In this document: in pieces, positions 1 through 64,000 of the stretch
Numbering within the stretch: the stretch's first letter is position 1
Layout: every line of letters starts with the position of its first letter
Source: Vulcanimicrobiota bacterium
Lineage (GTDB): Bacteria; Vulcanimicrobiota; Vulcanimicrobiia; Vulcanimicrobiales; Vulcanimicrobiaceae
Assembly: GCA_003161435.1 (NCBI GenBank)
Contig: PMOS01000020.1
Span: 145,439 to 209,438 of the forward strand
Direction: 5' to 3'
DNA: 64,000 nt
Notes under the pieces: generated by a model
What the model was told of the DNA's origin: nothing
The model's database searches: none
The model's input: the letters and a program-made list of their open reading frames with translations, nothing else
Made by a program: the position numbers and the translations under genes

Positions 1-948
1 CATCTCCCGGGCTCGAACGATTGCCGTCGCCAGCCGTTCGTTGAGCAACGAACGATTCGGCAGGCCGGTCAGCCGGTCGTGAAGCGCGTCGTGCGCGAGT
101 TGTGCCTCGCTTTGGAGCGCTCGAGCGAGAGCGTCGTTGCGCGCAGTCATGTCTTGGACGTTCATGACGTAGACCTTGTCGTCTTCTCGCGCGATGGAGA
201 TGGACGTTACGTGAGCGTCGAGGCGCGAGCCGTCGGCCCGGCGGTGCTTCAGGTCGACCGTCGTGGCACCTTCACGGTGATCCGCGGCGGCTTTCGGGCC
301 CGGATGTTGGGCGTACTCGGGCGCGAGCAAGTCGTTGGTCGTCATCGCGAGGAACTGCTCGCGCGTGTAGCCGTACCACGCGATGGCGGTGTAGTTGACG
401 TCGATGAACCGGTTCGTCGCCACGTCGACGATCATCTTCGCATTCGGATTGTGGTCGAAAACGGCGCGGCTCCGTTGGAACAGGAGCTCCGCAGCGTGTC
501 GACGGCGCTCAGCCCGCCGGGCGGTCGACAGAATCTCGGCCAGCTCGCGGAGAAAACGCCGGTCGGGTGGTCCGGCCGCTACCCGTTTCGAACCGATCGA
601 AAGGACGCTGTAGGTGTCTGCCCCGGTCCGGACCCCGGCGGCGATGTCGCGACGGGTTTCGCCGCGGGCACGGACGCGCGTCGCGAACGAGCCCGAGGCA
701 CCTTCCCCGGCGGTTCGCGCCAGGTACGGATCGCCGGGCGGCAGCGCCTCGACTCCCCCTTCACGGCGCACCTCATCGTGAAGCGTCAGCGGGCCGTTCG
801 CCTCCGACGCAGCATAGAACGCGGCGACGTCGCACGACGTCACGTCGCGAAGACGCTGTAACGCGTCGTGGACGAGCTCGTCCCAAGCGACGCCGCGTAA
901 TGCCGCTTGGCTTATTGCCAGCAACGCGGAGGCCGCCTTGACGCTCAT
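1..948 (-). CDS. GAF-PAS-GGDEF(-EAL) signalling protein, N-terminal part only (runs off the left edge)
   Basis: Manual reverse translation from ATG at 948 gives MSVKAASALLAISQAALRGVAWDELVHDALQRLRDVTSCDVAAFYAASEANG..., closely matching the N-terminus of the adjacent 724-aa paralogue; continues through the PAS region (YGYTREQFLAMT) towards GGDEF at the window edge. Start overlaps the stop of the upstream gene (ATGA). Confidence 0.85.
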   Translation of the reverse strand, partial: MSVKAASALLAISQAALRGVAWDELVHDALQRLRDVTSCDVAAFYAASEANGPLTLHDEVRREGGVEALPPGDPYLARTAGEGASGSFATRVRARGETRRDIAAGVRTGADTYSVLSIGSKRVAAGPPDRRFLRELAEILSTARRAERRRHAAELLFQRSRAVFDHNPNAKMIVDVATNRFIDVNYTAIAWYGYTREQFLAMTTNDLLAPEYAQHPGPKAAADHREGATTVDLKHRRADGSRLDAHVTSISIAREDDKVYVMNVQDMTARNDALARALQSEAQLAHDALHDRLTGLPNRSLLNERLATAIVRAREM

Positions 949-3119
949 ACAACCCGCTGGAGCGCGCGCGGGGCCGAGCGGGCGCGGTCGCGCGCACGCG
1001 AATCGGCGCGAAGCCGCTCGCCGAACTCCGCGGCGGGCATCGGCCGAGCGAACAGGTGTCCCTGGGCCGCGTCGCAGTTCAATTTGGCTAGCATGGTGCG
1101 CTGGGCGACCGTCTCGACACCTTCGGCGATGACCTTCGCGCCCAAGCCGTGCGCCGCGGTGATCACCGCCGACGCGATCGCCTGGTCGACCGGACTGATC
1201 GCAATGCACTCGACGAAGCACATGTCGAGCTTCAACGTGTCGACCGTGTTCGAGCGTAGCGTCGCCAGCGAGTTGTAGCCCGTGCCGAAGTCGTCGATGG
1301 CGATGCGAACGCCGCCCGCGCGCAATGCCTCGACGACCGCTGAGGTGCGCTCGACGTTCGTGCTCATCGCCGTCTCGGTGAGCTCGAGTTCGAGCAGGTT
1401 CGGCGCCAGCCCGGACTCGTTGAGTGCTTGCTCCACCGTCCGCACGAAATGCGGATCGGCAAGCTGCTTCGCGGAGACGTTGACGCTGACGCGAATCGGG
1501 GATGCCTGACGGCTCCACGCCGCGTTCTGCAGGCACGCGGTGCGCAGAACCCAGGCACCGATCGGAACGATGAGCCCCGATGCCTCGGCGTACGGGATGA
1601 AGAGGTTGGGTTGAACGGTCGATCCGTCGGGCTGCGGCCAGCGGATGAGCGCTTCGCTGGCCACCAGGGTGCCGTCGAGCTCGTAGATCGGTTGGTAGGC
1701 GAGTTGAAACGCGTCGTCCTCGAGCGCTTTTCTCAGCCGCGCTTCGAGCCGGATCCGCTGCTCCGCCTCGTGCTGCATCGCCGGGGTGAAGAAGCACGTC
1801 GCCGACCGGCCGTCGCGTTTGGCCTGATACATCGCGGTGTCCGCGTTGCGGATCAGCGTTTCCGCGTCGTCCCCGTCCTGCGGGTACAGGGCGACGCCGA
1901 TGCTGCACGTCACCGCCATGTCACCGCCCGGCAGCTGCACCGGATCCGCCGCTACCTGCTCGAGCTTGCGAACGACTTGCGCGACGTGATCGATCTCGGC
2001 AATGTCGCTGAGCACGGCGATGAACTCGTCACCTCCGACACGGGCGATGCAATCCAGCTGCCGGGTCGCGGAGCGCAACCGGTCGGAGATCTCTTTGAGC
2101 AGCGCGTCGCCGGCCGGGTGTCCCATCGTGTCGTTGACGGTCTTGAACTCGTCGATGTCGATGAACAGGACCGCGGCCATCCGGTTCGCTCCACGGGCTC
2201 GGTCGATGGCGGCGGTGAGCCGTTCGTTGAAGAGCACGCGGTTCGGCAGCCCGGTCAGCCGGTCGTGCAGCAAATCGTGCGCCAGCTGCCGCTCGCTCTG
2301 CAGTGCTCGCGCTAGGGCTTCGTTGCGCTCGGTCATGTCCTGAACCGTGGCGATGCGGACTTTCCCGTCGCCGCGTTCGATCGTTATCGACGTTATGTGA
2401 ACATCGAGGCGCGAGCCGTCGACGCGCCGGTGGACGGTGTCGATCGTCGTCGTCGCATCACGCCGGAACATGCTGAACGTCGTCTCGAGAGCGTCGACAT
2501 AATCGGGCGCGCGCAGATCGTACGGCGTCATCTCGATAAATTGCTCGCGCGTGTAGCCGTACACGTCGATCGCGGTCTGGTTGACGTCGACGTAACGAAA
2601 CGTCTCGGCGTCCAGCACCAACATCGGGTTGGGATTGTGCTCGAACGCGTAACGGTTTTGCTTGGAGATCAGGTCGGCGGCTCGCATGTGCCGTTCGGCG
2701 CGCAGCGCCATGGCAAGAATCTCAGCGAGCTCGGTAAGAAACCGCCGATCGGGTGCGGTGAACGCCTCACGCTGCATCGCGGCGGCGAGAACCCCGAACG
2801 TCTCGGTGCCGCTGCGAACGGCGACCGCGAAGTCGTGGCGCTCGGCCACATTCACGGGACGGTCGTCGGCTTCGCCGTTCGCGACGCGCGTAAGGAACCG
2901 GTCGGTCGCCGGCAACGCTTCGATACCGCCCTCACGACGAATGCGCTCCTGGAGCGCCAAAGCGCCGTCCGCCTTCGAAGCCGAGTAGAAAGCCGCCACG
3001 TCGCACGACGTGACGTGCCGAACGTGCTCCAAAGCGCCGTGTGTGAGGTAACCCCAAGGCACCCCGCGCAGGGCGGCTTGGCCCACCTTCAGCAACGCTG
3101 ACGTTGCTTCGACGCTCAT
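945..3119 (-). CDS. GAF-PAS-GGDEF-EAL diguanylate cyclase/phosphodiesterase
   Basis: 724 aa; motifs RVGGDEF, SEALIRW, DDFGTGYNSL; N-terminal GAF-like and PAS-like regions. Confidence 0.93.
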   Translation of the reverse strand: MSVEATSALLKVGQAALRGVPWGYLTHGALEHVRHVTSCDVAAFYSASKADGALALQERIRREGGIEALPATDRFLTRVANGEADDRPVNVAERHDFAVAVRSGTETFGVLAAAMQREAFTAPDRRFLTELAEILAMALRAERHMRAADLISKQNRYAFEHNPNPMLVLDAETFRYVDVNQTAIDVYGYTREQFIEMTPYDLRAPDYVDALETTFSMFRRDATTTIDTVHRRVDGSRLDVHITSITIERGDGKVRIATVQDMTERNEALARALQSERQLAHDLLHDRLTGLPNRVLFNERLTAAIDRARGANRMAAVLFIDIDEFKTVNDTMGHPAGDALLKEISDRLRSATRQLDCIARVGGDEFIAVLSDIAEIDHVAQVVRKLEQVAADPVQLPGGDMAVTCSIGVALYPQDGDDAETLIRNADTAMYQAKRDGRSATCFFTPAMQHEAEQRIRLEARLRKALEDDAFQLAYQPIYELDGTLVASEALIRWPQPDGSTVQPNLFIPYAEASGLIVPIGAWVLRTACLQNAAWSRQASPIRVSVNVSAKQLADPHFVRTVEQALNESGLAPNLLELELTETAMSTNVERTSAVVEALRAGGVRIAIDDFGTGYNSLATLRSNTVDTLKLDMCFVECIAISPVDQAIASAVITAAHGLGAKVIAEGVETVAQRTMLAKLNCDAAQGHLFARPMPAAEFGERLRADSRARDRARSAPRALQRVV

Positions 3120-3230
3120 GTTGCGATACTAGGGGCCGGAGGTAACGCCGCGAGGTCGGCAGGCCGGAAACCGTCGTAGCAGAGGAGCGCTAGTTTGGCA
3201 TCAACCGGGCGAAAACCTAAAGGAGCTTCT

Positions 3231-3731
3231 TTGTCCGAGGTGCTCACCATCGGTGTGTACGGTTCCGGCGGTGCAGCGTTTTTCGCGGCGCTCGAAGCGG
3301 CCGGCGCCGACGTGCTCCTCGACATCCGCACGCGGCGCGCGGTGCGCGGGACGCACTACAGCTACGCCAATGCGAAGCGCTTGATCGCCGAGCTCGGGCG
3401 GCGCGAGATCGCCTACCGGCACATCATCGATCTCGCGCCCGGCCGGGAGCTGCTGGCGCTCCAACACGCAGTCGACGAACACGAAGGTCGCGCGTACTCC
3501 GCGCGCACGGAACTGGCGAAGGACTACGTCCGCCGGTACGTACGAGAAGTGCTCGACCCCTTCGACTTCGCCGAGCTCGCGCGCGAGCTGGCCGGCTACC
3601 GCGCTCCCGTCTTGATGTGTATCGAGCGTATTCCCGCGGCATGCCATCGCAGTCTGGTCGCGCCGCGCCTCGCGCAGGCGCTTCACGCCCGCGAGATCGT
3701 CGATTTGATTCCTACCGCGATGTCATCCTAG
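3231..3731 (+). CDS. DUF488 family protein
   Basis: LTIGVYGSG...LLDIRTRRAVRGTHYSYANAKRLIAELG...CIERIPAACHRSLVA pattern of DUF488; AAAGGAG upstream of TTG at 3231 (ORF track start 3195). Confidence 0.8.
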   Translation: MSEVLTIGVYGSGGAAFFAALEAAGADVLLDIRTRRAVRGTHYSYANAKRLIAELGRREIAYRHIIDLAPGRELLALQHAVDEHEGRAYSARTELAKDYVRRYVREVLDPFDFAELARELAGYRAPVLMCIERIPAACHRSLVAPRLAQALHAREIVDLIPTAMSS

Positions 3732-3745
3732 ACTTCGCCCCGGGC

Positions 3746-4939
3746 TCAAGCCGCTTCGAGGACGAGCGGGAGCGACTCGAAGCCGCGAAGCGTGTTGTTG
3801 AGGTGCGGTGCCGGTTCGCCGTTGAGCTCGATGGCGCGTACCCGTCGGGCCAGCGCCGCGAGCAAGATCTCCCCCTCGAGCTTGGAGAGCATCTCGCCGA
3901 CGCATCGGTGGATGCCGTGCCCGAACCCGACGTGGCCGCCGGTCCGGCGGTGCACGTCGAACCGTTCCGGATCGGACCAGCGGCGCGGATCGCGGTTGGC
4001 CGCGGCCAGGAACGTCAACACTTTCTCGCCGGCGCCGATCAGCGTCCCGCCGAGATCGACGTCGCGGGTCGTCGTCCGGAAGAACGTCTGCACGGGCGAT
4101 TCGAGCCGCATCGCTTCGTCGAAGGCGGTTCGCGCGATCGACGGATCGGCACGCAGCACGTCCCACTGATCGGGGAACGACGCGAAGCAGAACAGCGCGT
4201 TGCTGATTCCGTGCACGGTCGTGTCGAGCCCCGCGCTCAGCAGCGAGCGGATCAGCAGGCGGGCCTCGTCGTAGGCGAGCTCGCCGGCGTCGTGCGCGGC
4301 GTACACGCTCCGGCCCAAACCGTTCGCCGCGAGAGCGTCGCGCTCGCACGCCGCGGTGATCCAGCCGATCACCTCTTGCGCGCGGCTCATCGCGTCGCGA
4401 AACAGCTCGTTGGGCGGTCCGAACGCATTGAACACCATGTTCCCGTAGGGCAGCAAGTTTTCGCGTCCGTCGGACCGCACGCCGATCGCGTCGGGGAAGA
4501 CCTTGAGCGGGTACGCGCGGCCGATGTCGGCGACACCGTCCACCTCGCGGCGTTGCAATAACGTGTCGACCAAGCGTTCGGCCTCGAGCTCGAAGACGGG
4601 CCGTAGATCGCGTAGCGCCGCCGGCGAGAGCGCGCGCATGAGGACGCGATGCGTTCTCGCGTGCAGCGGCGGATCGGCTTCGAGGATGATGCTCGGTGGC
4701 CGCCACGGCTTCTCTTTGCGGAAGTCGCTCAAGCCCACGCCTGCGCTCGAACAGTACGATTCGTAGTCGGAGAGCACCGCGACGACCTGCTCGTGACGCG
4801 CCGTCGCCCAGATCCCGTAGCGGTCGAGCCGAACGACGGGTCCCGCCTCGCGCAACGCTTCATGGAAAGGATACGGATCGCTCAGAAACTCGGTGGAGAA
4901 GGGGTCGAAGTCGCAGGCCGCCGCAGGCGAAAGCTGCAT
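3746..4939 (-). CDS. Cytochrome P450
   Basis: Heme-binding motif VGFGHGIHRCVGEMLSKLEGE; ExxR-like and I-helix GLDTTVH. Likely start MQLSPAAACDFDPFS (ORF track extends to 5068). Confidence 0.9.
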   Translation of the reverse strand: MQLSPAAACDFDPFSTEFLSDPYPFHEALREAGPVVRLDRYGIWATARHEQVVAVLSDYESYCSSAGVGLSDFRKEKPWRPPSIILEADPPLHARTHRVLMRALSPAALRDLRPVFELEAERLVDTLLQRREVDGVADIGRAYPLKVFPDAIGVRSDGRENLLPYGNMVFNAFGPPNELFRDAMSRAQEVIGWITAACERDALAANGLGRSVYAAHDAGELAYDEARLLIRSLLSAGLDTTVHGISNALFCFASFPDQWDVLRADPSIARTAFDEAMRLESPVQTFFRTTTRDVDLGGTLIGAGEKVLTFLAAANRDPRRWSDPERFDVHRRTGGHVGFGHGIHRCVGEMLSKLEGEILLAALARRVRAIELNGEPAPHLNNTLRGFESLPLVLEAA

Positions 4940-4989
4940 CGCCGGTCCTTCGGCGGGGATTCTCGGGGCCATTTTCGCAACAGGACAGC

Positions 4990-6375
4990 GTGAACCGATT
5001 CGTCGCGATCCTCGCAATCGTTCTCGTTCTCGCAGGCCGCAGCGCGATTGCTCAGCCGATCGAGCCACCGTCCCCGTCGCCTGCGCCGTTGGAGCTGCCG
5101 CCCGCGGGCGTGATCCCGCCGACCATCTCGATCGACGTCACCGGTTCGCCGGCGACCGAGGCGGACGTTCTGGCTGCGCAGATCCGGGCGGCGTTGAACC
5201 GCCGGATTCGCCCGACGTTGCGCCCCGGCGCCGCGATCAACTACGGCGCGATCGCTCCGTGGCCGCTGCTGCCGCTGGCGACCGGTTCGCGTACGGCGGT
5301 CGACGTGACGATGACGATCGACGCCGACGCAAGTTCGCCGGTCACGGGCGTGACGACGGTGAACGTCTACAACGTGGTGGTCGATTCGGCGAAGCCGCGC
5401 GTGTTGTTCCTGAGCGACGACCCCGAATATCTTCAAAGCGAAGGCGTCGTGTTTCGCGGCGACGTCAGCACCGCTCAGGCCGCGCGGCTGTACTACTATC
5501 ACTCCGACATCGGCCTGCCGCGCGACCTCGACGTCGTCGTGTCGACCGCCGTCCGCTCGCGCGTGCAGTTGATCGCGTCGGAAGCCGGACCCGACCTCGA
5601 CGTGATGAGCGTGGGTCACACGGTTTCGCGCGATCTGTTGCGGTTCGAGCAATTCGACGAAGGAGCCGTCGTCGACGTCGAGCCCGGCCGGCCGTTCGTC
5701 ATCCGTCACGGTTTGCTCTTGCAGGGCGAAGTCGTCGCCGGGGCCGTCGACGTGCGCGTGGTGTCCGGTGGGCCGGTCACCATTTCCGTGCTCGCTTCGC
5801 CGGCCGGCAGCCGGCCGGACGCGCTTCTCGGAGGCCCGCGCGTGGCGTTCGACGGACACCGACGGCACGGAGCATTCGATCTCGACGGCTTCGGTGCGAT
5901 CGCGGAATCGTATACGGTCGGTGGCCCCGACGCCGCGGCGCAGTACGGCGGAAGGACTCCGACGCTCGCCAACATGGATCCGCAGGATCCCGGTCGCGAC
6001 TTCGGCGACTACGGAGTGCTGCACCAGATCGCGGTTACGCTGATCAATCCGAGCGATACGCCGCAGACCGTGTATCTCTACGAGAAGCCGCTGGGCGGCC
6101 CGGTGCGCAGCACCTTTGTGATCGACGGTCAGCTCAAGGAGCTCGGTTGCGTCCGACTACCGCAGCCCTACTGGGTCACGACGTACGAGTTGCCGCCACG
6201 TTTCACCGGACTGTCGACGATCGTGACGATGACCGACGGCGGCTCCTTCTACCCGCTGGAGTTCGGCGCGACCGCGACGCAGCCGCTGACCTACACGCCG
6301 CCCGTCGGCTCGCCGGACGGCTGCTCGCCCAACGCGCCGCCCTTCGTCGACCCTACGCCTTCGCCCAGCATCTAA
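4990..6375 (+). CDS. Secreted protein of unknown function
   Basis: GTG start at 4990 followed by signal-peptide-like VNRFVAILAIVLVLAGRSAIAQP; long intact ORF to 6375. Confidence 0.75.
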   Translation: MNRFVAILAIVLVLAGRSAIAQPIEPPSPSPAPLELPPAGVIPPTISIDVTGSPATEADVLAAQIRAALNRRIRPTLRPGAAINYGAIAPWPLLPLATGSRTAVDVTMTIDADASSPVTGVTTVNVYNVVVDSAKPRVLFLSDDPEYLQSEGVVFRGDVSTAQAARLYYYHSDIGLPRDLDVVVSTAVRSRVQLIASEAGPDLDVMSVGHTVSRDLLRFEQFDEGAVVDVEPGRPFVIRHGLLLQGEVVAGAVDVRVVSGGPVTISVLASPAGSRPDALLGGPRVAFDGHRRHGAFDLDGFGAIAESYTVGGPDAAAQYGGRTPTLANMDPQDPGRDFGDYGVLHQIAVTLINPSDTPQTVYLYEKPLGGPVRSTFVIDGQLKELGCVRLPQPYWVTTYELPPRFTGLSTIVTMTDGGSFYPLEFGATATQPLTYTPPVGSPDGCSPNAPPFVDPTPSPSI

Positions 6376-6408
6376 ACACCGAATGGCGCCGGTCGCAGGT
6401 CGCCGCTC

Positions 6409-6795
6409 TTAGTGCGGGTTGCTCAAGATGCTAAGGATATTGCCGTCCGGGTCTTTGAACCAGACCACTTGAAAACCGTCCGCGGCGACGTGAATGTCGC
6501 CGCGGAGGGTGAGCTGCGGCAAGTCGTAGTGCTCGAACGTTACCCCTTTGGCTCGAAGCATTTCCACGATCGGTTCCAGCTCGCCGACGGCCCATGTGAC
6601 GCTCGTCGCCTTGTTGGTGCCGGCAAATTGCGAGGCATAGACGCCAAGCTTCGAGTTGCCGCTCGCGTAGGTGATCACCTGGGGATTATCCGAGTCCGGT
6701 TGTTCCGCCAAACCCAAGGCGACACCGTAGAATGCTCGAGCGATCGACAAATCCTTGACCGCGACGGTGGCAATTGCGTCATTATCTGCGAGCAC
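6409..6795 (-). CDS. VOC family (glyoxalase-like) protein
   Basis: IATVAVKDLSIARAFYGVALGL...VVWFKDPDGNILSI. Confidence 0.85.
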   Translation of the reverse strand: MLADNDAIATVAVKDLSIARAFYGVALGLAEQPDSDNPQVITYASGNSKLGVYASQFAGTNKATSVTWAVGELEPIVEMLRAKGVTFEHYDLPQLTLRGDIHVAADGFQVVWFKDPDGNILSILSNPH

Positions 6796-6814
6796 AGCGT
6801 TTCTCCTGAAGGAA

Positions 6815-7180
6815 TTAGATCGGGGCGCGAACGCCTGCGCGAGGGACGCGCAGCAGTGTACCCACCACGGCGAGTATCGCGAGCACCGGCGCTAATGGGG
6901 CGTAGCTCGCTTGCCCATGCGCGAGACACTCGGACGCCGCGCCGAGGGCGACGACGCAGAGGATCGCCGCGCCGATTGAAGGTCGCCACGGCAACAGAAG
7001 CAGGACGCTGCCGGCGATCTCCGCGATGCCGACGGCGTACACGAACCACGGCGGCAAGCCGAACTGCGCGAACATCGTTACCGCCTGAACGTTGCCGGCG
7101 ATTTTAATGGAGCCCGCGAACAAGAACATGAGGGCGGCGATGATCGACAAGACCCAGCCGGCGATCGCGCGAGGCTTCAT
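6815..7180 (-). CDS. DoxX family membrane protein
   Basis: Four hydrophobic helices, AGSIKIAG...VGIAEIAGSVLLLLPW typical of DoxX-like proteins. Confidence 0.8.
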   Translation of the reverse strand: MKPRAIAGWVLSIIAALMFLFAGSIKIAGNVQAVTMFAQFGLPPWFVYAVGIAEIAGSVLLLLPWRPSIGAAILCVVALGAASECLAHGQASYAPLAPVLAILAVVGTLLRVPRAGVRAPI

Positions 7181-7659
7181 GACGCCGGCGCGTTCGTCGG
7201 CACTTCGCGCAGCGCTGCGTCCAGGCTGTTCAGCAGCTCTTTCGTGCCGTGCTCGCGGTATTCGACTTTGTCGTGGCCGTCGAGGAAGACGTCCTGCTCG
7301 GTGAAGATCAGGCGCGTGCCGCTGCCCGCAGGCTCGAACTCGACGGTCGCGACGGAGACGGAGATCCTGGTCTCGTCACGGTCCATCGTGTAGGCGTAGA
7401 CGATGCGTTCGTCCACAACGACGTCGTGGTAGTACGCATCGTAGGTGTACATGGAGTCGCCCGGCATACGGACGCGGCTGATCTCGCGCCCACCGATTCG
7501 AAAGTCGAGCTCGTACTCGAACTGATCGGAGCCCTCGGGTCCGCTGAACCAGCGCGTCTTGGCCGCCGGTTCGGCCCAGGCTCCGAACACGCGGCTGGGA
7601 GCGGCGTCGTAGGTGCGCTCGACGACGAAGGTCGCGTGATCGGTAGAGCGTTCGGTCAT
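7177..7659 (-). CDS. SRPBCC/AHSA1 family protein
   Basis: FVVERTYDAAPSRVFGAWAEPAAKTRWF...GTRLIFTEQDVFLDG; start MTERSTD at 7659; overlaps neighbours. Confidence 0.88.
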   Translation of the reverse strand: MTERSTDHATFVVERTYDAAPSRVFGAWAEPAAKTRWFSGPEGSDQFEYELDFRIGGREISRVRMPGDSMYTYDAYYHDVVVDERIVYAYTMDRDETRISVSVATVEFEPAGSGTRLIFTEQDVFLDGHDKVEYREHGTKELLNSLDAALREVPTNAPAS

Positions 7660-8006
7660 GATCTTTTCCTCCGGACGGAATGTCGGGTCGCGTCGAGATA
7701 GTCGCCCAGTCGATCGAGCCGGCGTTCCCACGTAGCGCGCCGTTCGGCGATCCACCGTTCGGCTTGGCGGAGCGCGACGGGCTCGACGCGACACGTGCGT
7801 ACGCGTCCCGTCTTTTCCGACCGCACGAGGCCGCCGGCTTCGAGCACCGCGAGATGTTGAACGACCGCCGATAGCGACATGGCGAGCGGCCGCGCGAGCT
7901 CGCTGACCGAAGCCGGCCCTCGGCTCAACCGTTCCACCATGACGCGTCGCGTCGGGTCGGCCAGCGCCTGGAATGCGAGATCGAGCGACGACGAATGGTT
8001 TAGCAC
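7656..8006 (-). CDS. ArsR family HTH transcriptional regulator
   Basis: FQALADPTRRVMVERLSRGPASVSELARPLAMSLSAVVQHLAVLEAGGLV winged-helix; heads ArsR-SRPBCC-DoxX-VOC operon. Confidence 0.9.
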   Translation of the reverse strand: MLNHSSSLDLAFQALADPTRRVMVERLSRGPASVSELARPLAMSLSAVVQHLAVLEAGGLVRSEKTGRVRTCRVEPVALRQAERWIAERRATWERRLDRLGDYLDATRHSVRRKRS

Positions 8007-8038
8007 TTACTTAAGTATTGCGCGTCGAGCCCCGGCTG

Positions 8039-8226
8039 TCAAGTGTCGCAGTCCGCGGCGCGATCGAGGAGTAGCTTGCGCTCCCACGCGTTCTTGGTGA
8101 GGGAAGCTGCACGCTCGAACTCAGCGCGAGCTTCGTCGAGACGGCCGAGCTTGGCGAGCAAGTCGCCGCGCACGCTTGGCAGCCGGTGGTAGTTCGCGAG
8201 CGACCGCTGCTCGGTCAGCGCGTCGC
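8039..8226 (-). pseudogene. C-terminal remnant of a DUF6596-type ECF sigma factor
   Basis: ALTEQRSLANYHRLPSVRGDLLAKLGRLDEARAEFERAASLTKNAWERKLLLDRAADC matches the C-terminus I know from this sigma-factor group; the region upstream encodes a different protein in another frame. Confidence 0.6.
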
Positions 8227-8523
8227 TCAGCCGCCGGCCATGGCCCCGACGATCAGCAGCGGTTCGGCACCGTTCGCGACCGCGTCGGGGAGCGGGGCGT
8301 CGGGCGCTTCGTGCGACAGATCGCGCTCGCAAGCGAAGAACCGTACGAACGGCCGGCGCCGGTGCGTGACGTGATCGCGAATCGTCCCGCGGAGCACCGG
8401 ATAGGAAACCTCGAGCGCGTCGAGCACCGACCGTAGCGAGGGCGCACCGGCGACGTCGAGCTGCACCTCGCGCGACGCCTGCGCGAGCGTCTGCAGATGG
8501 GCCGGGATCACGACGCGGATCAC
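8227..8523 (-). CDS. MoaD/ThiS family ubiquitin-like protein
   Basis: GTG start at 8523 overlapping upstream stop (GTGA); [42 protein letters not shown]...[13 protein letters not shown]-terminal GG. Confidence 0.8.
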
Positions 8524-9635
8524 GGCAGCGTCTGGACTTCGACCGACAGCACTGCGGGCAGATCGCGGACGATCGGCGACCAGCTGTCGCCGGCGTCGGG
8601 CGAGGCATAGACCTGGCCACCGGTCGTGCCGAAATAGACCCCGCACGAGTCGAGCGCGTCGACCGCCATTGCGTCGCGCAGCACGTTGACGTAGCAGTCG
8701 CGCTGCGGCAACCCGCTCGTGAGAGGTTCCCACTCGTTGCCGCCGGTGCGGCTGCGGTACACGCGCAGTTTGCTGTCGGGGACGAAATGCTCCGAGTCGC
8801 TCTTGATCGGGATGACATAGAGTGTCTCGGGTTCGTGCGCGTGCACGTCGATCGGAAACCCGAAGTCGCTCGGCAAGTTTCCGCTGATCTCGTGCCACGA
8901 GTCGCCGGCGTCGTCGCTCCGCATCACGTCCCAGTGTTTTTGCATGAACAGCACGCTCGGACGTGACGGATGCATCGCGATGCGGTGGACGCAGTGACCG
9001 ACCTCGGCGTGCGGATCGGGGAGCTGCGGGGAGATGAGCCCCGCGTTGATCGGGCGCCACGTCGCGCCGGCGTCGTCGGTGCGGAACGCGCCGGCGGCCG
9101 AGATCGCGACGAAGATCCGCTTCGGGTCGCTCGGATCGAGCAGGATCGTGTGCAGGCACATTCCGCCGGCGCCGGGCTGCCAAGCAGGGCCCGATCCGTG
9201 ACCGCGCAGGCCCGCGAGCTCGTGCCACGTGCCGCCGCCGTCCGCCGAACGAAACAGCGCAGCGTCTTCGACACCCGCATAGACGATGTCCGGATCGGTC
9301 AGCGACGGCTCGAGATGCCAGACGCGCGCGAACTCCCACGGATGGGGCGTTCCGTCATACCATTGATGCGTACCGGGGACACCGTCGTAGACGAACTGGT
9401 TCCCCACCGGCGCCCATGTCTTGCCGCCGTCGTCTGAGCGTTGGATCTGCTGCCCGAACCAGCCGTTGCTCTGCGACGCGTAGAGACGGTTCGGATCGGC
9501 GGGCGATCCCTTCACGTGGTAGATCTCCCAGCCCGCGAAGTGCGGACCGTCGATCGCCCACTCGCGGCGCTTTCCGTCCGACGTCAGCACGAACGCGCCC
9601 TTGCGCGTACCGACCAGAACGCGTACGCCGCTCAT
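8520..9635 (-). CDS. BNR/sialidase-like beta-propeller (VPS10/sortilin-like repeats)
   Basis: Repeated S.DGG.TW / SDDAGDSW motifs ([47 protein letters not shown]). Confidence 0.85.
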
Positions 9636-10030
9636 TGGACGTTCTGCACGAGGCCGACCACGTGGCCCTCGGGATCGTTGAATAGCGCGATGCTCGGGCC
9701 GCCGGGGACTTGGTTCGGCGGTACCAGCGTGCTGCCGCCGAGGCGTTGGATCGTCGCGAGCGCGGCCTCGAGGTCGGGAACCTGCACGTAGAACGTCGCG
9801 TGGCCCGCATAGTCGTCCATCCCACCGACGCCGCCGTTGATCCCGCCTTCGCCGTGCGGATCGACGAGCGCGTAGCTGACCCCGGCGCCGGGGATGGGCG
9901 GTCCGATCTGCCAGTCGAACGCACCTTTGTAGAAGCGCTGCAGCGCCTGAAAATCTTTACCGATGATCTCGAAGTGGACGACCGGATTTCCCATCTGTGC
10001 TTCCCTTGCGTTCGAAGCCGTAAGCTCCAT
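9632..10030 (-). CDS. VOC family protein (glyoxalase/bleomycin-resistance-like)
   Basis: [30 protein letters not shown]...[16 protein letters not shown]; likely start 9994 (MGNPVV); overlaps 8520..9635. Confidence 0.88.
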
Positions 10031-10102
10031 TCGTACGCCACGCGGGCCCGCGGTCCTCGAATCGGCATGCCGGGACCGGTGCGGTTGACGGAACGGCCGG
10101 CG

Positions 10103-12817
10103 TCAACGAACGGCGGTCACGTACGAAGCGAGTTGCGCGCGTGAGGAGACGCCGAGCTTCTGGTAGACCGAGCCGAGATGCTTCTCGACGGTCTTGTGGC
10201 TGATCGAGAGCCCGCGGGCGATCTCCAAGTTCGATTGCCCGCGCGCCGCGAGCGTCGCGATCTCACGTTCGCGTGCCGAGAGCTCGAGTGTGGTCCCCGC
10301 TGTCTCGCGCGGGGCGTGCGGCGCGGCCGATCGTGCACCTTCGAGGCGCCGTACTTCGTGGGCTGCGCCACAGCTGCGATAGATCGCGAGCGCTGCCTCG
10401 GGCTCGCCGGCCGCTTCGAGCGCCTCAGCTTCGAGGAGCGGAAAACGCAACCGCCGGAAACCGGCGGCGGCGTCGCGCGCCAACGCGGCCGCTTCGTCCC
10501 AGCGTTCCTCGCGCCGCAAGGCGACGGCATCGAAGAGCGTCAACGCGTGCCGCTCGACGACCTCGATCGGCGCGTCGGCCGCGCGCAGCAGATATGCGCG
10601 AGCCCGAGCGCGGTCGGCGGGCGCACCGTACTTCCCAGCTGCGAGCAGGGTGAACACCATGCCGCGCGGACATTCGCAGTCCGGCATCGCGCGGTGCAGC
10701 AACGCGGCAGCGTCTCGGTGACGACCCCGGCGAATCATGATCTCGGCGAAGCCGGCCGCGCACTCCGTTTCCACCTCCGCCGAAACGACGGCTTCGAAAC
10801 CGTCGAACCACTTGTCGACCATCGCTTGATCGTCGAGGTATGCGCCGGCGAGGGTTCCCCACGCGATTCCGAACGCCGTGGTGACTTGGCTTTCGGCGGT
10901 TGCCGGCACCGCTTCGAGCGCACTTCGGGCGCCCGCCAGATCCCCGCGCGCGACGTAACACATCGCAGAGATCGCGTGAGCGCTCAACTCGCCGTGCCGG
11001 TTGCGCTCGTCGCGCGCGGTGTGAAGCGCCTGCGCGATGTTCTCCAGGGCCTCGTCGTGCAAGCCGAAGAACGAGTAACACATCGCGCCGTTGTAGCGCG
11101 CCGCCGCAATCGCGGCGGCCGAGCCCGTCGCGCGCGCCGCCTCGAGCCAAGCACCGTGCTTGCTGCGAAACCCCTCGAGGTCGCCGAACGTCATCGCGAC
11201 CCAGGCGGAGACGTTGTGAAAGCGAAGCCTTATGTCGGGGGCGGCCGCCATCGCTCGCGCATCGACCTGGGCCAAATGATACGCGGCCTGAGTCGGAAAC
11301 CAAAACGTCGCGGTGAGCCATGCGAGGCCGAGATGGACGCGGCTGCGCGCAAGGTACTCGCTGGGTTCGAGCCGCGTCAGCATCTCTTCCAGCGGCGCGG
11401 TCGGTGCGGAGAGCTTGAGCGTATAGCCGGTGATCGCGGCGCGAACGCGACAGGTGGCCTCGAGCTCGTGAGCTCCCGCAGCGCGAAAGATATCCGCCGC
11501 CGCGCCGTAGGTGTTGTTCCCTTCCTCGGTCCAGCCGAGGGCAACGCGCCGATCGGCGATCTTCTCCACCATCGTGCCCCGTACGACCGGGTCGATGTGC
11601 TCCGCTTCGAGCGCGCGCTGATACAAGGCGATCGCATCTTCGTGGGCGTGCACGCGGCCGGCGGCGTCGCCCGCCAACTGATTGTAGCGCGCGGCGCGCT
11701 CATCGTCTCCGGCCGCCCACCAGTGATAGGCCAGCGCTTCGAGCGAGCGCTTTTCGTCCGGTGCGTCTTCGAGGGCGAGCCCGATGCTGCGATGGAGCGG
11801 CTGCACCTCGGCCCCGAGAAACTCGCCGTAGATCGCTTCCCGCGTGAGGCCGTGACGAAAGCGAAAGGTCGCCGGCGTGACCTCTTCGACGAGCTGAAAG
11901 TCACGCGCGCGCCGGAGCGTCGGGAGCAAGCTCGACGCGTCGGCGTCGAGCGTCGCCGCCAGTAAGTCCAAGCTGAAGGAACGGCCGATCACCGCCGCCT
12001 GCCGCACGATGCGGCGCTCCCCTTCGTCGAACGGCCGCAGACGTTCGAGCAGCGTGGCGCGCACCGTCAGCGGAAGGTCGCGTCGACCGCGATCACCGGA
12101 GCGGACCGAGGTGCGCTCGACCGCGCTCCTGAGCAGCTCTTCGGTGAAGAACGGGTTACCGTCTCCCGCCAGCGCGATGGCGCGTCGCGTTTCGTCGGGA
12201 AGGATCACGCCCGACAGGGCTTCGTCGATGAACGTACGCAGCTCGACGCCCGCCAGCGGAACCAGATCGATACGGCCCGCGCGCGCGTTGCGCGCGATCT
12301 TCGCGACGCCGCTGGTCGCGGGATGATCGGGGTGGAGCTCGTCGGGACGAAACGAGGCCAGGATCAGCACCCGCATCCGGTGGACTTTCGAGCCCAGGTA
12401 GGCGAGCAGATCGAGGGTCGCGGCGTCGGCCCAGTGCAGGTCCTCGACGACGACGACGAGCGCGGTTCGCGCCGCGATCGTCGCCAAGCGATCGACGATC
12501 GCGTCGAATTGCTCTTGCTTGGTGGCGGCGGGGGCGAGCTCGGCGCCGGCCGCGTCGAACCGCGCCAGCGCATCGAGGATCGGCCCATACGGCCGGCGCG
12601 CATCCTCCAAGCACGGTCCGTGCCCGATCCGCCAGCGCGAGTAGGCGAGCGCGCCGCAGAACTCGGCGATCAGCCGCGATTTGCCGACTCCCGCGTCGCC
12701 CGTGATCAGGACCAGGCCGCCATGAGACGACCCCGCCTCGAGCCGTCGCTCGCGCAGGTACGCAAGCTCCTCACGCCGGCCGATAAACGGCCGGCAGAGC
12801 ACGGGGCGCACGATCAC
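10103..12817 (-). CDS. LuxR-family regulator with N-terminal AAA ATPase domain (LAL type)
   Basis: FIGRREELAYLRERR...GDAGVGKSRLIAEF; C-terminal LSAREREIATLAARGQSNLEIARGLSISHKTVEKHLGSVYQKLGV. Confidence 0.93.
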   Translation of the reverse strand: MIVRPVLCRPFIGRREELAYLRERRLEAGSSHGGLVLITGDAGVGKSRLIAEFCGALAYSRWRIGHGPCLEDARRPYGPILDALARFDAAGAELAPAATKQEQFDAIVDRLATIAARTALVVVVEDLHWADAATLDLLAYLGSKVHRMRVLILASFRPDELHPDHPATSGVAKIARNARAGRIDLVPLAGVELRTFIDEALSGVILPDETRRAIALAGDGNPFFTEELLRSAVERTSVRSGDRGRRDLPLTVRATLLERLRPFDEGERRIVRQAAVIGRSFSLDLLAATLDADASSLLPTLRRARDFQLVEEVTPATFRFRHGLTREAIYGEFLGAEVQPLHRSIGLALEDAPDEKRSLEALAYHWWAAGDDERAARYNQLAGDAAGRVHAHEDAIALYQRALEAEHIDPVVRGTMVEKIADRRVALGWTEEGNNTYGAAADIFRAAGAHELEATCRVRAAITGYTLKLSAPTAPLEEMLTRLEPSEYLARSRVHLGLAWLTATFWFPTQAAYHLAQVDARAMAAAPDIRLRFHNVSAWVAMTFGDLEGFRSKHGAWLEAARATGSAAAIAAARYNGAMCYSFFGLHDEALENIAQALHTARDERNRHGELSAHAISAMCYVARGDLAGARSALEAVPATAESQVTTAFGIAWGTLAGAYLDDQAMVDKWFDGFEAVVSAEVETECAAGFAEIMIRRGRHRDAAALLHRAMPDCECPRGMVFTLLAAGKYGAPADRARARAYLLRAADAPIEVVERHALTLFDAVALRREERWDEAAALARDAAAGFRRLRFPLLEAEALEAAGEPEAALAIYRSCGAAHEVRRLEGARSAAPHAPRETAGTTLELSAREREIATLAARGQSNLEIARGLSISHKTVEKHLGSVYQKLGVSSRAQLASYVTAVR

Positions 12818-12854
12818 GGAGGCGCGCTGATTTCGCGCCGCCGACCGATAGCGC

Positions 12855-13427
12855 CTATTGCTTTGCGAGGCTTTCGGCAGGCCCCACCGTGCGCAGCTTT
12901 TCCCCTAGACGCGCGTACGCGCCCGACTCGACCGGCAGCAAGCCGCGCGCGCGCGCGTAGTACGTCCGCGCGTCTTCGGGCGCGTGGACGGCGGCGGCGC
13001 GGTCGCCGGCGAGCTCGTTGTAGCGCACGCCGCGGCGGATGTCGCCGGCGGCCCAGGCGTGATATGCCAGATCGTCGAGCGCTGCTTCGCCGCTGGGGAC
13101 CATCCGTTCGAGCACCCGCGCGATTCGGCCGTGCAGCGGCCGGACCCGGCCCTTCATGAGTTCCTCGTAGATCACGTCGCGCGTCAGCGCGTGCCGGAAG
13201 GCGTAGCGCTCCCCGGCGGGATCGTCTTCGACGACGAGTTGCAAGGCGCAGGCGCGCTCGAGGGCGGCGCGTACCCGGGCCTCCGGGAAGGTCGCGGTCG
13301 CGGTCAGCACGGCGACGTGGAACCGGCGTCCGATCACGGACGCGCGCATGACGATGGCGCGCTCGATGCGATCCATGAGGCGAACGCGTCCGAGGACGGT
13401 CGCTCGCACCGTTTCGGGGATGAGCAC
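12855..13427 (-). pseudogene. Fragment of a second LAL-type regulator (mid-region only)
   Basis: 190 aa aligning to the middle of the adjacent LAL protein (PETVRATVLGRVRL/LTVRATLLERLRP; MRASVIGRRF/RQAAVIGRSF; FRHALTRDVIYEEL/FRHGLTREAIYGEF; LAYHAWAAGDIRRGVRYNELAGD/LAYHWWAAGDDERAARYNQLAGD); lacks P-loop and HTH ends. Confidence 0.7.
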
Positions 13428-13556
13428 CCGCTCACGATAGCCGCTCGCCGGGGCACGCGAAATGGGGGGCCAGGGTAGGGTTCCGCCCCAACGAGGCGAT
13501 CGCCGGGAAGGGCTGCCGGCCGGGGTCGCGGCGCATCTCGCGAATATCGGCCCGCG

Positions 13557-13925
13557 ATGAGCAGCGCACATCTGTCGCGGGCCGAGTTCGAGCGCGTCGT
13601 CACCGAGGCGCTCGACGCGCTGCCCAAGCGGTTCGCCGATCTGGTCGAGAACGTCGTCATCGCCGTCGAAGACGAGCCGAGCGACGAGGATCTCGAAAGC
13701 ATCGACGACGACGACGACTCGGAGCTGCTCGGAATCTACCGCGGCGTCGCGCTGACCGAACGGACGGACGAGCCGCCGCTGCTGCCCGACGAGATCGCCG
13801 TGTTTCGCGGCCCGATCAACCGCGTGGCGCGCACGCGGCAAGAAGCCGTCCACGAAGTGCGTGAAACCGTGATCCACGAGCTGGGGCACTACTTCGGGCT
13901 CGACGACGACGAGATGCCTCATTGA
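13557..13925 (+). CDS. Zincin-like metallopeptidase family protein
   Basis: C-terminal EVRETVIHELGHYFGLDDDEM (HExxH); EDEPSDED region typical of Zincin_1 proteins. Confidence 0.85.
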   Translation: MSSAHLSRAEFERVVTEALDALPKRFADLVENVVIAVEDEPSDEDLESIDDDDDSELLGIYRGVALTERTDEPPLLPDEIAVFRGPINRVARTRQEAVHEVRETVIHELGHYFGLDDDEMPH

Positions 13926-14350
13926 AGTCCACGCTGGCAGCCGGCCTGACGGTCGCGGAGTCCGCCATTCACGGGAAGGGTTGTTTCGCGACGGTCCGTT
14001 TTCGCCGGCGGAAGAAGATCGCCGAGTACACCGGAGAGCGCATCACCAACGCGGAGGCCGCGCGCCGCGCACATCGCCGCGTGCTGCGCATCAGCGGGCT
14101 GGACCAACGCCATAGCATCGACGGTTCACGCGGTGGCAACGGCACGCACTACATCAACCACTCCTGCCGGCCGAACTGCTACTTGCAGACGATCAGCGGT
14201 CGCTTGATCGTGCTCGCGCTGCGCGATATCCGTCCGGGCGAAGAGATCACGCTCGACTACGTCTCGTCGATGCACTCCGATCGGAAGCGCTGCACGTGCA
14301 AGGCGTCTGATTGCCGTGGCACGATCAATAAGACCACCGCCGGCGCCTGA
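13922..14350 (+). CDS. SET domain protein-lysine methyltransferase
   Basis: GKGCFATVRFRRRKKIAEYTGERIT...HYINHSCRPNC...DIRPGEEITLDY...KRCTCKASDCRGTI; TTG start overlaps previous stop. Confidence 0.9.
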   Translation: MKSTLAAGLTVAESAIHGKGCFATVRFRRRKKIAEYTGERITNAEAARRAHRRVLRISGLDQRHSIDGSRGGNGTHYINHSCRPNCYLQTISGRLIVLALRDIRPGEEITLDYVSSMHSDRKRCTCKASDCRGTINKTTAGA

Positions 14351-14594
14351 AGCTCCACGCGGCAAGCAGCCCCACCGCCCCAGCCACGACGAGCCCGCCG
14401 CCAACCCACGGCAGCCGTGCGTCGTTCGTCCCTCCGGCGACGATCATCAGTATCCCGAAACCGATGAATGCAATGGGCAAGCCGAACATCATCGCCCAAA
14501 AGAAGCGCCGCGCAGCGTCCGAGCCCTTCGGCTGTTGCATGTCGAAGGCTTCGGGCCGGCGGAGCGTATTCTTGCCGTAACCGGGAGGCGGCAA
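14325..14594 (-). CDS. Small membrane protein (two predicted TM helices)
   Basis: RRFFWAMMFGLPIAFIGFGILMIVAGG...LPWVGGGLVVAGAVGLLAAWSF; convergent overlap with the SET gene. Confidence 0.5.
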   Translation of the reverse strand: MPPPGYGKNTLRRPEAFDMQQPKGSDAARRFFWAMMFGLPIAFIGFGILMIVAGGTNDARLPWVGGGLVVAGAVGLLAAWSFRRRRWSY

Positions 14595-14623
14595 AGGTGG
14601 GGAAGCGAATCGCGATCTTCGTC

Positions 14624-15697
14624 ATGCACCGCGTAGCGTTGATTTGCATTACGGTCGGAAGCGCGATCGCGATCGCGGTTCCGGCGCTGGCCGATCCGAA
14701 CATCGCCGCGGCGAACGCCGCGATGGCGGCGGTCGTCCAGCGCGCGAAGGCGCCGGGGGCGGGCTTTGCCGTCGGAGACGGCGGCCGTATCGTCGACGTC
14801 AAGGGATTCGGGTACGCGGACGTCGCTGCGCGCACCCCAGTCGGGCCGGATACGATGTTCGCTTTGGCGAGCTGCTCGAAGCCGATCACTGCAATGGCGA
14901 TCATGAAGCTGGTCGAGGAGCGAAAGGTCACCCTCGAGACGCCTGCGTTCGCGTTCCTCGGCATCCGGAGCGTCACCGATCCGCGCGCGGCCGCCATCAC
15001 GATCGAGAACCTGTTGAACCACTCGTCGGGCCTGCCGCACGACGTTGCCGCGAACACCGACGATCCGATGAACACCGCGCACGCCGCCGCCGGCGCGCAC
15101 TTGCAGTTCGCGCCCGGGACGCAGCAGGCGTATTCGAACGCCGGTTTCAACGTGCTCGGTGCGGTCATCGAAAAGGCGAGCGGGATGCGCTACAGCGACT
15201 TCGTCGAGGCCAACGTCTTTCGGCCGGCCGGCGTGACGCGGTTCGGCATGCTCGAGTCGCCGTCGGTGATCCCCGGCCAAGCCGTCCGTTACGGAAAGAA
15301 CGGCCGCCCGGTCGTGAACGGGCGTGGCGAAGGCGGCACGCCGGCCGGCGGCTGGATTCTCTCGCCATCCGACATTGTGCGCGTGCTGATGGCCTACGAC
15401 GCCGGGAAGATCGTCTCGCCGGCGTCGCGCGCCGCTATGCTCGCGCCGCCGGTTGCGCCGCTGCGGCTGCGTTCGAATGGAAGCGCGTTCGGTCTGGGAT
15501 GGGACGTCGTGCTCCGCTCGGGTGGCGATCCGAACGCCGTCTTCTACGGAAAGAACGGCGGCATCCAAGGTACGAGCACGTGGATCGAGCATCGTCCCGA
15601 CGGCATCGACTTTGCCGCGTTCTACAACGGCGGCAACGGCAGCGGCGCGCATCGGCCGGGCCTCACCGGCGTCGAGCGCGCGTTGGACGGACGATGA
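14624..15697 (+). CDS. Serine hydrolase / class C beta-lactamase-like protein
   Basis: Signal peptide MHRVALICITVGSAIAIAVPALA; SxxK motif ASCSKPITA; TPAGGWILSPSDIVR. Confidence 0.88.
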   Translation: MHRVALICITVGSAIAIAVPALADPNIAAANAAMAAVVQRAKAPGAGFAVGDGGRIVDVKGFGYADVAARTPVGPDTMFALASCSKPITAMAIMKLVEERKVTLETPAFAFLGIRSVTDPRAAAITIENLLNHSSGLPHDVAANTDDPMNTAHAAAGAHLQFAPGTQQAYSNAGFNVLGAVIEKASGMRYSDFVEANVFRPAGVTRFGMLESPSVIPGQAVRYGKNGRPVVNGRGEGGTPAGGWILSPSDIVRVLMAYDAGKIVSPASRAAMLAPPVAPLRLRSNGSAFGLGWDVVLRSGGDPNAVFYGKNGGIQGTSTWIEHRPDGIDFAAFYNGGNGSGAHRPGLTGVERALDGR

Positions 15698-16473
15698 CGT
15701 TTCAGCGAGGCAGGGAGATCGGTATGAGAGCGCTTTCCGTGGTTGTTGCGACAGCGTTGGCGATGGTCGCGCTGACCGGTGCGGCGCAGGCCGCCGAGAT
15801 CCGGGTCATCAGCTCCAACGCGCTGACCGAAGTGCTGGCCGTGCTGGGCCCGCAATTCGAGAAGGCTACCGGCAACACGCTGGTCGTTCACTATGACACC
15901 ACCACCGCGCTCAGGAAAGACATCATCGCCGGTGAGGCCTTCGATGTCGCGATCCTGACCGGGCCCGCGATGGACGACCTGGTTCACGCGTCGAAGGTGG
16001 ACCCCGCGACGCGCGCCGAGGTCGCGCGCTCGGGCGTCGGCGTCGCCTACAAGACCGGCGCGCCGGCCCCCGACATCCACGACGCGGCGTCGTTCAAGAA
16101 CGCGATGCTGGCAGCGCACACAGTCGCCTACACGACCGCAGGGGCGAGCGGTCTGTACTTCCTGTCGGTGTGCGAAAAGCTCGGCATCGCCGACCAGGTG
16201 AAAGCCAAGTCGAGGGTATTGACCGGCGGACGCGTCGCCGAGTTGGTCGCGCGCGGCGAAGCCGAGCTCGCAGCCCAGCAGATCAGCGAGCTGTTGCCGG
16301 TCGCCGGAGTTTCGATCGTGCCGTTTCCGCCCGATCTGCAGATGTACAGCTCGTTTCCGGCAGCCGTCGCGTCAACGAGCAAACAACCGCAAGCAGCGGC
16401 TGCATTGATTCGGTTTCTGACCGATCCGAACAACGCGGCATTGCTGAAATCGAAGGGCATGGAACCGGGCTGA
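15694..16473 (+). CDS. ModA-like periplasmic substrate-binding protein
   Basis: AEIRVISSNALTEVLAVLGPQFEKATGNTLVVHYDTTTALRKDIIAGEAFDVAILT; signal peptide; ATGA overlap with previous gene. Confidence 0.82.
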   Translation: MTFQRGREIGMRALSVVVATALAMVALTGAAQAAEIRVISSNALTEVLAVLGPQFEKATGNTLVVHYDTTTALRKDIIAGEAFDVAILTGPAMDDLVHASKVDPATRAEVARSGVGVAYKTGAPAPDIHDAASFKNAMLAAHTVAYTTAGASGLYFLSVCEKLGIADQVKAKSRVLTGGRVAELVARGEAELAAQQISELLPVAGVSIVPFPPDLQMYSSFPAAVASTSKQPQAAAALIRFLTDPNNAALLKSKGMEPG

Positions 16474-16534
16474 CGGTCGCTCGCGTCGCGAGCGCGTGTT
16501 GCGCATCAGGCGAAAACGGGTATTGTCCGGTATC

Positions 16535-16948
16535 ATGAAAACGTCCACCGCAATCGATCTCTTCCGCCCGGTCGCATTAGGCGTCGGCATTTTCGCCGCC
16601 ACCAGCGCGATCGGGGCGGCGCAAATGAACTCCAATCCGTGCACGCAGTCGGCGACGACGTACAATTCGTTCGATCCCGAGTACAATAACGTCGACGCTT
16701 GGCAGCCGACGTGGGATACCGGATCGTACGACCGCAACCACATGATCCTCGGCACCGTGGGCTCCTTCGCGGCGTTCCGTCTGACGCTGACGAGCACTCA
16801 GGGCGACACGATGACGATCGACCTCAAGCAAGGGACCGTCATTCGCCCGACCGGTCTGACGCCGTCCTCCGGCCAGCACGTCGCCGTGTTCGGCTACTGG
16901 AGCAACGGCACGTTCATCGCCAACCGCGTCGTGCTGCACGGCTCCTAA
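16535..16948 (+). CDS. Hypothetical secreted protein
   Basis: Signal-like MKTSTAIDLFRPVALGVGIFAATSAIGAAQ; C-terminal beta-rich GTVIRPTGLTPSSGQHVAVFGYWSNGTFIANRVVLH. Confidence 0.65.
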   Translation: MKTSTAIDLFRPVALGVGIFAATSAIGAAQMNSNPCTQSATTYNSFDPEYNNVDAWQPTWDTGSYDRNHMILGTVGSFAAFRLTLTSTQGDTMTIDLKQGTVIRPTGLTPSSGQHVAVFGYWSNGTFIANRVVLHGS

Positions 16949-16974
16949 ACCACGGCAACCAAACCTGTGAGCCC

Positions 16975-17007
16975 GTCCGCCGCGCAGTTTCTCCCTGCGC
17001 GGCGGAC
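16975..17007. terminator. Strong hairpin, probable terminator
   Basis: Perfect 13-bp inverted repeat GTCCGCCGCGCAG-TTTCTCC-CTGCGCGGCGGAC just after the stop at 16948; no T-tract. Confidence 0.55.
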
Positions 17008-17083
17008 GCTCGCGTGCTTGAGGAAATAGCGTCCGACGACGTCTACATCACCAACGCCGTCGTCGCTCTTCGACAAGCTCAGA

Positions 17084-17953
17084 GTGACATTTTGGCCAGC
17101 GCCGCGTGACATTTCCCAGGTCGGGCGCGGCATCGAGGCCAACGTGGCCGTGATGAACGCAAGGGCCGTCCCGATTGCCGCTTGGGGTGTTTTCGCGGTC
17201 GTCGCGCTCGGCAGCGCGGCCGGTGCCCAGTCCGGGACGCCGAGGCCCGCGCCGCCGAATCCGTCACCGACGCCGCTCGCCTTTACGGCGCGCGCGCATG
17301 CGAGCATTACGGTCGTCACCAATGACCGCACGATCACCGGGTCCGCCGTTCTGGGGATGTCGCAGCGCGCGAACCTGACGCGGGTTGAGCTGATCTCGGT
17401 GAAGACCGACGCGGTCCCGCTACCGCCGATCAGCGCGACCTTCGTGGTCGATCGCAGCGCGCGGACCGTCACCGCGTGGAGCGACGCGACGAAGCGCTAC
17501 TACGTCTCGCGCATGTCACCGAGCCCGAGCGCCGGGCCCACACCGACTCCGAAACCACAGGGACTGTTCGTCGGAACGTCGTTTCTCGCCGGCCTCGACG
17601 TGATGGACGTGAGCGTGAAGCTGACAGGTCATACGACGACCGCGGGTATCGCGACGAGCGGGTTGGCGATCGATGCGCACTTCGCGAAGAAAGGCTCGCT
17701 GAACGTCGTGCACGCGACGGGGACGACCCAGCTGGCCGACGAGTACGGCGCGTTTCCGCTGACGATCGACCTTTCGCTCGATCCGGGCGGCTCGCAGAGC
17801 CTGAAACTCTCCTACGCGGTCGACGAGCTGACGCGCGCGGTGCCGGCAGCCGCGGGCTTCCGCGTCCCGGTAGGATACACGAAGGCGACGTCGATGATGG
17901 GCGTCGTCCTCAACTCGATGCCGTCGACCGTTCAGCCGTCACCGACGCACTAG
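17084..17953 (+). CDS. Hypothetical secreted protein
   Basis: Hydrophobic leader AVPIAAWGVFAVVALGSAAGAQS then Pro-rich linker; long ORF ending 17953; true start may be the internal Met (MNARAVP). Confidence 0.6.
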   Translation: MTFWPAPRDISQVGRGIEANVAVMNARAVPIAAWGVFAVVALGSAAGAQSGTPRPAPPNPSPTPLAFTARAHASITVVTNDRTITGSAVLGMSQRANLTRVELISVKTDAVPLPPISATFVVDRSARTVTAWSDATKRYYVSRMSPSPSAGPTPTPKPQGLFVGTSFLAGLDVMDVSVKLTGHTTTAGIATSGLAIDAHFAKKGSLNVVHATGTTQLADEYGAFPLTIDLSLDPGGSQSLKLSYAVDELTRAVPAAAGFRVPVGYTKATSMMGVVLNSMPSTVQPSPTH

Positions 17954-17960
17954 CAGCCCG

Positions 17961-18476
17961 CTAGGCGTTGCGGCGGGGCGCTCGCGCGCTGCGCGCGTTT
18001 CGGAGCTCGCGCGGAAGGTCGGCGCGCGCCACGGTCCGCGCATTCTGCGCCGAAACCTCCGAGCGGCAGTGTGGACACGAGAAGGCCGGCTGTATCGCAT
18101 GACCGCACGTGTCGTGGACGACGACGCGCGGGGGCGCGTCTGATGGATCGGATTCGTCGCGCATGTAGCGGTCGCCCCACTGCAGTAGCGCGATCAGGAC
18201 CGGGTACAAGTCGCGCCCTTTGGCCGTAACGGTGTACTCGAAGCGCGGCGGATGCTCTTGGTAGGCGCGCCGCTCGAGGATCCCGGCGTCGGTGAGGCGT
18301 TTGAGCCGAACCGTCAGCACGTTCGTTGCGATCCCCAGGCCGCTCTTGAGCTCGTCGAACCGGTGCGCGCCCCGAAAGACGTCCCGCAGCACGAGCAGCG
18401 TCCACCAATCGCCGACGACGTCGAGCGTGCGCGCGATCGAGCAGGGCTGGGTTCCAAAGGTCTTTCGAGCACTCAC
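17961..18476 (-). CDS. HxlR-type winged-helix regulator
   Basis: CSIARTLDVVGDWWTLLVLRDVFRGAHRFDELKSGLGIATNVLTVRLKRLTDAGIL; GTG start at 18476; C-terminal CxxC pair. Confidence 0.9.
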   Translation of the reverse strand: MSARKTFGTQPCSIARTLDVVGDWWTLLVLRDVFRGAHRFDELKSGLGIATNVLTVRLKRLTDAGILERRAYQEHPPRFEYTVTAKGRDLYPVLIALLQWGDRYMRDESDPSDAPPRVVVHDTCGHAIQPAFSCPHCRSEVSAQNARTVARADLPRELRNARSARAPRRNA

Positions 18477-18497
18477 CGCGGTCAGTATAGCGCGGTC

Positions 18498-18514
18498 AGT
18501 TGCAAAAAGCAACT
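18498..18514. promoter_or_regulatory. Palindromic operator candidate between hxlR-type gene and MATE gene
   Basis: AGTTGC-AAAAA-GCAACT perfect inverted repeat in the divergent intergenic region. Confidence 0.6.
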
Positions 18515-18537
18515 CACCGTCGTATGATGGCCGCACG

Positions 18538-19959
18538 ATGACAAGCACGATCGCCGTCGCGCCCGAGGCGACCGCGCCTGCCAGGCCCGGCGCGGAACTC
18601 GATCCGCGAACACGGGCACTCCTGTACGCGCCGATCGTGCCGCTGCTGCTGACGCTCGCCTGGCCGAATGTGGTGGTGATGCTGGCCCAGGCCAGCACCG
18701 GGCTCATCGAAACCTTTTGGGTTTCACGTCTGGGCACCGACGCGCTGGCCGGAATGGCGCTCGTCTTCCCGGGCGTCATGCTGATGCAGATGATCTCCGC
18801 CGGCTCGCTGGGCGGCGGGATCTCTTCGGCGATCGCGCGCGCGCTCGGTGCGCGGCGTCCCGCCGACGCCGACGCGCTGGTCGTTCACGCGCTGATCATC
18901 AACGTCGCGCTGGGGCTGCTCGTGTCGGCGCTGTTCTTGCTGTTCGGACCCGAGCTGTACCGCGCACTCGGCGGACGCGGTGCGTCGCTCGCCGCGGCGT
19001 TGAAATACTCCAACGTCGTCTTCGCCGGCAACGTGCTGCTGTGGGTGATGAACGGGCTGGCCAGCGCGGTGCGCGGGACCGGCAACATGCTCTTTCCCGC
19101 GCTGGTCGTCGTCGGTGGTGCGCTGATTCTGGTCCCGCTCTCGCCGCTGCTGATCTTCGGCATCGGCCCGTTCCCCGCGCTCGGCATCGCCGGCGGCGGC
19201 GTCGCGATGCTGATCTCCTTTGCGGCCGGGGCCGCGGTGCTCGCGTACTATGTGCTCTCGGGCCGCAGTGTGGTGCGCATTCGGCGCAGCCCGGTGCAGC
19301 GCAAGTTCTTCACCGACATCTTGATCGTCGGCGGCGTCGCGACCGTATCGTCGCTGCAGACCAACGTCACCATCGGTGGCGCAACCGCGCTCGTCGCAAC
19401 CGTCGCGGGACCGGCCGGCGTCGCCGGGTACGGCACCGGCGCGCGTTTGGAGTACCTGTTGATCCCGCTGGTGTTCGGGCTGGGCGCGCCGCTCGTCGCG
19501 CTGGTCGGAACGAACATCGGCGCCGGACAGCCGAAGCGCGCGTTGCGCATCGCGTTCGTCGGCGCCGCGATCGCGTTCGTCATGACCGAGATCATCGGTG
19601 CGTCCGCGGCGATCTGGCCGCACGCGTGGCTCGGGTTGTTCGGTTCCGATCCCGGCATGCTCGCGACCGGCACGGCATATCTGCACGTCGTCGGGCCGTT
19701 CTACGGCTTCTTCGGCCTCGGCTTGTGCTTGTACTTTGCCTCGCAGGGAGCGGGTCGTCTGGGTTGGCCGCTGGTGGCCGGGTTTCTGCGGATGTTCGTG
19801 GGACTGGCCGCCGGCTGGTTCGCGTTGCGGATGACCGGTTCGTTGACGGCATTGTTCGTCGCGCTCGGCCTGGGGATGTTCCTCTACGGCGCTCTCGTGA
19901 CGTTCGCCGTCGCGCGCGGTTCATGGTTTCGGCGCGCCCCGACTGCGGGTTCGGCCTAA
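18538..19959 (+). CDS. MATE family efflux transporter
   Basis: ~12 hydrophobic helices, IPLLLTLAWPNVVVMLAQASTGLIETFWVSRLGTDALAGMALVFP; start ATG 18538. Confidence 0.92.
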   Translation: MTSTIAVAPEATAPARPGAELDPRTRALLYAPIVPLLLTLAWPNVVVMLAQASTGLIETFWVSRLGTDALAGMALVFPGVMLMQMISAGSLGGGISSAIARALGARRPADADALVVHALIINVALGLLVSALFLLFGPELYRALGGRGASLAAALKYSNVVFAGNVLLWVMNGLASAVRGTGNMLFPALVVVGGALILVPLSPLLIFGIGPFPALGIAGGGVAMLISFAAGAAVLAYYVLSGRSVVRIRRSPVQRKFFTDILIVGGVATVSSLQTNVTIGGATALVATVAGPAGVAGYGTGARLEYLLIPLVFGLGAPLVALVGTNIGAGQPKRALRIAFVGAAIAFVMTEIIGASAAIWPHAWLGLFGSDPGMLATGTAYLHVVGPFYGFFGLGLCLYFASQGAGRLGWPLVAGFLRMFVGLAAGWFALRMTGSLTALFVALGLGMFLYGALVTFAVARGSWFRRAPTAGSA

Positions 19960-20543
19960 GCGCCGAACCCTTTGCGCGACCCCATCGCCTGCATGAAGCG
20001 GTCGCGAATCTGGGCCGGATCGCGCGGCGGTTGCGCGATCGCCGGGCCGCGCTCGATCCGCGCGCCGATCAGCGACGGTCCGGTTCGTTCGAGCGCGGCC
20101 TGCACGAGGCGCACGAAGTCGCTGGTGTCCTGCGCCCACGCGCTGTGCGCGATCCCGGTGGCGCGCGCGACCTCGACGAAATCGCAGCGCTGCGCGCTTG
20201 CGGTCGGCTGCCCGCCGGTGATCTCGTAGACGCCATTGTCCATCACCACCAGGGTGAGATTCGCCGGCGCGACCATCGCGATCGTTGCGAGGCAGCCGAG
20301 ATTCATCAGCAGCGAGCCGTCGCCTTCGATGCCGATCACGCGCCGCCGTGGCTGCGCGAGCGCAACGCCGAGCGCGATCGGGAACGCCAGCCCCATGCTG
20401 CCCAGCATGTAGAAGTTCTGCGAGCGGTGGCCGGCGGCGTACAGGTCGAAGTTGGTGTTGCCGATCCCCGCGACGACGGCCTCGTCGCGCAGCATGCCCA
20501 CGAGCCCGCGCATCAGCTCGATGCGGCTGAGCGTCGCCGTCAT
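19956..20543 (-). CDS. TPP-dependent decarboxylase, PP-domain subunit (sulfopyruvate/phosphonopyruvate decarboxylase beta-like)
   Basis: MTATLSRIELMRGLVGMLRDEAVVAGIGNTNFDLY...GIEGDGSLLMNLGCLATI...VVMDNGVYEITGGQ; TPP GDG...N motif; ATGA overlap. Confidence 0.82.
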   Translation of the reverse strand: MTATLSRIELMRGLVGMLRDEAVVAGIGNTNFDLYAAGHRSQNFYMLGSMGLAFPIALGVALAQPRRRVIGIEGDGSLLMNLGCLATIAMVAPANLTLVVMDNGVYEITGGQPTASAQRCDFVEVARATGIAHSAWAQDTSDFVRLVQAALERTGPSLIGARIERGPAIAQPPRDPAQIRDRFMQAMGSRKGFGA

Positions 20544-21064
20544 GCCGCGAAGACCTTGCCGCCGGTCAAGAGCGGCGAGAGCACCAGCACGACGGGTGTC
20601 TGGGTGGCGTGGGCCTGCACGATCGAACGGTCGACGACGAAGGCGAGATCTTCGAGACGCTCGATCGTCTGGTGCGGGATTCCGAGCGCGTCGCAGACGG
20701 GCGCGACGACGCGGCTCGACCATACCTGGCCGACGTTGACCTCGCCGAGCGAGCCGCGTTCGGAGACGAGCATCACGACCGGGATCTGATACGCGACCGC
20801 CAGCGACGCGAGCGCGTTGGGCACGTTGCCGAACCCGCTGGTCTGCATCATCAGAATGCTGCGCAGCCCGCCCATCCACGCGCCCGCGCAGATCCCGACG
20901 CCTTCCTCTTCGCGCGTCGCGGTGAACGCGGTGAAGAACGGGTCGGCGTGCACGCCGTCGATCAGTGGGATGAGGACCTTGTCGGGGACGTAGACGGCGA
21001 GACGAACGTCGTGTTTCCTCAACGCCGCCAATACGACGCCGGCCCAGGCGCTATCGCTTGGCAA
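20540..21064 (-). CDS. TPP-dependent decarboxylase, PYR-domain subunit (sulfopyruvate/phosphonopyruvate decarboxylase alpha-like)
   Basis: VPDKVLIPLIDGVHADPFFTAFTATREEEGVGICAGAWMGGLRSILMMQTSGFGNVPNAL. Confidence 0.82.
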   Translation of the reverse strand: MPSDSAWAGVVLAALRKHDVRLAVYVPDKVLIPLIDGVHADPFFTAFTATREEEGVGICAGAWMGGLRSILMMQTSGFGNVPNALASLAVAYQIPVVMLVSERGSLGEVNVGQVWSSRVVAPVCDALGIPHQTIERLEDLAFVVDRSIVQAHATQTPVVLVLSPLLTGGKVFAA

Positions 21065-22100
21065 GGGCTTCCGCGATCACGCGCGTAGCGACGAGGTCGT
21101 TGTAGGCGTACTCCTCCGAGATGAGGCCGACGGCCTGGTGGAATTTCACGGCCCGCGTGAAGCCGGCCTCGCTGGGCAGCGGGCTCGACGGCACCGACGT
21201 CGTGCGGTAGATCTCCAGCGTGAGGTCGAGCGCTTTGGGATCGAGGTTCGGGTAGAACGCTTTGAGCAGATCCCGGCTGCGCGCCGGGTCTTTGAGGATC
21301 GTCGTGCACGCGTCGGCGTAGCCGCGCACGAAGCCCACGATCGCCGCGTGCTTCTTGTCGATGTCGTCCTGCGTCGTGTAGACGACCCCGTGCAACTGGT
21401 GGGCCATCGCCGGGACGTCGCCGCGCGCCGGGCTGACGAACGTCTCGCCGATCCCTTCGACCTGCGCTTGCTGCCCGAGCGGCCACGCGAACGACACCAT
21501 GTCGACTCGATTGGCCTGCAGCGCGGCGAGAACGGCCGGGATGTTGGCGCCGACGTTGACGAGCTGCACGTCGCGCGTGCGATCGATGTTGCCCTGCTTG
21601 AGCAGATACAGCACGAGCGCTTCGGTGCCGCTGCCGGGGCCGGTGATACCGATATTTTTTCCGCGCATGGCGCGGATCTTGTCGCTCAGGCTGCTCTTCT
21701 CGTTCAGCTTCGACGCTGCAAGAAAGTCCTTCGAGGCGATGATGTCGACGTAGAACGCGTTGGTGCCGGCCGAGATGATCTTCCCCGAGCGACCGGCTTT
21801 GACGAGCGAGAAGACGTCGGTGATGACCGACGAGCCGATGTCGATGCTGCCGGCGGTCACGGCCGTGTCGGTGAGCGCGCCGGTCGAGAACTCGGTCACC
21901 GTGCCGATGTCGACACCGTTGCGCTGAAAATAGCCGAGCTGCTCGCCGACGAACAGCGGGAAGTGGGCGATCGAGTGACCGATCGAACCGACGGCCAGGT
22001 TCGTCACGGCCGCTGCGGCGGCCGGTTTCAGCATCGCCGGCGCGAGCACTGCGGCGGCCGTCGTTCCGAGAAAATGCCGGCGGATCAAGCGTGCGGACAT
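21051..22100 (-). CDS. ABC transporter substrate-binding protein (SsuA/TauA/NMT1-like) with Tat-like signal
   Basis: MSARLIRRHFLGTTAAAVLAP (RRxFL) then AHFPLFVGEQLGYFQRNGVDIGTV...ITGPGSGTEALVLYLLKQGNID. Confidence 0.88.
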   Translation of the reverse strand: MSARLIRRHFLGTTAAAVLAPAMLKPAAAAAVTNLAVGSIGHSIAHFPLFVGEQLGYFQRNGVDIGTVTEFSTGALTDTAVTAGSIDIGSSVITDVFSLVKAGRSGKIISAGTNAFYVDIIASKDFLAASKLNEKSSLSDKIRAMRGKNIGITGPGSGTEALVLYLLKQGNIDRTRDVQLVNVGANIPAVLAALQANRVDMVSFAWPLGQQAQVEGIGETFVSPARGDVPAMAHQLHGVVYTTQDDIDKKHAAIVGFVRGYADACTTILKDPARSRDLLKAFYPNLDPKALDLTLEIYRTTSVPSSPLPSEAGFTRAVKFHQAVGLISEEYAYNDLVATRVIAEALAKR

Positions 22101-22107
22101 GGATACC

Positions 22108-22893
22108 TCAGTTGGGACGCAGCGAGAGGTTTGCGTCGACCTTCCAGACCGACGTGCGCCGGTCGACGAAGTTCACCAGCGCGTTGAGAATCGTGGCGAG
22201 AATGGTCAGGACGATCAACGCCGCGAAGACGCCGGCAGTATCGAACTGGCTTGCCGCCGAGGAGATCAGGTAGCCGATGCCGCGGTTGCTGGCGATCAGC
22301 TCGCCGACGACCGCGCCGATCAGCGCGTACGGGATCGAAATGCGGACGCCGGTCAGTGCTGCGCTCAGTGCGTGCGGGACGATGACCTTCAACAGAACAT
22401 CACGCGATGAGGCGCCCATCAGCCAGACCGCGTTGATCAAATCGGGGTCGACGTTGCGCACGCCGGCGACCGTGTTGAAGAAGACGATGAAGAAGACGGT
22501 GACAGTAGCCAGGATGATCTTCATCCAGATGCCGACGCCGAACCACACGATGAACAGCGGCGCGAGCGCGACCTTCGGTATCGAGTAGACCGCGACGATG
22601 AAGGGATCGACGACTTCGCCCAGCTCGCGCTGCGGCCCGATCACGAAGCCTGCGACGACGCCCGCGACGGCGCCCAGGACGAACCCGCCCAGCGTCTCTT
22701 CGACCGTGATCGAGGTGTGGAACAGCAGCGTGCCGTCGGCCAGCCACTGCCCTTCGCGCAGCCAGATGGCGCTCGGGCTGCTGATGTAGAACGCCATTCC
22801 GTGCAGCGCCGACAGCGCTTGCCAGACCGCGACGATTGCCAAGAACAGACCCAACCGCCAGGCGAAGATCCGCGGCGTTCGCTTGGCGTTCAC
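22108..22893 (-). CDS. ABC transporter permease (SsuC/TauC-like)
   Basis: GTG start 22893 overlapping upstream stop; ALAPLFIVWFGVGIWMKIILATVTVFFIVFFNT, six hydrophobic helices. Confidence 0.9.
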   Translation of the reverse strand: MNAKRTPRIFAWRLGLFLAIVAVWQALSALHGMAFYISSPSAIWLREGQWLADGTLLFHTSITVEETLGGFVLGAVAGVVAGFVIGPQRELGEVVDPFIVAVYSIPKVALAPLFIVWFGVGIWMKIILATVTVFFIVFFNTVAGVRNVDPDLINAVWLMGASSRDVLLKVIVPHALSAALTGVRISIPYALIGAVVGELIASNRGIGYLISSAASQFDTAGVFAALIVLTILATILNALVNFVDRRTSVWKVDANLSLRPN

Positions 22894-23675
22894 GAAACCG
22901 CAGCGGGTTCGGCGTAGCGATCGGCCGACAATGCTTCCCACAGGCGCGCTTCGATCGCGTGGAACTCGGGGCTGCGCCGGATCGCGACCACGTCGCGCGG
23001 GCGCGCCAGCTCGATGCGCTCGTCGCGCACGATACGTCCGCGAGCACCGAGCACGACCACGCGGTCGCCCAGCGCGATCGCCTCGTCGAGGTCGTGGGTC
23101 ACGAAGACGACCGTCTTCCCGCTGTCGCCCCACAGGCGCAACAGCTCGTTCTGCATCTCGACGCGCAGCTGCGCGTCCAAAGCCGAGAACGGCTCGTCGA
23201 GCAGCAGCAGCTCCGGATCGGCGACCAGCATGCGGGCGAGCGAGGTGCGCCGCGCCATCCCGCCGGAGAGCTCGCGCGGGTAGGCCCGCTCGCGGCCACG
23301 CAATCCGACCAACTCCACCAGCTCGCGCGCCTTGCTCGTCCGCTCGGCCGCCGCGACGCCGCGAATCTCGAGCGGCGTCTCGATGTTGCGCAGGACGTCG
23401 CGCCAAGGCAACAGCGTATCCTTTTGGGTCAAGTAGCCGACGCCGGGGCGCGGGCCTTGCACCGCGGTGCCGCCGTTGGTGACGCGGCCGCTCGTCGGCG
23501 CGATCAAACCGGCGATGATGCTGAGCAGGGTCGATTTTCCGCAGCCGCTCGGCCCGACGAAGCAGACGAAGCTGCCGTCCTCGATGTCGAGCGAGACGGC
23601 GTCGAGCGCGACCTGTTCGACCCCGCCGCGAAAGAAGACGCGGCCGACCGCTTCCATCCGAACGAGCGCGCTCAC
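22890..23675 (-). CDS. ABC transporter ATP-binding protein (SsuB/TauB-like)
   Basis: GPSGCGKSTLL, LSGGMARRTSLARML, LLLLDEPFSALD; likely GTG start 23675. Confidence 0.92.
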   Translation of the reverse strand: MSALVRMEAVGRVFFRGGVEQVALDAVSLDIEDGSFVCFVGPSGCGKSTLLSIIAGLIAPTSGRVTNGGTAVQGPRPGVGYLTQKDTLLPWRDVLRNIETPLEIRGVAAAERTSKARELVELVGLRGRERAYPRELSGGMARRTSLARMLVADPELLLLDEPFSALDAQLRVEMQNELLRLWGDSGKTVVFVTHDLDEAIALGDRVVVLGARGRIVRDERIELARPRDVVAIRRSPEFHAIEARLWEALSADRYAEPAAVS

Positions 23676-23772
23676 GCTGCGCCAGCCGTGTCCATTGACA
23701 CTGTTAGCACAATTGTCGACAATCGGCGTCGGCAGGCGCAGAATCCTCCTGCCGAACCGGGACGGAGAAACG

Positions 23773-25263
23773 ATGGCGACCGTAGTGGAATCACCGCGCG
23801 AATACGCGCAGCTCTTCATCGCCGGTGAATGGGTCGCGCCGCACTCGGGGCGCACCATCGCTTCGATCGACCCGTCGAGCGAGGAGATCTGGGCGTCGGT
23901 CGCCGAGGCGGACGAGGTCGACGTCGACCGCGCCGTCGTTGCCGCGCGCGACGCGCTGCGCGGACCGTGGGCGAGGCTCACGCCCTCGGCGCGCGGTGCG
24001 CTCATCCATCGGCTCGGGGCGCTGATCGCGCGCGACGCGCGCAAGCTCGCCGAGCTCGAGAGCCGCGACAACGGTAAACCGCTGCGCGACACGCTCGGCG
24101 AGATGCAGCGCGCCGCCGATTGGCTGACGTTCTTCGCCGGGGCCGCGGACAAGATCTACGGGGAGACGATCCCGTACAAACCCGACGCGCACGCGTTCAC
24201 CCGGCGCGAACCGGTCGGCGTCGTCGGCGCCATCCTGCCCTGGAACTCGCCGATGAGCCTATACTCCTGGAAGCTCGGGCCGGCGCTCGCGACCGGCTGC
24301 ACGGTCGTCCTCAAACCCGCCGAGCTCACGCCGGTCAGCGCGATGGAGCTCGGTGCCCTCATCACCGAGGCGGGCTTCCCGGCCGGCGTCGTCAACATCG
24401 TCCCCGGCTACGGACATACGGCCGGCGCCGCGCTGGCGGCGCATCCCAAGGTCAACAAGATCACCTTCACCGGCGAGCACCGCACCGCACAAGAGATCAT
24501 GCGCAGCGCGGCCGTGAACCTCAAACGCATCTCGTTCGAGTGCGGCGGAAAGTCGCCGCATATCATCTTCGAGGACGCGGATCTCGAGCGCGCGGCGACC
24601 GTTGCGACGCACGGCGCGTTTCGCTCGACCGGTCAGTCGTGCTCGATCGGATCTCGGCTGTTCGTCCAGCGCTCGATCTACGACCGCACGATCGATGTGC
24701 TGGTCCAGCGCGCCGCGCGCATCCGGGTCGGGATGCCGCTCGACGCCGCGACGCACATCGGGCCGCACACGTCGGCCGAGCAGCTGGCCAAGACGAACCG
24801 CTACATCGAGTACGGCAAGGACGCCGGCTTTCGGCTGCTGCTGGGCGGGAAACGTCCGGCCGGCTTCGAGCGCGGTTATTTCGTCGAACCGACGATCTTC
24901 GCCGACGTCGACAACGGTTCGCGGTTAGCGCAAGAAGAGATCTTCGGGCCGGTGCTGGCGGTGATCCCCTTCGACACCGAAGCCGAGGCCGTGGCGATGG
25001 CCAACGACACGCAGTACGGCTTGGTCGCGGGACTTTGGACCCGCGACGTCGGCCGCGCGCACCGCGTCGCCGCGCAGCTCGAGTCCGGTCTGGTTTCGGT
25101 CAACACGTATCGGCCGGTGCACTGGATGCTGCCGTACGGCGGCTACAAGATGAGCGGCATCGGCCGCGAAAACGGCTTCGACGCCGTCAACGAGTACCTC
25201 GAAACGAAAACCGTCGTGATCGACTACGCCGAAGCTCCACCGCCCGATCCGTTCGCCGACTGA
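23773..25263 (+). CDS. Aldehyde dehydrogenase family protein
   Basis: FECGGKSPHIIFEDADLERA, GQSCSIGSRLFV, EEIFGPVLAVIPF; ATG 23773. Confidence 0.93.
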   Translation: MATVVESPREYAQLFIAGEWVAPHSGRTIASIDPSSEEIWASVAEADEVDVDRAVVAARDALRGPWARLTPSARGALIHRLGALIARDARKLAELESRDNGKPLRDTLGEMQRAADWLTFFAGAADKIYGETIPYKPDAHAFTRREPVGVVGAILPWNSPMSLYSWKLGPALATGCTVVLKPAELTPVSAMELGALITEAGFPAGVVNIVPGYGHTAGAALAAHPKVNKITFTGEHRTAQEIMRSAAVNLKRISFECGGKSPHIIFEDADLERAATVATHGAFRSTGQSCSIGSRLFVQRSIYDRTIDVLVQRAARIRVGMPLDAATHIGPHTSAEQLAKTNRYIEYGKDAGFRLLLGGKRPAGFERGYFVEPTIFADVDNGSRLAQEEIFGPVLAVIPFDTEAEAVAMANDTQYGLVAGLWTRDVGRAHRVAAQLESGLVSVNTYRPVHWMLPYGGYKMSGIGRENGFDAVNEYLETKTVVIDYAEAPPPDPFAD

Positions 25264-25327
25264 CCACCTCGCGTGAAAGCCCGGGAGCGCCGTCGATCCT
25301 GACGGCGCTCTCCGAGAGCACCGTCTT

Positions 25328-26092
25328 TCAGCCGGTGGTGACTCGCACGACGCACGACGGGTTCGTTCCGGTCGTGAAGTTCAGGTAGTGCTGCGGAAGA
25401 AGCTGGATCGAGATCGCGCCGTGGACGTCGACTTGGTAGGACCACAGGGTCTTGTCGCAGACGGCGGTCGTCGAGAGCTTGTAGTTCGCGGCCGGCGTGA
25501 AATGGACGATCAACCCGGCCGGATACGTGAACTCACAATAGTTGGAGCCAAACATCGCTCCCCAATACCCGCCCTCGGCGCCGCACTGCGACTGCCCCAA
25601 GAGCGAATCGAGGTCCAGGATGTTGCCGCTGCTGGTGGGGTCCGTTTGTACCTGTTGCTGAGGCGGAAGAGCGACACACGCCGAAGCGTTCGCGCTCGCG
25701 CAGAACGCTTTCATGTCGGGCGGCGCCGAAGCGTACTGCGATGCCGGCTCGACGACGGCAACACTGAGCGCGAGCGGCTGGCTGAGCGACCCGTTGAGCT
25801 TGACGCCGGGCTTGGTGAAGGCCGGCCGTCCGGTGCCGAGCGCGACCGGCGTGAGCGCGCGCAGCTTGGCGGAGACGCTTCTGCCGACGAGGGCGGCGTT
25901 CTCGCGATTCGCTTCGCGCGCTCGGTGCGCAGCGCGGAGCTGACCCAACGTCACCGTCCTCGTACCGATGCGCACGATGGTCGACGGCGGCGCCGCGACC
26001 AGCCGCTGTTCGAGGGTAAGCCGCTCGAGCGGTGCGACGGCGGCCGCTCCGAGTAGGGCGACGGAGAGAACCAGGGCGAAGCGACTCTTCAT
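25328..26092 (-). CDS. Secreted protein of unknown function
   Basis: Signal peptide MKSRFALVLSVALLGAAAVA; five Cys in mature C-terminal half; no family recognised. Confidence 0.65.
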   Translation of the reverse strand: MKSRFALVLSVALLGAAAVAPLERLTLEQRLVAAPPSTIVRIGTRTVTLGQLRAAHRAREANRENAALVGRSVSAKLRALTPVALGTGRPAFTKPGVKLNGSLSQPLALSVAVVEPASQYASAPPDMKAFCASANASACVALPPQQQVQTDPTSSGNILDLDSLLGQSQCGAEGGYWGAMFGSNYCEFTYPAGLIVHFTPAANYKLSTTAVCDKTLWSYQVDVHGAISIQLLPQHYLNFTTGTNPSCVVRVTTG

Positions 26093-26168
26093 GCGCGAAC
26101 GATACTGCCGGCGCGCCCAGTCGTCAACGCACGTTCCAGCCGACCGACCCCACCTCGAGCCGCGCGGC

Positions 26169-27545
26169 TCAGCCCGCCGGTACGATCGCGGGGACGCGAT
26201 ACGTGCCGTCGAGCGCGGTGGCCCTCGGCCAATAGAGGCGTAGCGTCACCAGGAATTGGCCGGCAGGGGCGGGGAGCCAGTTCGCTTGGTCGGCGGTTGG
26301 TGCTTCGTGCTGGATCGCGACGTCGATCGAACCGTCGGGATTTCGTTTGAGCGTAGTGTCGCGCAGCGTGTAGCGGTTGATCGGGTTCGCGACGAGGAAG
26401 TGGTCGGAGCCGTAGAGCGTCAACGACCAGAACGCGTTCGCCGGCGGGAGGTTCGCCGCGTCGAAGTGGATCGTGTAGCGGCGCAGTCCTGAGAGCGGCG
26501 CGCCGTTGCCGTCGACGGATGTCTCCGGGTACACCGCGTCTTCGGGCAGATTCGCCGCAAGCAGCGTGTTCGCGATGAACGCGCGATATGCGTACGCGGT
26601 ACCGAAGCGGCCGGTGTCCTTCGTCCACCGCCAACCGTTGACGTGCGGCACCGAGGGTGCGTCGTAGCCTTCGATCTGCGAGAGCGCGTCGTGCACGCCC
26701 AGTTCGACTTCCGCGCGACCGTCGCCGTTGAGCGCGCTTGGGTCGAACCGTTTCCCGGCGACGACGCCGATGCTTGCCAGGCGCGCGACGATCGGCGTGT
26801 CCGCGGGACGCGGCGGATCTTTGATCATTGCCGCCGCGAGCACGCTGAAGAACGTCTGGGCGTTCATCGCCGCGACGCGCGCGGGCGGCGTAGGCCCGGT
26901 GTCGACGTCCGGATCGACGAGAATGCCCGGCGGAGGCTGGTACGAGGCGTCGCCGAACCGGCTGAGCGGTACGACGCGGTACTGCTGCTGGATCGCCGTG
27001 ATGACCCCGGCGCCATCGGCGGGACGCGCGCGCGTTCGCGCCAACACCCACACGTCGTTGGTCGACGAGCGGACGAGCGTCACGCCGGCCGGTACCGTCC
27101 CCTTCCAGCCCGGACCGGCGACCGCGTAGTCTCTGGGCGCGGAGCCGGGCACGCGTGGGCTGGGATCGGCGATCACGTCGGTCCATGCGTCCATGACCTC
27201 GGCGACGAAGTATCGTCCACCGGCATCGGGGACGTGCAGCACGAGCGGCTCGGCCGTGACGTCGAGCCAGGCTGAAGAGTACCGTGTGTCGCCGTTGGGC
27301 GCGACGACGATCCGAAACGGCGGCGTCGGACCCGACAGCATGTGAACGAACTGCCCGTTGGCTCGGGCGATCGTCGTGATCCGGCGCGTGACTTCCATCA
27401 GCACCAGTGGATAGCCGAAGATGAAACCGTCACGCGCGATCGCCCGCACGTCGTCGCCGGTCGCCGCGCCCGCCACGCAAGGCGCAAGCGATAGAGCGAT
27501 GACTGCGGTCAACACGAGGCTCGTGAGCCGGCGCGCCAGTGACAT
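26169..27545 (-). CDS. DUF1254/DUF1214 domain-containing secreted protein
   Basis: GFIFGYPLVLMEVTRRITT...VVAPNGDTRYSSAWLDVTAEPLVLHVPDAGGRYFVAEVMDAWTDV...AFWSLTLYGSDHFLVANPINRYTL. Confidence 0.9.
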   Translation of the reverse strand: MSLARRLTSLVLTAVIALSLAPCVAGAATGDDVRAIARDGFIFGYPLVLMEVTRRITTIARANGQFVHMLSGPTPPFRIVVAPNGDTRYSSAWLDVTAEPLVLHVPDAGGRYFVAEVMDAWTDVIADPSPRVPGSAPRDYAVAGPGWKGTVPAGVTLVRSSTNDVWVLARTRARPADGAGVITAIQQQYRVVPLSRFGDASYQPPPGILVDPDVDTGPTPPARVAAMNAQTFFSVLAAAMIKDPPRPADTPIVARLASIGVVAGKRFDPSALNGDGRAEVELGVHDALSQIEGYDAPSVPHVNGWRWTKDTGRFGTAYAYRAFIANTLLAANLPEDAVYPETSVDGNGAPLSGLRRYTIHFDAANLPPANAFWSLTLYGSDHFLVANPINRYTLRDTTLKRNPDGSIDVAIQHEAPTADQANWLPAPAGQFLVTLRLYWPRATALDGTYRVPAIVPAG

Positions 27546-27683
27546 GGTGTGCTCCTCACCGAGGGACGCCGGACCCGAGCGCCGGGCCCGGACCCCGGCT
27601 ACGCTCGCTTATCGCCGCGGCGTGCGGCGCCCTGGTCCCCGTCTGTGCTAGGATGAGCCAACGCGGCGAGCGCAGGAGGGGCG

Positions 27684-28856
27684 ATGATCGCATCGAGTCC
27701 GGCCGGGATTCCCCGCACGATCTTCGATCCCGAGCACGCGATCCTGCGCGATGCGATGCGCCGCTTCTGCGAGCGCGAGATCGCGCCGTTCCACAACGCG
27801 TGGGAAACCGAGGGCGTCGTTCCGCGCGCGATCTGGCGGCGTGCCGGCGAGCTCGGCTTCCTTTGCATGGCGCTGCCGGCGGAGTACGGCGGCGCCGACG
27901 CCGACTTTCGCGCGTCGGTCGTCTTCACCGAGGAGCTGGCGCGCATCGGCGCCACCGGACCCGGCTTCGCGCTGCAATCCGACATCGTTGCGCCCTACAT
28001 CTTGCACTACGGCAGTCCCGAGCAGAAACGGCGCTGGTTGCCGCGCTTGGCGTCGGGGGAGATCGTCAGCGCGATCGCGATGAGCGAACCCGGCGCGGGC
28101 AGCGACCTCGCCGCGGTCGCGACGCGCGCGGAACGCATCGACGGCGGCTACGCGATCAGCGGTTCGAAGACGTTCATCACCAACGGCGTTCTGGCCGATC
28201 TCGTCATCGTCGTCGCGAAGACCGATCCCAGCGCGGGAAGCCGCGGCGTCACGTTGTTCTTGGTCGAGCGCGGTATGCCCGGATTCGGGAGCGGGCGCCC
28301 GCTCGAGAAGATCGGCCTGCGGGCGCAGGACACCGCCGAGCTCGCGTTCGATCGCGTGCGTGTCGGTGACGACGCCGTGCTGGGCGAGCTCGACGGCGGA
28401 TTCAAGCTGCTGATGAGCGAGCTGGCGCAGGAACGGCTCTCGATCGCGGTCACCGCGGTGGCGGTCGCCGAGACGGCGCTCGCGCAGACGATCGCGTATT
28501 GCGGCGAGCGCGAGGCCTTCGGCAAGCGCATCCTCGACTTTCAGAACACGCGCTTCTCGCTGGCCACGCTCAAGACGAAAATATCGCTGGCGCGGGTGTT
28601 CGTCGATCGCTGCATCGAGCTGCACTGCCGTGGTGAGCTCGACGCGACGACGGCGGCGATGGCGAAGCTCGAGGCGACGGAGCTTCAATTCCGCGTGCTC
28701 GACGATTGCCTGCAGCTGCACGGCGGTTACGGCTACATGCTGGACTATCCGATCGCGCGCGCGTGGGCCGACGGGCGCGTGCAGCGCATCTACGGCGGCT
28801 CGAACGAGATCATGCGCGAGATCATCGGCCGGTCGCTCGAAGGGAGACGCGAATGA
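27684..28856 (+). CDS. Acyl-CoA dehydrogenase
   Basis: AMSEPGAGSDLAAVATRAERIDGGYAISGSKTFITNG; HGGYGYMLDYPIARAWADGRVQRIYGGSNEIMREIIGR. Confidence 0.94.
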   Translation: MIASSPAGIPRTIFDPEHAILRDAMRRFCEREIAPFHNAWETEGVVPRAIWRRAGELGFLCMALPAEYGGADADFRASVVFTEELARIGATGPGFALQSDIVAPYILHYGSPEQKRRWLPRLASGEIVSAIAMSEPGAGSDLAAVATRAERIDGGYAISGSKTFITNGVLADLVIVVAKTDPSAGSRGVTLFLVERGMPGFGSGRPLEKIGLRAQDTAELAFDRVRVGDDAVLGELDGGFKLLMSELAQERLSIAVTAVAVAETALAQTIAYCGEREAFGKRILDFQNTRFSLATLKTKISLARVFVDRCIELHCRGELDATTAAMAKLEATELQFRVLDDCLQLHGGYGYMLDYPIARAWADGRVQRIYGGSNEIMREIIGRSLEGRRE

Positions 28857-30502
28857 CCGCAACGGCCGTCGCTCCGGCGCTCGCCGGGCTGATGATGGAT
28901 CGCTCGCTGCAGATCTCACGGCTGATCGACCACGCCGCGCTGTGGCACGGCGATATCGAGATCGTCACCCAGCGCACGGGTGCGCCCGACGAGCGGTCGA
29001 CCTACCGCGAAGTGCGCGCGCGCAGCGCGCAGCTGGCGCACGCGCTGGCGGAGCGACTGCACGTCGCGGCCGGCGAGCGCGTCGCGACGTTCGCTTGGAA
29101 CACGCAGCGCCACCTGGAGCTCTACTACGGCGTGTCGGGGAGCGGTGCCGTGCTGCACACGGTCAACCCGCGCCTGTTCGCGCCGCAGATCGTGTACATC
29201 ATCAACCACGCGCGCGACCGCTTCGTGTTCCTCGATGCCGACCTCGTGCCGGTCCTCGAACCGCTGGCGGCGCAGCTGCCGGCCGTCGAAGGCTACGTCG
29301 TACTGTGTGGCGAGGCGGAGATGCCCGCGACCTCGTTGCCCAACGCCGTCGCGTACGAGTCGCTGATCGCCGGACTCCCCGGCGAGATCGAGTGGCCCGA
29401 GCTCGACGAACGCACCGCGTCGTCGCTCTGCTATACGTCGGGTACGACCGGCAATCCCAAAGGCGTCTTGTACTCGCACCGTTCGACCATACTGCACACC
29501 TTCGCGCAGGCGGCTTCGTGGCAGGCCGGTCCCGGATCGCAAGCCGCGATCCTGCCGGTCGTCCCGCTGTTCCACGCCAACGCATGGGGCTTACCGTATC
29601 TGGCGCCGATGCAGGGCTCGAAGCTCGTCTTCGCCGACCCGCATCTCGATCCGGCCGAGCTCTACGGTGCGCTCGAACGCGAGCAGGTGACGCTCACCTG
29701 CGGCGTACCGACGATCTGGCTGCGCCTGCTCGACTATCTCGAGCGCAACGACCTGCGTTTTTCGAGCCTCAAGCTGCTGGGCGTCGGCGGATCGGCGCCG
29801 CCACGCGCGTTGATCGAAGCGTTCGAGGTGAAGTACGGCGTCACCGTGCTCAACGCGTGGGGGATGACCGAGACGAGCCCGGCGTGCACGTACGGAACGC
29901 CCAGGCCGGCACACGACGTGCTCCCGCAACGCATCGACTATAAGACGCGCGCGGGCCGCGCGCTGTTCGGCGTCGAGATTCGAATCGTCGACGACGACGG
30001 CGCGTCGCTGCCGTTCGATGGTGTCGCGCAGGGCGAGATCCATGTGCGCGGCCCGTGGATCGCTGCGGGTTATTTCGAGGACGACGAGGCGACCGCGCGC
30101 GGCGTGACGGCCGACGGCTGGTTGCGCACCGGCGACATCGCGTCGATCGACACGCACGGATACGTGCAGATCCGCGACCGGTCGAAGGACGTGATCAAGT
30201 CGGGCGGCGAGTGGATCAGCTCGATCGAGCTCGAGAACGTTGCCGTCGCGCATCCCGCCGTCGCCGAAGCGGCCGCGATCGGCATCCCGCACCCCACCTG
30301 GTCGGAACGCCCCGTGCTGTACGTCGTCGCGGCGCAGGGCCACGAGCTCGACGCGGCGAGCGTCATCGCGTTCCTCGACGGGAAGGTCGCGAAGTGGTGG
30401 ATCCCCGACGAGGTGATCGTCGTCGCGGAGCTCCCGCACACGGCAACCGGGAAGATCTCGAAGCGAACGCTGCGCGAGCGCTACGCGCCGGCGGCGACGT
30501 AG
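28853..30502 (+). CDS. AMP-binding acyl-CoA ligase
   Basis: SLCYTSGTTGNPKGVLYSHRS; GWLRTGDIASIDTHGYVQIRDRSKDVIKSGGEWIS; ATGA overlap. Confidence 0.94.
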   Translation: MTATAVAPALAGLMMDRSLQISRLIDHAALWHGDIEIVTQRTGAPDERSTYREVRARSAQLAHALAERLHVAAGERVATFAWNTQRHLELYYGVSGSGAVLHTVNPRLFAPQIVYIINHARDRFVFLDADLVPVLEPLAAQLPAVEGYVVLCGEAEMPATSLPNAVAYESLIAGLPGEIEWPELDERTASSLCYTSGTTGNPKGVLYSHRSTILHTFAQAASWQAGPGSQAAILPVVPLFHANAWGLPYLAPMQGSKLVFADPHLDPAELYGALEREQVTLTCGVPTIWLRLLDYLERNDLRFSSLKLLGVGGSAPPRALIEAFEVKYGVTVLNAWGMTETSPACTYGTPRPAHDVLPQRIDYKTRAGRALFGVEIRIVDDDGASLPFDGVAQGEIHVRGPWIAAGYFEDDEATARGVTADGWLRTGDIASIDTHGYVQIRDRSKDVIKSGGEWISSIELENVAVAHPAVAEAAAIGIPHPTWSERPVLYVVAAQGHELDAASVIAFLDGKVAKWWIPDEVIVVAELPHTATGKISKRTLRERYAPAAT

Positions 30503-30517
30503 CGGAGCGGCCCGGTC

Positions 30518-30967
30518 GTGCGCGTCGCGATGGTTTTTGTCGGACTGGCCGCGGTGTGGGGCTTCGCCGCGGCGGTCGCCGGCGACGGAGCGGACTGGAG
30601 CCCGCTGGTCGCGCCGGTAAGCTCCGTCATCGTCATCGCCGTGTTCGGTTGGCTGAGGCGCGGACGCGACGTGGTCGACGTCTTCGCGCAGGGGATCGGC
30701 GTGTCGTACGCGGCGTTCCTCGGTCTCGCGCTCGCGCGCGTCACGCAGCCGAACATGATCGCCGCCGACTGGTGGCTCGAGCCGCTCAACGCACGCTGGC
30801 CGGTGGTCCTCCTCGCCGGCATCGCGTATGCCCTGATCCTCACCGTGTTCGTCGCCATCCCGATCGCGCTGATCCCCGTACGCCCGCACCTCGACATCGA
30901 ACGCAACGCCCGCTTCTTGGCGTTCATCACCGACCTAGCCCACCGCAACGACGCCAAGCAATCCTGA
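30518..30967 (+). CDS. Hypothetical membrane protein
   Basis: Several hydrophobic segments; follows the acyl-CoA ligase in the same direction. Confidence 0.55.
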   Translation: MRVAMVFVGLAAVWGFAAAVAGDGADWSPLVAPVSSVIVIAVFGWLRRGRDVVDVFAQGIGVSYAAFLGLALARVTQPNMIAADWWLEPLNARWPVVLLAGIAYALILTVFVAIPIALIPVRPHLDIERNARFLAFITDLAHRNDAKQS

Positions 30968-30995
30968 CATTGGACTGCTGCGACGCCGGCTCGCG

Positions 30996-31766
30996 TTACG
31001 CGGCGATTGGGCGGCAGGAGGTACAGGGGGCTAGACCATGGGCGTGCGCTTCTTCGAGGGTGCGCAGGCCGAAGTACCCGGGAACCACGCCGAGGCGGGT
31101 GGCGATGTCGCCGCAGGTCGGCAGGCAGAAGTACCCGTCATCGGTGGCGACGTAGCGAAAGCCGCGATCGACGATCTTCTCGACGGCGCCGAGATCGAGC
31201 CCTTCGCTCTCGAGCAGCGCGCGTTTGGCGTCGCTGCCGAAGACGTACCCGCCGACCGAGCAATCCGTGCGGATGACGCGGTGGCACGGGATCAGCAGCG
31301 GAACAGGATTCCGGCCGAGCGCGTTTCCGACGGCGCGGGTCGCGTCGGGGGCGCCGATCTCGCGCGCGAGCCAGCGGTATGGGCGTGCATTGCCGCGCCG
31401 GATCTCGGCCGCCTCGTGCAGCACGCGCTGCTCGAACGGCGAGCAGTCGCGCAGGTCGATCGGCACCGTCACGCGCCCGCCCTGCAGCTTGGCGCGTGCG
31501 GCCGCCGAGACGGAATCGTCCTCGACCGCGGGCACGACGCGGCGCCCGAAGCGCTCCGTGTACCACGCTTCGAAGGTCTGTTCGTCGCCGGCCAGCCGCA
31601 CCGCGGCGACGCCGGGCGTGCTCCACGCAACGTAGACATCGCCGATCGCGCTCGGGCAGATCGTGTAGCGGTCGAGGCCGATCTCGGCGAACACCTTGGC
31701 GGTGAAGTTCGGTGACACCGAACGCAGCGTCGCGTCGCGGTAGTCGTGCACATTCGATTCAGTCAT
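30996..31766 (-). CDS. Methylated-DNA-[protein]-cysteine S-methyltransferase (OGT) with C-terminal Ada-like zinc domain
   Basis: Active-site LIPCHRVIRTDCSVGGYVFG; C-terminal FRYVATDDGYFCLPTCGDIATRLGVVPGYFGLRTLEEAHAHGLAPCTSCRP resembles the Ada N-terminal 4-Cys phosphotriester domain. Confidence 0.85.
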   Translation of the reverse strand: MTESNVHDYRDATLRSVSPNFTAKVFAEIGLDRYTICPSAIGDVYVAWSTPGVAAVRLAGDEQTFEAWYTERFGRRVVPAVEDDSVSAAARAKLQGGRVTVPIDLRDCSPFEQRVLHEAAEIRRGNARPYRWLAREIGAPDATRAVGNALGRNPVPLLIPCHRVIRTDCSVGGYVFGSDAKRALLESEGLDLGAVEKIVDRGFRYVATDDGYFCLPTCGDIATRLGVVPGYFGLRTLEEAHAHGLAPCTSCRPIAA

Positions 31767-32352
31767 CGTTCATCTCCAACTGCGCGCGCACGGCGAGCAG
31801 GCCGCGGTGAGCGGACGCCTTTACGGTTCCGACCGGCTGGCCGAGGGTTTCGGCGATCTCATCGTACGAGAGATCGTCGACGTATCGCATGACGAACGCC
31901 GCGCGCAGCGCCGGTGAGAGCTGCGCGACCGCGTCTCCGACCGACTGCCAGGCCTCGGCACGCAGCACCTCACCTTCGGGGCCGGGCTGACGGTCCGTCA
32001 ACCCGACCCGCGACGTGCCGTCGTCGTACTCCAGCGAGTCGCTCGGCGGGGGCGCATCGCGGACCGCGTTGCGCGTGAGGTTATGCGCGATCGCGAGCAG
32101 CCACGACCGCAAGCGGAGTTCGGCGCGGCGTTCGGGGGGATAGCCGTGCAGCGCACGATGCGCGCGCACGAACACCTCTTGCGTGACATCCTCGGCGCGC
32201 GCGTCGTCGCGCAGCATTCGCGCGACGAAGGTCACGACCGGTTGCCGAAATGCGATGACGACGTCCTCGAAGGCGCGGTCGACGTCGCGGGCGAGCGCCT
32301 CGGCCAACATCGTGTTCGTGTCGGGCTCGGCGACCGCGCAGGCGACCGCCAC
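31759..32352 (-). CDS. ECF-type RNA polymerase sigma factor
   Basis: RFVAR-type sigma2 DARAEDVTQEVFVRAHRAL and sigma4 LRAAFVMRYVDDLSYDEIAETLGQPVGTVKASAHRGLLAVRAQL; candidate GTG start 32352 right after upstream stop (ORF track start 32412). Confidence 0.88.
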   Translation of the reverse strand: MAVACAVAEPDTNTMLAEALARDVDRAFEDVVIAFRQPVVTFVARMLRDDARAEDVTQEVFVRAHRALHGYPPERRAELRLRSWLLAIAHNLTRNAVRDAPPPSDSLEYDDGTSRVGLTDRQPGPEGEVLRAEAWQSVGDAVAQLSPALRAAFVMRYVDDLSYDEIAETLGQPVGTVKASAHRGLLAVRAQLEMNDD

Positions 32353-32353
32353 C

Positions 32354-32506
32354 TCACCACCAGCCGCCGTTGATCCGCCGTTCGCGCAGGAGGCGCCGCT
32401 CGGTTTCGTCATTCCAGACGAGGATCTCGCGAGGGCGCTCGGGCTGGGCCAGCGCGATCGCGGCGAGCCCGACGATGACGATCGTCGTCATCACGATGAT
32501 AAGCAT
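32354..32506 (-). CDS. 50-aa single-pass membrane protein
   Basis: Manual translation: MLIIVMTTIVIVGLAAIALAQPERPREILVWNDETERRLLRERRINGGWW*; GGAGGAAACC ribosome-binding site upstream; absent from ORF track because under 60 aa. Confidence 0.6.
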   Translation of the reverse strand: MLIIVMTTIVIVGLAAIALAQPERPREILVWNDETERRLLRERRINGGWW

Positions 32507-32572
32507 GGTTTCCTCCGACATTCCAGGTGCCGGAAGAACACGGGCGCCGCCGTTCGCGTTGCATTCGAGCGC

Positions 32573-34936
32573 TCACAGCCGGAGCAGCTCGACCCGCCGG
32601 TTGAGGGCCTTGCCGGCAGGGCTCGTATTCGGGGCGACCGGCCGGGTGAGCCCGTAGCCCTTGGCGACCAGCCGCGAGCGCGCGATCTTGTAGCGGGTGA
32701 CGAGGTCGTCGACCACCGCTTGCGCGCGACGCTGCGAGAGGCCCAGGTTGTAGGCGGCGCCGCCGTCCGAGTCGGTGTGTCCCTCGACTTGGAACCGCAG
32801 GCCCGGAGTCTCGCGCATGGTCTGCGCGATGTCGGCGATCACCGGCTCCGAGCGCGGCTGAATGTGCGCGCTGTCGACGTCGAAGTGGATGCCGTAGATG
32901 CGGATGCGCTTTTCCGTCTTGAACTGCTTCTTGATTGCCGCCGGTGCGGCCGTTCCGGTCAGCGAAACCGTGGCTTGCGCCGTCTTGCCGCTGCCGTTGT
33001 CGGCGGTAACCGTCACCGTGTACACGCCCGGCTTCTGCGAGGCGGGCACGTTGACAGAAACCGCGAGCGGCTGTCTCCCGCCGGCAATGTCGAACGCGGC
33101 AGGCGAAACCGTCGTCGGGATGCTGCCGGCCGCCTTGATCGTGACGTGGCCGCTCCAGCCCTGGTTCGCCAGCACGCTCATTTGAACGCCGACTTTTTGC
33201 GCCTTGCCGGCGGAGAACGCCGCTTCTTGGCTCGGCTCGAGGATGAACGGATCGGAGACCAGCTGCGAGCACGACAACTCGGCCGGAACGGGCAAGGCCA
33301 GCTCGAGCTGACGGATTCGTTGTAGCGGTGGCTGCCCGTTGTCGGACAGGTTGAAGCCGTCGTAGATCAGCAACCCTTTGGCGTCGACGGCGTAGCTTTG
33401 CACGAACCCGTTGAGGTTCGTCGTCTTCGCCACGAAGAAGTGGCCGCACCAGTGCGGATCGGTCGTGGTGATCGGGTCGGCGTTGGCCAGCGCGTTGTTG
33501 GCGTTTGCCACGTACGACAGGACGTCGACGAAGTGCGCCGCGTCGTTACGATCGTTGCTGCCCAGTGCGTCGCTCTCGACTTGGATCAAGCTCGCGTTCG
33601 TGGACTCCGGCCCGGCGCCCGGTGCGACGAACGGATAGGGAACCCAGGTGAAATCGGCCTTCTCGTTGCACCCGCCGGATCCGATCAGCAGCTTGTGCCC
33701 GGCCGCGACCCATCCGTTCAGCAACGCGATTTGCTCTCGCCCCAGCAGTTGGGGCATGTTGCAAGCGCCGCGCGTGATGACGGCTTCCTGGCCGGCGAGG
33801 GCATCAGCGTCGAGCATCCCGGCGCCGATGGCCGAGAACGCGAAGCCCGCCAGCGGCTGGGTGCTGTCGGCCGGATACCACTGCTCCTCCGGATCTTGAT
33901 CGAGGACGAGCACGTGGTGCAGACCGGTCCCGCTCACGCGCGGAACGCAGTATTTCGGCCTGTCGCTGGTGCGCATGAAGACGATCGGGCTGCCGCCGGA
34001 GGTGGCTCCGGCGATGATCGTGCCTTCGTCGTTGATCGAGGTGCGTACGGTATCGGGATTCGCGTCTTTGTTCCCCGGGTTGACCGCGTTCCAGTTCCGT
34101 CCTTGGAACTGACCGATGAACGTGGCGCGGAGTCCGTCGTTCGTGCACTCCGTCGCCGTGAGTCCCGAGCCTACCGCGACGAATCGCACGCGCGCGTCGT
34201 TTTGGTTCGTCCCCGACATCTGGAAGCCGCCGTTCTTCTCGGGCCGAGCCTCCTCGATGTACGTGCCGACCGGATTGACCGGTGTCGGCGGTGGACCGAC
34301 CGCGCCCGCAGCGCCGACCGCGCGGTACAGCGCGCCGTTCGAGGTCACGCGAACCCAGCGCGCTTTGACGTTGGCGGAGAGCGCCTTGTTGGTGGAGGTC
34401 TTGTCGGCGGTCATCGTTCCGACGTCCGTGAAGCCGGCGTCGGCGCCGGTCGTCGAAACCGCAACGGTGACGCTGGGCGCCGGGCCGGTGTCGGGCACGC
34501 CGGGCATTGTCGCGGTGAAGCCGGTGATCGTGGCGACGCCGGGCAACTCGAAGACGAACGTGTAGGGCGGCTTCGCGGTGGCGGGGAGCTCGTCCGAAGG
34601 GTTGACCGCGTAGTTGCCGAGGTTGCCGTCGTTCTCGTCGTCGATCGTCGCCGGCGAGTAGCTGCGCAGGATCGTGCCGTTGGCGATGTCGAGCAGATTC
34701 GGATTGGGCGTCGGCGTCGGCGTCGAAACCGGGGTCGGTCCGCTCGGCGGCGTGATGGTGGCCACCGCAACCGCCGTGGGGACGGTCGTCGGAACGCCGG
34801 TCGCCGCGGCCTCCGGACCGGTCGTTACGGCCACGGCCGGCGAGGGGCTCGCACTCGTATCGCTCTGCTGGTGACCGGTGCATCCGGCGAAAATGAGCGC
34901 GAGCGCAAAGGCCGAGGCAATGGTCGAATGGCGCAA
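32573..34936 (-). CDS. Large OmpA-family lipoprotein
   Basis: Lipobox LIFAGC; C-terminal RIRIYGIHFDVDSAHIQPRSEPVIADIAQTM...VEGHTDSDGGAAYNLGLSQRRAQAVVDDLV...GLTRPVAPNTSPAGKALNRRVEL OmpA/MotB domain. Confidence 0.9.
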   Translation of the reverse strand: MRHSTIASAFALALIFAGCTGHQQSDTSASPSPAVAVTTGPEAAATGVPTTVPTAVAVATITPPSGPTPVSTPTPTPNPNLLDIANGTILRSYSPATIDDENDGNLGNYAVNPSDELPATAKPPYTFVFELPGVATITGFTATMPGVPDTGPAPSVTVAVSTTGADAGFTDVGTMTADKTSTNKALSANVKARWVRVTSNGALYRAVGAAGAVGPPPTPVNPVGTYIEEARPEKNGGFQMSGTNQNDARVRFVAVGSGLTATECTNDGLRATFIGQFQGRNWNAVNPGNKDANPDTVRTSINDEGTIIAGATSGGSPIVFMRTSDRPKYCVPRVSGTGLHHVLVLDQDPEEQWYPADSTQPLAGFAFSAIGAGMLDADALAGQEAVITRGACNMPQLLGREQIALLNGWVAAGHKLLIGSGGCNEKADFTWVPYPFVAPGAGPESTNASLIQVESDALGSNDRNDAAHFVDVLSYVANANNALANADPITTTDPHWCGHFFVAKTTNLNGFVQSYAVDAKGLLIYDGFNLSDNGQPPLQRIRQLELALPVPAELSCSQLVSDPFILEPSQEAAFSAGKAQKVGVQMSVLANQGWSGHVTIKAAGSIPTTVSPAAFDIAGGRQPLAVSVNVPASQKPGVYTVTVTADNGSGKTAQATVSLTGTAAPAAIKKQFKTEKRIRIYGIHFDVDSAHIQPRSEPVIADIAQTMRETPGLRFQVEGHTDSDGGAAYNLGLSQRRAQAVVDDLVTRYKIARSRLVAKGYGLTRPVAPNTSPAGKALNRRVELLRL

Positions 34937-35042
34937 GGACGGCTCCTTACCGGGGCAAGCGTGTCCTCGGGTGCTACTCGGTCAAAAGCGCACAGCCTGC
35001 CGTCCGCGGTACGGGCAATCCATTCTCGGGTACAGGACAACG

Positions 35043-35426
35043 ATGGTGGAATGGCGGTTCGATTCCCGCAACGAGATGGACGCCCACCGCTTGCGGCACG
35101 AATTCATGGACCTGCTCCGCGCCGGCGGAACGGGCGACTTCCCCGCGGCCGAGCTGGTGTACGGTGAGCTCATCGGGAACGCCGTCCGCCACGCGCCTGG
35201 TCGTATCGTGGTGCGGCTCGACTGGGATGACGACACGCCGGTGCTCACCGTCCACGACGAGGGTGAGTCGTTCCGGCCCGACTTCCGCCTGCCCGCCGAC
35301 CCGATGAGCGAGCACGGCCGGGGACTCTTCATCGTCCGTGCGCTCGCCCTGTCGCTCGACGTCGAAGACATCGACGGCGACGGCAGTCAGGTCAACGCGC
35401 GCCTTCCCGTCCACCGGGCAGCCTAG
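35043..35426 (+). CDS. ATP-binding protein (anti-sigma/HATPase_c_2-like)
   Basis: ELVYGELIGNAVRHAPGRIVVRLDW...LTVHDEGESF...SEHGRGLFIVRAL. Confidence 0.83.
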   Translation: MVEWRFDSRNEMDAHRLRHEFMDLLRAGGTGDFPAAELVYGELIGNAVRHAPGRIVVRLDWDDDTPVLTVHDEGESFRPDFRLPADPMSEHGRGLFIVRALALSLDVEDIDGDGSQVNARLPVHRAA

Positions 35427-35488
35427 TCCCGAACCCGCGGGAACGCGCGGGCGGAGGACGGTCGCCGGGGCGGCCGTAAGGTCGGCGT

Positions 35489-36277
35489 ATGCCGTTGAAC
35501 GGGCGGGTCGCTATCGTCGCCGGCGCATCGGGTGGAATCGGCTTCGCGACGGTGCGCGCGCTGCTGGCGCAGCAGATGAGCGTCGTGCTCGCCGCGCCGC
35601 AGGACGCGCTGCTCGAAGCAGCGTCGCGCGAAACCGAACCGTTCGGCGAGCGGGCGCTGATCGTGCCGACGGACATTACCGTGCGCGCCGAGGTCGACGC
35701 GCTGGTCGCGCGGACCCTGGTGCGCTTCGGCCGCGTCGACGTGCTCGCGAACGTCGCAGGGATCGGGTCGAGCCCTTCGCTGAGCGATACGACCGACGAC
35801 GAGCTCGAACGCGTGCTGGCGGTCAACCTGCTCGGTGCCGCGCGGCTGATCCAGGCGGTGCTGCCGATCATGAAAGCACAGCGCAGCGGCGCGATCGTCA
35901 ACGTCGGCTCGGTCGCCGGAGAAGCGGGCGTGATGGGGATCTACTCGGCGTCGAAATTCGGTTTGCGCGGCCTCACGGATTCGGTGCGGCGCGAAGTGCG
36001 CAGCGACGGCATCGGGGTCACGCTGATCGAGCCCGGGTTCGTGCAAACGACGATGAACGGGACGATGCGCAACCTTCCCCCGCCGGAGATCGTCGCCGAT
36101 GCGATCGTCGCCGCAATCGACCGGCCGCGTCGAAGGCACATCGTGCCCGGCGGATACCGGTTGCCGGTGTTCTTGATCAACACGTTCCCCGGACTGACCG
36201 ATTTGGTGTTCGGCGATGCGCGCGTGCAGTGGAGGCTCAACCGTGCCGCGCGCGCGGAACGGGCACAACGCGCGTGA
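35489..36277 (+). CDS. SDR family oxidoreductase
   Basis: AIVAGASGGIGFATVRALL; NVAGIGSS; YSASKFGLRGLTDSV. Confidence 0.92.
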   Translation: MPLNGRVAIVAGASGGIGFATVRALLAQQMSVVLAAPQDALLEAASRETEPFGERALIVPTDITVRAEVDALVARTLVRFGRVDVLANVAGIGSSPSLSDTTDDELERVLAVNLLGAARLIQAVLPIMKAQRSGAIVNVGSVAGEAGVMGIYSASKFGLRGLTDSVRREVRSDGIGVTLIEPGFVQTTMNGTMRNLPPPEIVADAIVAAIDRPRRRHIVPGGYRLPVFLINTFPGLTDLVFGDARVQWRLNRAARAERAQRA

Positions 36278-37122
36278 ACGGCGAGAACCGCGGCGCAGTA
36301 GTCGTCACCGGGGCATCGAGCGGGATCGGCGCAGCCGCCGCCGAGCTCTTCGCGCGCGAAGGGTTCGTGACGTTCGCCGGCGTGCGCAGCGACGCCGACG
36401 CCGCACGCGTCGCGGGCTTGCATCCGAATATGCGCCCGCTGAAGCTCGACGTGACGGACCGCGCTGCGATCGACGCGGCGGCGCGTTCGGTCGCCGCAAG
36501 CGGTCACCCGTTGCGCGGCGTGGTGAACAACGCCGGCGTCGCGGTCGCCGGACCGCTGGAGTTTCTCCCGGTCGACGAATTGCGGCGCCAGTTCGAGATC
36601 AATCTGTTCGGCCCGGTCGCGGTCAGCCAAGCGTTTCTGCCGCAGCTGCGCGCGTCGCACGGGCGGTTGATTTTCGTCGGCTCGATCTCCGGGCGCTTGG
36701 CGGTGCCGTTCATCTCGCCGTACAGCGCGTCGAAGTTCGCGCTGCGCGCGGTCGCCGACGCGTTACGGGTCGAACTCGCCCCGGCCGGGATCGCCGTCGC
36801 GCTCGTCGAGCCGGGCTCGGTGCGCACGCCGATCTGGAGCAAGGGCCGCGCTTCCCGCGATCGCCTGACGGTACTGCTCACGCCGCTCGCGACCGAGTAC
36901 TACGGACCGCAGATCGAAGCGGTCTTCGCGCAGACGCAGCGCGAAGAGGATCACGCGATGCCCGTCGAGCGCGTGACCGCCGTGCTGCTGCACGCGCTGA
37001 CCGCGCCGAAGCCGCGCGCGCGCTACGTGGTCGGCCGCGACGCGCGCGCCGGAAGCATCGTCGCCCTGCTGCCGCCCGCGCTGCGCGATCGAGCGATCCG
37101 CGCTTCCATGAAGCTGCCCTAA
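36274..37122 (+). CDS. SDR family oxidoreductase
   Basis: GAVVVTGASSGIGAAAAELFAREGF; NNAGVAVAG; YSASKFALRAVADAL; GTG start 36274 (GTGA overlap). Confidence 0.92.
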   Translation: MNGENRGAVVVTGASSGIGAAAAELFAREGFVTFAGVRSDADAARVAGLHPNMRPLKLDVTDRAAIDAAARSVAASGHPLRGVVNNAGVAVAGPLEFLPVDELRRQFEINLFGPVAVSQAFLPQLRASHGRLIFVGSISGRLAVPFISPYSASKFALRAVADALRVELAPAGIAVALVEPGSVRTPIWSKGRASRDRLTVLLTPLATEYYGPQIEAVFAQTQREEDHAMPVERVTAVLLHALTAPKPRARYVVGRDARAGSIVALLPPALRDRAIRASMKLP

Positions 37123-37138
37123 CGCGTCGTCGAATCGT

Positions 37139-37963
37139 CTAGGATTCGAGGTGGTACTTTTGGCGGATCTCCGCGACGTCGACCTTTGGTTTGGGGAACT
37201 GCATCTTGAGTTCCGATAGGGTCTGGACGGCGATGTGCGCGACGGCGAGGTTGCGGAACCATTTGTGGTCGGCGGGGATGACATACCACGGCGCGCGCTC
37301 GGTGCTCGTTCGTTCCAGCGCGTCCTCGTAGGCCTTCTCGTACTCGTGCCATCTCTCGCGCTCGGCGAAATCGAGTTCGTCGATCTTCCAGTGCCTGGCC
37401 GGATCGTCGAGGCGCGCCTCGAGCCGGCGAAGCTGTTCCTCCTTGCTGACATGGAGGAAGAACTTGATGACGTGCGTCCCGGCCTGGCTCAGATTCTTCT
37501 CGAACTCGACGATGCGGTCGTACCGCTTCGACCAGACGTGCTTGGGGACGAGCTCGTGCACGCGCACGACGAGCACGTCCTCGTAGTGCGAACGGTTGAA
37601 GATCGCGACTTGGCCGTGCGGCGGCGCGACGTTGTGCGCCCGCCACAGAAAGTCGTGCGCCGCCTCCAGCGGCGTCGGCTCTTTGAAAGCGTGGACGCTC
37701 GCGCCCTGCGGGTTGAACGCGCGAAAGACGTGCCGGATGGTCCCGTCCTTCCCGCCCGCGTCCATTGCTTGCAGCACGATGAGCAACGAGCGCGCGTGCT
37801 CCGCATATAGCCGGTACTGCAGCTCGCACAGACGCTCGACGTCCTTGTCGATCGCCGCTCGCGCCTCGTCTTCGCTCGAGTGGCCGCCGGTGTACGCGGG
37901 GTCGAGCCGGCCCAGGTGCACTTTGCTGCCCGGTTCGACCAGGAATTTCTTGCGGTAGTCCAC
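37139..37963 (-). CDS. Polyphosphate kinase 2 (PPK2) family protein
   Basis: LIVLQAMDAGGKDGTIRHVFRAFNPQGASVHAFKEPTPLEAAHDFLWRAH...VAIFNRSHYEDVLVVRVHELVP; probable GTG start 37963. Confidence 0.92.
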   Translation of the reverse strand: MDYRKKFLVEPGSKVHLGRLDPAYTGGHSSEDEARAAIDKDVERLCELQYRLYAEHARSLLIVLQAMDAGGKDGTIRHVFRAFNPQGASVHAFKEPTPLEAAHDFLWRAHNVAPPHGQVAIFNRSHYEDVLVVRVHELVPKHVWSKRYDRIVEFEKNLSQAGTHVIKFFLHVSKEEQLRRLEARLDDPARHWKIDELDFAERERWHEYEKAYEDALERTSTERAPWYVIPADHKWFRNLAVAHIAVQTLSELKMQFPKPKVDVAEIRQKYHLES

Positions 37964-38117
37964 GCGGTATTCTTGGCGCCGGCCGTTCGCGCGCCCCCGC
38001 GGGCATGGTATCCGCTCGCTCGCTGGACCGAGGGCATCTCCGTCGATACGGACGGGGACATCTCTATCGAGTCCCGACAGGGCGCTTGCGGGGGTGGCTT
38101 CGGGGCACCGCCCATGG

Positions 38118-38221
38118 TATGATCGCCTTTGCTGCCCACGGGCAGTGCCCGCCGTCCTCACCGGACGGATCGGGGTCGTGCCGCCCTCGCGCGGCACGTG
38201 TGTAGGGCCACCTTCGTGGCC
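38118..38221 (+). promoter_or_regulatory. Structured leader upstream of rpsR (four successive hairpins after a TATGAT -10-like box)
   Basis: TATGAT 38118-38123; inverted repeats CTGCCC/GGGCAG 38132-38145, CCGTCC/GGACGG 38152-38168, GTGCCG/CGGCAC 38178-38197, GGCCAC-CTTC-GTGGCC 38206-38221. Confidence 0.5.
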
Positions 38222-38256
38222 GTCTTCCACCTACATCATCGAAAGGTTCATCCTTC

Positions 38257-38511
38257 ATGCCACCCCCCAAGGGCAAGCGCGCGGCCGCGAAAAAAGATCG
38301 CCGGCCCAAGCGCAAGATCTGTAATTTCTGCGCGGAGCGTCTGCACGATGTCGACTACAAAGACACGACGCGGCTGCGCAAGTACATCAGCGAGCGCGGC
38401 AAGATTCTGCCGCGCCGCATCTCGGGGAATTGCGCCTCGCACCAGCGCGCGCTGACGACCGCCGTGAAGCGCGCCCGCGTCATCGCACTGCTCCCGTTCG
38501 TGGTCCAGTAG
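38257..38511 (+). CDS. rpsR: 30S ribosomal protein bS18
   Basis: [64 protein letters not shown]. Confidence 0.98.
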
Positions 38512-38521
38512 GAGCGCCGCA

Positions 38522-38971
38522 GTGAAGGTCATTCTCACCGGCGACGTCAAGCCGCTCGGCTCGCGCGGCACGGTCGTCGACGTCAAAGACGGCTACGCGA
38601 ACAATTACCTGTTCCCGCAGAAGCTCGCCGTGGTCGCCACGGACGGCGCGATGAAGCAGCTCGAGCAGCAGCAGCACGCCAAGAAGCGCAAGCAGGCCGA
38701 AGAGGTCGCCAACGCTCAGGACGTCGCGACGCAGCTCGAACAAGCGATGATCCGGGTTTCGGCCAAAGCCGGCGGCAACGGCCGCCTGTTCGGCACCGTG
38801 ACGAACGCGCAGGTCGCTGACGCGCTGCACGAGCAGCTCGGCGTCACGATCGACCGTCACAAGATCGAGATGAAGGACGGCATCAAGGCGCTCGGGACGT
38901 ACCCGGTCGAGATTCGGCTGGGGAACAACATCATCGCCAAATCGTCGGTACAGGTCGTCGCGCTGAAGTAA
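38522..38971 (+). CDS. rplI: 50S ribosomal protein bL9
   Basis: MKVILTGDVKPLGSRGTVVDVKDGYANNYLFPQKLAVVAT. Confidence 0.98.
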   Translation: MKVILTGDVKPLGSRGTVVDVKDGYANNYLFPQKLAVVATDGAMKQLEQQQHAKKRKQAEEVANAQDVATQLEQAMIRVSAKAGGNGRLFGTVTNAQVADALHEQLGVTIDRHKIEMKDGIKALGTYPVEIRLGNNIIAKSSVQVVALK

Positions 38972-38972
38972 G

Positions 38973-40886
38973 GTGCGACTGCGCGCCGATGAAAAGCTGC
39001 GCCGCGAGATCGCGGCGCTCTATGACGTCCTCTCCGAAGCGCTGGGGACGGAGAAGGTCGTCATGCGTGCCGGGAAGCTCGGCACGCTCAAAGAGATGCG
39101 CTCGCCGGCGATCCCCGATCGCCTGCTGGCGCTGCAGCGGCTCGTTTTCGAAGATCCGTCCCTCGAGACGCGACCGGCGAAGGCGCAGTACAAGAAAGTC
39201 ATCGCCGAGATCGAGGACCGGCTAGCCGACCTGCTCGCGCAGCGCACCGTCGGCGACCAGATCGAGGCAAAGATCAACGCGAAGATGGTGCAGCGCCACC
39301 ACGAGTATCTGCGCGAGCTCAAGCTCGAAGCGTTGCGCGAAGAGGGCGGACCGGAGACGCCGGCGACGCAACAGCGCCTGCACGATCTGCAATCGCTCGA
39401 TGCGCGCGGCCTGGCCCGCGGAGCGCTCGACGTGCTGCGTCCCCAGTCGCTCGCGCAGGTCGTCGGACAGGAGGCGGCCATTCGGGCGCTCACCGCCAAA
39501 CTCGCCTCGCCGTATCCGCAGCACGTGATCCTGTACGGGCCGCCCGGAGTGGGGAAGACGACCGTCGCACGGCTTGCGCTCGAGCTGGCCAAGGCGCGCG
39601 CCCACGCGCCGTTCGCCGCCGACGCGCCGTTCCTCGAGGCCGCCGGCCCGACGCTGAGGTGGGACCATCGGGAGACGACCAACCCGCTTCTGGGCAGCGT
39701 CCACGATCCGATCTATCAGGGCGCGCGGCGCGACTTCGCCGACAGCGCGGTCCCCGAGCCGAAGCTCGGCCTGGTCACGCGCGCCCACGGCGGCGTGCTC
39801 TTCATCGACGAGATCGGCGAGATGGACCCGGCGATGCAGACCCGCCTGCTCAAGGTGCTCGAGGACAAGCGCGTCTCGTTCGAGTCGTCGTATTACGACG
39901 AGCACGACCCCAACGTGCCGGCGTACGTGAAGAAGCTGTTCCGCGACGGAGCGCCGGCCGATTTCGTCCTGATCGGTGCAACGACGCGCGATCCCGATGC
40001 GATCGACGCCGCGATCCGCTCGCGCTGCGCGGCGGTGTACTTCGAGCCGCTCACCCAGACGCAGGTCGCCCGGATCGTGCGCGAAGCCGCCCAGCGGCTC
40101 GGCGCGAAGATGGCGCGGCGCGTCCCGGAGCTCATCGCGTCGTACACGATCGAGGGCCGCAAGGCCGTGCAGATCCTGGCCGACGCCTACGGGCATGCGC
40201 TCGAGCGCGCGATCGGGACGCGCAGCGCGACCGTTCGCGATCAGGACGTGCTCGAAGTCGTGCAGGCTGGGCGCATCGTCCAGCACACGACCACGCGCGG
40301 GCGCCGCAAGCGTGAGGTCGGCAAGGCGTTCGGTTTGGGCGTCGTGCAGTACGTCGGTTCGATCGTCGAGATCGAAGCCGCAGCGTTCCCCGCGCGTGAG
40401 AAGACCAAAGGTACGGTACGCTTCAACGACACGGCCGGAACGATGGCGCGCGACGCCGTGTTCAACGCGGCCTCGGTGATTCGTGCCGTCGCCGGCATCG
40501 ATCCCGCCGACCACGATCTCCACGTCAACGTCGTCGGCGGCGGCAACATCGACGGGCCGTCGGCAGGGCTCGCGTTTTTCCTGGCGCTTTACAGTACGCT
40601 CGCGAATGTGGCGCTGCCGCAAGACGTCGCGGTGACGGGTGAAGTGTCACTCGCCGGGAGCGTGCGCGGCGTCGGCGGCGTCGTGGAGAAACTCTACGCT
40701 GCGCGACAGGCTGGGATGCGGGCGATCGTGCTCCCGCGCGAAAATGCTCGTGAAATTGACGCGGTGATCGAAGGGATCGACATCATCCCGGTGGCAACCG
40801 TTGCCGAAGCACTCGCCGCGCTCGGGCTCCGCGTCCCCGCCCCGCCCGCGCTCCGCGCGCGACCACGCACGAAGGCTTCCCGGTGA
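38973..40886 (+). CDS. Lon-family ATP-dependent protease (LonC-like)
   Basis: AAA GPPGVGKTT, LFIDEIGEMD; Lon protease Ser motif NIDGPSAGLAFFLAL and Lys region GGVVEKLYAARQAGM; LonC-like N-terminal helical region rather than the LonA N-domain. Confidence 0.88.
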   Translation: MRLRADEKLRREIAALYDVLSEALGTEKVVMRAGKLGTLKEMRSPAIPDRLLALQRLVFEDPSLETRPAKAQYKKVIAEIEDRLADLLAQRTVGDQIEAKINAKMVQRHHEYLRELKLEALREEGGPETPATQQRLHDLQSLDARGLARGALDVLRPQSLAQVVGQEAAIRALTAKLASPYPQHVILYGPPGVGKTTVARLALELAKARAHAPFAADAPFLEAAGPTLRWDHRETTNPLLGSVHDPIYQGARRDFADSAVPEPKLGLVTRAHGGVLFIDEIGEMDPAMQTRLLKVLEDKRVSFESSYYDEHDPNVPAYVKKLFRDGAPADFVLIGATTRDPDAIDAAIRSRCAAVYFEPLTQTQVARIVREAAQRLGAKMARRVPELIASYTIEGRKAVQILADAYGHALERAIGTRSATVRDQDVLEVVQAGRIVQHTTTRGRRKREVGKAFGLGVVQYVGSIVEIEAAAFPAREKTKGTVRFNDTAGTMARDAVFNAASVIRAVAGIDPADHDLHVNVVGGGNIDGPSAGLAFFLALYSTLANVALPQDVAVTGEVSLAGSVRGVGGVVEKLYAARQAGMRAIVLPRENAREIDAVIEGIDIIPVATVAEALAALGLRVPAPPALRARPRTKASR

Positions 40887-43510
40887 ACGTCGCTCAGTTC
40901 GTCTCTCCCGTCGACCGCATCCCGCCGAGCAATCTCGAAGCGGAGATGGCGTTGCTCGGCTCGATCCTGGTCGACAAAGAGATGATGTCGACGGTCAGCG
41001 AGATCGTGCAGCCGTCGGACTTCTACGCCTCGCTGCACGAGTCGATCTTCCTGGCGTTGTTCGCGCTCTACGAGCGCGGCGAACCGCTCGACAAAGTCTC
41101 GCTCGCCGAGGAGCTCCGCAATCGCGGGATGCTCGACAAAATCGGTGGGATGGCGTACCTGAACTCGCTGATGGACACCGTGCCGACGGCGGCGTCGGCC
41201 GAGTACTACGCGCGCATCGTGCGCGAGAAGTCGAGCCTGCGCGGCCTCATCCATGCCGGCACGAGGATCACTCAGTTCGGCTACGAGTCCGAAGAGGACG
41301 TCCCCGCCGCTATCGACCGCGCCGAGCAGGTCGTGTACGAAGTCGGCAACCGCAGCGGTCACAATCAGTTCGCCTCGGTGCCTTCGTTGTTGCTGGGCGT
41401 GTTCCAGTCGCTGGAGCGGCGCCACGAGCAGAAGGGCGATCGCACCGGAGTCACCGCCGGCTTTCGTGACATCGACGACTACACGGCAGGTTGGCAGCCC
41501 GGCAACCTCATCATCCTGGCCGCGCGCCCGGCGATGGGCAAGACGTCGCTCGCGCTCAACATGGCGGTCGCCGCCGCGAAGGACGAGCGCAAGCCCGTCG
41601 CGGTGTTCTCGCTCGAGATGACCAAGCAGGAGCTGGTCGAGCGACTGCTCTCGTCCGAGGCGAAGCTCGACGCTTCCAAGCTGCGGCGCGGCGCCATTGC
41701 CGATCGCGACTGGGAGAAGATCGGGCACGCGATGGGCTTGCTGCACGAGTTGCCCATCTATCTGGACGACTCAGGCGCCGTCACGGTGACCGAGATTCGT
41801 TCGCGCCTGCGCCGCCTCAAGTCCAGCCAGGGTCTAGCCGCGGTGTTCGTCGACTACCTGCAGCTCGTGCGTCCGTCGACTCTCTCGCGCCAGTCCAACC
41901 GCAACGAAGAACTCTCCGAGATCTGCCGCACGCTCAAAGCGACCGCGAAGGACCTCGATGTCCCGATCATCGCCTGCGCCCAGCTGAACCGCGCCGTCGA
42001 GATGCGCGCCGAAAAACGCCCCATGCTCTCCGACTTGCGTGATTGTCTGGCGGGCGAGTCGCTGGTGACCAACGCCGAGACCGGGGAGCGCGTCCCGATC
42101 CGCGAGATCGCTGAGCGCGAGTTGCGCTTCGATGTTTGGGCCGTCGACGAGCGGATGCGACTGGTGCGGCGCCCGATCGTCGACGCATGGGCCGTCGGAA
42201 CCAAACCCGTTTTCCGCGTCACCACCAAGAGCGGCCGCGTCGTGCGTTGCACCGACGGACACCGCTTTCTCACCATCCACGGCTGGTCCGAGCTCCGCGA
42301 CATCCGGCCCGGCCGCGCAATCGCCGTCCCCCGCCGCTACCAAAATCGCCAGACCACGAACATGAGCCCTGGCCAGGGGCTGCTGCTCGGATGGCTCATT
42401 GGCGACGGTCACCTCGGGGGAAGTCCTACGCTTACCGTCGGCACTGCTGCTGAGGCCGACCTTGCGCGCCGGCTCGGTGAATTCGAGTTTGGCGTCCAGC
42501 CCTCGATCAAACCCGAGCGACCGGATACCCCAGCGCAACGAGTAATCTTTACCACCGGTCGACGGTGCGGAGCCGGAAAGAACCCACTTACCCGGTGGCT
42601 ACGGCGCCTCGGGACGTGGAAGAAGGTCGGCGCCGAGAAGCGGGTCCCGGCTGACATCTTCGCGCAGGACGACGTCGTTGTCACGGCATTTCTTCGGGGT
42701 CTTTTCCACGCCGACGGGAGCTTGACGCGAGCCTCCACGTCGTCGCGAGTAACGGTCCGTCTGTCGACGATCAGTGAGGGGCTCGCGCGCGATGTTCAAC
42801 ATCTACTGCTGCGCCTCGGTCTAAACGCAACGGTCAAATGCGATTCGCGAAATATTGGCGGCTATCGTACTCGATCGAAGGCGATTTGGCGCGTTTCTTT
42901 GATGCAGCGTGACGCCGTGAGCGAGTTCATGCGTCGCGTCGGATTCTTGGGCGAGAAGCATACACGTGCGTACGCGAAGATCGAGCCGGAAAAGCAGAAC
43001 GACGCCGGTCAGTTCGACCGAATCCCGCTGGACGTCAATAGTCGGGTCGGCGCGATGCGCACGGAGCGCAGGCTATCACACGCGGCGCTCGGCTGGCGCG
43101 ATCAGGGAAAGACGATGTCGCGCACGACCTGCGCAATGGTCGCGGAGCGGCTCGACGACGACTTCTTAGCGGCGGTGGCGACTTCAGACGTGTTGTGGGA
43201 CCCGATCGCGGCGATCGAGCCTGACCGCTCCGAGGTCGTGTACGATCTGACCGTTGGCGATCTGCACAACTTCTGCGTCGACGATGTCGTGACGCACAAC
43301 AGTGGCGCTATCGAGCAAGAAGCGGATATTGTGACGTTTCTGTATCGCGATGTGTACTACAACAAGGAAGCGACGCCGGAGCCGGACTTGACGGAGCTGA
43401 TCATCGCCAAGCATCGGAACGGTAAGGTCGGGACGGTGAAGCTGCGGTTCCAGCCGGAGCATACGCTCTTTGTTCCGTATGGCGACGACTCGCACTATCC
43501 GGCTCCGTAG
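40883..43510 (+). CDS. dnaB: Replicative DNA helicase DnaB (intein-containing)
   Basis: LEAEMALLGSILVDKEMM; RPAMGKTSLALNMA; VFVDYLQLVRP; host sequence interrupted between MLSDLRD and SGAIEQEADIVTFLYRD; GTG start 40883. Confidence 0.96.
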   Translation: MNVAQFVSPVDRIPPSNLEAEMALLGSILVDKEMMSTVSEIVQPSDFYASLHESIFLALFALYERGEPLDKVSLAEELRNRGMLDKIGGMAYLNSLMDTVPTAASAEYYARIVREKSSLRGLIHAGTRITQFGYESEEDVPAAIDRAEQVVYEVGNRSGHNQFASVPSLLLGVFQSLERRHEQKGDRTGVTAGFRDIDDYTAGWQPGNLIILAARPAMGKTSLALNMAVAAAKDERKPVAVFSLEMTKQELVERLLSSEAKLDASKLRRGAIADRDWEKIGHAMGLLHELPIYLDDSGAVTVTEIRSRLRRLKSSQGLAAVFVDYLQLVRPSTLSRQSNRNEELSEICRTLKATAKDLDVPIIACAQLNRAVEMRAEKRPMLSDLRDCLAGESLVTNAETGERVPIREIAERELRFDVWAVDERMRLVRRPIVDAWAVGTKPVFRVTTKSGRVVRCTDGHRFLTIHGWSELRDIRPGRAIAVPRRYQNRQTTNMSPGQGLLLGWLIGDGHLGGSPTLTVGTAAEADLARRLGEFEFGVQPSIKPERPDTPAQRVIFTTGRRCGAGKNPLTRWLRRLGTWKKVGAEKRVPADIFAQDDVVVTAFLRGLFHADGSLTRASTSSRVTVRLSTISEGLARDVQHLLLRLGLNATVKCDSRNIGGYRTRSKAIWRVSLMQRDAVSEFMRRVGFLGEKHTRAYAKIEPEKQNDAGQFDRIPLDVNSRVGAMRTERRLSHAALGWRDQGKTMSRTTCAMVAERLDDDFLAAVATSDVLWDPIAAIEPDRSEVVYDLTVGDLHNFCVDDVVTHNSGAIEQEADIVTFLYRDVYYNKEATPEPDLTELIIAKHRNGKVGTVKLRFQPEHTLFVPYGDDSHYPAP
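42044..43300 (+). mobile_element. DnaB intein with LAGLIDADG homing-endonuclease domain
   Basis: N-terminal Cys (CLAGESLVTNAETG), block B CTDGHRFLT, dodecapeptides LLLGWLIGDGHLGG and FLRGLFHADGSLTR, C-terminal YDLTVGDLHNFCVDDVVTHN followed by Ser; 1257 nt (419 codons), in frame. Confidence 0.95.
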
Positions 43511-43522
43511 ACGACGCCGGCG

Positions 43523-43858
43523 ATGTACCTCACGAACGAGTTGATCCCCACCGAGCTGACGCTGGGGGTCGCCGACCTCGATGCGACCGAGCATTTTTAC
43601 CGCGATACGCTCGGGATCGATACGACCCGCCACGGTGACGCGATCCGGATCGTGCTGGGCGAGTTCACCCTCGTCTTCGAGCACGCGCCGCCGACGGAGC
43701 GGGCGAAGTTCGAGCTGGGCTTGCGCGTACCGGAAGCCGCCATGCTCGACGCGATCGCCGAGCGCGTCGGCGTCGCAACCTACGCCCGCGACGGCGGTGG
43801 TCGCGCGATGTTCGTCACCGACCCGGACCACTACACGATCGAGATCTTCGTCCGCTAA
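43523..43858 (+). CDS. VOC family protein
   Basis: ELTLGVADLDATEHFYRDTLGI...MFVTDPDHYTIEIFV. Confidence 0.85.
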   Translation: MYLTNELIPTELTLGVADLDATEHFYRDTLGIDTTRHGDAIRIVLGEFTLVFEHAPPTERAKFELGLRVPEAAMLDAIAERVGVATYARDGGGRAMFVTDPDHYTIEIFVR

Positions 43859-43866
43859 CGGCTGCA

Positions 43867-44583
43867 ATGTCGTTCTCGGATACTCCTCGCATTCTCGTGA
43901 CGGCGGCAGCCGGGAGCGCTGCCGACGAGTATTGCGAAGCGGTGCGGCAAGCCGGTGCCGAGCCGATCGTGGTGAGTGCCGAGGACGTTCATGCGCTGAC
44001 CGGCATCGACGGATTGCTCCTGACCGGCGGTGGTGACGTCGATCCCGCGGCGTACGGGAGCGGCTCTGCGCTCGCGCACCAGGTCGACGCCGCTCGCGAT
44101 GCGTTCGAAATCGCGTTGCTGTCGAAGGCGCGGGAGCAAGGTCTGCCGACGCTGTGCATCTGTCGCGGACTGCAAATCGCGAACGTCGCATTCGGCGGAT
44201 CGTTGATCCCCGATTTGCCGACCGAGCTCGGACCGGAGGCGGCGGTACCGCACGAGGTGATCGGTCCCGACGGCCGTGTCCGACGCGAGCCGATTCCGGA
44301 GCACGTCGTGCAGATCGAAGCCGGCAGTCGCTTGGAGCACATCGTTCGGACGCTGACCCTTACGACCGGCACCCGGCACCATCAGAGCGTCGATCGCTGT
44401 GCGGAGGATTTACGCGTCGTCGGCCGCACCGCCGACGGCGTCGTCGAAGCGCTCGAAGCAACATTCGACTCCTCGTTCTGGCTCGCGGTCCAGTGGCACC
44501 CCGAATCGACGCGCGATTCTGACGACGGCGCCAGCCGGCGAATCTTCACGGCGTTCGTCCTCGCCGCGGGCCGAAGCGGCTAA
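43867..44583 (+). CDS. Gamma-glutamyl-gamma-aminobutyrate hydrolase family (class I GATase-like, peptidase C26)
   Basis: GLLLTGGGDVDPAAYG; TLCICRGLQIANVAFGGSLIPDLP; FWLAVQWHPE. Confidence 0.9.
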   Translation: MSFSDTPRILVTAAAGSAADEYCEAVRQAGAEPIVVSAEDVHALTGIDGLLLTGGGDVDPAAYGSGSALAHQVDAARDAFEIALLSKAREQGLPTLCICRGLQIANVAFGGSLIPDLPTELGPEAAVPHEVIGPDGRVRREPIPEHVVQIEAGSRLEHIVRTLTLTTGTRHHQSVDRCAEDLRVVGRTADGVVEALEATFDSSFWLAVQWHPESTRDSDDGASRRIFTAFVLAAGRSG

Positions 44584-46643
44584 GCCGTACGACGGACGAT
44601 GCGGAGCTTGGGGCGGTGCTCGGTGCGCAGCAGCGACTCGAGAGCGGCGGACGACTGCGGCCGGCCGAACCGAAATCCCTGACCCTCGTCGCAGCCGAGC
44701 GATCCTACGAACTCCGCTTGCGCGTCGGTTTCGATTCCTTCGGCGACGATGCGCAGACCGAACGCTTTGGCGACGTTGACCATCGAGACGATGATCGCGC
44801 GGTCGGACTCGTCGACACCGATGTCGCGCACGAAGGTTCGATCGATCTTGATCATGGTGATCGGAAGGCTCTTGAGGTGCGCGAGGGAGCTGTAGCCGAT
44901 CCCGAAATCGTCCATGGCGAGTTGCACGCCGAGGTTGCGCAGCTGCTGCAGCGTCGGTAGCGCCATTTCGTCGAGCGCCGCCGTCTCGGTGATCTCCATC
45001 GTCAACAACCGCGGCGGGAAGTCGTGTTCCGACAAGGTCGCCGCGACGCGCGCGCACAGCTCTTCGTCACGTAAGTCGCGCGCCGAGAGGTTGACCGCGA
45101 GGCGGAAATCCGGGACGATCGACCGGAACGCGGCCGCGGCGCGGCACGCTTCGCCGAGCACCCAGCGGTCGATCTCGACCACCTGGAACGAGGCTTCGGC
45201 GATCGGTATGAACGTTGCCGGGGGGATCATACCGCGCTGCGGATGGCGCCACCGGACGAGCGCCTCACAACCGACGAGCTGGCGGCCCGGCAGCGAAACC
45301 AGCGGTTGGAATTCCAAACCGATCTGGCCGCGGTCGATCGCGTGCCGCAGGTCGGATTCGAGCGCGAAACGTTCTGTTGCCTCGGCCAGCATCGACGCCT
45401 CGTAGGTGGCGAGGCGGCCGCCGCCGGCGAGCTTCGCGCGGTGCATGGCGGCATCGGCACGCGCGGTGACCGATTCGGCATCGGCGCCGTGATCGGGGAA
45501 CAGCGCCACGCCGATGCTCGCACCGACGAAAACGTCGCGCTCCGATAGCCGGATCGGCGCCGAGAGCGCCTCGATCAAACGGTCTGAGAGCCGTTGGATA
45601 TCGCCGATCGTCGGGACCCCGGGCGTGAGGATGACGAACTCATCGCCGCCCGCACGAGCGACGAAGTCGATGCCGCGGACGCATCCCCGCAAGCGCTCCG
45701 CAACCTCGCGCAAGACCTCGTCGCCGGCGCGGTGTCCCATCGTGTCGTTGATCGCTTTGAAGCGATCGAGGCCGAGGAACAGGATCGCGAAGCGGCGTCC
45801 GTCGGTTTGCGACGCGGTCACGGCTTCGACGAGCCGCTTCTCGAGCGAGAATCGATTCGGCAGGCCCGTCAGGCGATCGGCATGCGCCGCTTCGGAGAGT
45901 TGTTGCTGGGTGGCCTTGAGCTCGGTGATGTCGATCGAGACGCCGGATGCGCCGACGACGGTTCCGTAGGAGTCGGTCAGCGGCTCGATATGGTGACGCA
46001 GACAACGGTCGCCGTAGCCGCTCTCGACGCGAACGGTGCGGCCCGCGAAGACGTCGTTGACGATCGTTTGACCGACGAGCACCGAGCACGGTTGTCCGAC
46101 GAGCTCGTCGGGCGCGAGCGCCGGCGCGCCGAGTCCGCCGCCGGAAACGCTCGTGAACCGTCCGTCGCGACCGACCGCCCAGAGCACGGCGTCGGCGTTA
46201 TTGGCCACTAGCTGACGGCTGTGGGCATTTTCGTTCAGTTGCGACTCGGCGATCGTCTGCGCGCTGACGTCTTGCAAGGAGATGAGCGTCTCATCGGGAG
46301 CCGGCATGATGCGCACTTGGATCCAGCGCGCCTGATCGGGAAACGCGTGGATGCGCTCGATGGCGACGCCGCTGCGGCGCGCGACGTGAATCTCGGGCAG
46401 CAGCTCCGACGCGAGCGGATCGGCTACCGCGCGAAGCGGAACACCGACCAGGGTGTCGGCGGTCCGTTGCAACAGCCGTTCAGCCTCTTCGTTGACGTGC
46501 GTCAGGCGCAGGTCCGAGTCGACGATGTAGACGCCGTCCTGGACGGCCTCGAGCAGGTCGCCGTGCCGGCGCGTTGGTGCGCGGAGCCGGTTGAATATCG
46601 GCGAGGCCGCTGCGGCCAGAACGACGACCAGGGAACCAGCCAT
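44580..46643 (-). CDS. PAS-GGDEF-EAL signalling protein
   Basis: RAGGDEFVIL; GCEALVRWRHPQRGMIPPATFIPIAE; MDDFGIGYSSLAHLKSLP; N-terminal hydrophobic segment and PAS domains. Confidence 0.93.
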   Translation of the reverse strand: MAGSLVVVLAAAASPIFNRLRAPTRRHGDLLEAVQDGVYIVDSDLRLTHVNEEAERLLQRTADTLVGVPLRAVADPLASELLPEIHVARRSGVAIERIHAFPDQARWIQVRIMPAPDETLISLQDVSAQTIAESQLNENAHSRQLVANNADAVLWAVGRDGRFTSVSGGGLGAPALAPDELVGQPCSVLVGQTIVNDVFAGRTVRVESGYGDRCLRHHIEPLTDSYGTVVGASGVSIDITELKATQQQLSEAAHADRLTGLPNRFSLEKRLVEAVTASQTDGRRFAILFLGLDRFKAINDTMGHRAGDEVLREVAERLRGCVRGIDFVARAGGDEFVILTPGVPTIGDIQRLSDRLIEALSAPIRLSERDVFVGASIGVALFPDHGADAESVTARADAAMHRAKLAGGGRLATYEASMLAEATERFALESDLRHAIDRGQIGLEFQPLVSLPGRQLVGCEALVRWRHPQRGMIPPATFIPIAEASFQVVEIDRWVLGEACRAAAAFRSIVPDFRLAVNLSARDLRDEELCARVAATLSEHDFPPRLLTMEITETAALDEMALPTLQQLRNLGVQLAMDDFGIGYSSLAHLKSLPITMIKIDRTFVRDIGVDESDRAIIVSMVNVAKAFGLRIVAEGIETDAQAEFVGSLGCDEGQGFRFGRPQSSAALESLLRTEHRPKLRIVRRTA

Positions 46644-46916
46644 GGCGAGCGTGAGCTCAGCGTTAGGCAGCGTGGGGACACCTGATCGCGCGACACCCGC
46701 CTTGGCCGGGTTCGCTCCGTCTGCGAATGTGTAGGGCTGGTTTCATCCGTGAAACGATCGTCCTTCGACTCCATGAAGGGGGTGCACGCGAACGTCCCGT
46801 GTCGTGCACCGTCGCAAGCGGCGGCATGGTCCCTGTTCCCAATGGGGCTAATGCCCTAACGCCCTCGGGAAAGCAAGCGTAAAATCTCGGTCAACCCCGC
46901 CCAGCATGAGCTATCG

Positions 46917-47804
46917 CTACAACCCCGTCGCTCGCTGGATCGCGAGCGACGAGAGCGCGACCGCGACCCAGAGCACGAACCCCAGCGCCAACGGCCGCGG
47001 CCCGGCGCGCAGGACTCGGGGCAGCTGGGTCTGGGCCCCAATCCCCGCCAGCGCGACGCTGATCAGGAAGATCGCGGTCCGCGTGATCCCGTCGTGCCAG
47101 GTCGGCGGTACGACGCCCGTGCTGTTCACCAGCGCGGCGGCCAGGAACCACAGCACGAACCAAGGCACGATCCGCCGCCACGGCACGCGTGAGCCCGCGG
47201 CTCGCGCTGCGTGGGCGCGCCGAATCGCGATGACCGCGACGATCGGCAGGATGAGGCTGGCCCGGGTCAGCTTCACGATCGTGGCGTGGTCGCCGGCGTC
47301 CCGCCCATAGATGTAGCCGGCGGCAACGACCGACGACGTGTCGTTGATCGCCGTGCCGGCCCACAGCCCGAACGCTTCCTGGCTCAGGCCGAGTAGGTGG
47401 CCGATCGGGGGGAACACCAGCACCGCGACGATGTTGTAGAAGAAGACCGTAGCGATGGCCAGCGCGATCTCGGCCTCGTCGGGCTCGAGGACCGATGAGA
47501 CGGCGGCGATCGCCGAGGCCCCGCAGATCGCGGTCCCGACACCGATCAGCGTGCGCAGGGGGCTCTGCACCCCGAGCATCCGGCCGACCACCGGCGCGGC
47601 GATCAGCGCAACCGCGATCGTGCCGAGCGTGACCGGCAGCGTAGACAATCCCGTCCGCACCACGACGGCCAGCGAGAGGCCGAAGCCCGAGACGACGATC
47701 GCCGCCTGCAGGACGGTCCGGCTCGAGAACGCGATACCGGCGGCACACGGCTCGGGCAGCGCGGTGACGGCGCGGATCCCGACGCCCAGCAATAGCGCGA
47801 ACAC
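46917..47804 (-). CDS. YeiH/UPF0324 family putative sulfate exporter
   Basis: ILQAAIVVSGFGLSL; GVGTAICGASAIAAVSSVLEPDE; FGLWAGTAINDTSSVVAAG; N-terminus probably extends upstream with a non-ATG start (LLPGLLVTVAIAAVAEGCAQLVPLVGAP in frame). Confidence 0.88.
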   Translation of the reverse strand: MFALLLGVGIRAVTALPEPCAAGIAFSSRTVLQAAIVVSGFGLSLAVVVRTGLSTLPVTLGTIAVALIAAPVVGRMLGVQSPLRTLIGVGTAICGASAIAAVSSVLEPDEAEIALAIATVFFYNIVAVLVFPPIGHLLGLSQEAFGLWAGTAINDTSSVVAAGYIYGRDAGDHATIVKLTRASLILPIVAVIAIRRAHAARAAGSRVPWRRIVPWFVLWFLAAALVNSTGVVPPTWHDGITRTAIFLISVALAGIGAQTQLPRVLRAGPRPLALGFVLWVAVALSSLAIQRATGL

Positions 47805-47889
47805 GGGCGCGCCGACGAGCGGGACGAGTTGCGCGCAGCCCTCCGCGACCGCCGCGATCGCGACGGTGACGAGAAGCCCCGGCAGTAGC

Positions 47890-48447
47890 TTAGGGAGCGA
47901 CGCGCGTCTCCGCTATCTCGTGCATCTCGGGATCGCCGATCCCCTGACGCAAGTAGGAGCGCGATAAGGCGACGTACTCGGGTCCGGGGTGCTCGACCCA
48001 GCCCAGCGAGGCACCCTCGAGCTGCTTCTTGACCACCGCGGGTGAACCCGCGACGACGACGCGCGGCGGGATCTGCGCGTTGGCGACGACTACGGAGCCG
48101 GCCGCGACCAAGCTCTGCTCGCCGACGTGCGCGCCGTTGAGGACGACCGCGTTCGAACCGACCAGCGCCCCGCGTGCGATGCGGCAGTCTTCGAGGATCG
48201 CGCAGTGCCCCACCGTCACATCGTCTTCGAGCACGGTTTCGCAGTTCTCGCTCACGTGCAGCACCGAGTTGTCCTGGACGTTCGACCGCGCGCCGATGCG
48301 AATCGGGCCGTTGTCGCCGCGGATCACCGTGCCGAACCAGATCGACGCTTCCTCGCCGACCTCGACGTCACCGATCAGGACGGCCGTCGGTGCGACGAAC
48401 GCGCTCGCCGCGACCTTGGGGCGCTTGCCGCGATACTCGATGATCAT
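47890..48447 (-). CDS. Gamma-carbonic anhydrase family protein (left-handed beta-helix)
   Basis: DVEVGEEASIWFGTVIRGDNGPIRIGARSNVQDNSVLHV...VTVGHCAILEDCRI hexapeptide repeats. Confidence 0.92.
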   Translation of the reverse strand: MIIEYRGKRPKVAASAFVAPTAVLIGDVEVGEEASIWFGTVIRGDNGPIRIGARSNVQDNSVLHVSENCETVLEDDVTVGHCAILEDCRIARGALVGSNAVVLNGAHVGEQSLVAAGSVVVANAQIPPRVVVAGSPAVVKKQLEGASLGWVEHPGPEYVALSRSYLRQGIGDPEMHEIAETRVAP

Positions 48448-48494
48448 CCCGGACCTCCGCAGAAAGGCGTAGACATGGACACGAGAGGCCTACC

Positions 48495-48761
48495 TTGAGC
48501 GAACACCGTCACAATACCCCGCTGCGCGGAACGAAGGTGGTCCCCCGCCCGAAACCCGACGATCCGGACTACACCGAGGTCAACTATCGCTACGCCGGGC
48601 AGGCGGGCCACATTCACGAGGTCGTCGAGATCGGCGGCCGCGAGCTGGCGAAGGTCGGCTTTGACGACCGCAAGATCGTCTACTACTACCTCGACGACCT
48701 CGACCGCGAAGAGGTCGCGCCCAAGCGCACTTTCCACGATCTCGATCAGGAGGCGACCTAG
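48495..48761 (+). CDS. Hypothetical protein
   Basis: 88 aa TTG-start ORF coupled to the downstream beta-propeller gene. Confidence 0.55.
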   Translation: MSEHRHNTPLRGTKVVPRPKPDDPDYTEVNYRYAGQAGHIHEVVEIGGRELAKVGFDDRKIVYYYLDDLDREEVAPKRTFHDLDQEAT

Positions 48762-49672
48762 TGCTCGTTCCGTCGGCGCCGCCCCAGGCGGTCCCCGTCT
48801 TTTCCGGTTTCGACTACGTGACCGTCGACGCGCAGCGGCGGCGCGTCTATGCCGCGCACACCGGGTCGCGTGCCCTGTTGATCGCTGACGCCGACTCGGG
48901 CAAGGTACTCGGGCAGGTGCGCGTTGGCCCGATGCACGGCGTGGCCGTCGATCCGGCCAGCGGCCACGTTTACACCGGCGACGGCGAAAACGACACCGTG
49001 AGCGAGGTCGATCCGGTGGCGATGAAGGTGCTGCGCACGGCCGCCGTCGGCGGCACGGTGGACGCGATTGCTTTCGATCCCGGCAACGGGCACATCTACG
49101 CCGACGAGGACGACGGCACGCATGTCTACGTCGTCGACGCGGCGTCGTTCAAGCTGCTCAAGACGATCACCGTACCCGGTCACAAGCCTGAATATCTCGC
49201 GGTGAATCCCAAAACGCACGAGGTTTACCAGAACATCGACGACCTGTCCGAGATCGCCGTGATCGACGGCGCCGCGCTGACCGTGACGCGCACGATCGCG
49301 ACGCCGGAGATCAAGCACAACCATCCTTTGGTATATGATGCCGCGCTCGATCAGATCGTGATCGCGGGCGGAGGCGTGATGAGCGCCTACGCGGCCGCCG
49401 GGACGAAGCTCGGGCAGCTCGCCGTCGGCGGCTTCGACCAGTGCGATCTCGATGCGAAACAACACGTCATCGCCTGCGCGGGCGGCGGCGGAATCACGCG
49501 CTTCCAACTCAGCGCCGGTGCGGCACCCAGACAGCTCGACGTGACCCCGGTCGACGCCGGAATCCACACGAACGCAATCGACCCGGCGACGCACGCAGTC
49601 TTCGGCGTTTGGGGAAAACGCGACGGCAGCGGCGACTTCATCCAACGCTTCACCCCTTCGCCGTCAGGCTGA
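48761..49672 (+). CDS. YncE-like YVTN beta-propeller protein
   Basis: Repeated blocks: VTVDAQRRRVYAAHTGSRALLIADADSGKVLG, VAVDPASGHVYTGDGENDTVSEVD, IAFDPGNGHIYADEDDGTHVYVVDA. Confidence 0.83.
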   Translation: MLVPSAPPQAVPVFSGFDYVTVDAQRRRVYAAHTGSRALLIADADSGKVLGQVRVGPMHGVAVDPASGHVYTGDGENDTVSEVDPVAMKVLRTAAVGGTVDAIAFDPGNGHIYADEDDGTHVYVVDAASFKLLKTITVPGHKPEYLAVNPKTHEVYQNIDDLSEIAVIDGAALTVTRTIATPEIKHNHPLVYDAALDQIVIAGGGVMSAYAAAGTKLGQLAVGGFDQCDLDAKQHVIACAGGGGITRFQLSAGAAPRQLDVTPVDAGIHTNAIDPATHAVFGVWGKRDGSGDFIQRFTPSPSG

Positions 49673-49691
49673 GCCGGGCGGCGCAGGCGAC

Positions 49692-50672
49692 TCAGCGAGA
49701 CGAGAGTGAGTCGTTGAGAAGGCGCACGCAGGCGTAGACCGCGTCGATGTGCGGCGTCGGCGTCTCGGTAAGCTTGCCGAGCTCGACGACGGCGCCGACG
49801 AGCGCGTCGATCTCGAGCGGCCGGCCGGCCTCGACGTCCTGCAACATCGACGTCTTGTGCTCGCCCACCGCTTCGGCGCCCGCGATTCGCTTCTCGATCG
49901 TGTGGCGAAACTGGATCCCCAACTTCTCCCCGATCTGCTGTGCCTCCGACATCATGGCGGCGGCCAGCTCGCGGCTCTGCGGATTCCGGCAGATGCCGGC
50001 CAGGGTCGCGTGCGTGAGCGCGCTGATCGGGTTGAAGGAGAGGTTCCCCCACAGCTTGAGCCAGATCTCCGCGCGGATGTCCTCGAGCACGAACGACTTG
50101 AAACCGGCGCGGATCAACATTTGCGCGAGTGCTTCGATCCGCTCGCTCTTCGAACCGTCGAGCTCACCCACGGAGAAGCGATTGCCTTCGACGACGTGCA
50201 CGACACCCGGCGCGATGACCTCGCCGGCCGGATAGACGATGCAGCCGACGATCCGTTCGCGTTCGATGTGCTTGTCGATGAAACCGTCGGGGTCGACCGC
50301 GGCGATCGTGCGGCCTTCGTACGGACCGCCGTTCCCGTAGAAGTACCACCATGGCACGCCGTTCTGAACGGTCATCACCATTGTCTTGGGTCCGAAGAGG
50401 GCGCGCAGATCCGGCAGCAGGAGGGGGATCTGGTGCGCCTTGACGGCGATAATGACCAGATCTTGCTCGCCGGCTTCAGCAAAGCTGTCGGTGACGGTGA
50501 CGTTCTTGGCGACGATCGCCTCGGCGTCGCTCTCGACGCGCAATCCGTTGTTGCGGATCGCGTCCGCATGCTCGCGGTTCTTCTCGATGAACGTGACGCT
50601 TTCGCCGGCGAGCGCCAAGCGCGCGCCGAGCATCCCGCCGATCGCGCCGGCGCCGACGATACAGATGTTCAC
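49692..50672 (-). CDS. Ketopantoate reductase family protein (PanE/ApbA-like)
   Basis: MNICIVGAGAIGGMLGARLALAGESVTFIE; KLWGNLSFNPISALTHATLAGI. Confidence 0.9.
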   Translation of the reverse strand: MNICIVGAGAIGGMLGARLALAGESVTFIEKNREHADAIRNNGLRVESDAEAIVAKNVTVTDSFAEAGEQDLVIIAVKAHQIPLLLPDLRALFGPKTMVMTVQNGVPWWYFYGNGGPYEGRTIAAVDPDGFIDKHIERERIVGCIVYPAGEVIAPGVVHVVEGNRFSVGELDGSKSERIEALAQMLIRAGFKSFVLEDIRAEIWLKLWGNLSFNPISALTHATLAGICRNPQSRELAAAMMSEAQQIGEKLGIQFRHTIEKRIAGAEAVGEHKTSMLQDVEAGRPLEIDALVGAVVELGKLTETPTPHIDAVYACVRLLNDSLSSR

Positions 50673-50681
50673 GGTTCCGTC

Positions 50682-51467
50682 CTACTCGAAGCGGTTGCGC
50701 AGTGTGCCGATGCCGTCGATCGCGATCTCGATCGTGCTGCCGGGCTTCATCTTACCCGCGCCGATCGATGTTCCGCACGCGATCACGTCGCCGGGCAGCA
50801 GCGTCATGTCGCGCGAGATCGCGGCGACGAGTCGCGCCGGTTTCATCAGCATGTCGCTGGCCGGATAGTTCTGGCGCTCCTCGCCGTCGAGGATTCCGCG
50901 GATGGTGAGCGTGTCGGGGTCCAGCCCGGTCGCGATGACCGGGCCGAATACGCCAAACGTATCGAAGCTCTTGGCGCGCGTCCACTGCGCGAACGACGCG
51001 TCGGCATTGAGGACGTCGAAAGCGGTGACGTCGTTGACGCACGTGTACCCGAAGATGTAGTCGCTCGCTTCGGCTTCGTCGATGCCGGTGCAGCGCTTCC
51101 CGATGACGATCCCGAGCTCGGCCTCGAACAGGACGCGCCCGTCGTAGAACGGCGGCTTGCGGATCGTCTCGCCGCCGGCGATGAACGCGTTGCTTCCTTT
51201 GATGAAGTACAGCGGCTCGGGGGGAACGCTCAGGTTGAGCTTCGCGCCCAAAGCGGCGAAGTTGTTCCAGAGCCCGATCATCTTGGTGGGCTGCGTCGGC
51301 GGCAGCAAGGTGACGTCGGCCAGCGCGATCACGTCGCCGGTGGGTGTCGGCCGGCCGAACATGTCACCGTCGAAACGGTCGATCGTGTCGCCGTCGAGGG
51401 TCCCGAACGCGGTTTCGCCGCCGTGCTCGTAGCGCAACCACCGCTGCGTCGCGACCTGCAAGTTCAT
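50682..51467 (-). CDS. Fumarylacetoacetate hydrolase family protein
   Basis: GLWNNFAALGAKLNLSVPPEPLYFIKGSNAFIAGGETIRKPPFYDGRVLFEAELGIVIGK...CVNDVTAFD. Confidence 0.9.
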   Translation of the reverse strand: MNLQVATQRWLRYEHGGETAFGTLDGDTIDRFDGDMFGRPTPTGDVIALADVTLLPPTQPTKMIGLWNNFAALGAKLNLSVPPEPLYFIKGSNAFIAGGETIRKPPFYDGRVLFEAELGIVIGKRCTGIDEAEASDYIFGYTCVNDVTAFDVLNADASFAQWTRAKSFDTFGVFGPVIATGLDPDTLTIRGILDGEERQNYPASDMLMKPARLVAAISRDMTLLPGDVIACGTSIGAGKMKPGSTIEIAIDGIGTLRNRFE

Positions 51468-51538
51468 GTCGTTCCTTCCAATGATGTCGTGCAGCACAGC
51501 CTTCGCACCGCGATGGACCGCTCTCCTGTGCGCCGGGC

Positions 51539-52663
51539 TCAGATCCGGCAGATGGTGCGGACGGCCTCGCCGCTCGCGAGCCGGTCGAATGCCGGGTTCA
51601 GCTCGTCGAGCGAGACCGAGCCGCTGACGAGCCGTTCGACCGGTAGGCGCCCCGCGCGCCATAGCCCGATGTAGCGCGGAATGTCGCGTCGCGCGACCGA
51701 CGAGCCCATGAACGAGCCTCGAACGGTCTTCTCGCCGACGACGAGCGGGCCGTACGGCAGGTCAACCGTCGCGCCCGTGCGCGACAAGCCGACCGCAACC
51801 GCTGTTCCGCCGGGCGCCGTTGCGGCGATCGCCGAGGTGAAGGCCGCCGCGCTGCCGGCGGCTTCGATCGCGTACTCGACGCCTGGCCCGCCGGCGGCCT
51901 CGGCGATCTGCGCGACGACGTCACCGGCCGGATCGAGGGCTGCGCTCGCACCGAGCTCGAGCGCGAGAGCCCGCTTCGAGGCGATCGGATCGACGACGAT
52001 CGTCTCCGTCGCGCCGGCGGCCAGCGCGCCGAGCAGCGCCATTAGCCCGACGCCGCCCGCGCCGAAGATCGCGACGCTCGATCCCGGCGTCACGCGCGCG
52101 GCGTTGAACACGGCGCCGAGCCCCGTCAGTGCGGCGCAGCCGAAGAACGACGCGATCTCGAGCGGCGTATCGGGCGGTAGCCGTACGACGGACTCTTGCG
52201 CGCACACCACGCGTTCGCAGAACGCGCTCACGCCGAGATGGTGATACGCCGGAGCGCCTTCGAGCCGAAAGCGCGTTCCGCCGTGCAGCAGCTCGCCGGC
52301 GGCGTTGGCAGCGAGTCCCTGGACGCAGCGCGCGGAGTGTCCGGTCAGACACGGCGTGCAATGCCCGCACGCGGGAACGAACGCGAACACGACGCGGTCG
52401 CCTTCACGCAGCTCGCGAACGCCGGGCCCAACCGCTTCTACGATCCCCGCCGCTTCGTGGCCGAGGACCAGCGGAAACGGCTTGCGCAGCGTGCCGTCGA
52501 TATGCGAGAGGTCGGAATGGCAGAGCCCCGCCGTCGTGACACGCACGAGCACCTCGCCGAACTGCGGCGGCAGCAGCTCGAGCTCCACGACTTCCAGCGG
52601 CCGGCTTCGCGCGTACGGCCCATCAACCGGCGCATCGCGCAACACTGCGCCTCGTGTCTTCAT
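51539..52663 (-). CDS. Zinc-dependent alcohol dehydrogenase (MDR family)
   Basis: GLCHSDLSHIDGTL, GHEAAGIVEAVG, CGHCTPCLTGHSARC, FGAGGVGLMALLGALAAGA; start 52663. Confidence 0.92.
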   Translation of the reverse strand: MKTRGAVLRDAPVDGPYARSRPLEVVELELLPPQFGEVLVRVTTAGLCHSDLSHIDGTLRKPFPLVLGHEAAGIVEAVGPGVRELREGDRVVFAFVPACGHCTPCLTGHSARCVQGLAANAAGELLHGGTRFRLEGAPAYHHLGVSAFCERVVCAQESVVRLPPDTPLEIASFFGCAALTGLGAVFNAARVTPGSSVAIFGAGGVGLMALLGALAAGATETIVVDPIASKRALALELGASAALDPAGDVVAQIAEAAGGPGVEYAIEAAGSAAAFTSAIAATAPGGTAVAVGLSRTGATVDLPYGPLVVGEKTVRGSFMGSSVARRDIPRYIGLWRAGRLPVERLVSGSVSLDELNPAFDRLASGEAVRTICRI

Positions 52664-52721
52664 CGCCGGCTCCGCCCATCTCGCCGCACCGCGCTCAAAT
52701 ACCACGGCCACGACGGTCGCT

Positions 52722-52769
52722 CCCCGTTGCGACGACGCTGGGGTCGAGTTGCCGCGACGGAGAACGGGG
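52722..52769 (+). promoter_or_regulatory. Potential Shine-Dalgarno-sequestering hairpin upstream of tupA
   Basis: CCCCGTT 52722-52728 complementary to AACGGGG 52763-52769, immediately before GCGGGATG of the tupA start. Confidence 0.3.
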
Positions 52770-52773
52770 CGGG

Positions 52774-53607
52774 ATGCGAAACGACCTGCGACCCCGCGTC
52801 CTTTTGGCGGCGCTTTGCTTCGGGCTTGTCGGCCCACTCATGCTCTCCGCCGCCGAGCCTTCGGTCATACTCGCCACGACGACGAGCACGCAGGACACCG
52901 GCTTGCTCGACGTGCTGGTGCCGGCGTTCGAGAAGGCATCGGGCCTGCAGGTCAAGACGATCGCCGTGGGAACCGGCGCCGCACTCGCGATGGGCGAACG
53001 CGGCGATGCCGACGTCTTGCTCGTTCACGCCGCCGGCGCCGAGGAAGCGTACATGGCCAAAGGTCGCGGCCTCTCTCGCGCGCTCGTGATGCACAACGCG
53101 TTCATCGTGGTCGGTCCGGCTGCCGACCCAGCTCACGTGCGTGGATCCGTCACGGCGCAGATCGCGTTCGGCGCGATCGCCCGCGCCCAAGCGCCGTTCG
53201 TCTCTCGCGGCGACGATTCCGGAACGAACATCAAGGAGCTCGCGCTGTGGAAAGCCGCGGGAGCGGTCGCCGCCGGGCCGTGGTACCTCAAGACCGGAAG
53301 CGGCATGGCGGATACGCTGCACGTCGCGTCCCAGAAGGCGGCCTACACGCTGACCGACGACGGAACGTTTCTTTCCCAGCGCGCGACGCTCTCGCTCGTC
53401 CCGCTCGTCGAGGATGCCAAGGATCTGCGGAACGTCTATCATGTCATCGTCGTCAAGCCGCTTCCGAATCACGTGTCGAACGAGGCGGGTGGGGAGGCTT
53501 TCGCTCGATTCGTGACGTCGGTCGACGGCCAACACATCATCGCGACCTACGGGCAGGAGAAGTTCGGTCGTCCTCTGTTCACGCCGGACGCGGGCAAGGC
53601 CGAATAG
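52774..53607 (+). CDS. tupA: Tungstate-type ABC transporter substrate-binding protein
   Basis: ATTTSTQDTGLLDVLVPAFEKASGLQVKTIAVGTGAALAMGERGDADVLLVHA signature. Confidence 0.88.
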   Translation: MRNDLRPRVLLAALCFGLVGPLMLSAAEPSVILATTTSTQDTGLLDVLVPAFEKASGLQVKTIAVGTGAALAMGERGDADVLLVHAAGAEEAYMAKGRGLSRALVMHNAFIVVGPAADPAHVRGSVTAQIAFGAIARAQAPFVSRGDDSGTNIKELALWKAAGAVAAGPWYLKTGSGMADTLHVASQKAAYTLTDDGTFLSQRATLSLVPLVEDAKDLRNVYHVIVVKPLPNHVSNEAGGEAFARFVTSVDGQHIIATYGQEKFGRPLFTPDAGKAE

Positions 53608-54237
53608 GTGCTGGAGATCGCGGCCCTTTCCGTCGCGGTTTCCGTTGTCGCGACGCTGCTCGCCGCGGCCGTCGCGATCCCCGCGGCGCTGTGGATCGTC
53701 CATGGCCGGTCCGCCGGACGGAGCGTTCTGCTGGCGCTCTTCGGCGCGGGCCTCGGGCTACCGCCGGTCGCCGTCGGGTTGGCCGTCGCGTTCATGTTCT
53801 GGCGGAGCGGTCCGTTCGGCTGGATCGATCTCTTGTACACACCGGCGGCGATGGCGATCGCGCAGACGATCATCGTCGTACCGCTTATCGGAACGCTCGC
53901 CGTGATCTCGCTGCGCACGTCGGACGATACGCTGCCGATGCAGTTGGCAGCGTTGAACGTCCCGCGCCGTGCGCGCTTCTTCTTGATCGCGCGCGAGGTC
54001 GCGCCGGGCTTCGCGGCCGCGATCCTGGCCGGCTTCGGACGCGCGGTGGCCGAGGTCGGTGCCGCGCAGATGACCGGCGGCAACATCGAAGGACAGACGC
54101 GTGTACTGACGACCGCGACGATGCTCGCCGTCGGCAAGGCAGAATTCGGCGAGGCGTTCTCCTATGTCGCCGTCCTGCTCGGCATCATGGCGGTCGCCGC
54201 CGGCGTCGCGTTGACGCTGCAACGCCGATGGGCGTAA
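53608..54237 (+). CDS. tupB: Tungstate-type ABC transporter permease
   Basis: Membrane protein with EVAPGFAAAILAGFGRAVAEVGAAQMTGGNI; directly follows tupA. Confidence 0.86.
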   Translation: MLEIAALSVAVSVVATLLAAAVAIPAALWIVHGRSAGRSVLLALFGAGLGLPPVAVGLAVAFMFWRSGPFGWIDLLYTPAAMAIAQTIIVVPLIGTLAVISLRTSDDTLPMQLAALNVPRRARFFLIAREVAPGFAAAILAGFGRAVAEVGAAQMTGGNIEGQTRVLTTATMLAVGKAEFGEAFSYVAVLLGIMAVAAGVALTLQRRWA

Positions 54238-54905
54238 CGGCCGGCGGCCTCGTCGCGCGACGCGGCCGATTCGTCCTCGACGTACCGGCCTTCCGCGCCG
54301 ACGCCTCGGGTACCGCGGTGCTCGGTCCGAACGGGGCGGGGAAAACGACCCTGCTGTATGCTCTGCAGGGTCTCATCGGTCACGATGGTTCGGTCGCGAA
54401 GCCGGCGCGCAGCGCGGCCGTGTTTGCCCGGCCGGCAGTCCTGCGCGGCAGCGCGCTGTGGAACGTCACCACGATCGTGTCCGCGGTGTTGCGAGTGTCG
54501 CTCGCCGATGCGCAGATGCGAGCACGACACGCCTTGGACGATGTCGGCCTCGCCGAGTGCTCCGGCGCCGACGCGCGATCCCTGTCGACGGGCGAACGCC
54601 AGCGGCTGGCTATCGCGCGAGCGCTGGCTGTCGAACCGCAGGCCATGTTCCTGGACGAGCCGTTCGCGAACATCGACGCGGACGCGCGTCCGCAGCTCCG
54701 CTCGCTGCTGCGATCCTACGTCGAACGAACGCGCTGCGATGTCGTCCTCGTCACCGCATCGCTGGCCGATGCGACTGCGCTCTGCGCGAGCACGGTCGTC
54801 CTGCGGCAAGGACGGGTCGTGCACGAAGGGTCGCTCGCGGAAATCGGTACCACGCGCGACCTGTATCTGCAAGCACTCGTCGCCGAATCGCACGTGACCC
54901 TGTGA
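54228..54905 (+). CDS. tupC: Tungstate-type ABC transporter ATP-binding protein
   Basis: GPNGAGKTTLLYALQGLI; LSTGERQRLAIARALAVEPQAMFLDEPFANID; overlaps tupB. Confidence 0.88.
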   Translation: MGVTAGGLVARRGRFVLDVPAFRADASGTAVLGPNGAGKTTLLYALQGLIGHDGSVAKPARSAAVFARPAVLRGSALWNVTTIVSAVLRVSLADAQMRARHALDDVGLAECSGADARSLSTGERQRLAIARALAVEPQAMFLDEPFANIDADARPQLRSLLRSYVERTRCDVVLVTASLADATALCASTVVLRQGRVVHEGSLAEIGTTRDLYLQALVAESHVTL

Positions 54906-54924
54906 GCGGACCTCCGCGCACGCG

Positions 54925-55407
54925 TCACATCTTCATCGTCGCATGTGCGCCGTGGTCGTCGACCTGGGCCTTGAACCAGGCGTGAACCGCGGACACCAGC
55001 GCTTGGTCTCGGGTCGAATACGTGATGGTGGCCCCGTTTTGCACGTCGTCGTAACGAACCGCGATCCGCGCCGAACCCGCACGCATCGCTCGTAGCCCCG
55101 GCATGTCGGCGCCATGGATCGATGCCGGGTCGGAGAAATCACCTTTGGCGAACGCGGCTGCCTCCTTGCGCAAGTGTCCGCGTACCAGCGCGACCTGACG
55201 CCGGTCGCCGCCGTGCACGAGTACGGCCTGTGCCCCGCCGGTCGGTGTCGGAGTAAAATGGTGCATTGTCGCGGCCATGCTGAACGGCATCACGTTCGCG
55301 CCATTTCGTTCGACCTGCGTTTGTCTCGGGGTCTCGCCGGCGATCGACACCGACATCGTCGCCGTGAGGCCGGCCAGGAACACCGCGGCGGCAAACCTAC
55401 ACGTCAA
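54925..55407 (-). CDS. Exported protein of unknown function
   Basis: TTG start 55407 overlaps the MarR stop (TTGA); signal-like CRFAAAVFLAGLTATMSVSIA; MHHFTPTPTGGAQAVLVHGGDRRQVALVRGHLRKEA. Confidence 0.65.
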   Translation of the reverse strand: MTCRFAAAVFLAGLTATMSVSIAGETPRQTQVERNGANVMPFSMAATMHHFTPTPTGGAQAVLVHGGDRRQVALVRGHLRKEAAAFAKGDFSDPASIHGADMPGLRAMRAGSARIAVRYDDVQNGATITYSTRDQALVSAVHAWFKAQVDDHGAHATMKM

Positions 55408-55853
55408 CGCGTGGCCTCCAGAAGAAGCGAGAGTGCGTCGGCGACCGACCGGCGATGCGCAGCCGGGACAGCCGTGAAGATACGTTCGAACTTCGCGCGA
55501 CGGGACGCTGCGATCTCCGAGTTGGCTTTGATGCCGCGCTGCGTCAGATGGAGACGCACGACGCGCCCGTCGACCTGGTCGCGGAGACGGCGAACCCAAC
55601 CACGCGTTTCCAGCATCGTGGCGAGTCGTGACACGGTGCTTTTCTCGAGCCTCAGGCGGCCTACGAGGCCGTTCTGCGAGATGCCGGGTTCCCGAGCTAT
55701 CTCGAGGAGCGCGTGGGCCTCGCCGACCGATATCGGATGGCCGCACGGCGTCTCGTCGGGCTTGTGGAGGCCGAGCGAGCGCACGAGGTGCAGCATGTTC
55801 TCCTGGAACGCTGCCGCCGCGTCGTCACCCGGCTCAGCCTTCGGTCGTGCCAT
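55404..55853 (-). CDS. MarR family transcriptional regulator
   Basis: PISVGEAHALLEIAREPGISQNGLVGRLRLEKSTVSRLATMLETRGWVRRLRDQVDGRVVRLHLTQRG. Confidence 0.9.
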   Translation of the reverse strand: MARPKAEPGDDAAAAFQENMLHLVRSLGLHKPDETPCGHPISVGEAHALLEIAREPGISQNGLVGRLRLEKSTVSRLATMLETRGWVRRLRDQVDGRVVRLHLTQRGIKANSEIAASRRAKFERIFTAVPAAHRRSVADALSLLLEATR

Positions 55854-55871
55854 GATGGTTCGATCATACAA

Positions 55872-55899
55872 CTACTTGGTTGCACTTAGCAACTAGTAG
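55872..55899. promoter_or_regulatory. Inverted-repeat operator candidate upstream of the MarR gene
   Basis: CTACTTGGTTGC-ACTTA-GCAACTAGTAG; core GTTGC-N5-GCAAC. Confidence 0.55.
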
Positions 55900-56405
55900 G
55901 TCGAAGAGCCCTTCTTGCGCGTCGTCTTCTTGCGTGTCGTGGCCTTCTTGCGTGTCGTCGCCTTCTTGCGCGTCGTGGCCTTCTTGCTAGCAGGGGCTTT
56001 CTTGCGGGTGGCGGCGGCGCGCTTGGCCCCGCGCTTGCGGGCCGGGGTCGAACCCTTGCCCGTGGCGCGTTTCTTGCGCGTCGCTGCGCCCTTGGCGGCG
56101 GATTTCTTTCGTTGTGCGGCGGTTCGGCGCGTGCGCGGTTGCCGCCCGAGCTCGTTCCAGCCGGTTTCGGAAAGGTCGACGCCGTAGTGTTTCGCGGCCT
56201 TCTTGATGTTGGCGAACGCGAGGTCGCGCTCCGCATCGGAGACGTCGCGAACCTGGTCGAAGCGCGCGACGGCGTTGCGAACGTGCGACGCGTCGGTCAT
56301 GGGCTCTTTGCGCTCCTTCGGATACGCGAAGACGCTGTCGGGCAAGTCGCCGCGCTCGGTGAGCTCACCGTGTTTCTCGTGGGGTTTCCAGGTCGGTCTG
56401 GCCAT
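55893..56405 (-). CDS. DUF6582 domain protein with histone H1-like Lys/Arg-rich C-terminal tail
   Basis: HEKHGELTERGDLPDSVFAYPKERKEPMTDASHVRNAVARFDQV...FANIKKAAKHYGVDL then SKKATTRKKATTRKKATTRKKTTRKKG. Confidence 0.85.
   Translation of the reverse strand: MARPTWKPHEKHGELTERGDLPDSVFAYPKERKEPMTDASHVRNAVARFDQVRDVSDAERDLAFANIKKAAKHYGVDLSETGWNELGRQPRTRRTAAQRKKSAAKGAATRKKRATGKGSTPARKRGAKRAAATRKKAPASKKATTRKKATTRKKATTRKKTTRKKGSSTY
55911..55990 (-). repeat. Short tandem coding repeats (ATTRKK-type) in the basic tail
   Basis: Repeated (g)ccttcttgcg(c/t)gtcgt units on the + strand. Confidence 0.8.
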
Positions 56406-56571
56406 GCGCTCGGATTTCCCATTTTTTTGGATCTTGAAGCTCGGACGGCTCCGAGCCGTGAGCTTCTCTGTGTGCGAGCAATTGTGAGCAGACGAACAGT
56501 AAACGCCTACGCTAGCATGTTGTTTCTATGAAAGCATGGCTCGGTCGCCCCGTAGCGGGTAGGGCTGTAAC

Positions 56572-57849
56572 TTGCCGCGCTTAGCCGCGGCGTCGCTCCT
56601 CGTGTTCGCGCTGTATTTGTGGGGCTCCGCTGCCGATGCAGCCCCGCCGCCAGGCGGTGCCGCGTTCGGAAGCCCGCCGTCCGGCGAGATTCCGATCATC
56701 TACAACGATCACACCGTCTACGCGAAGCCCGACATTCTCAAGCGGTCGCGCGTATTGGCCGCACTGGTCAAAAATGGACGTATCTACATCCCGCTGCGCA
56801 GCATGTTCGAGCAGATGGGCGCCGCCGTTTCCGTTTCGGGCGACGGCAAGACCATCGTCGCGACCAAAGACGGGGCCAGCGTCTCCGTCACGTTAGGGCG
56901 GGCCGAGGTCGTCGTCAACGGCGAGACGCGGCCGCTCGACGTTCCACCGATGGTCTACCAAGGTGTCGTGCTCGTCCCGGTCCGCGTCATCTCCGAGGCA
57001 CTCGGCGCCTACGTGTTGTGGCTCCACGACCGGCGCCTGGTCGTCGTTCGCTACAATCCGGCCGTCCCACCGCCGCCGCCGACGGAGCAGCCGGTGCCGC
57101 TGCCGCCGCCGACGGCCGCGCCGACCATCGTGCCGCTCGTGCCACCCGCGCCCACGCCGACACCCGAGCCGATCACCTATAACGGCTTCATTCAAGCGGG
57201 CTTCGCGGCGCCTCACAACTACAACGAGTTTTCGGCCGGCGAGTTCTGCCCCGAATCGTACGTCATCAGCGCCGGTTACGCGTTCAAGCACTCGCCGTTC
57301 GCGGTCAAGCTCGATTACCGCCAAGACGTGTACGTGACGAGCGACAACCTCACCGACGGGATCGGCAATCACTACACGCAGTTTGCAACGATTGACGGCG
57401 GCGTCGCGTTCACGTCGGTCTTCCTGGCCCGGCAGAGCACTCTCGACGCGCGCTTGGAGTATCAGATCGCCGCCCCGCGGATTTACCTCGGCGTCGGCTA
57501 TCTCCACACCGCCAACAACTACGGGTATCCGCAACTCAACGGCGCCGGCGTAGGCATCGAGAAGCTGCCGGATCTGCGCCCTGGCGTCAACTTCTACGGT
57601 TCCGCATTCTACTATCCGACCGCGAGCGGCAACTACACGGTGAACGATCCGTCGAGCATCAATGCCGGCAAGACGTACCAACAGCAGTATCAGATCTTGA
57701 AGTACGACGTCGGCCTGATGCTTGTCTTCAAGCACTCACCGTTGTATCTCCACGGCGGCATAAGCGGCGATCGCTACGGAGCGAAACGGAACGCACCGAT
57801 CGGTCAGACGCATGACGGTCCGTACCTCGGCCTCGGCGTGAAGCTCTAA
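56572..57849 (+). CDS. Copper-amine-oxidase-N-like (stalk) domain fused to a C-terminal beta-barrel-like domain
   Basis: [41 protein letters not shown]...[19 protein letters not shown] stalk pattern; Pro-rich linker; alternating C-terminal strands ending [11 protein letters not shown]. Confidence 0.78.
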
Positions 57850-57868
57850 GGTCGGGAGGACCACAGAC

Positions 57869-58849
57869 ATGCGCAAGATCCCGCGGTTCTTCCAAGCCCG
57901 GCGGCTCATCGCGTCGGTGGCCATCGCGCTGATGGCCGGCTGCAGCAGTGGCGGCTGCGGCAATTGTACCGTCCCTGCTTTCCACACGGCACCGCCGCCC
58001 ACGCCGACGCCGACCCCGGCGCCCGGAACGACGCCGGTCCCGACAGCGACCCCGTCGCCGACTCCCGCGCCCGGCACGACGCCGGTTCCGACGCCGGTAC
58101 CGACTCCCGTCCCGACTGCGACTCCGCGGCCGACGCCGACGCCGACGCCAACGCCAACGCCGACTCCGACGCCGGTTCCGACGGCGACGCCGATCGTCGC
58201 GCTAACCTGCGCTCAGAATGCGATCTCGGGACAGGGCGTCCCGCTCGGCTCGGATTCCACCTTCGCGGTGCTCGCAGCGTCGACGGTGACGAATGCGGGT
58301 CCGACGATCGTGACCGGTAATCTCGGCGTAAGTCCGGGTACCGCCGTCACCGGCTTCGGGCCGGGAACAGGCACCGTCACCGGTGGCACGATACACGCCG
58401 GCGATCCAACCGCCGCGCAGGCGCAGCTCGACCTGACGGTTGCGTACAACAACGCGGCCGGACGTGCGCACGCTGCCGTTCCTGCGGACATCGGCGGGTT
58501 GGTCATCGCGCCTGGAACGTACCGCGCGCCCGTTTCGCTGGCGATCACCGGGAACGTCACGCTCGACGGTCAGAACAATCCGAACAGCGTGTTCATCTTC
58601 CAGATGGCGTCGACGCTAACGACGTCGGTCAACAGCAGCGTCACGCTGATCAACCGCGCGAATGCGTGCAACATCTTCTGGCAGGTCGGCAGCTCGGCAA
58701 CGCTCAACACGGCGTCGGTTTTCAGCGGCACAATGCTTGCGCAGGCCTCGATCTCGATCGGCACCGGCGCGAGGATAAGCGGAAGAGCGTTGGCCCGAAC
58801 CGGCGCGGTAACGATGCTCAGCAATATCGTCACGGTCACCGGCCCCTAG
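57869..58849 (+). CDS. DUF3494 ice-binding family lipoprotein
   Basis: Lipobox MAGC; long Pro/Thr linker; [32 protein letters not shown]...[101 protein letters not shown]. Confidence 0.93.
57990..58195 (+). repeat. Low-complexity PT-rich coding repeat
   Basis: (PTPTP/PVPT) repeats, nucleotide units such as acgccgacgcc. Confidence 0.85.
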
Positions 58850-58880
58850 CGGGCAAATACCACCAAACGTCCCTAGCGCG

Positions 58881-58918
58881 AAGACGGCCCGTGAACCCCT
58901 CCGTTCACGGGCCGTCTT
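58881..58918. terminator. Strong terminator hairpin downstream of the ice-binding gene
   Basis: AAGACGGCCCGTGAAC-CCCTCC-GTTCACGGGCCGTCTT, perfect 16-bp stem. Confidence 0.75.
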
Positions 58919-58978
58919 TGTTCGGGACGAAGCCGGCACGAACAGGCGATCCGATGACCTCCGACCGAATCACGCCGG

Positions 58979-59185
58979 ATGGAAATCAGCGCACGTAATC
59001 AATTTCGCGGGCGTGTCACGGCGGTGCGCAAGGGCAACATCATGGCCGAGGTCGAGGTCCAGCTCGACGTGCCGCCGACCGTGCTCGCCGCGATCACGAA
59101 AAGCTCGGTCGAGCGGCTTGCTCTCGCCGAAGGCGACGAGGTCACGGTCATCATCAAATCGACCGAAGTGCTGATCGGCAAATAA
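58979..59185 (+). CDS. Mop/TOBE domain molybdenum-pterin-binding protein
   Basis: MEISARNQFRGRVTAVRKGNIMAEVEVQL...ITKSSVERLALAEGDEVTVIIKSTEVLIGK. Confidence 0.92.
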   Translation: MEISARNQFRGRVTAVRKGNIMAEVEVQLDVPPTVLAAITKSSVERLALAEGDEVTVIIKSTEVLIGK

Positions 59186-59190
59186 CCGCG

Positions 59191-59346
59191 CTACGGCGCG
59201 TTCTCGACGTCGATCTCGGTGACTTGACGGACCCAGCGGGCCTCGTGTTTCTCGCCGGCGACGACGATGCGGAACGGGCCGGTCTTGGCATCGAGCACCA
59301 GCAACACGCGCGGAAGCCGACTCCACGACGTCGTTCGCAGCTTCAC
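59191..59346 (-). pseudogene. 51-aa ORF resembling the C-terminus of a molybdopterin-binding oxidoreductase
   Basis: Manual translation VKLRTTSWSRLPRVLLVLDAKTGPFRIVVAGEKHEARWVRQVTEIDVENAP*; GTG overlaps modA stop (GTGA); PFRIVV..EK..ARWVRQVT resembles sulfite-oxidase-like C-termini. Confidence 0.5.
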
Positions 59347-60125
59347 TCTTCGAAGCCGCGTGCTCTGAGGAAGGCTTGCCCGGCCGGCGAGGTGATGAAC
59401 TCCAGGAAGGCGCGCCCGCCGTCACCGTTGGGCGCGTTCTTCGTCACGCCGATCGGATAGATCGCATCCGGCGCCGCACCGGCCGGGAAGGGGAACGTGC
59501 GCACCTTCGGGGCGATCGACGGCGTTACGTCGGTTGCGTAGACGACGCCCGCGTCGCCTTCGCCCAGCGAGATCTTCGTCGCAACCGCTTTGACGTCGGT
59601 TTCCTCGCTCACGACGTTGGCCTGCACGCGCGCGGCGAAGTCGGCGCCGAACCTCGGGCCCTTGGCGAGGTTGGTGAACGTCTGGCGCGCGTAGTTGCCG
59701 ACCGGGACCGACGGCGCGGCGAGGACGACTTTCGCGCCCTTCTTTCCCAGGTCGGCGACCGTCGCGACGGTCGTATCGTTCGCGGGGACGATGACGACCA
59801 GCCGGTTGCGCGCGAAGATACGTGCCGACGGGACCGCGCCGCCGTCGATCGCGCGCTGCATCTGCTGTTGGTTCGCCGACGCGAACACGTCCGCCGGCGC
59901 ACCTTGGAGCAACTGCGCCACCAATGTGTCGGAGCCGCCGTACGAGAAGCGCACCGGATAGCCGGTCGCCTTGGTGAACGCGACGCCGGCTGCGTCGAAC
60001 GCCTCCTTGAGCGAGGCTGCGGCGAAGACGGTCACTACGGGCTTGTCGGCTGCACGCAGCGGGGCCGTGGTGAGGCCGAATGCAGCGAGGAGCGCCGCGC
60101 AGCGCAAGAGGTTCGCGCGATTCAT
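59343..60125 (-). CDS. modA: Molybdate ABC transporter substrate-binding protein
   Basis: VTVFAAASLKEAFDAAGVAFTKATGYPVRFSYGGSDTLVAQLLQGAPADVFASANQQQMQRA; likely start MNRANLL (ORF track to 60158). Confidence 0.93.
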   Translation of the reverse strand: MNRANLLRCAALLAAFGLTTAPLRAADKPVVTVFAAASLKEAFDAAGVAFTKATGYPVRFSYGGSDTLVAQLLQGAPADVFASANQQQMQRAIDGGAVPSARIFARNRLVVIVPANDTTVATVADLGKKGAKVVLAAPSVPVGNYARQTFTNLAKGPRFGADFAARVQANVVSEETDVKAVATKISLGEGDAGVVYATDVTPSIAPKVRTFPFPAGAAPDAIYPIGVTKNAPNGDGGRAFLEFITSPAGQAFLRARGFEE

Positions 60126-60217
60126 TCCGGTGACGCCCTCCGTTATCTTCGATCGCATATATCGCTACTTGAGGGCCCGTTTCGGCGCTCCTGCCCACCC
60201 GCTGCGGGCCCTGTCCT

Positions 60218-60247
60218 TGACGGAGCCGCCCCCATTCTGCTACGGTC
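60218..60247 (+). promoter_or_regulatory. Sigma-70-like promoter upstream of metY
   Basis: TTGACG (60218-60223) - 18 nt - TACGGT (60242-60247). Confidence 0.45.
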
Positions 60248-60349
60248 CCGGACATGGACGCCCGTTCGATGGCGATTATGGCGATGTGTGCCACCCGCGA
60301 GGGTCGGTGTAGATCGTCGTTGCCCTGATCGGCGTACGACAAGCTACAG

Positions 60350-60383
60350 CGGCCCTCGCCTCTCGGCGGGGGCCGTTTCGTTT
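60350..60383 (+). terminator. Intrinsic terminator/attenuator in the metY leader
   Basis: CGGCCCTCGCC-TCTC-GGCGGGGGCCG (11 bp with one G-U) followed by TTTCGTTT, ~55 nt before the metY start. Confidence 0.65.
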
Positions 60384-60425
60384 CCCCGCGTTTTCGAAAC
60401 CCCTATGCGCTCGACGCATTCGTGA

Positions 60426-62794
<2,369 letters not shown>

Positions 62795-63077
62795 CCTCTC
62801 CGCCGATTCGAAGTCGCCCGGTCCCCATGGCCAGGCGCTGCGCACGGTAGCAGGTTGGACCTGAAAGCCGCGCTCGAGCTGCTGATCGCCTCCGACGACC
62901 GCGAGGTGTGCTCGGTCGAGCGCGGCTGCAAGAGCTGTTCGGTCCGCGCGGCGGGCGGGTCCAACTCGCGTTTCATTCCGCGATCTGCCATGAGACGGAT
63001 GGGGTTCGCGAGGCGGCTTTCCTCGATGTTCGGCCTCTGTCTCCCGCCCGCATCGAACCCCGGTTCGATCTCGCTCG

Positions 63078-63776
63078 TTAGTCCGAGTTCGCCACCTCGC
63101 AGACCATGCTGTACTTTCCACTCCAACCGATGTAGCAGCGCTTCTTCGATCCGTCGTCGTCGGTGAACGAGGCAACTGCTCCCGGACCATTCTCCGTTAC
63201 GAGCGTAAAGCCGTGGTGGTTGCTGTACGTCACCGTGCCGAGGAAGGTTACCGCCGCATCGTTGTACTGGTAGACCTGTGCATTGTTCACCGACCCTTGA
63301 CTGTCGACGGTGGCGACGAACAGCGCGTACGCACCTCCCAGATTCGCAAAGATGTACTTCGTCGGGTCTACGCAGTCGAACGAGCCGTACTTCTTGTATT
63401 GAACCTTGACGGTTTGCGGGCCCGCGCACGGAAGATCCGACCGCACGGTCATGTACGGCGAGCTTACAATGAGCTGGCGGATCTCTGAGGGGTCGATGCC
63501 GCTGCGCGATTGTGTCCGCGACGTTATCGATCTGTAAATCTTCGCGCAGTCATCGGGATTCTCCAGGCAGTAGTGTAGCGTCCACGAGAGCATCCGACCG
63601 AACATGCACTGCCAGTCGCAACCCTGCTGGTCGCTCGATTGTGCAATCACGCGAGTTTGCTGGACGACCGACGCGCCTCGAGAGACGTCTTGGGCACCTA
63701 GACCCACCGTGCTCGTCGCCCCGGGTGCGATGACAAACTGAGCCGCCAAAACCAAACTCAGCAGAAATGTGAACAT
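63078..63776 (-). CDS. Secreted protein of unknown function
   Basis: Signal peptide MFTFLLSLVLAAQFVIAPGA; Cys-containing mature protein; no family recognised. Confidence 0.6.
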   Translation of the reverse strand: MFTFLLSLVLAAQFVIAPGATSTVGLGAQDVSRGASVVQQTRVIAQSSDQQGCDWQCMFGRMLSWTLHYCLENPDDCAKIYRSITSRTQSRSGIDPSEIRQLIVSSPYMTVRSDLPCAGPQTVKVQYKKYGSFDCVDPTKYIFANLGGAYALFVATVDSQGSVNNAQVYQYNDAAVTFLGTVTYSNHHGFTLVTENGPGAVASFTDDDGSKKRCYIGWSGKYSMVCEVANSD

Positions 63777-64000
63777 TATTCACGCCCCTCACGCCGCCGT
63801 TCAACCACGCCGGCACGAAACGCATTTGACACGGTTCGGCGCGCTCCTCTAGCTGAGCAGAGGGGGCGACGACTCACCTGGAAGACAATACAATGTCGTT
63901 GGAGCGATACCATCGCACGCGCGGGCGTGCAGCGACCGCCGACGTAGCCGAGGTCGTCGACGGGGTCCGTCGCGTCGCTGATGGTGAACGTTGCGCACGG

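Follow-up and report, generated by a model that had tools for sequence, protein, structure and literature searches.

The question raised by this locus is which compound is handled by an ABC importer, a two-subunit ThDP decarboxylase and an aldehyde dehydrogenase (ALDH) that are encoded together in the window, the 64,000-nucleotide stretch of DNA analysed here. The original prediction was uptake of a C3 sulfonate or phosphonate with subsequent decarboxylation and oxidation, and an unrecognised 2-oxo acid was named as the fallback.

Organisation and conservation of the gene set

The six predicted genes were confirmed at their coordinates, and all six Pfam matches exceed the cut-off. The minus-strand operon comprises the genes for an ABC ATPase (22890..23657; ABC_tran, 106 bits; alternative GTG starts at 23663 or 23675), an ABC permease of the SsuC/TauC/NrtB superfamily (22108..22893; BPD_transp_1, 114 bits), an NMT1-like periplasmic binding protein of 349 aa (21051..22100; NMT1_2, 73.1 bits), the PYR (alpha) subunit of a split decarboxylase (20540..21064; 174 aa; TPP_enzyme_N, 32.7 bits), with a TTG start that is exact to within a few codons, and its PP (ThDP-binding, beta) subunit (19956..20543; 195 aa; TPP_enzyme_C, 84.8 bits). 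Three of the junctions between these genes are overlaps, of 4, 14 and 4 bases, and the remaining one is a gap of 7 bases. The ALDH gene (23773..25263, plus strand; 496 aa; Aldedh, 587 bits) is divergent from the operon. A promoter-like element TTGACA-17-GACAAT (23695..23723, plus strand) overlaps a palindrome, ATTGTCGACAAT (23712-23723). The relatives G003, G004 and G008 share the pattern TTGACA...TTGT-N2-3-ACAA, and the element may serve to regulate the gene set.

A synteny comparison, suggested along with the original prediction, found the same six-gene order in these three genomes, which belong to the same genus (Eremiobacterota/WPS-2), with protein identities of 63-88%. This recurrence indicates that the grouping is not due to chance. 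An acyl-CoA dehydrogenase (ACD) and an acyl-CoA ligase, encoded further along (27684..30502, plus strand), are possible downstream enzymes of the gene set, and are not conserved at this position in the relatives.

The split decarboxylase and its family

The PYR and PP subunits of one decarboxylase are indeed encoded side by side as separate proteins, and their genes also adjoin in the 78 non-Eremiobacterota loci of the clade described below. The PP subunit carries the ThDP motif GDG...N (GDGSLLMN...MDN), and the conserved Glu region is found in PYR (TREEEGVGI). PP is a member of NF004813 (PRK06163), an NCBIfam family annotated as 'hypothetical protein', scoring 278.4 bits where 240 are required; its Bradyrhizobium homolog reaches 345.

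Sulfopyruvate as the substrate of a ComDE-type locus, which would import a C3 sulfonate, form sulfoacetaldehyde by decarboxylation and oxidise this to sulfoacetate, agrees with the split organisation, with superfamily-level similarity (124 bits on ComD, 164 bits on ComE) and with the fact that SsuABC and TauABC belong to the same importer superfamily. However, PYR misses the cut-off of the ComD model (TIGR03845; 124.1 vs 147.95), as does PP that of the ComE model (TIGR03846; 163.7 vs 221.5). Phosphonopyruvate, in a locus for phosphonate catabolism or synthesis, is suggested by the nearest solved structure, since the best PDB match for both PYR and PP is RhiEF (9iz3/9iz4), the split and biosynthetic phosphonopyruvate decarboxylase of rhizocticin. 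Here too the family model is missed (Ppd, TIGR03297; cut-off 312.5), with scores of 139.6 for PP and 72.4 for PYR.

In a tree in which ComDE was represented by that of Leisingera, and which left out methanogen ComDE and LumKL, the decarboxylase of the window groups with Bradyrhizobium proteins in a clade of its own (support 100), apart from both ComDE and fused Ppd. The placement with ComDE or Ppd that had been proposed as a check was thus found for neither. Individual residues follow the same division. Position 28 of PYR is Asp in 24/24 tree members of the window clade, but Cys in Leisingera ComD, in a Priestia PEP-mutase-cluster protein and in 5/6 fused Ppd. Likewise, position 32 of PP, in the loop GxxSRE/D, is Phe in all 24 of 24 clade members, compared to Gln in Leisingera ComE and Arg in each of the 7 phosphonopyruvate-type enzymes compared. 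The ComDE label is therefore probably wrong for this clade.

Aldehyde dehydrogenase and the search for sulfonate and phosphonate genes

The best models for the ALDH are BADH (528), StyD (519) and HpaE (513). SafD is absent from its best 25 models listed (all at least 252 bits), which argues against a SafD-like function, and the cut-off of the phosphonoacetaldehyde dehydrogenase model (PhnAcAld_DH, PhnY) is missed (264 vs 636). The ALDH is 47-51% similar to ALDHs of other such clusters, a value that many general ALDHs reach equally.

Xsc was not found in the four genomes carrying the cluster (best score 281 bits, cut-off 676). A sulfolyase-type GD_AH was not found in G000 (83% complete), and the relatives contain generic GD_AH members. 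Furthermore, the context of Leisingera ComDE is different, comprising a TRAP transporter and a histidinol-dehydrogenase-like gene. Generic members of the PEP-mutase family are present in the four cluster-bearing genomes, and the cluster itself is devoid of any phosphonate gene. With the family cut-offs, the tree, the residue positions and the Xsc search, and with importer homologs located in aromatic-catabolism clusters (see below), neither a sulfonate nor a phosphonate substrate was kept as the leading explanation: the sulfopyruvate route is very improbable, and the phosphonopyruvate route is more improbable still.

Importer and homologous gene neighbourhoods

The twin-arginine N-terminus of the binding protein (IRRHFL) bears out its description as Tat-type, but the likeness to SsuA/TauA does not extend beyond the superfamily level, with 52.6 bits on SsuA_fam (TIGR01728) against a cut-off of 163.5. 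The permease did not reach any NCBIfam equivalog cut-off, and a plasmid-wide search for binding-protein homologs yielded none above ~33% identity. As the AlphaFold model of the binding protein has a pLDDT of 38, no ligand was inferred from it.

Relatives of the importer provide more information. The binding protein is 76-78% identical in G008/G003, 63% in G004 and 44-46% in G107/G106, the last two being members of the same family. Homologs of the ATPase (58-59%) and permease (62-64%) are found in G106 and G107 as well, accompanied by a gene for a DUF1932 protein (59-61%), in a cluster that also encodes a one-chain ThDP enzyme, an ALDH, FAH, an FAD monooxygenase, an amidohydrolase, a Rieske oxygenase and an SDR; UbiX is encoded next to it. 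In G004, genes for a DUF1932 dehydrogenase and a hydrolase-like DUF6282 protein lie inside the operon; their nearest plasmid homologs occur together in a ring-cleavage cluster of Thermus oshimai, along with a CHA-aldolase-type gene, catechol 2,3-dioxygenase, a ring-hydroxylating dioxygenase and an ALDH. The window's own cluster contains no ring-cleavage or oxygenase gene; LigB-type dioxygenases are found elsewhere in its genome. A literature search turned up no useful papers on DUF6282, on PRK06163 or on tricarballylate clusters that include a ThDP decarboxylase.

The Bradyrhizobium-type loci look different. The decarboxylase pair is near a D-2-hydroxyacid dehydrogenase in 61 of 68 loci, near TctC in 36/68 and near an amidohydrolase in 25/68, with a different importer and glyoxylate-type enzymes nearby. 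TcuA adjoins both the Thermomicrobiales member of the window clade and a related decarboxylase pair in a haloarchaeon, and a sister clade of split decarboxylases has MmgE/PrpD, ALDH, CaiB, ACD, MaoC and CitE-type genes as neighbours.

That the importer and the decarboxylase/ALDH have separate functions and share an operon by chance would fit the Bradyrhizobium pairs, which lack a window-type importer, and G106/G107, where the importer has no adjacent split decarboxylase of the window type. It is nevertheless improbable, given the overlapping genes, an order conserved in four genomes and the ThDP enzyme and ALDH that still accompany the importer in G106/G107.

Proposed function

Importer, 2-oxo-acid-type split ThDP decarboxylase and ALDH form one syntenic unit, and of the substrates originally proposed the fallback, an unrecognised 2-oxo acid, fits best. 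We lean, by a narrow balance, toward a catabolic module that imports a 2-oxo or 2-hydroxy acid, most likely aromatic or plant-derived, decarboxylates it and oxidises the aldehyde. What the data show directly is which genes are present, their synteny, the family and clade of the decarboxylase, its ThDP motif and the contexts of homologs; the class of substrate, the order of the reactions, the link to the ALDH and the regulation are inferred. The module is also favoured by the D-2-hydroxyacid dehydrogenase and amidohydrolase genes near Bradyrhizobium-type pairs, by the LigB-type dioxygenases of the genome and by LumK/LumL as a precedent; the lack of ring-cleavage and oxygenase genes in the window's own cluster, and an ALDH no closer to those of other such clusters than to many general ALDHs, speak against it. 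The binding protein, exported by the Tat route, and its ABC importer would take up the 2-oxo acid or its 2-hydroxy-acid precursor, which in at least one relative might be prepared by the hydrolase-like DUF6282 protein and the NAD(P)-dependent DUF1932 dehydrogenase. The PYR-PP heteromer, with ThDP at the subunit interface, would then convert the 2-oxo acid to an aldehyde, which the divergent ALDH would oxidise to an acid shorter by one carbon.

An aliphatic 2-oxo acid is possible in view of the different importer and glyoxylate-type enzymes of Bradyrhizobium and of TcuA beside the Thermomicrobiales member. A pathway for aliphatic 2-oxo (di/tri)carboxylates, with the ALDH product entering CoA-thioester chemistry via the ligase and ACD at 27.7-30.5 kb, is further favoured by the sister-clade neighbours, the haloarchaeal TcuA and the many TctC genes beside Bradyrhizobium pairs. 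We regard it as rather unlikely, as the importer in Eremiobacterota is NMT1-like, its G106/G107 homologs are in an oxygenase-rich cluster and neither the ACD nor the ligase gene keeps its place beside the six genes in the relatives. The ligase's score of 721 on the 3-methylthiopropionyl-CoA ligase model (cut-off 822) prompted a look at a methionine-derived route from KMTB via methional to methylthiopropionate, which was dropped since the relatives show no synteny for the ligase and ACD.

More broadly, the clade could represent a new and widespread two-subunit ThDP decarboxylase (Eremiobacterota, Bradyrhizobium, Thermomicrobiales) for an aryl 2-oxo acid, or for another one that has no sulfo or phosphono group. 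In Eremiobacterota, it would then work together with its own importer and ALDH in a cassette passed on horizontally; we advance this tentatively. If true, an aromatic or plant acid in soil would be consumed by a route not yet described. The findings also have a bearing on the diet of uncultured Eremiobacterota/WPS-2 in soil. The importer, dehydrogenase, hydrolase and ALDH provide a small gene set for finding the substrate of the clade.

Comparison with known systems

Within PRK06163/NF004813, a family without assigned function of which PP passes the curated cut-off, the Bradyrhizobium members lack the window-type importer and ALDH alongside. The one-chain ThDP enzyme (PRK07064) and ALDH of G106/G107 are likewise located beside a homologous importer and a DUF1932 gene, but this enzyme is a fused three-domain protein instead of two small subunits. 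RhiEF is a heteromer of PYR and PP, as in the window, but its Arg is replaced by Phe in the window clade. ComDE, the sulfopyruvate decarboxylase, shares the split PYR/PP organisation, whereas the window pair misses its equivalog cut-offs, falls in a separate clade and is not accompanied by sulfonate genes. Two-subunit ThDP decarboxylases were counted as rare in a 2025 paper, which lists those of coenzyme M synthesis, rhizocticin synthesis and LumK/LumL (PMC12746152), and a large uncharacterised clade is now placed beside them. LumK/LumL, from lumichrome catabolism in Nocardioides simplex, is a published split ThDP decarboxylase of heteroaromatic catabolism; by its published description it resembles the window pair in having two subunits (~20 and ~23 kDa) encoded in an aromatic catabolic cluster, although its substrate, quinoxaline carboxylic acid, differs from that proposed here (PMC12746152).

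Organization and spread of the cluster

All six genes of the original prediction were confirmed in the window. The minus strand carries an operon of overlapping or almost abutting genes for an ATPase (22890-23657), a permease (22108-22893), an NMT1-like binding protein whose leader is of the twin-arginine type (21051-22100) and the PYR (20540-21064) and PP (19956-20543) subunits of a split thiamine diphosphate (ThDP) decarboxylase, with an aldehyde dehydrogenase (ALDH) gene divergent on the plus strand (23773-25263). The window belongs to contig C44 of a 3.8 Mb, 83% complete genome, whose close relatives carry the name Candidatus Eremiobacterota or WPS-2. The 115-base gap between operon and ALDH contains a promoter-like TTGACA-17-GACAAT overlapping the perfect palindrome ATTGTCGACAAT, which we take to resemble a putative GntR-type operator; no regulator gene was found within the cluster.

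The complete set occurs in three congeneric genomes (G003, G004 and G008), with protein identities of 82-88% (ALDH), 73-81% (ATPase), 75-82% (permease), 63-78% (binding protein), 76-80% (PYR) and 72-77% (PP). All three also have the layout of TTGACA followed by TTGT-N2-3-ACAA. Searches of seven further congeners, including some incomplete genomes, found no close homolog of PP or of the binding protein. Beyond the phylum, the nearest PYR/PP pairs are found in Bradyrhizobium, other Alphaproteobacteria and one Thermomicrobiales contig (PP 59-67%), and this patchy distribution suggests horizontal transfer, in one direction or the other. The window also encodes an acyl-CoA dehydrogenase and a CoA ligase (27684-30502, plus strand; 721 bits with the 3-methylthiopropionyl-CoA ligase model, cut-off 822), which are not kept next to the cluster in relatives.

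Family of the split decarboxylase

PP passes NF004813 (PRK06163, 'hypothetical protein') and falls under the ComE and Ppd cut-offs, as PYR does under that of ComD. In a PYR+PP tree built without authentic methanogen ComDE, full-length RhiEF (split rhizocticin Ppd) and LumKL sequences, the window clade (support 100) is separate both from the fused AepY/Ppd enzymes and from Leisingera ComDE, which has a histidinol-dehydrogenase-like gene and a TRAP transporter as neighbours. Closest to the window clade is another split-decarboxylase clade (support 100), the two being joined with a support of 85. Two alignment positions set the window clade apart from the ComDE and Ppd groups. The PYR residue following 'VP' is Asp in the window clade and Cys in Leisingera ComD, in a protein from a Priestia PEP-mutase cluster and in five of the six fused Ppd. 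The PP loop has Phe in the window clade (GIGNTNFDL in 78/78 loci), Arg in phosphonopyruvate-type enzymes and in RhiF, and Gln in Leisingera ComE. By analogy with the loop position in other ThDP decarboxylases, we infer that both residues may touch the substrate. Xsc stays under its cut-off in all four cluster-bearing genomes (best 281 vs 676 bits). Taken together, the missed cut-offs, the separate clade, the Asp/Phe positions and the Xsc scores led us to reject a sulfopyruvate decarboxylase (ComDE) as the leading explanation, and the missed Ppd cut-off, the separation from fused AepY/Ppd and Phe replacing Arg its phosphonopyruvate counterpart (Ppd). Other genomes of the phylum encode one-chain enzymes that resemble phosphonopyruvate decarboxylase and bear the Arg motif (L136, L137, L138, L139, L142).

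The top-scoring models for the ALDH are BADH, StyD and HpaE; it lies far under the phosphonoacetaldehyde dehydrogenase cut-off, and the SafD model is not among its best 25.

Genomic context and candidate substrates

In G004, two further genes sit between ALDH and ATPase and abut the operon, one for an NAD-binding dehydrogenase of the DUF1932 family, the other for a DUF6282 protein that was not found in the other congeners searched. Their closest plasmid homologs (48% and 51%) lie together on Thermus oshimai pTHEOS01, near genes for a 4-carboxy-4-hydroxy-2-oxoadipate aldolase-type enzyme, a PIG-L protein, catechol 2,3-dioxygenase, a ring-hydroxylating dioxygenase and an ALDH. The logic of G004 (importer, hydrolase, dehydrogenase, decarboxylase) is shared by Bradyrhizobium-type loci, though the parts differ: a D-2-hydroxyacid dehydrogenase is near PYR/PP in 61 of 68 loci, TctC in 36 and an Amidohydro_2 protein in 25, counts that are not independent, the majority coming from one genus, with neighbours called by a simple GC-based script and boundaries approximate. 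One Hyphomicrobiales contig has TctC, amidohydrolase, PYR and PP in succession on a single strand.

Such TctC neighbours support a serious rival to an aromatic substrate, namely an aliphatic 2-oxo acid, as does TcuA (tricarballylate dehydrogenase), which adjoins split-decarboxylase pairs on a Thermomicrobiales contig (L071:200-1705; 572 vs cut-off 369) and, by annotation, on a haloarchaeal plasmid (L159:7190-8599). The CoA-linked sister clade supports it too. This clade recurs with ALDH in Deinococcus, Bosea, Sphingobium and Variovorax, with varying sets of MmgE/PrpD, CaiB, acyl-CoA dehydrogenase, MaoC and CitE-type genes, and adjoins CaiB and acyl-CoA dehydrogenase in Thermomicrobiales (L158:1-8461; L121:5048-12766; L123:2565-13120; L145:6402-13542; L120:1-7582; L071:3407-7072); these sets would form a pathway to CoA thioesters that is apparently undescribed.

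The aromatic reading draws on homologous importers and neighbours elsewhere, rather than on the window's own cluster. Two genomes of another genus in the family (G106 and G107, loci L166 and L167; estimated contamination 7-8% each, the cluster found in both) have the importer and DUF1932 gene but no adjacent split decarboxylase of the window type. After these come FAH, FAD monooxygenase, amidohydrolase, Rieske oxygenase and SDR genes, then an ALDH and a ThDP enzyme of one chain (PRK07064), with UbiX adjoining; importer, ThDP enzyme and ALDH are therefore paired with aromatic-type oxygenases. Aromatic-degradation genes are greatly expanded in these two genomes, with 23-24 LigB-type dioxygenase hits and 30-38 VanA_C Rieske hits at that contamination. 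Both genomes also hold a more distant split pair (33-36%; L169:4982-6128, L168:3599-4554) near genes resembling NMT1-type binding proteins, with a Rieske-type gene at the end of the L169 contig.

In the proposed pathway, the substrate would be imported and made ready as a 2-oxo acid, in G004 through DUF6282 and DUF1932, after which PYR-PP with ThDP would decarboxylate it and the ALDH would oxidise the resulting aldehyde. For an aromatic substrate, LigB-type dioxygenases are found in the window's genome, ring-cleavage genes have been reported in Eremiobacterota (PMC9535955), and LumK/LumL illustrate that a split ThDP decarboxylase is able to serve heteroaromatic catabolism (PMC12746152).
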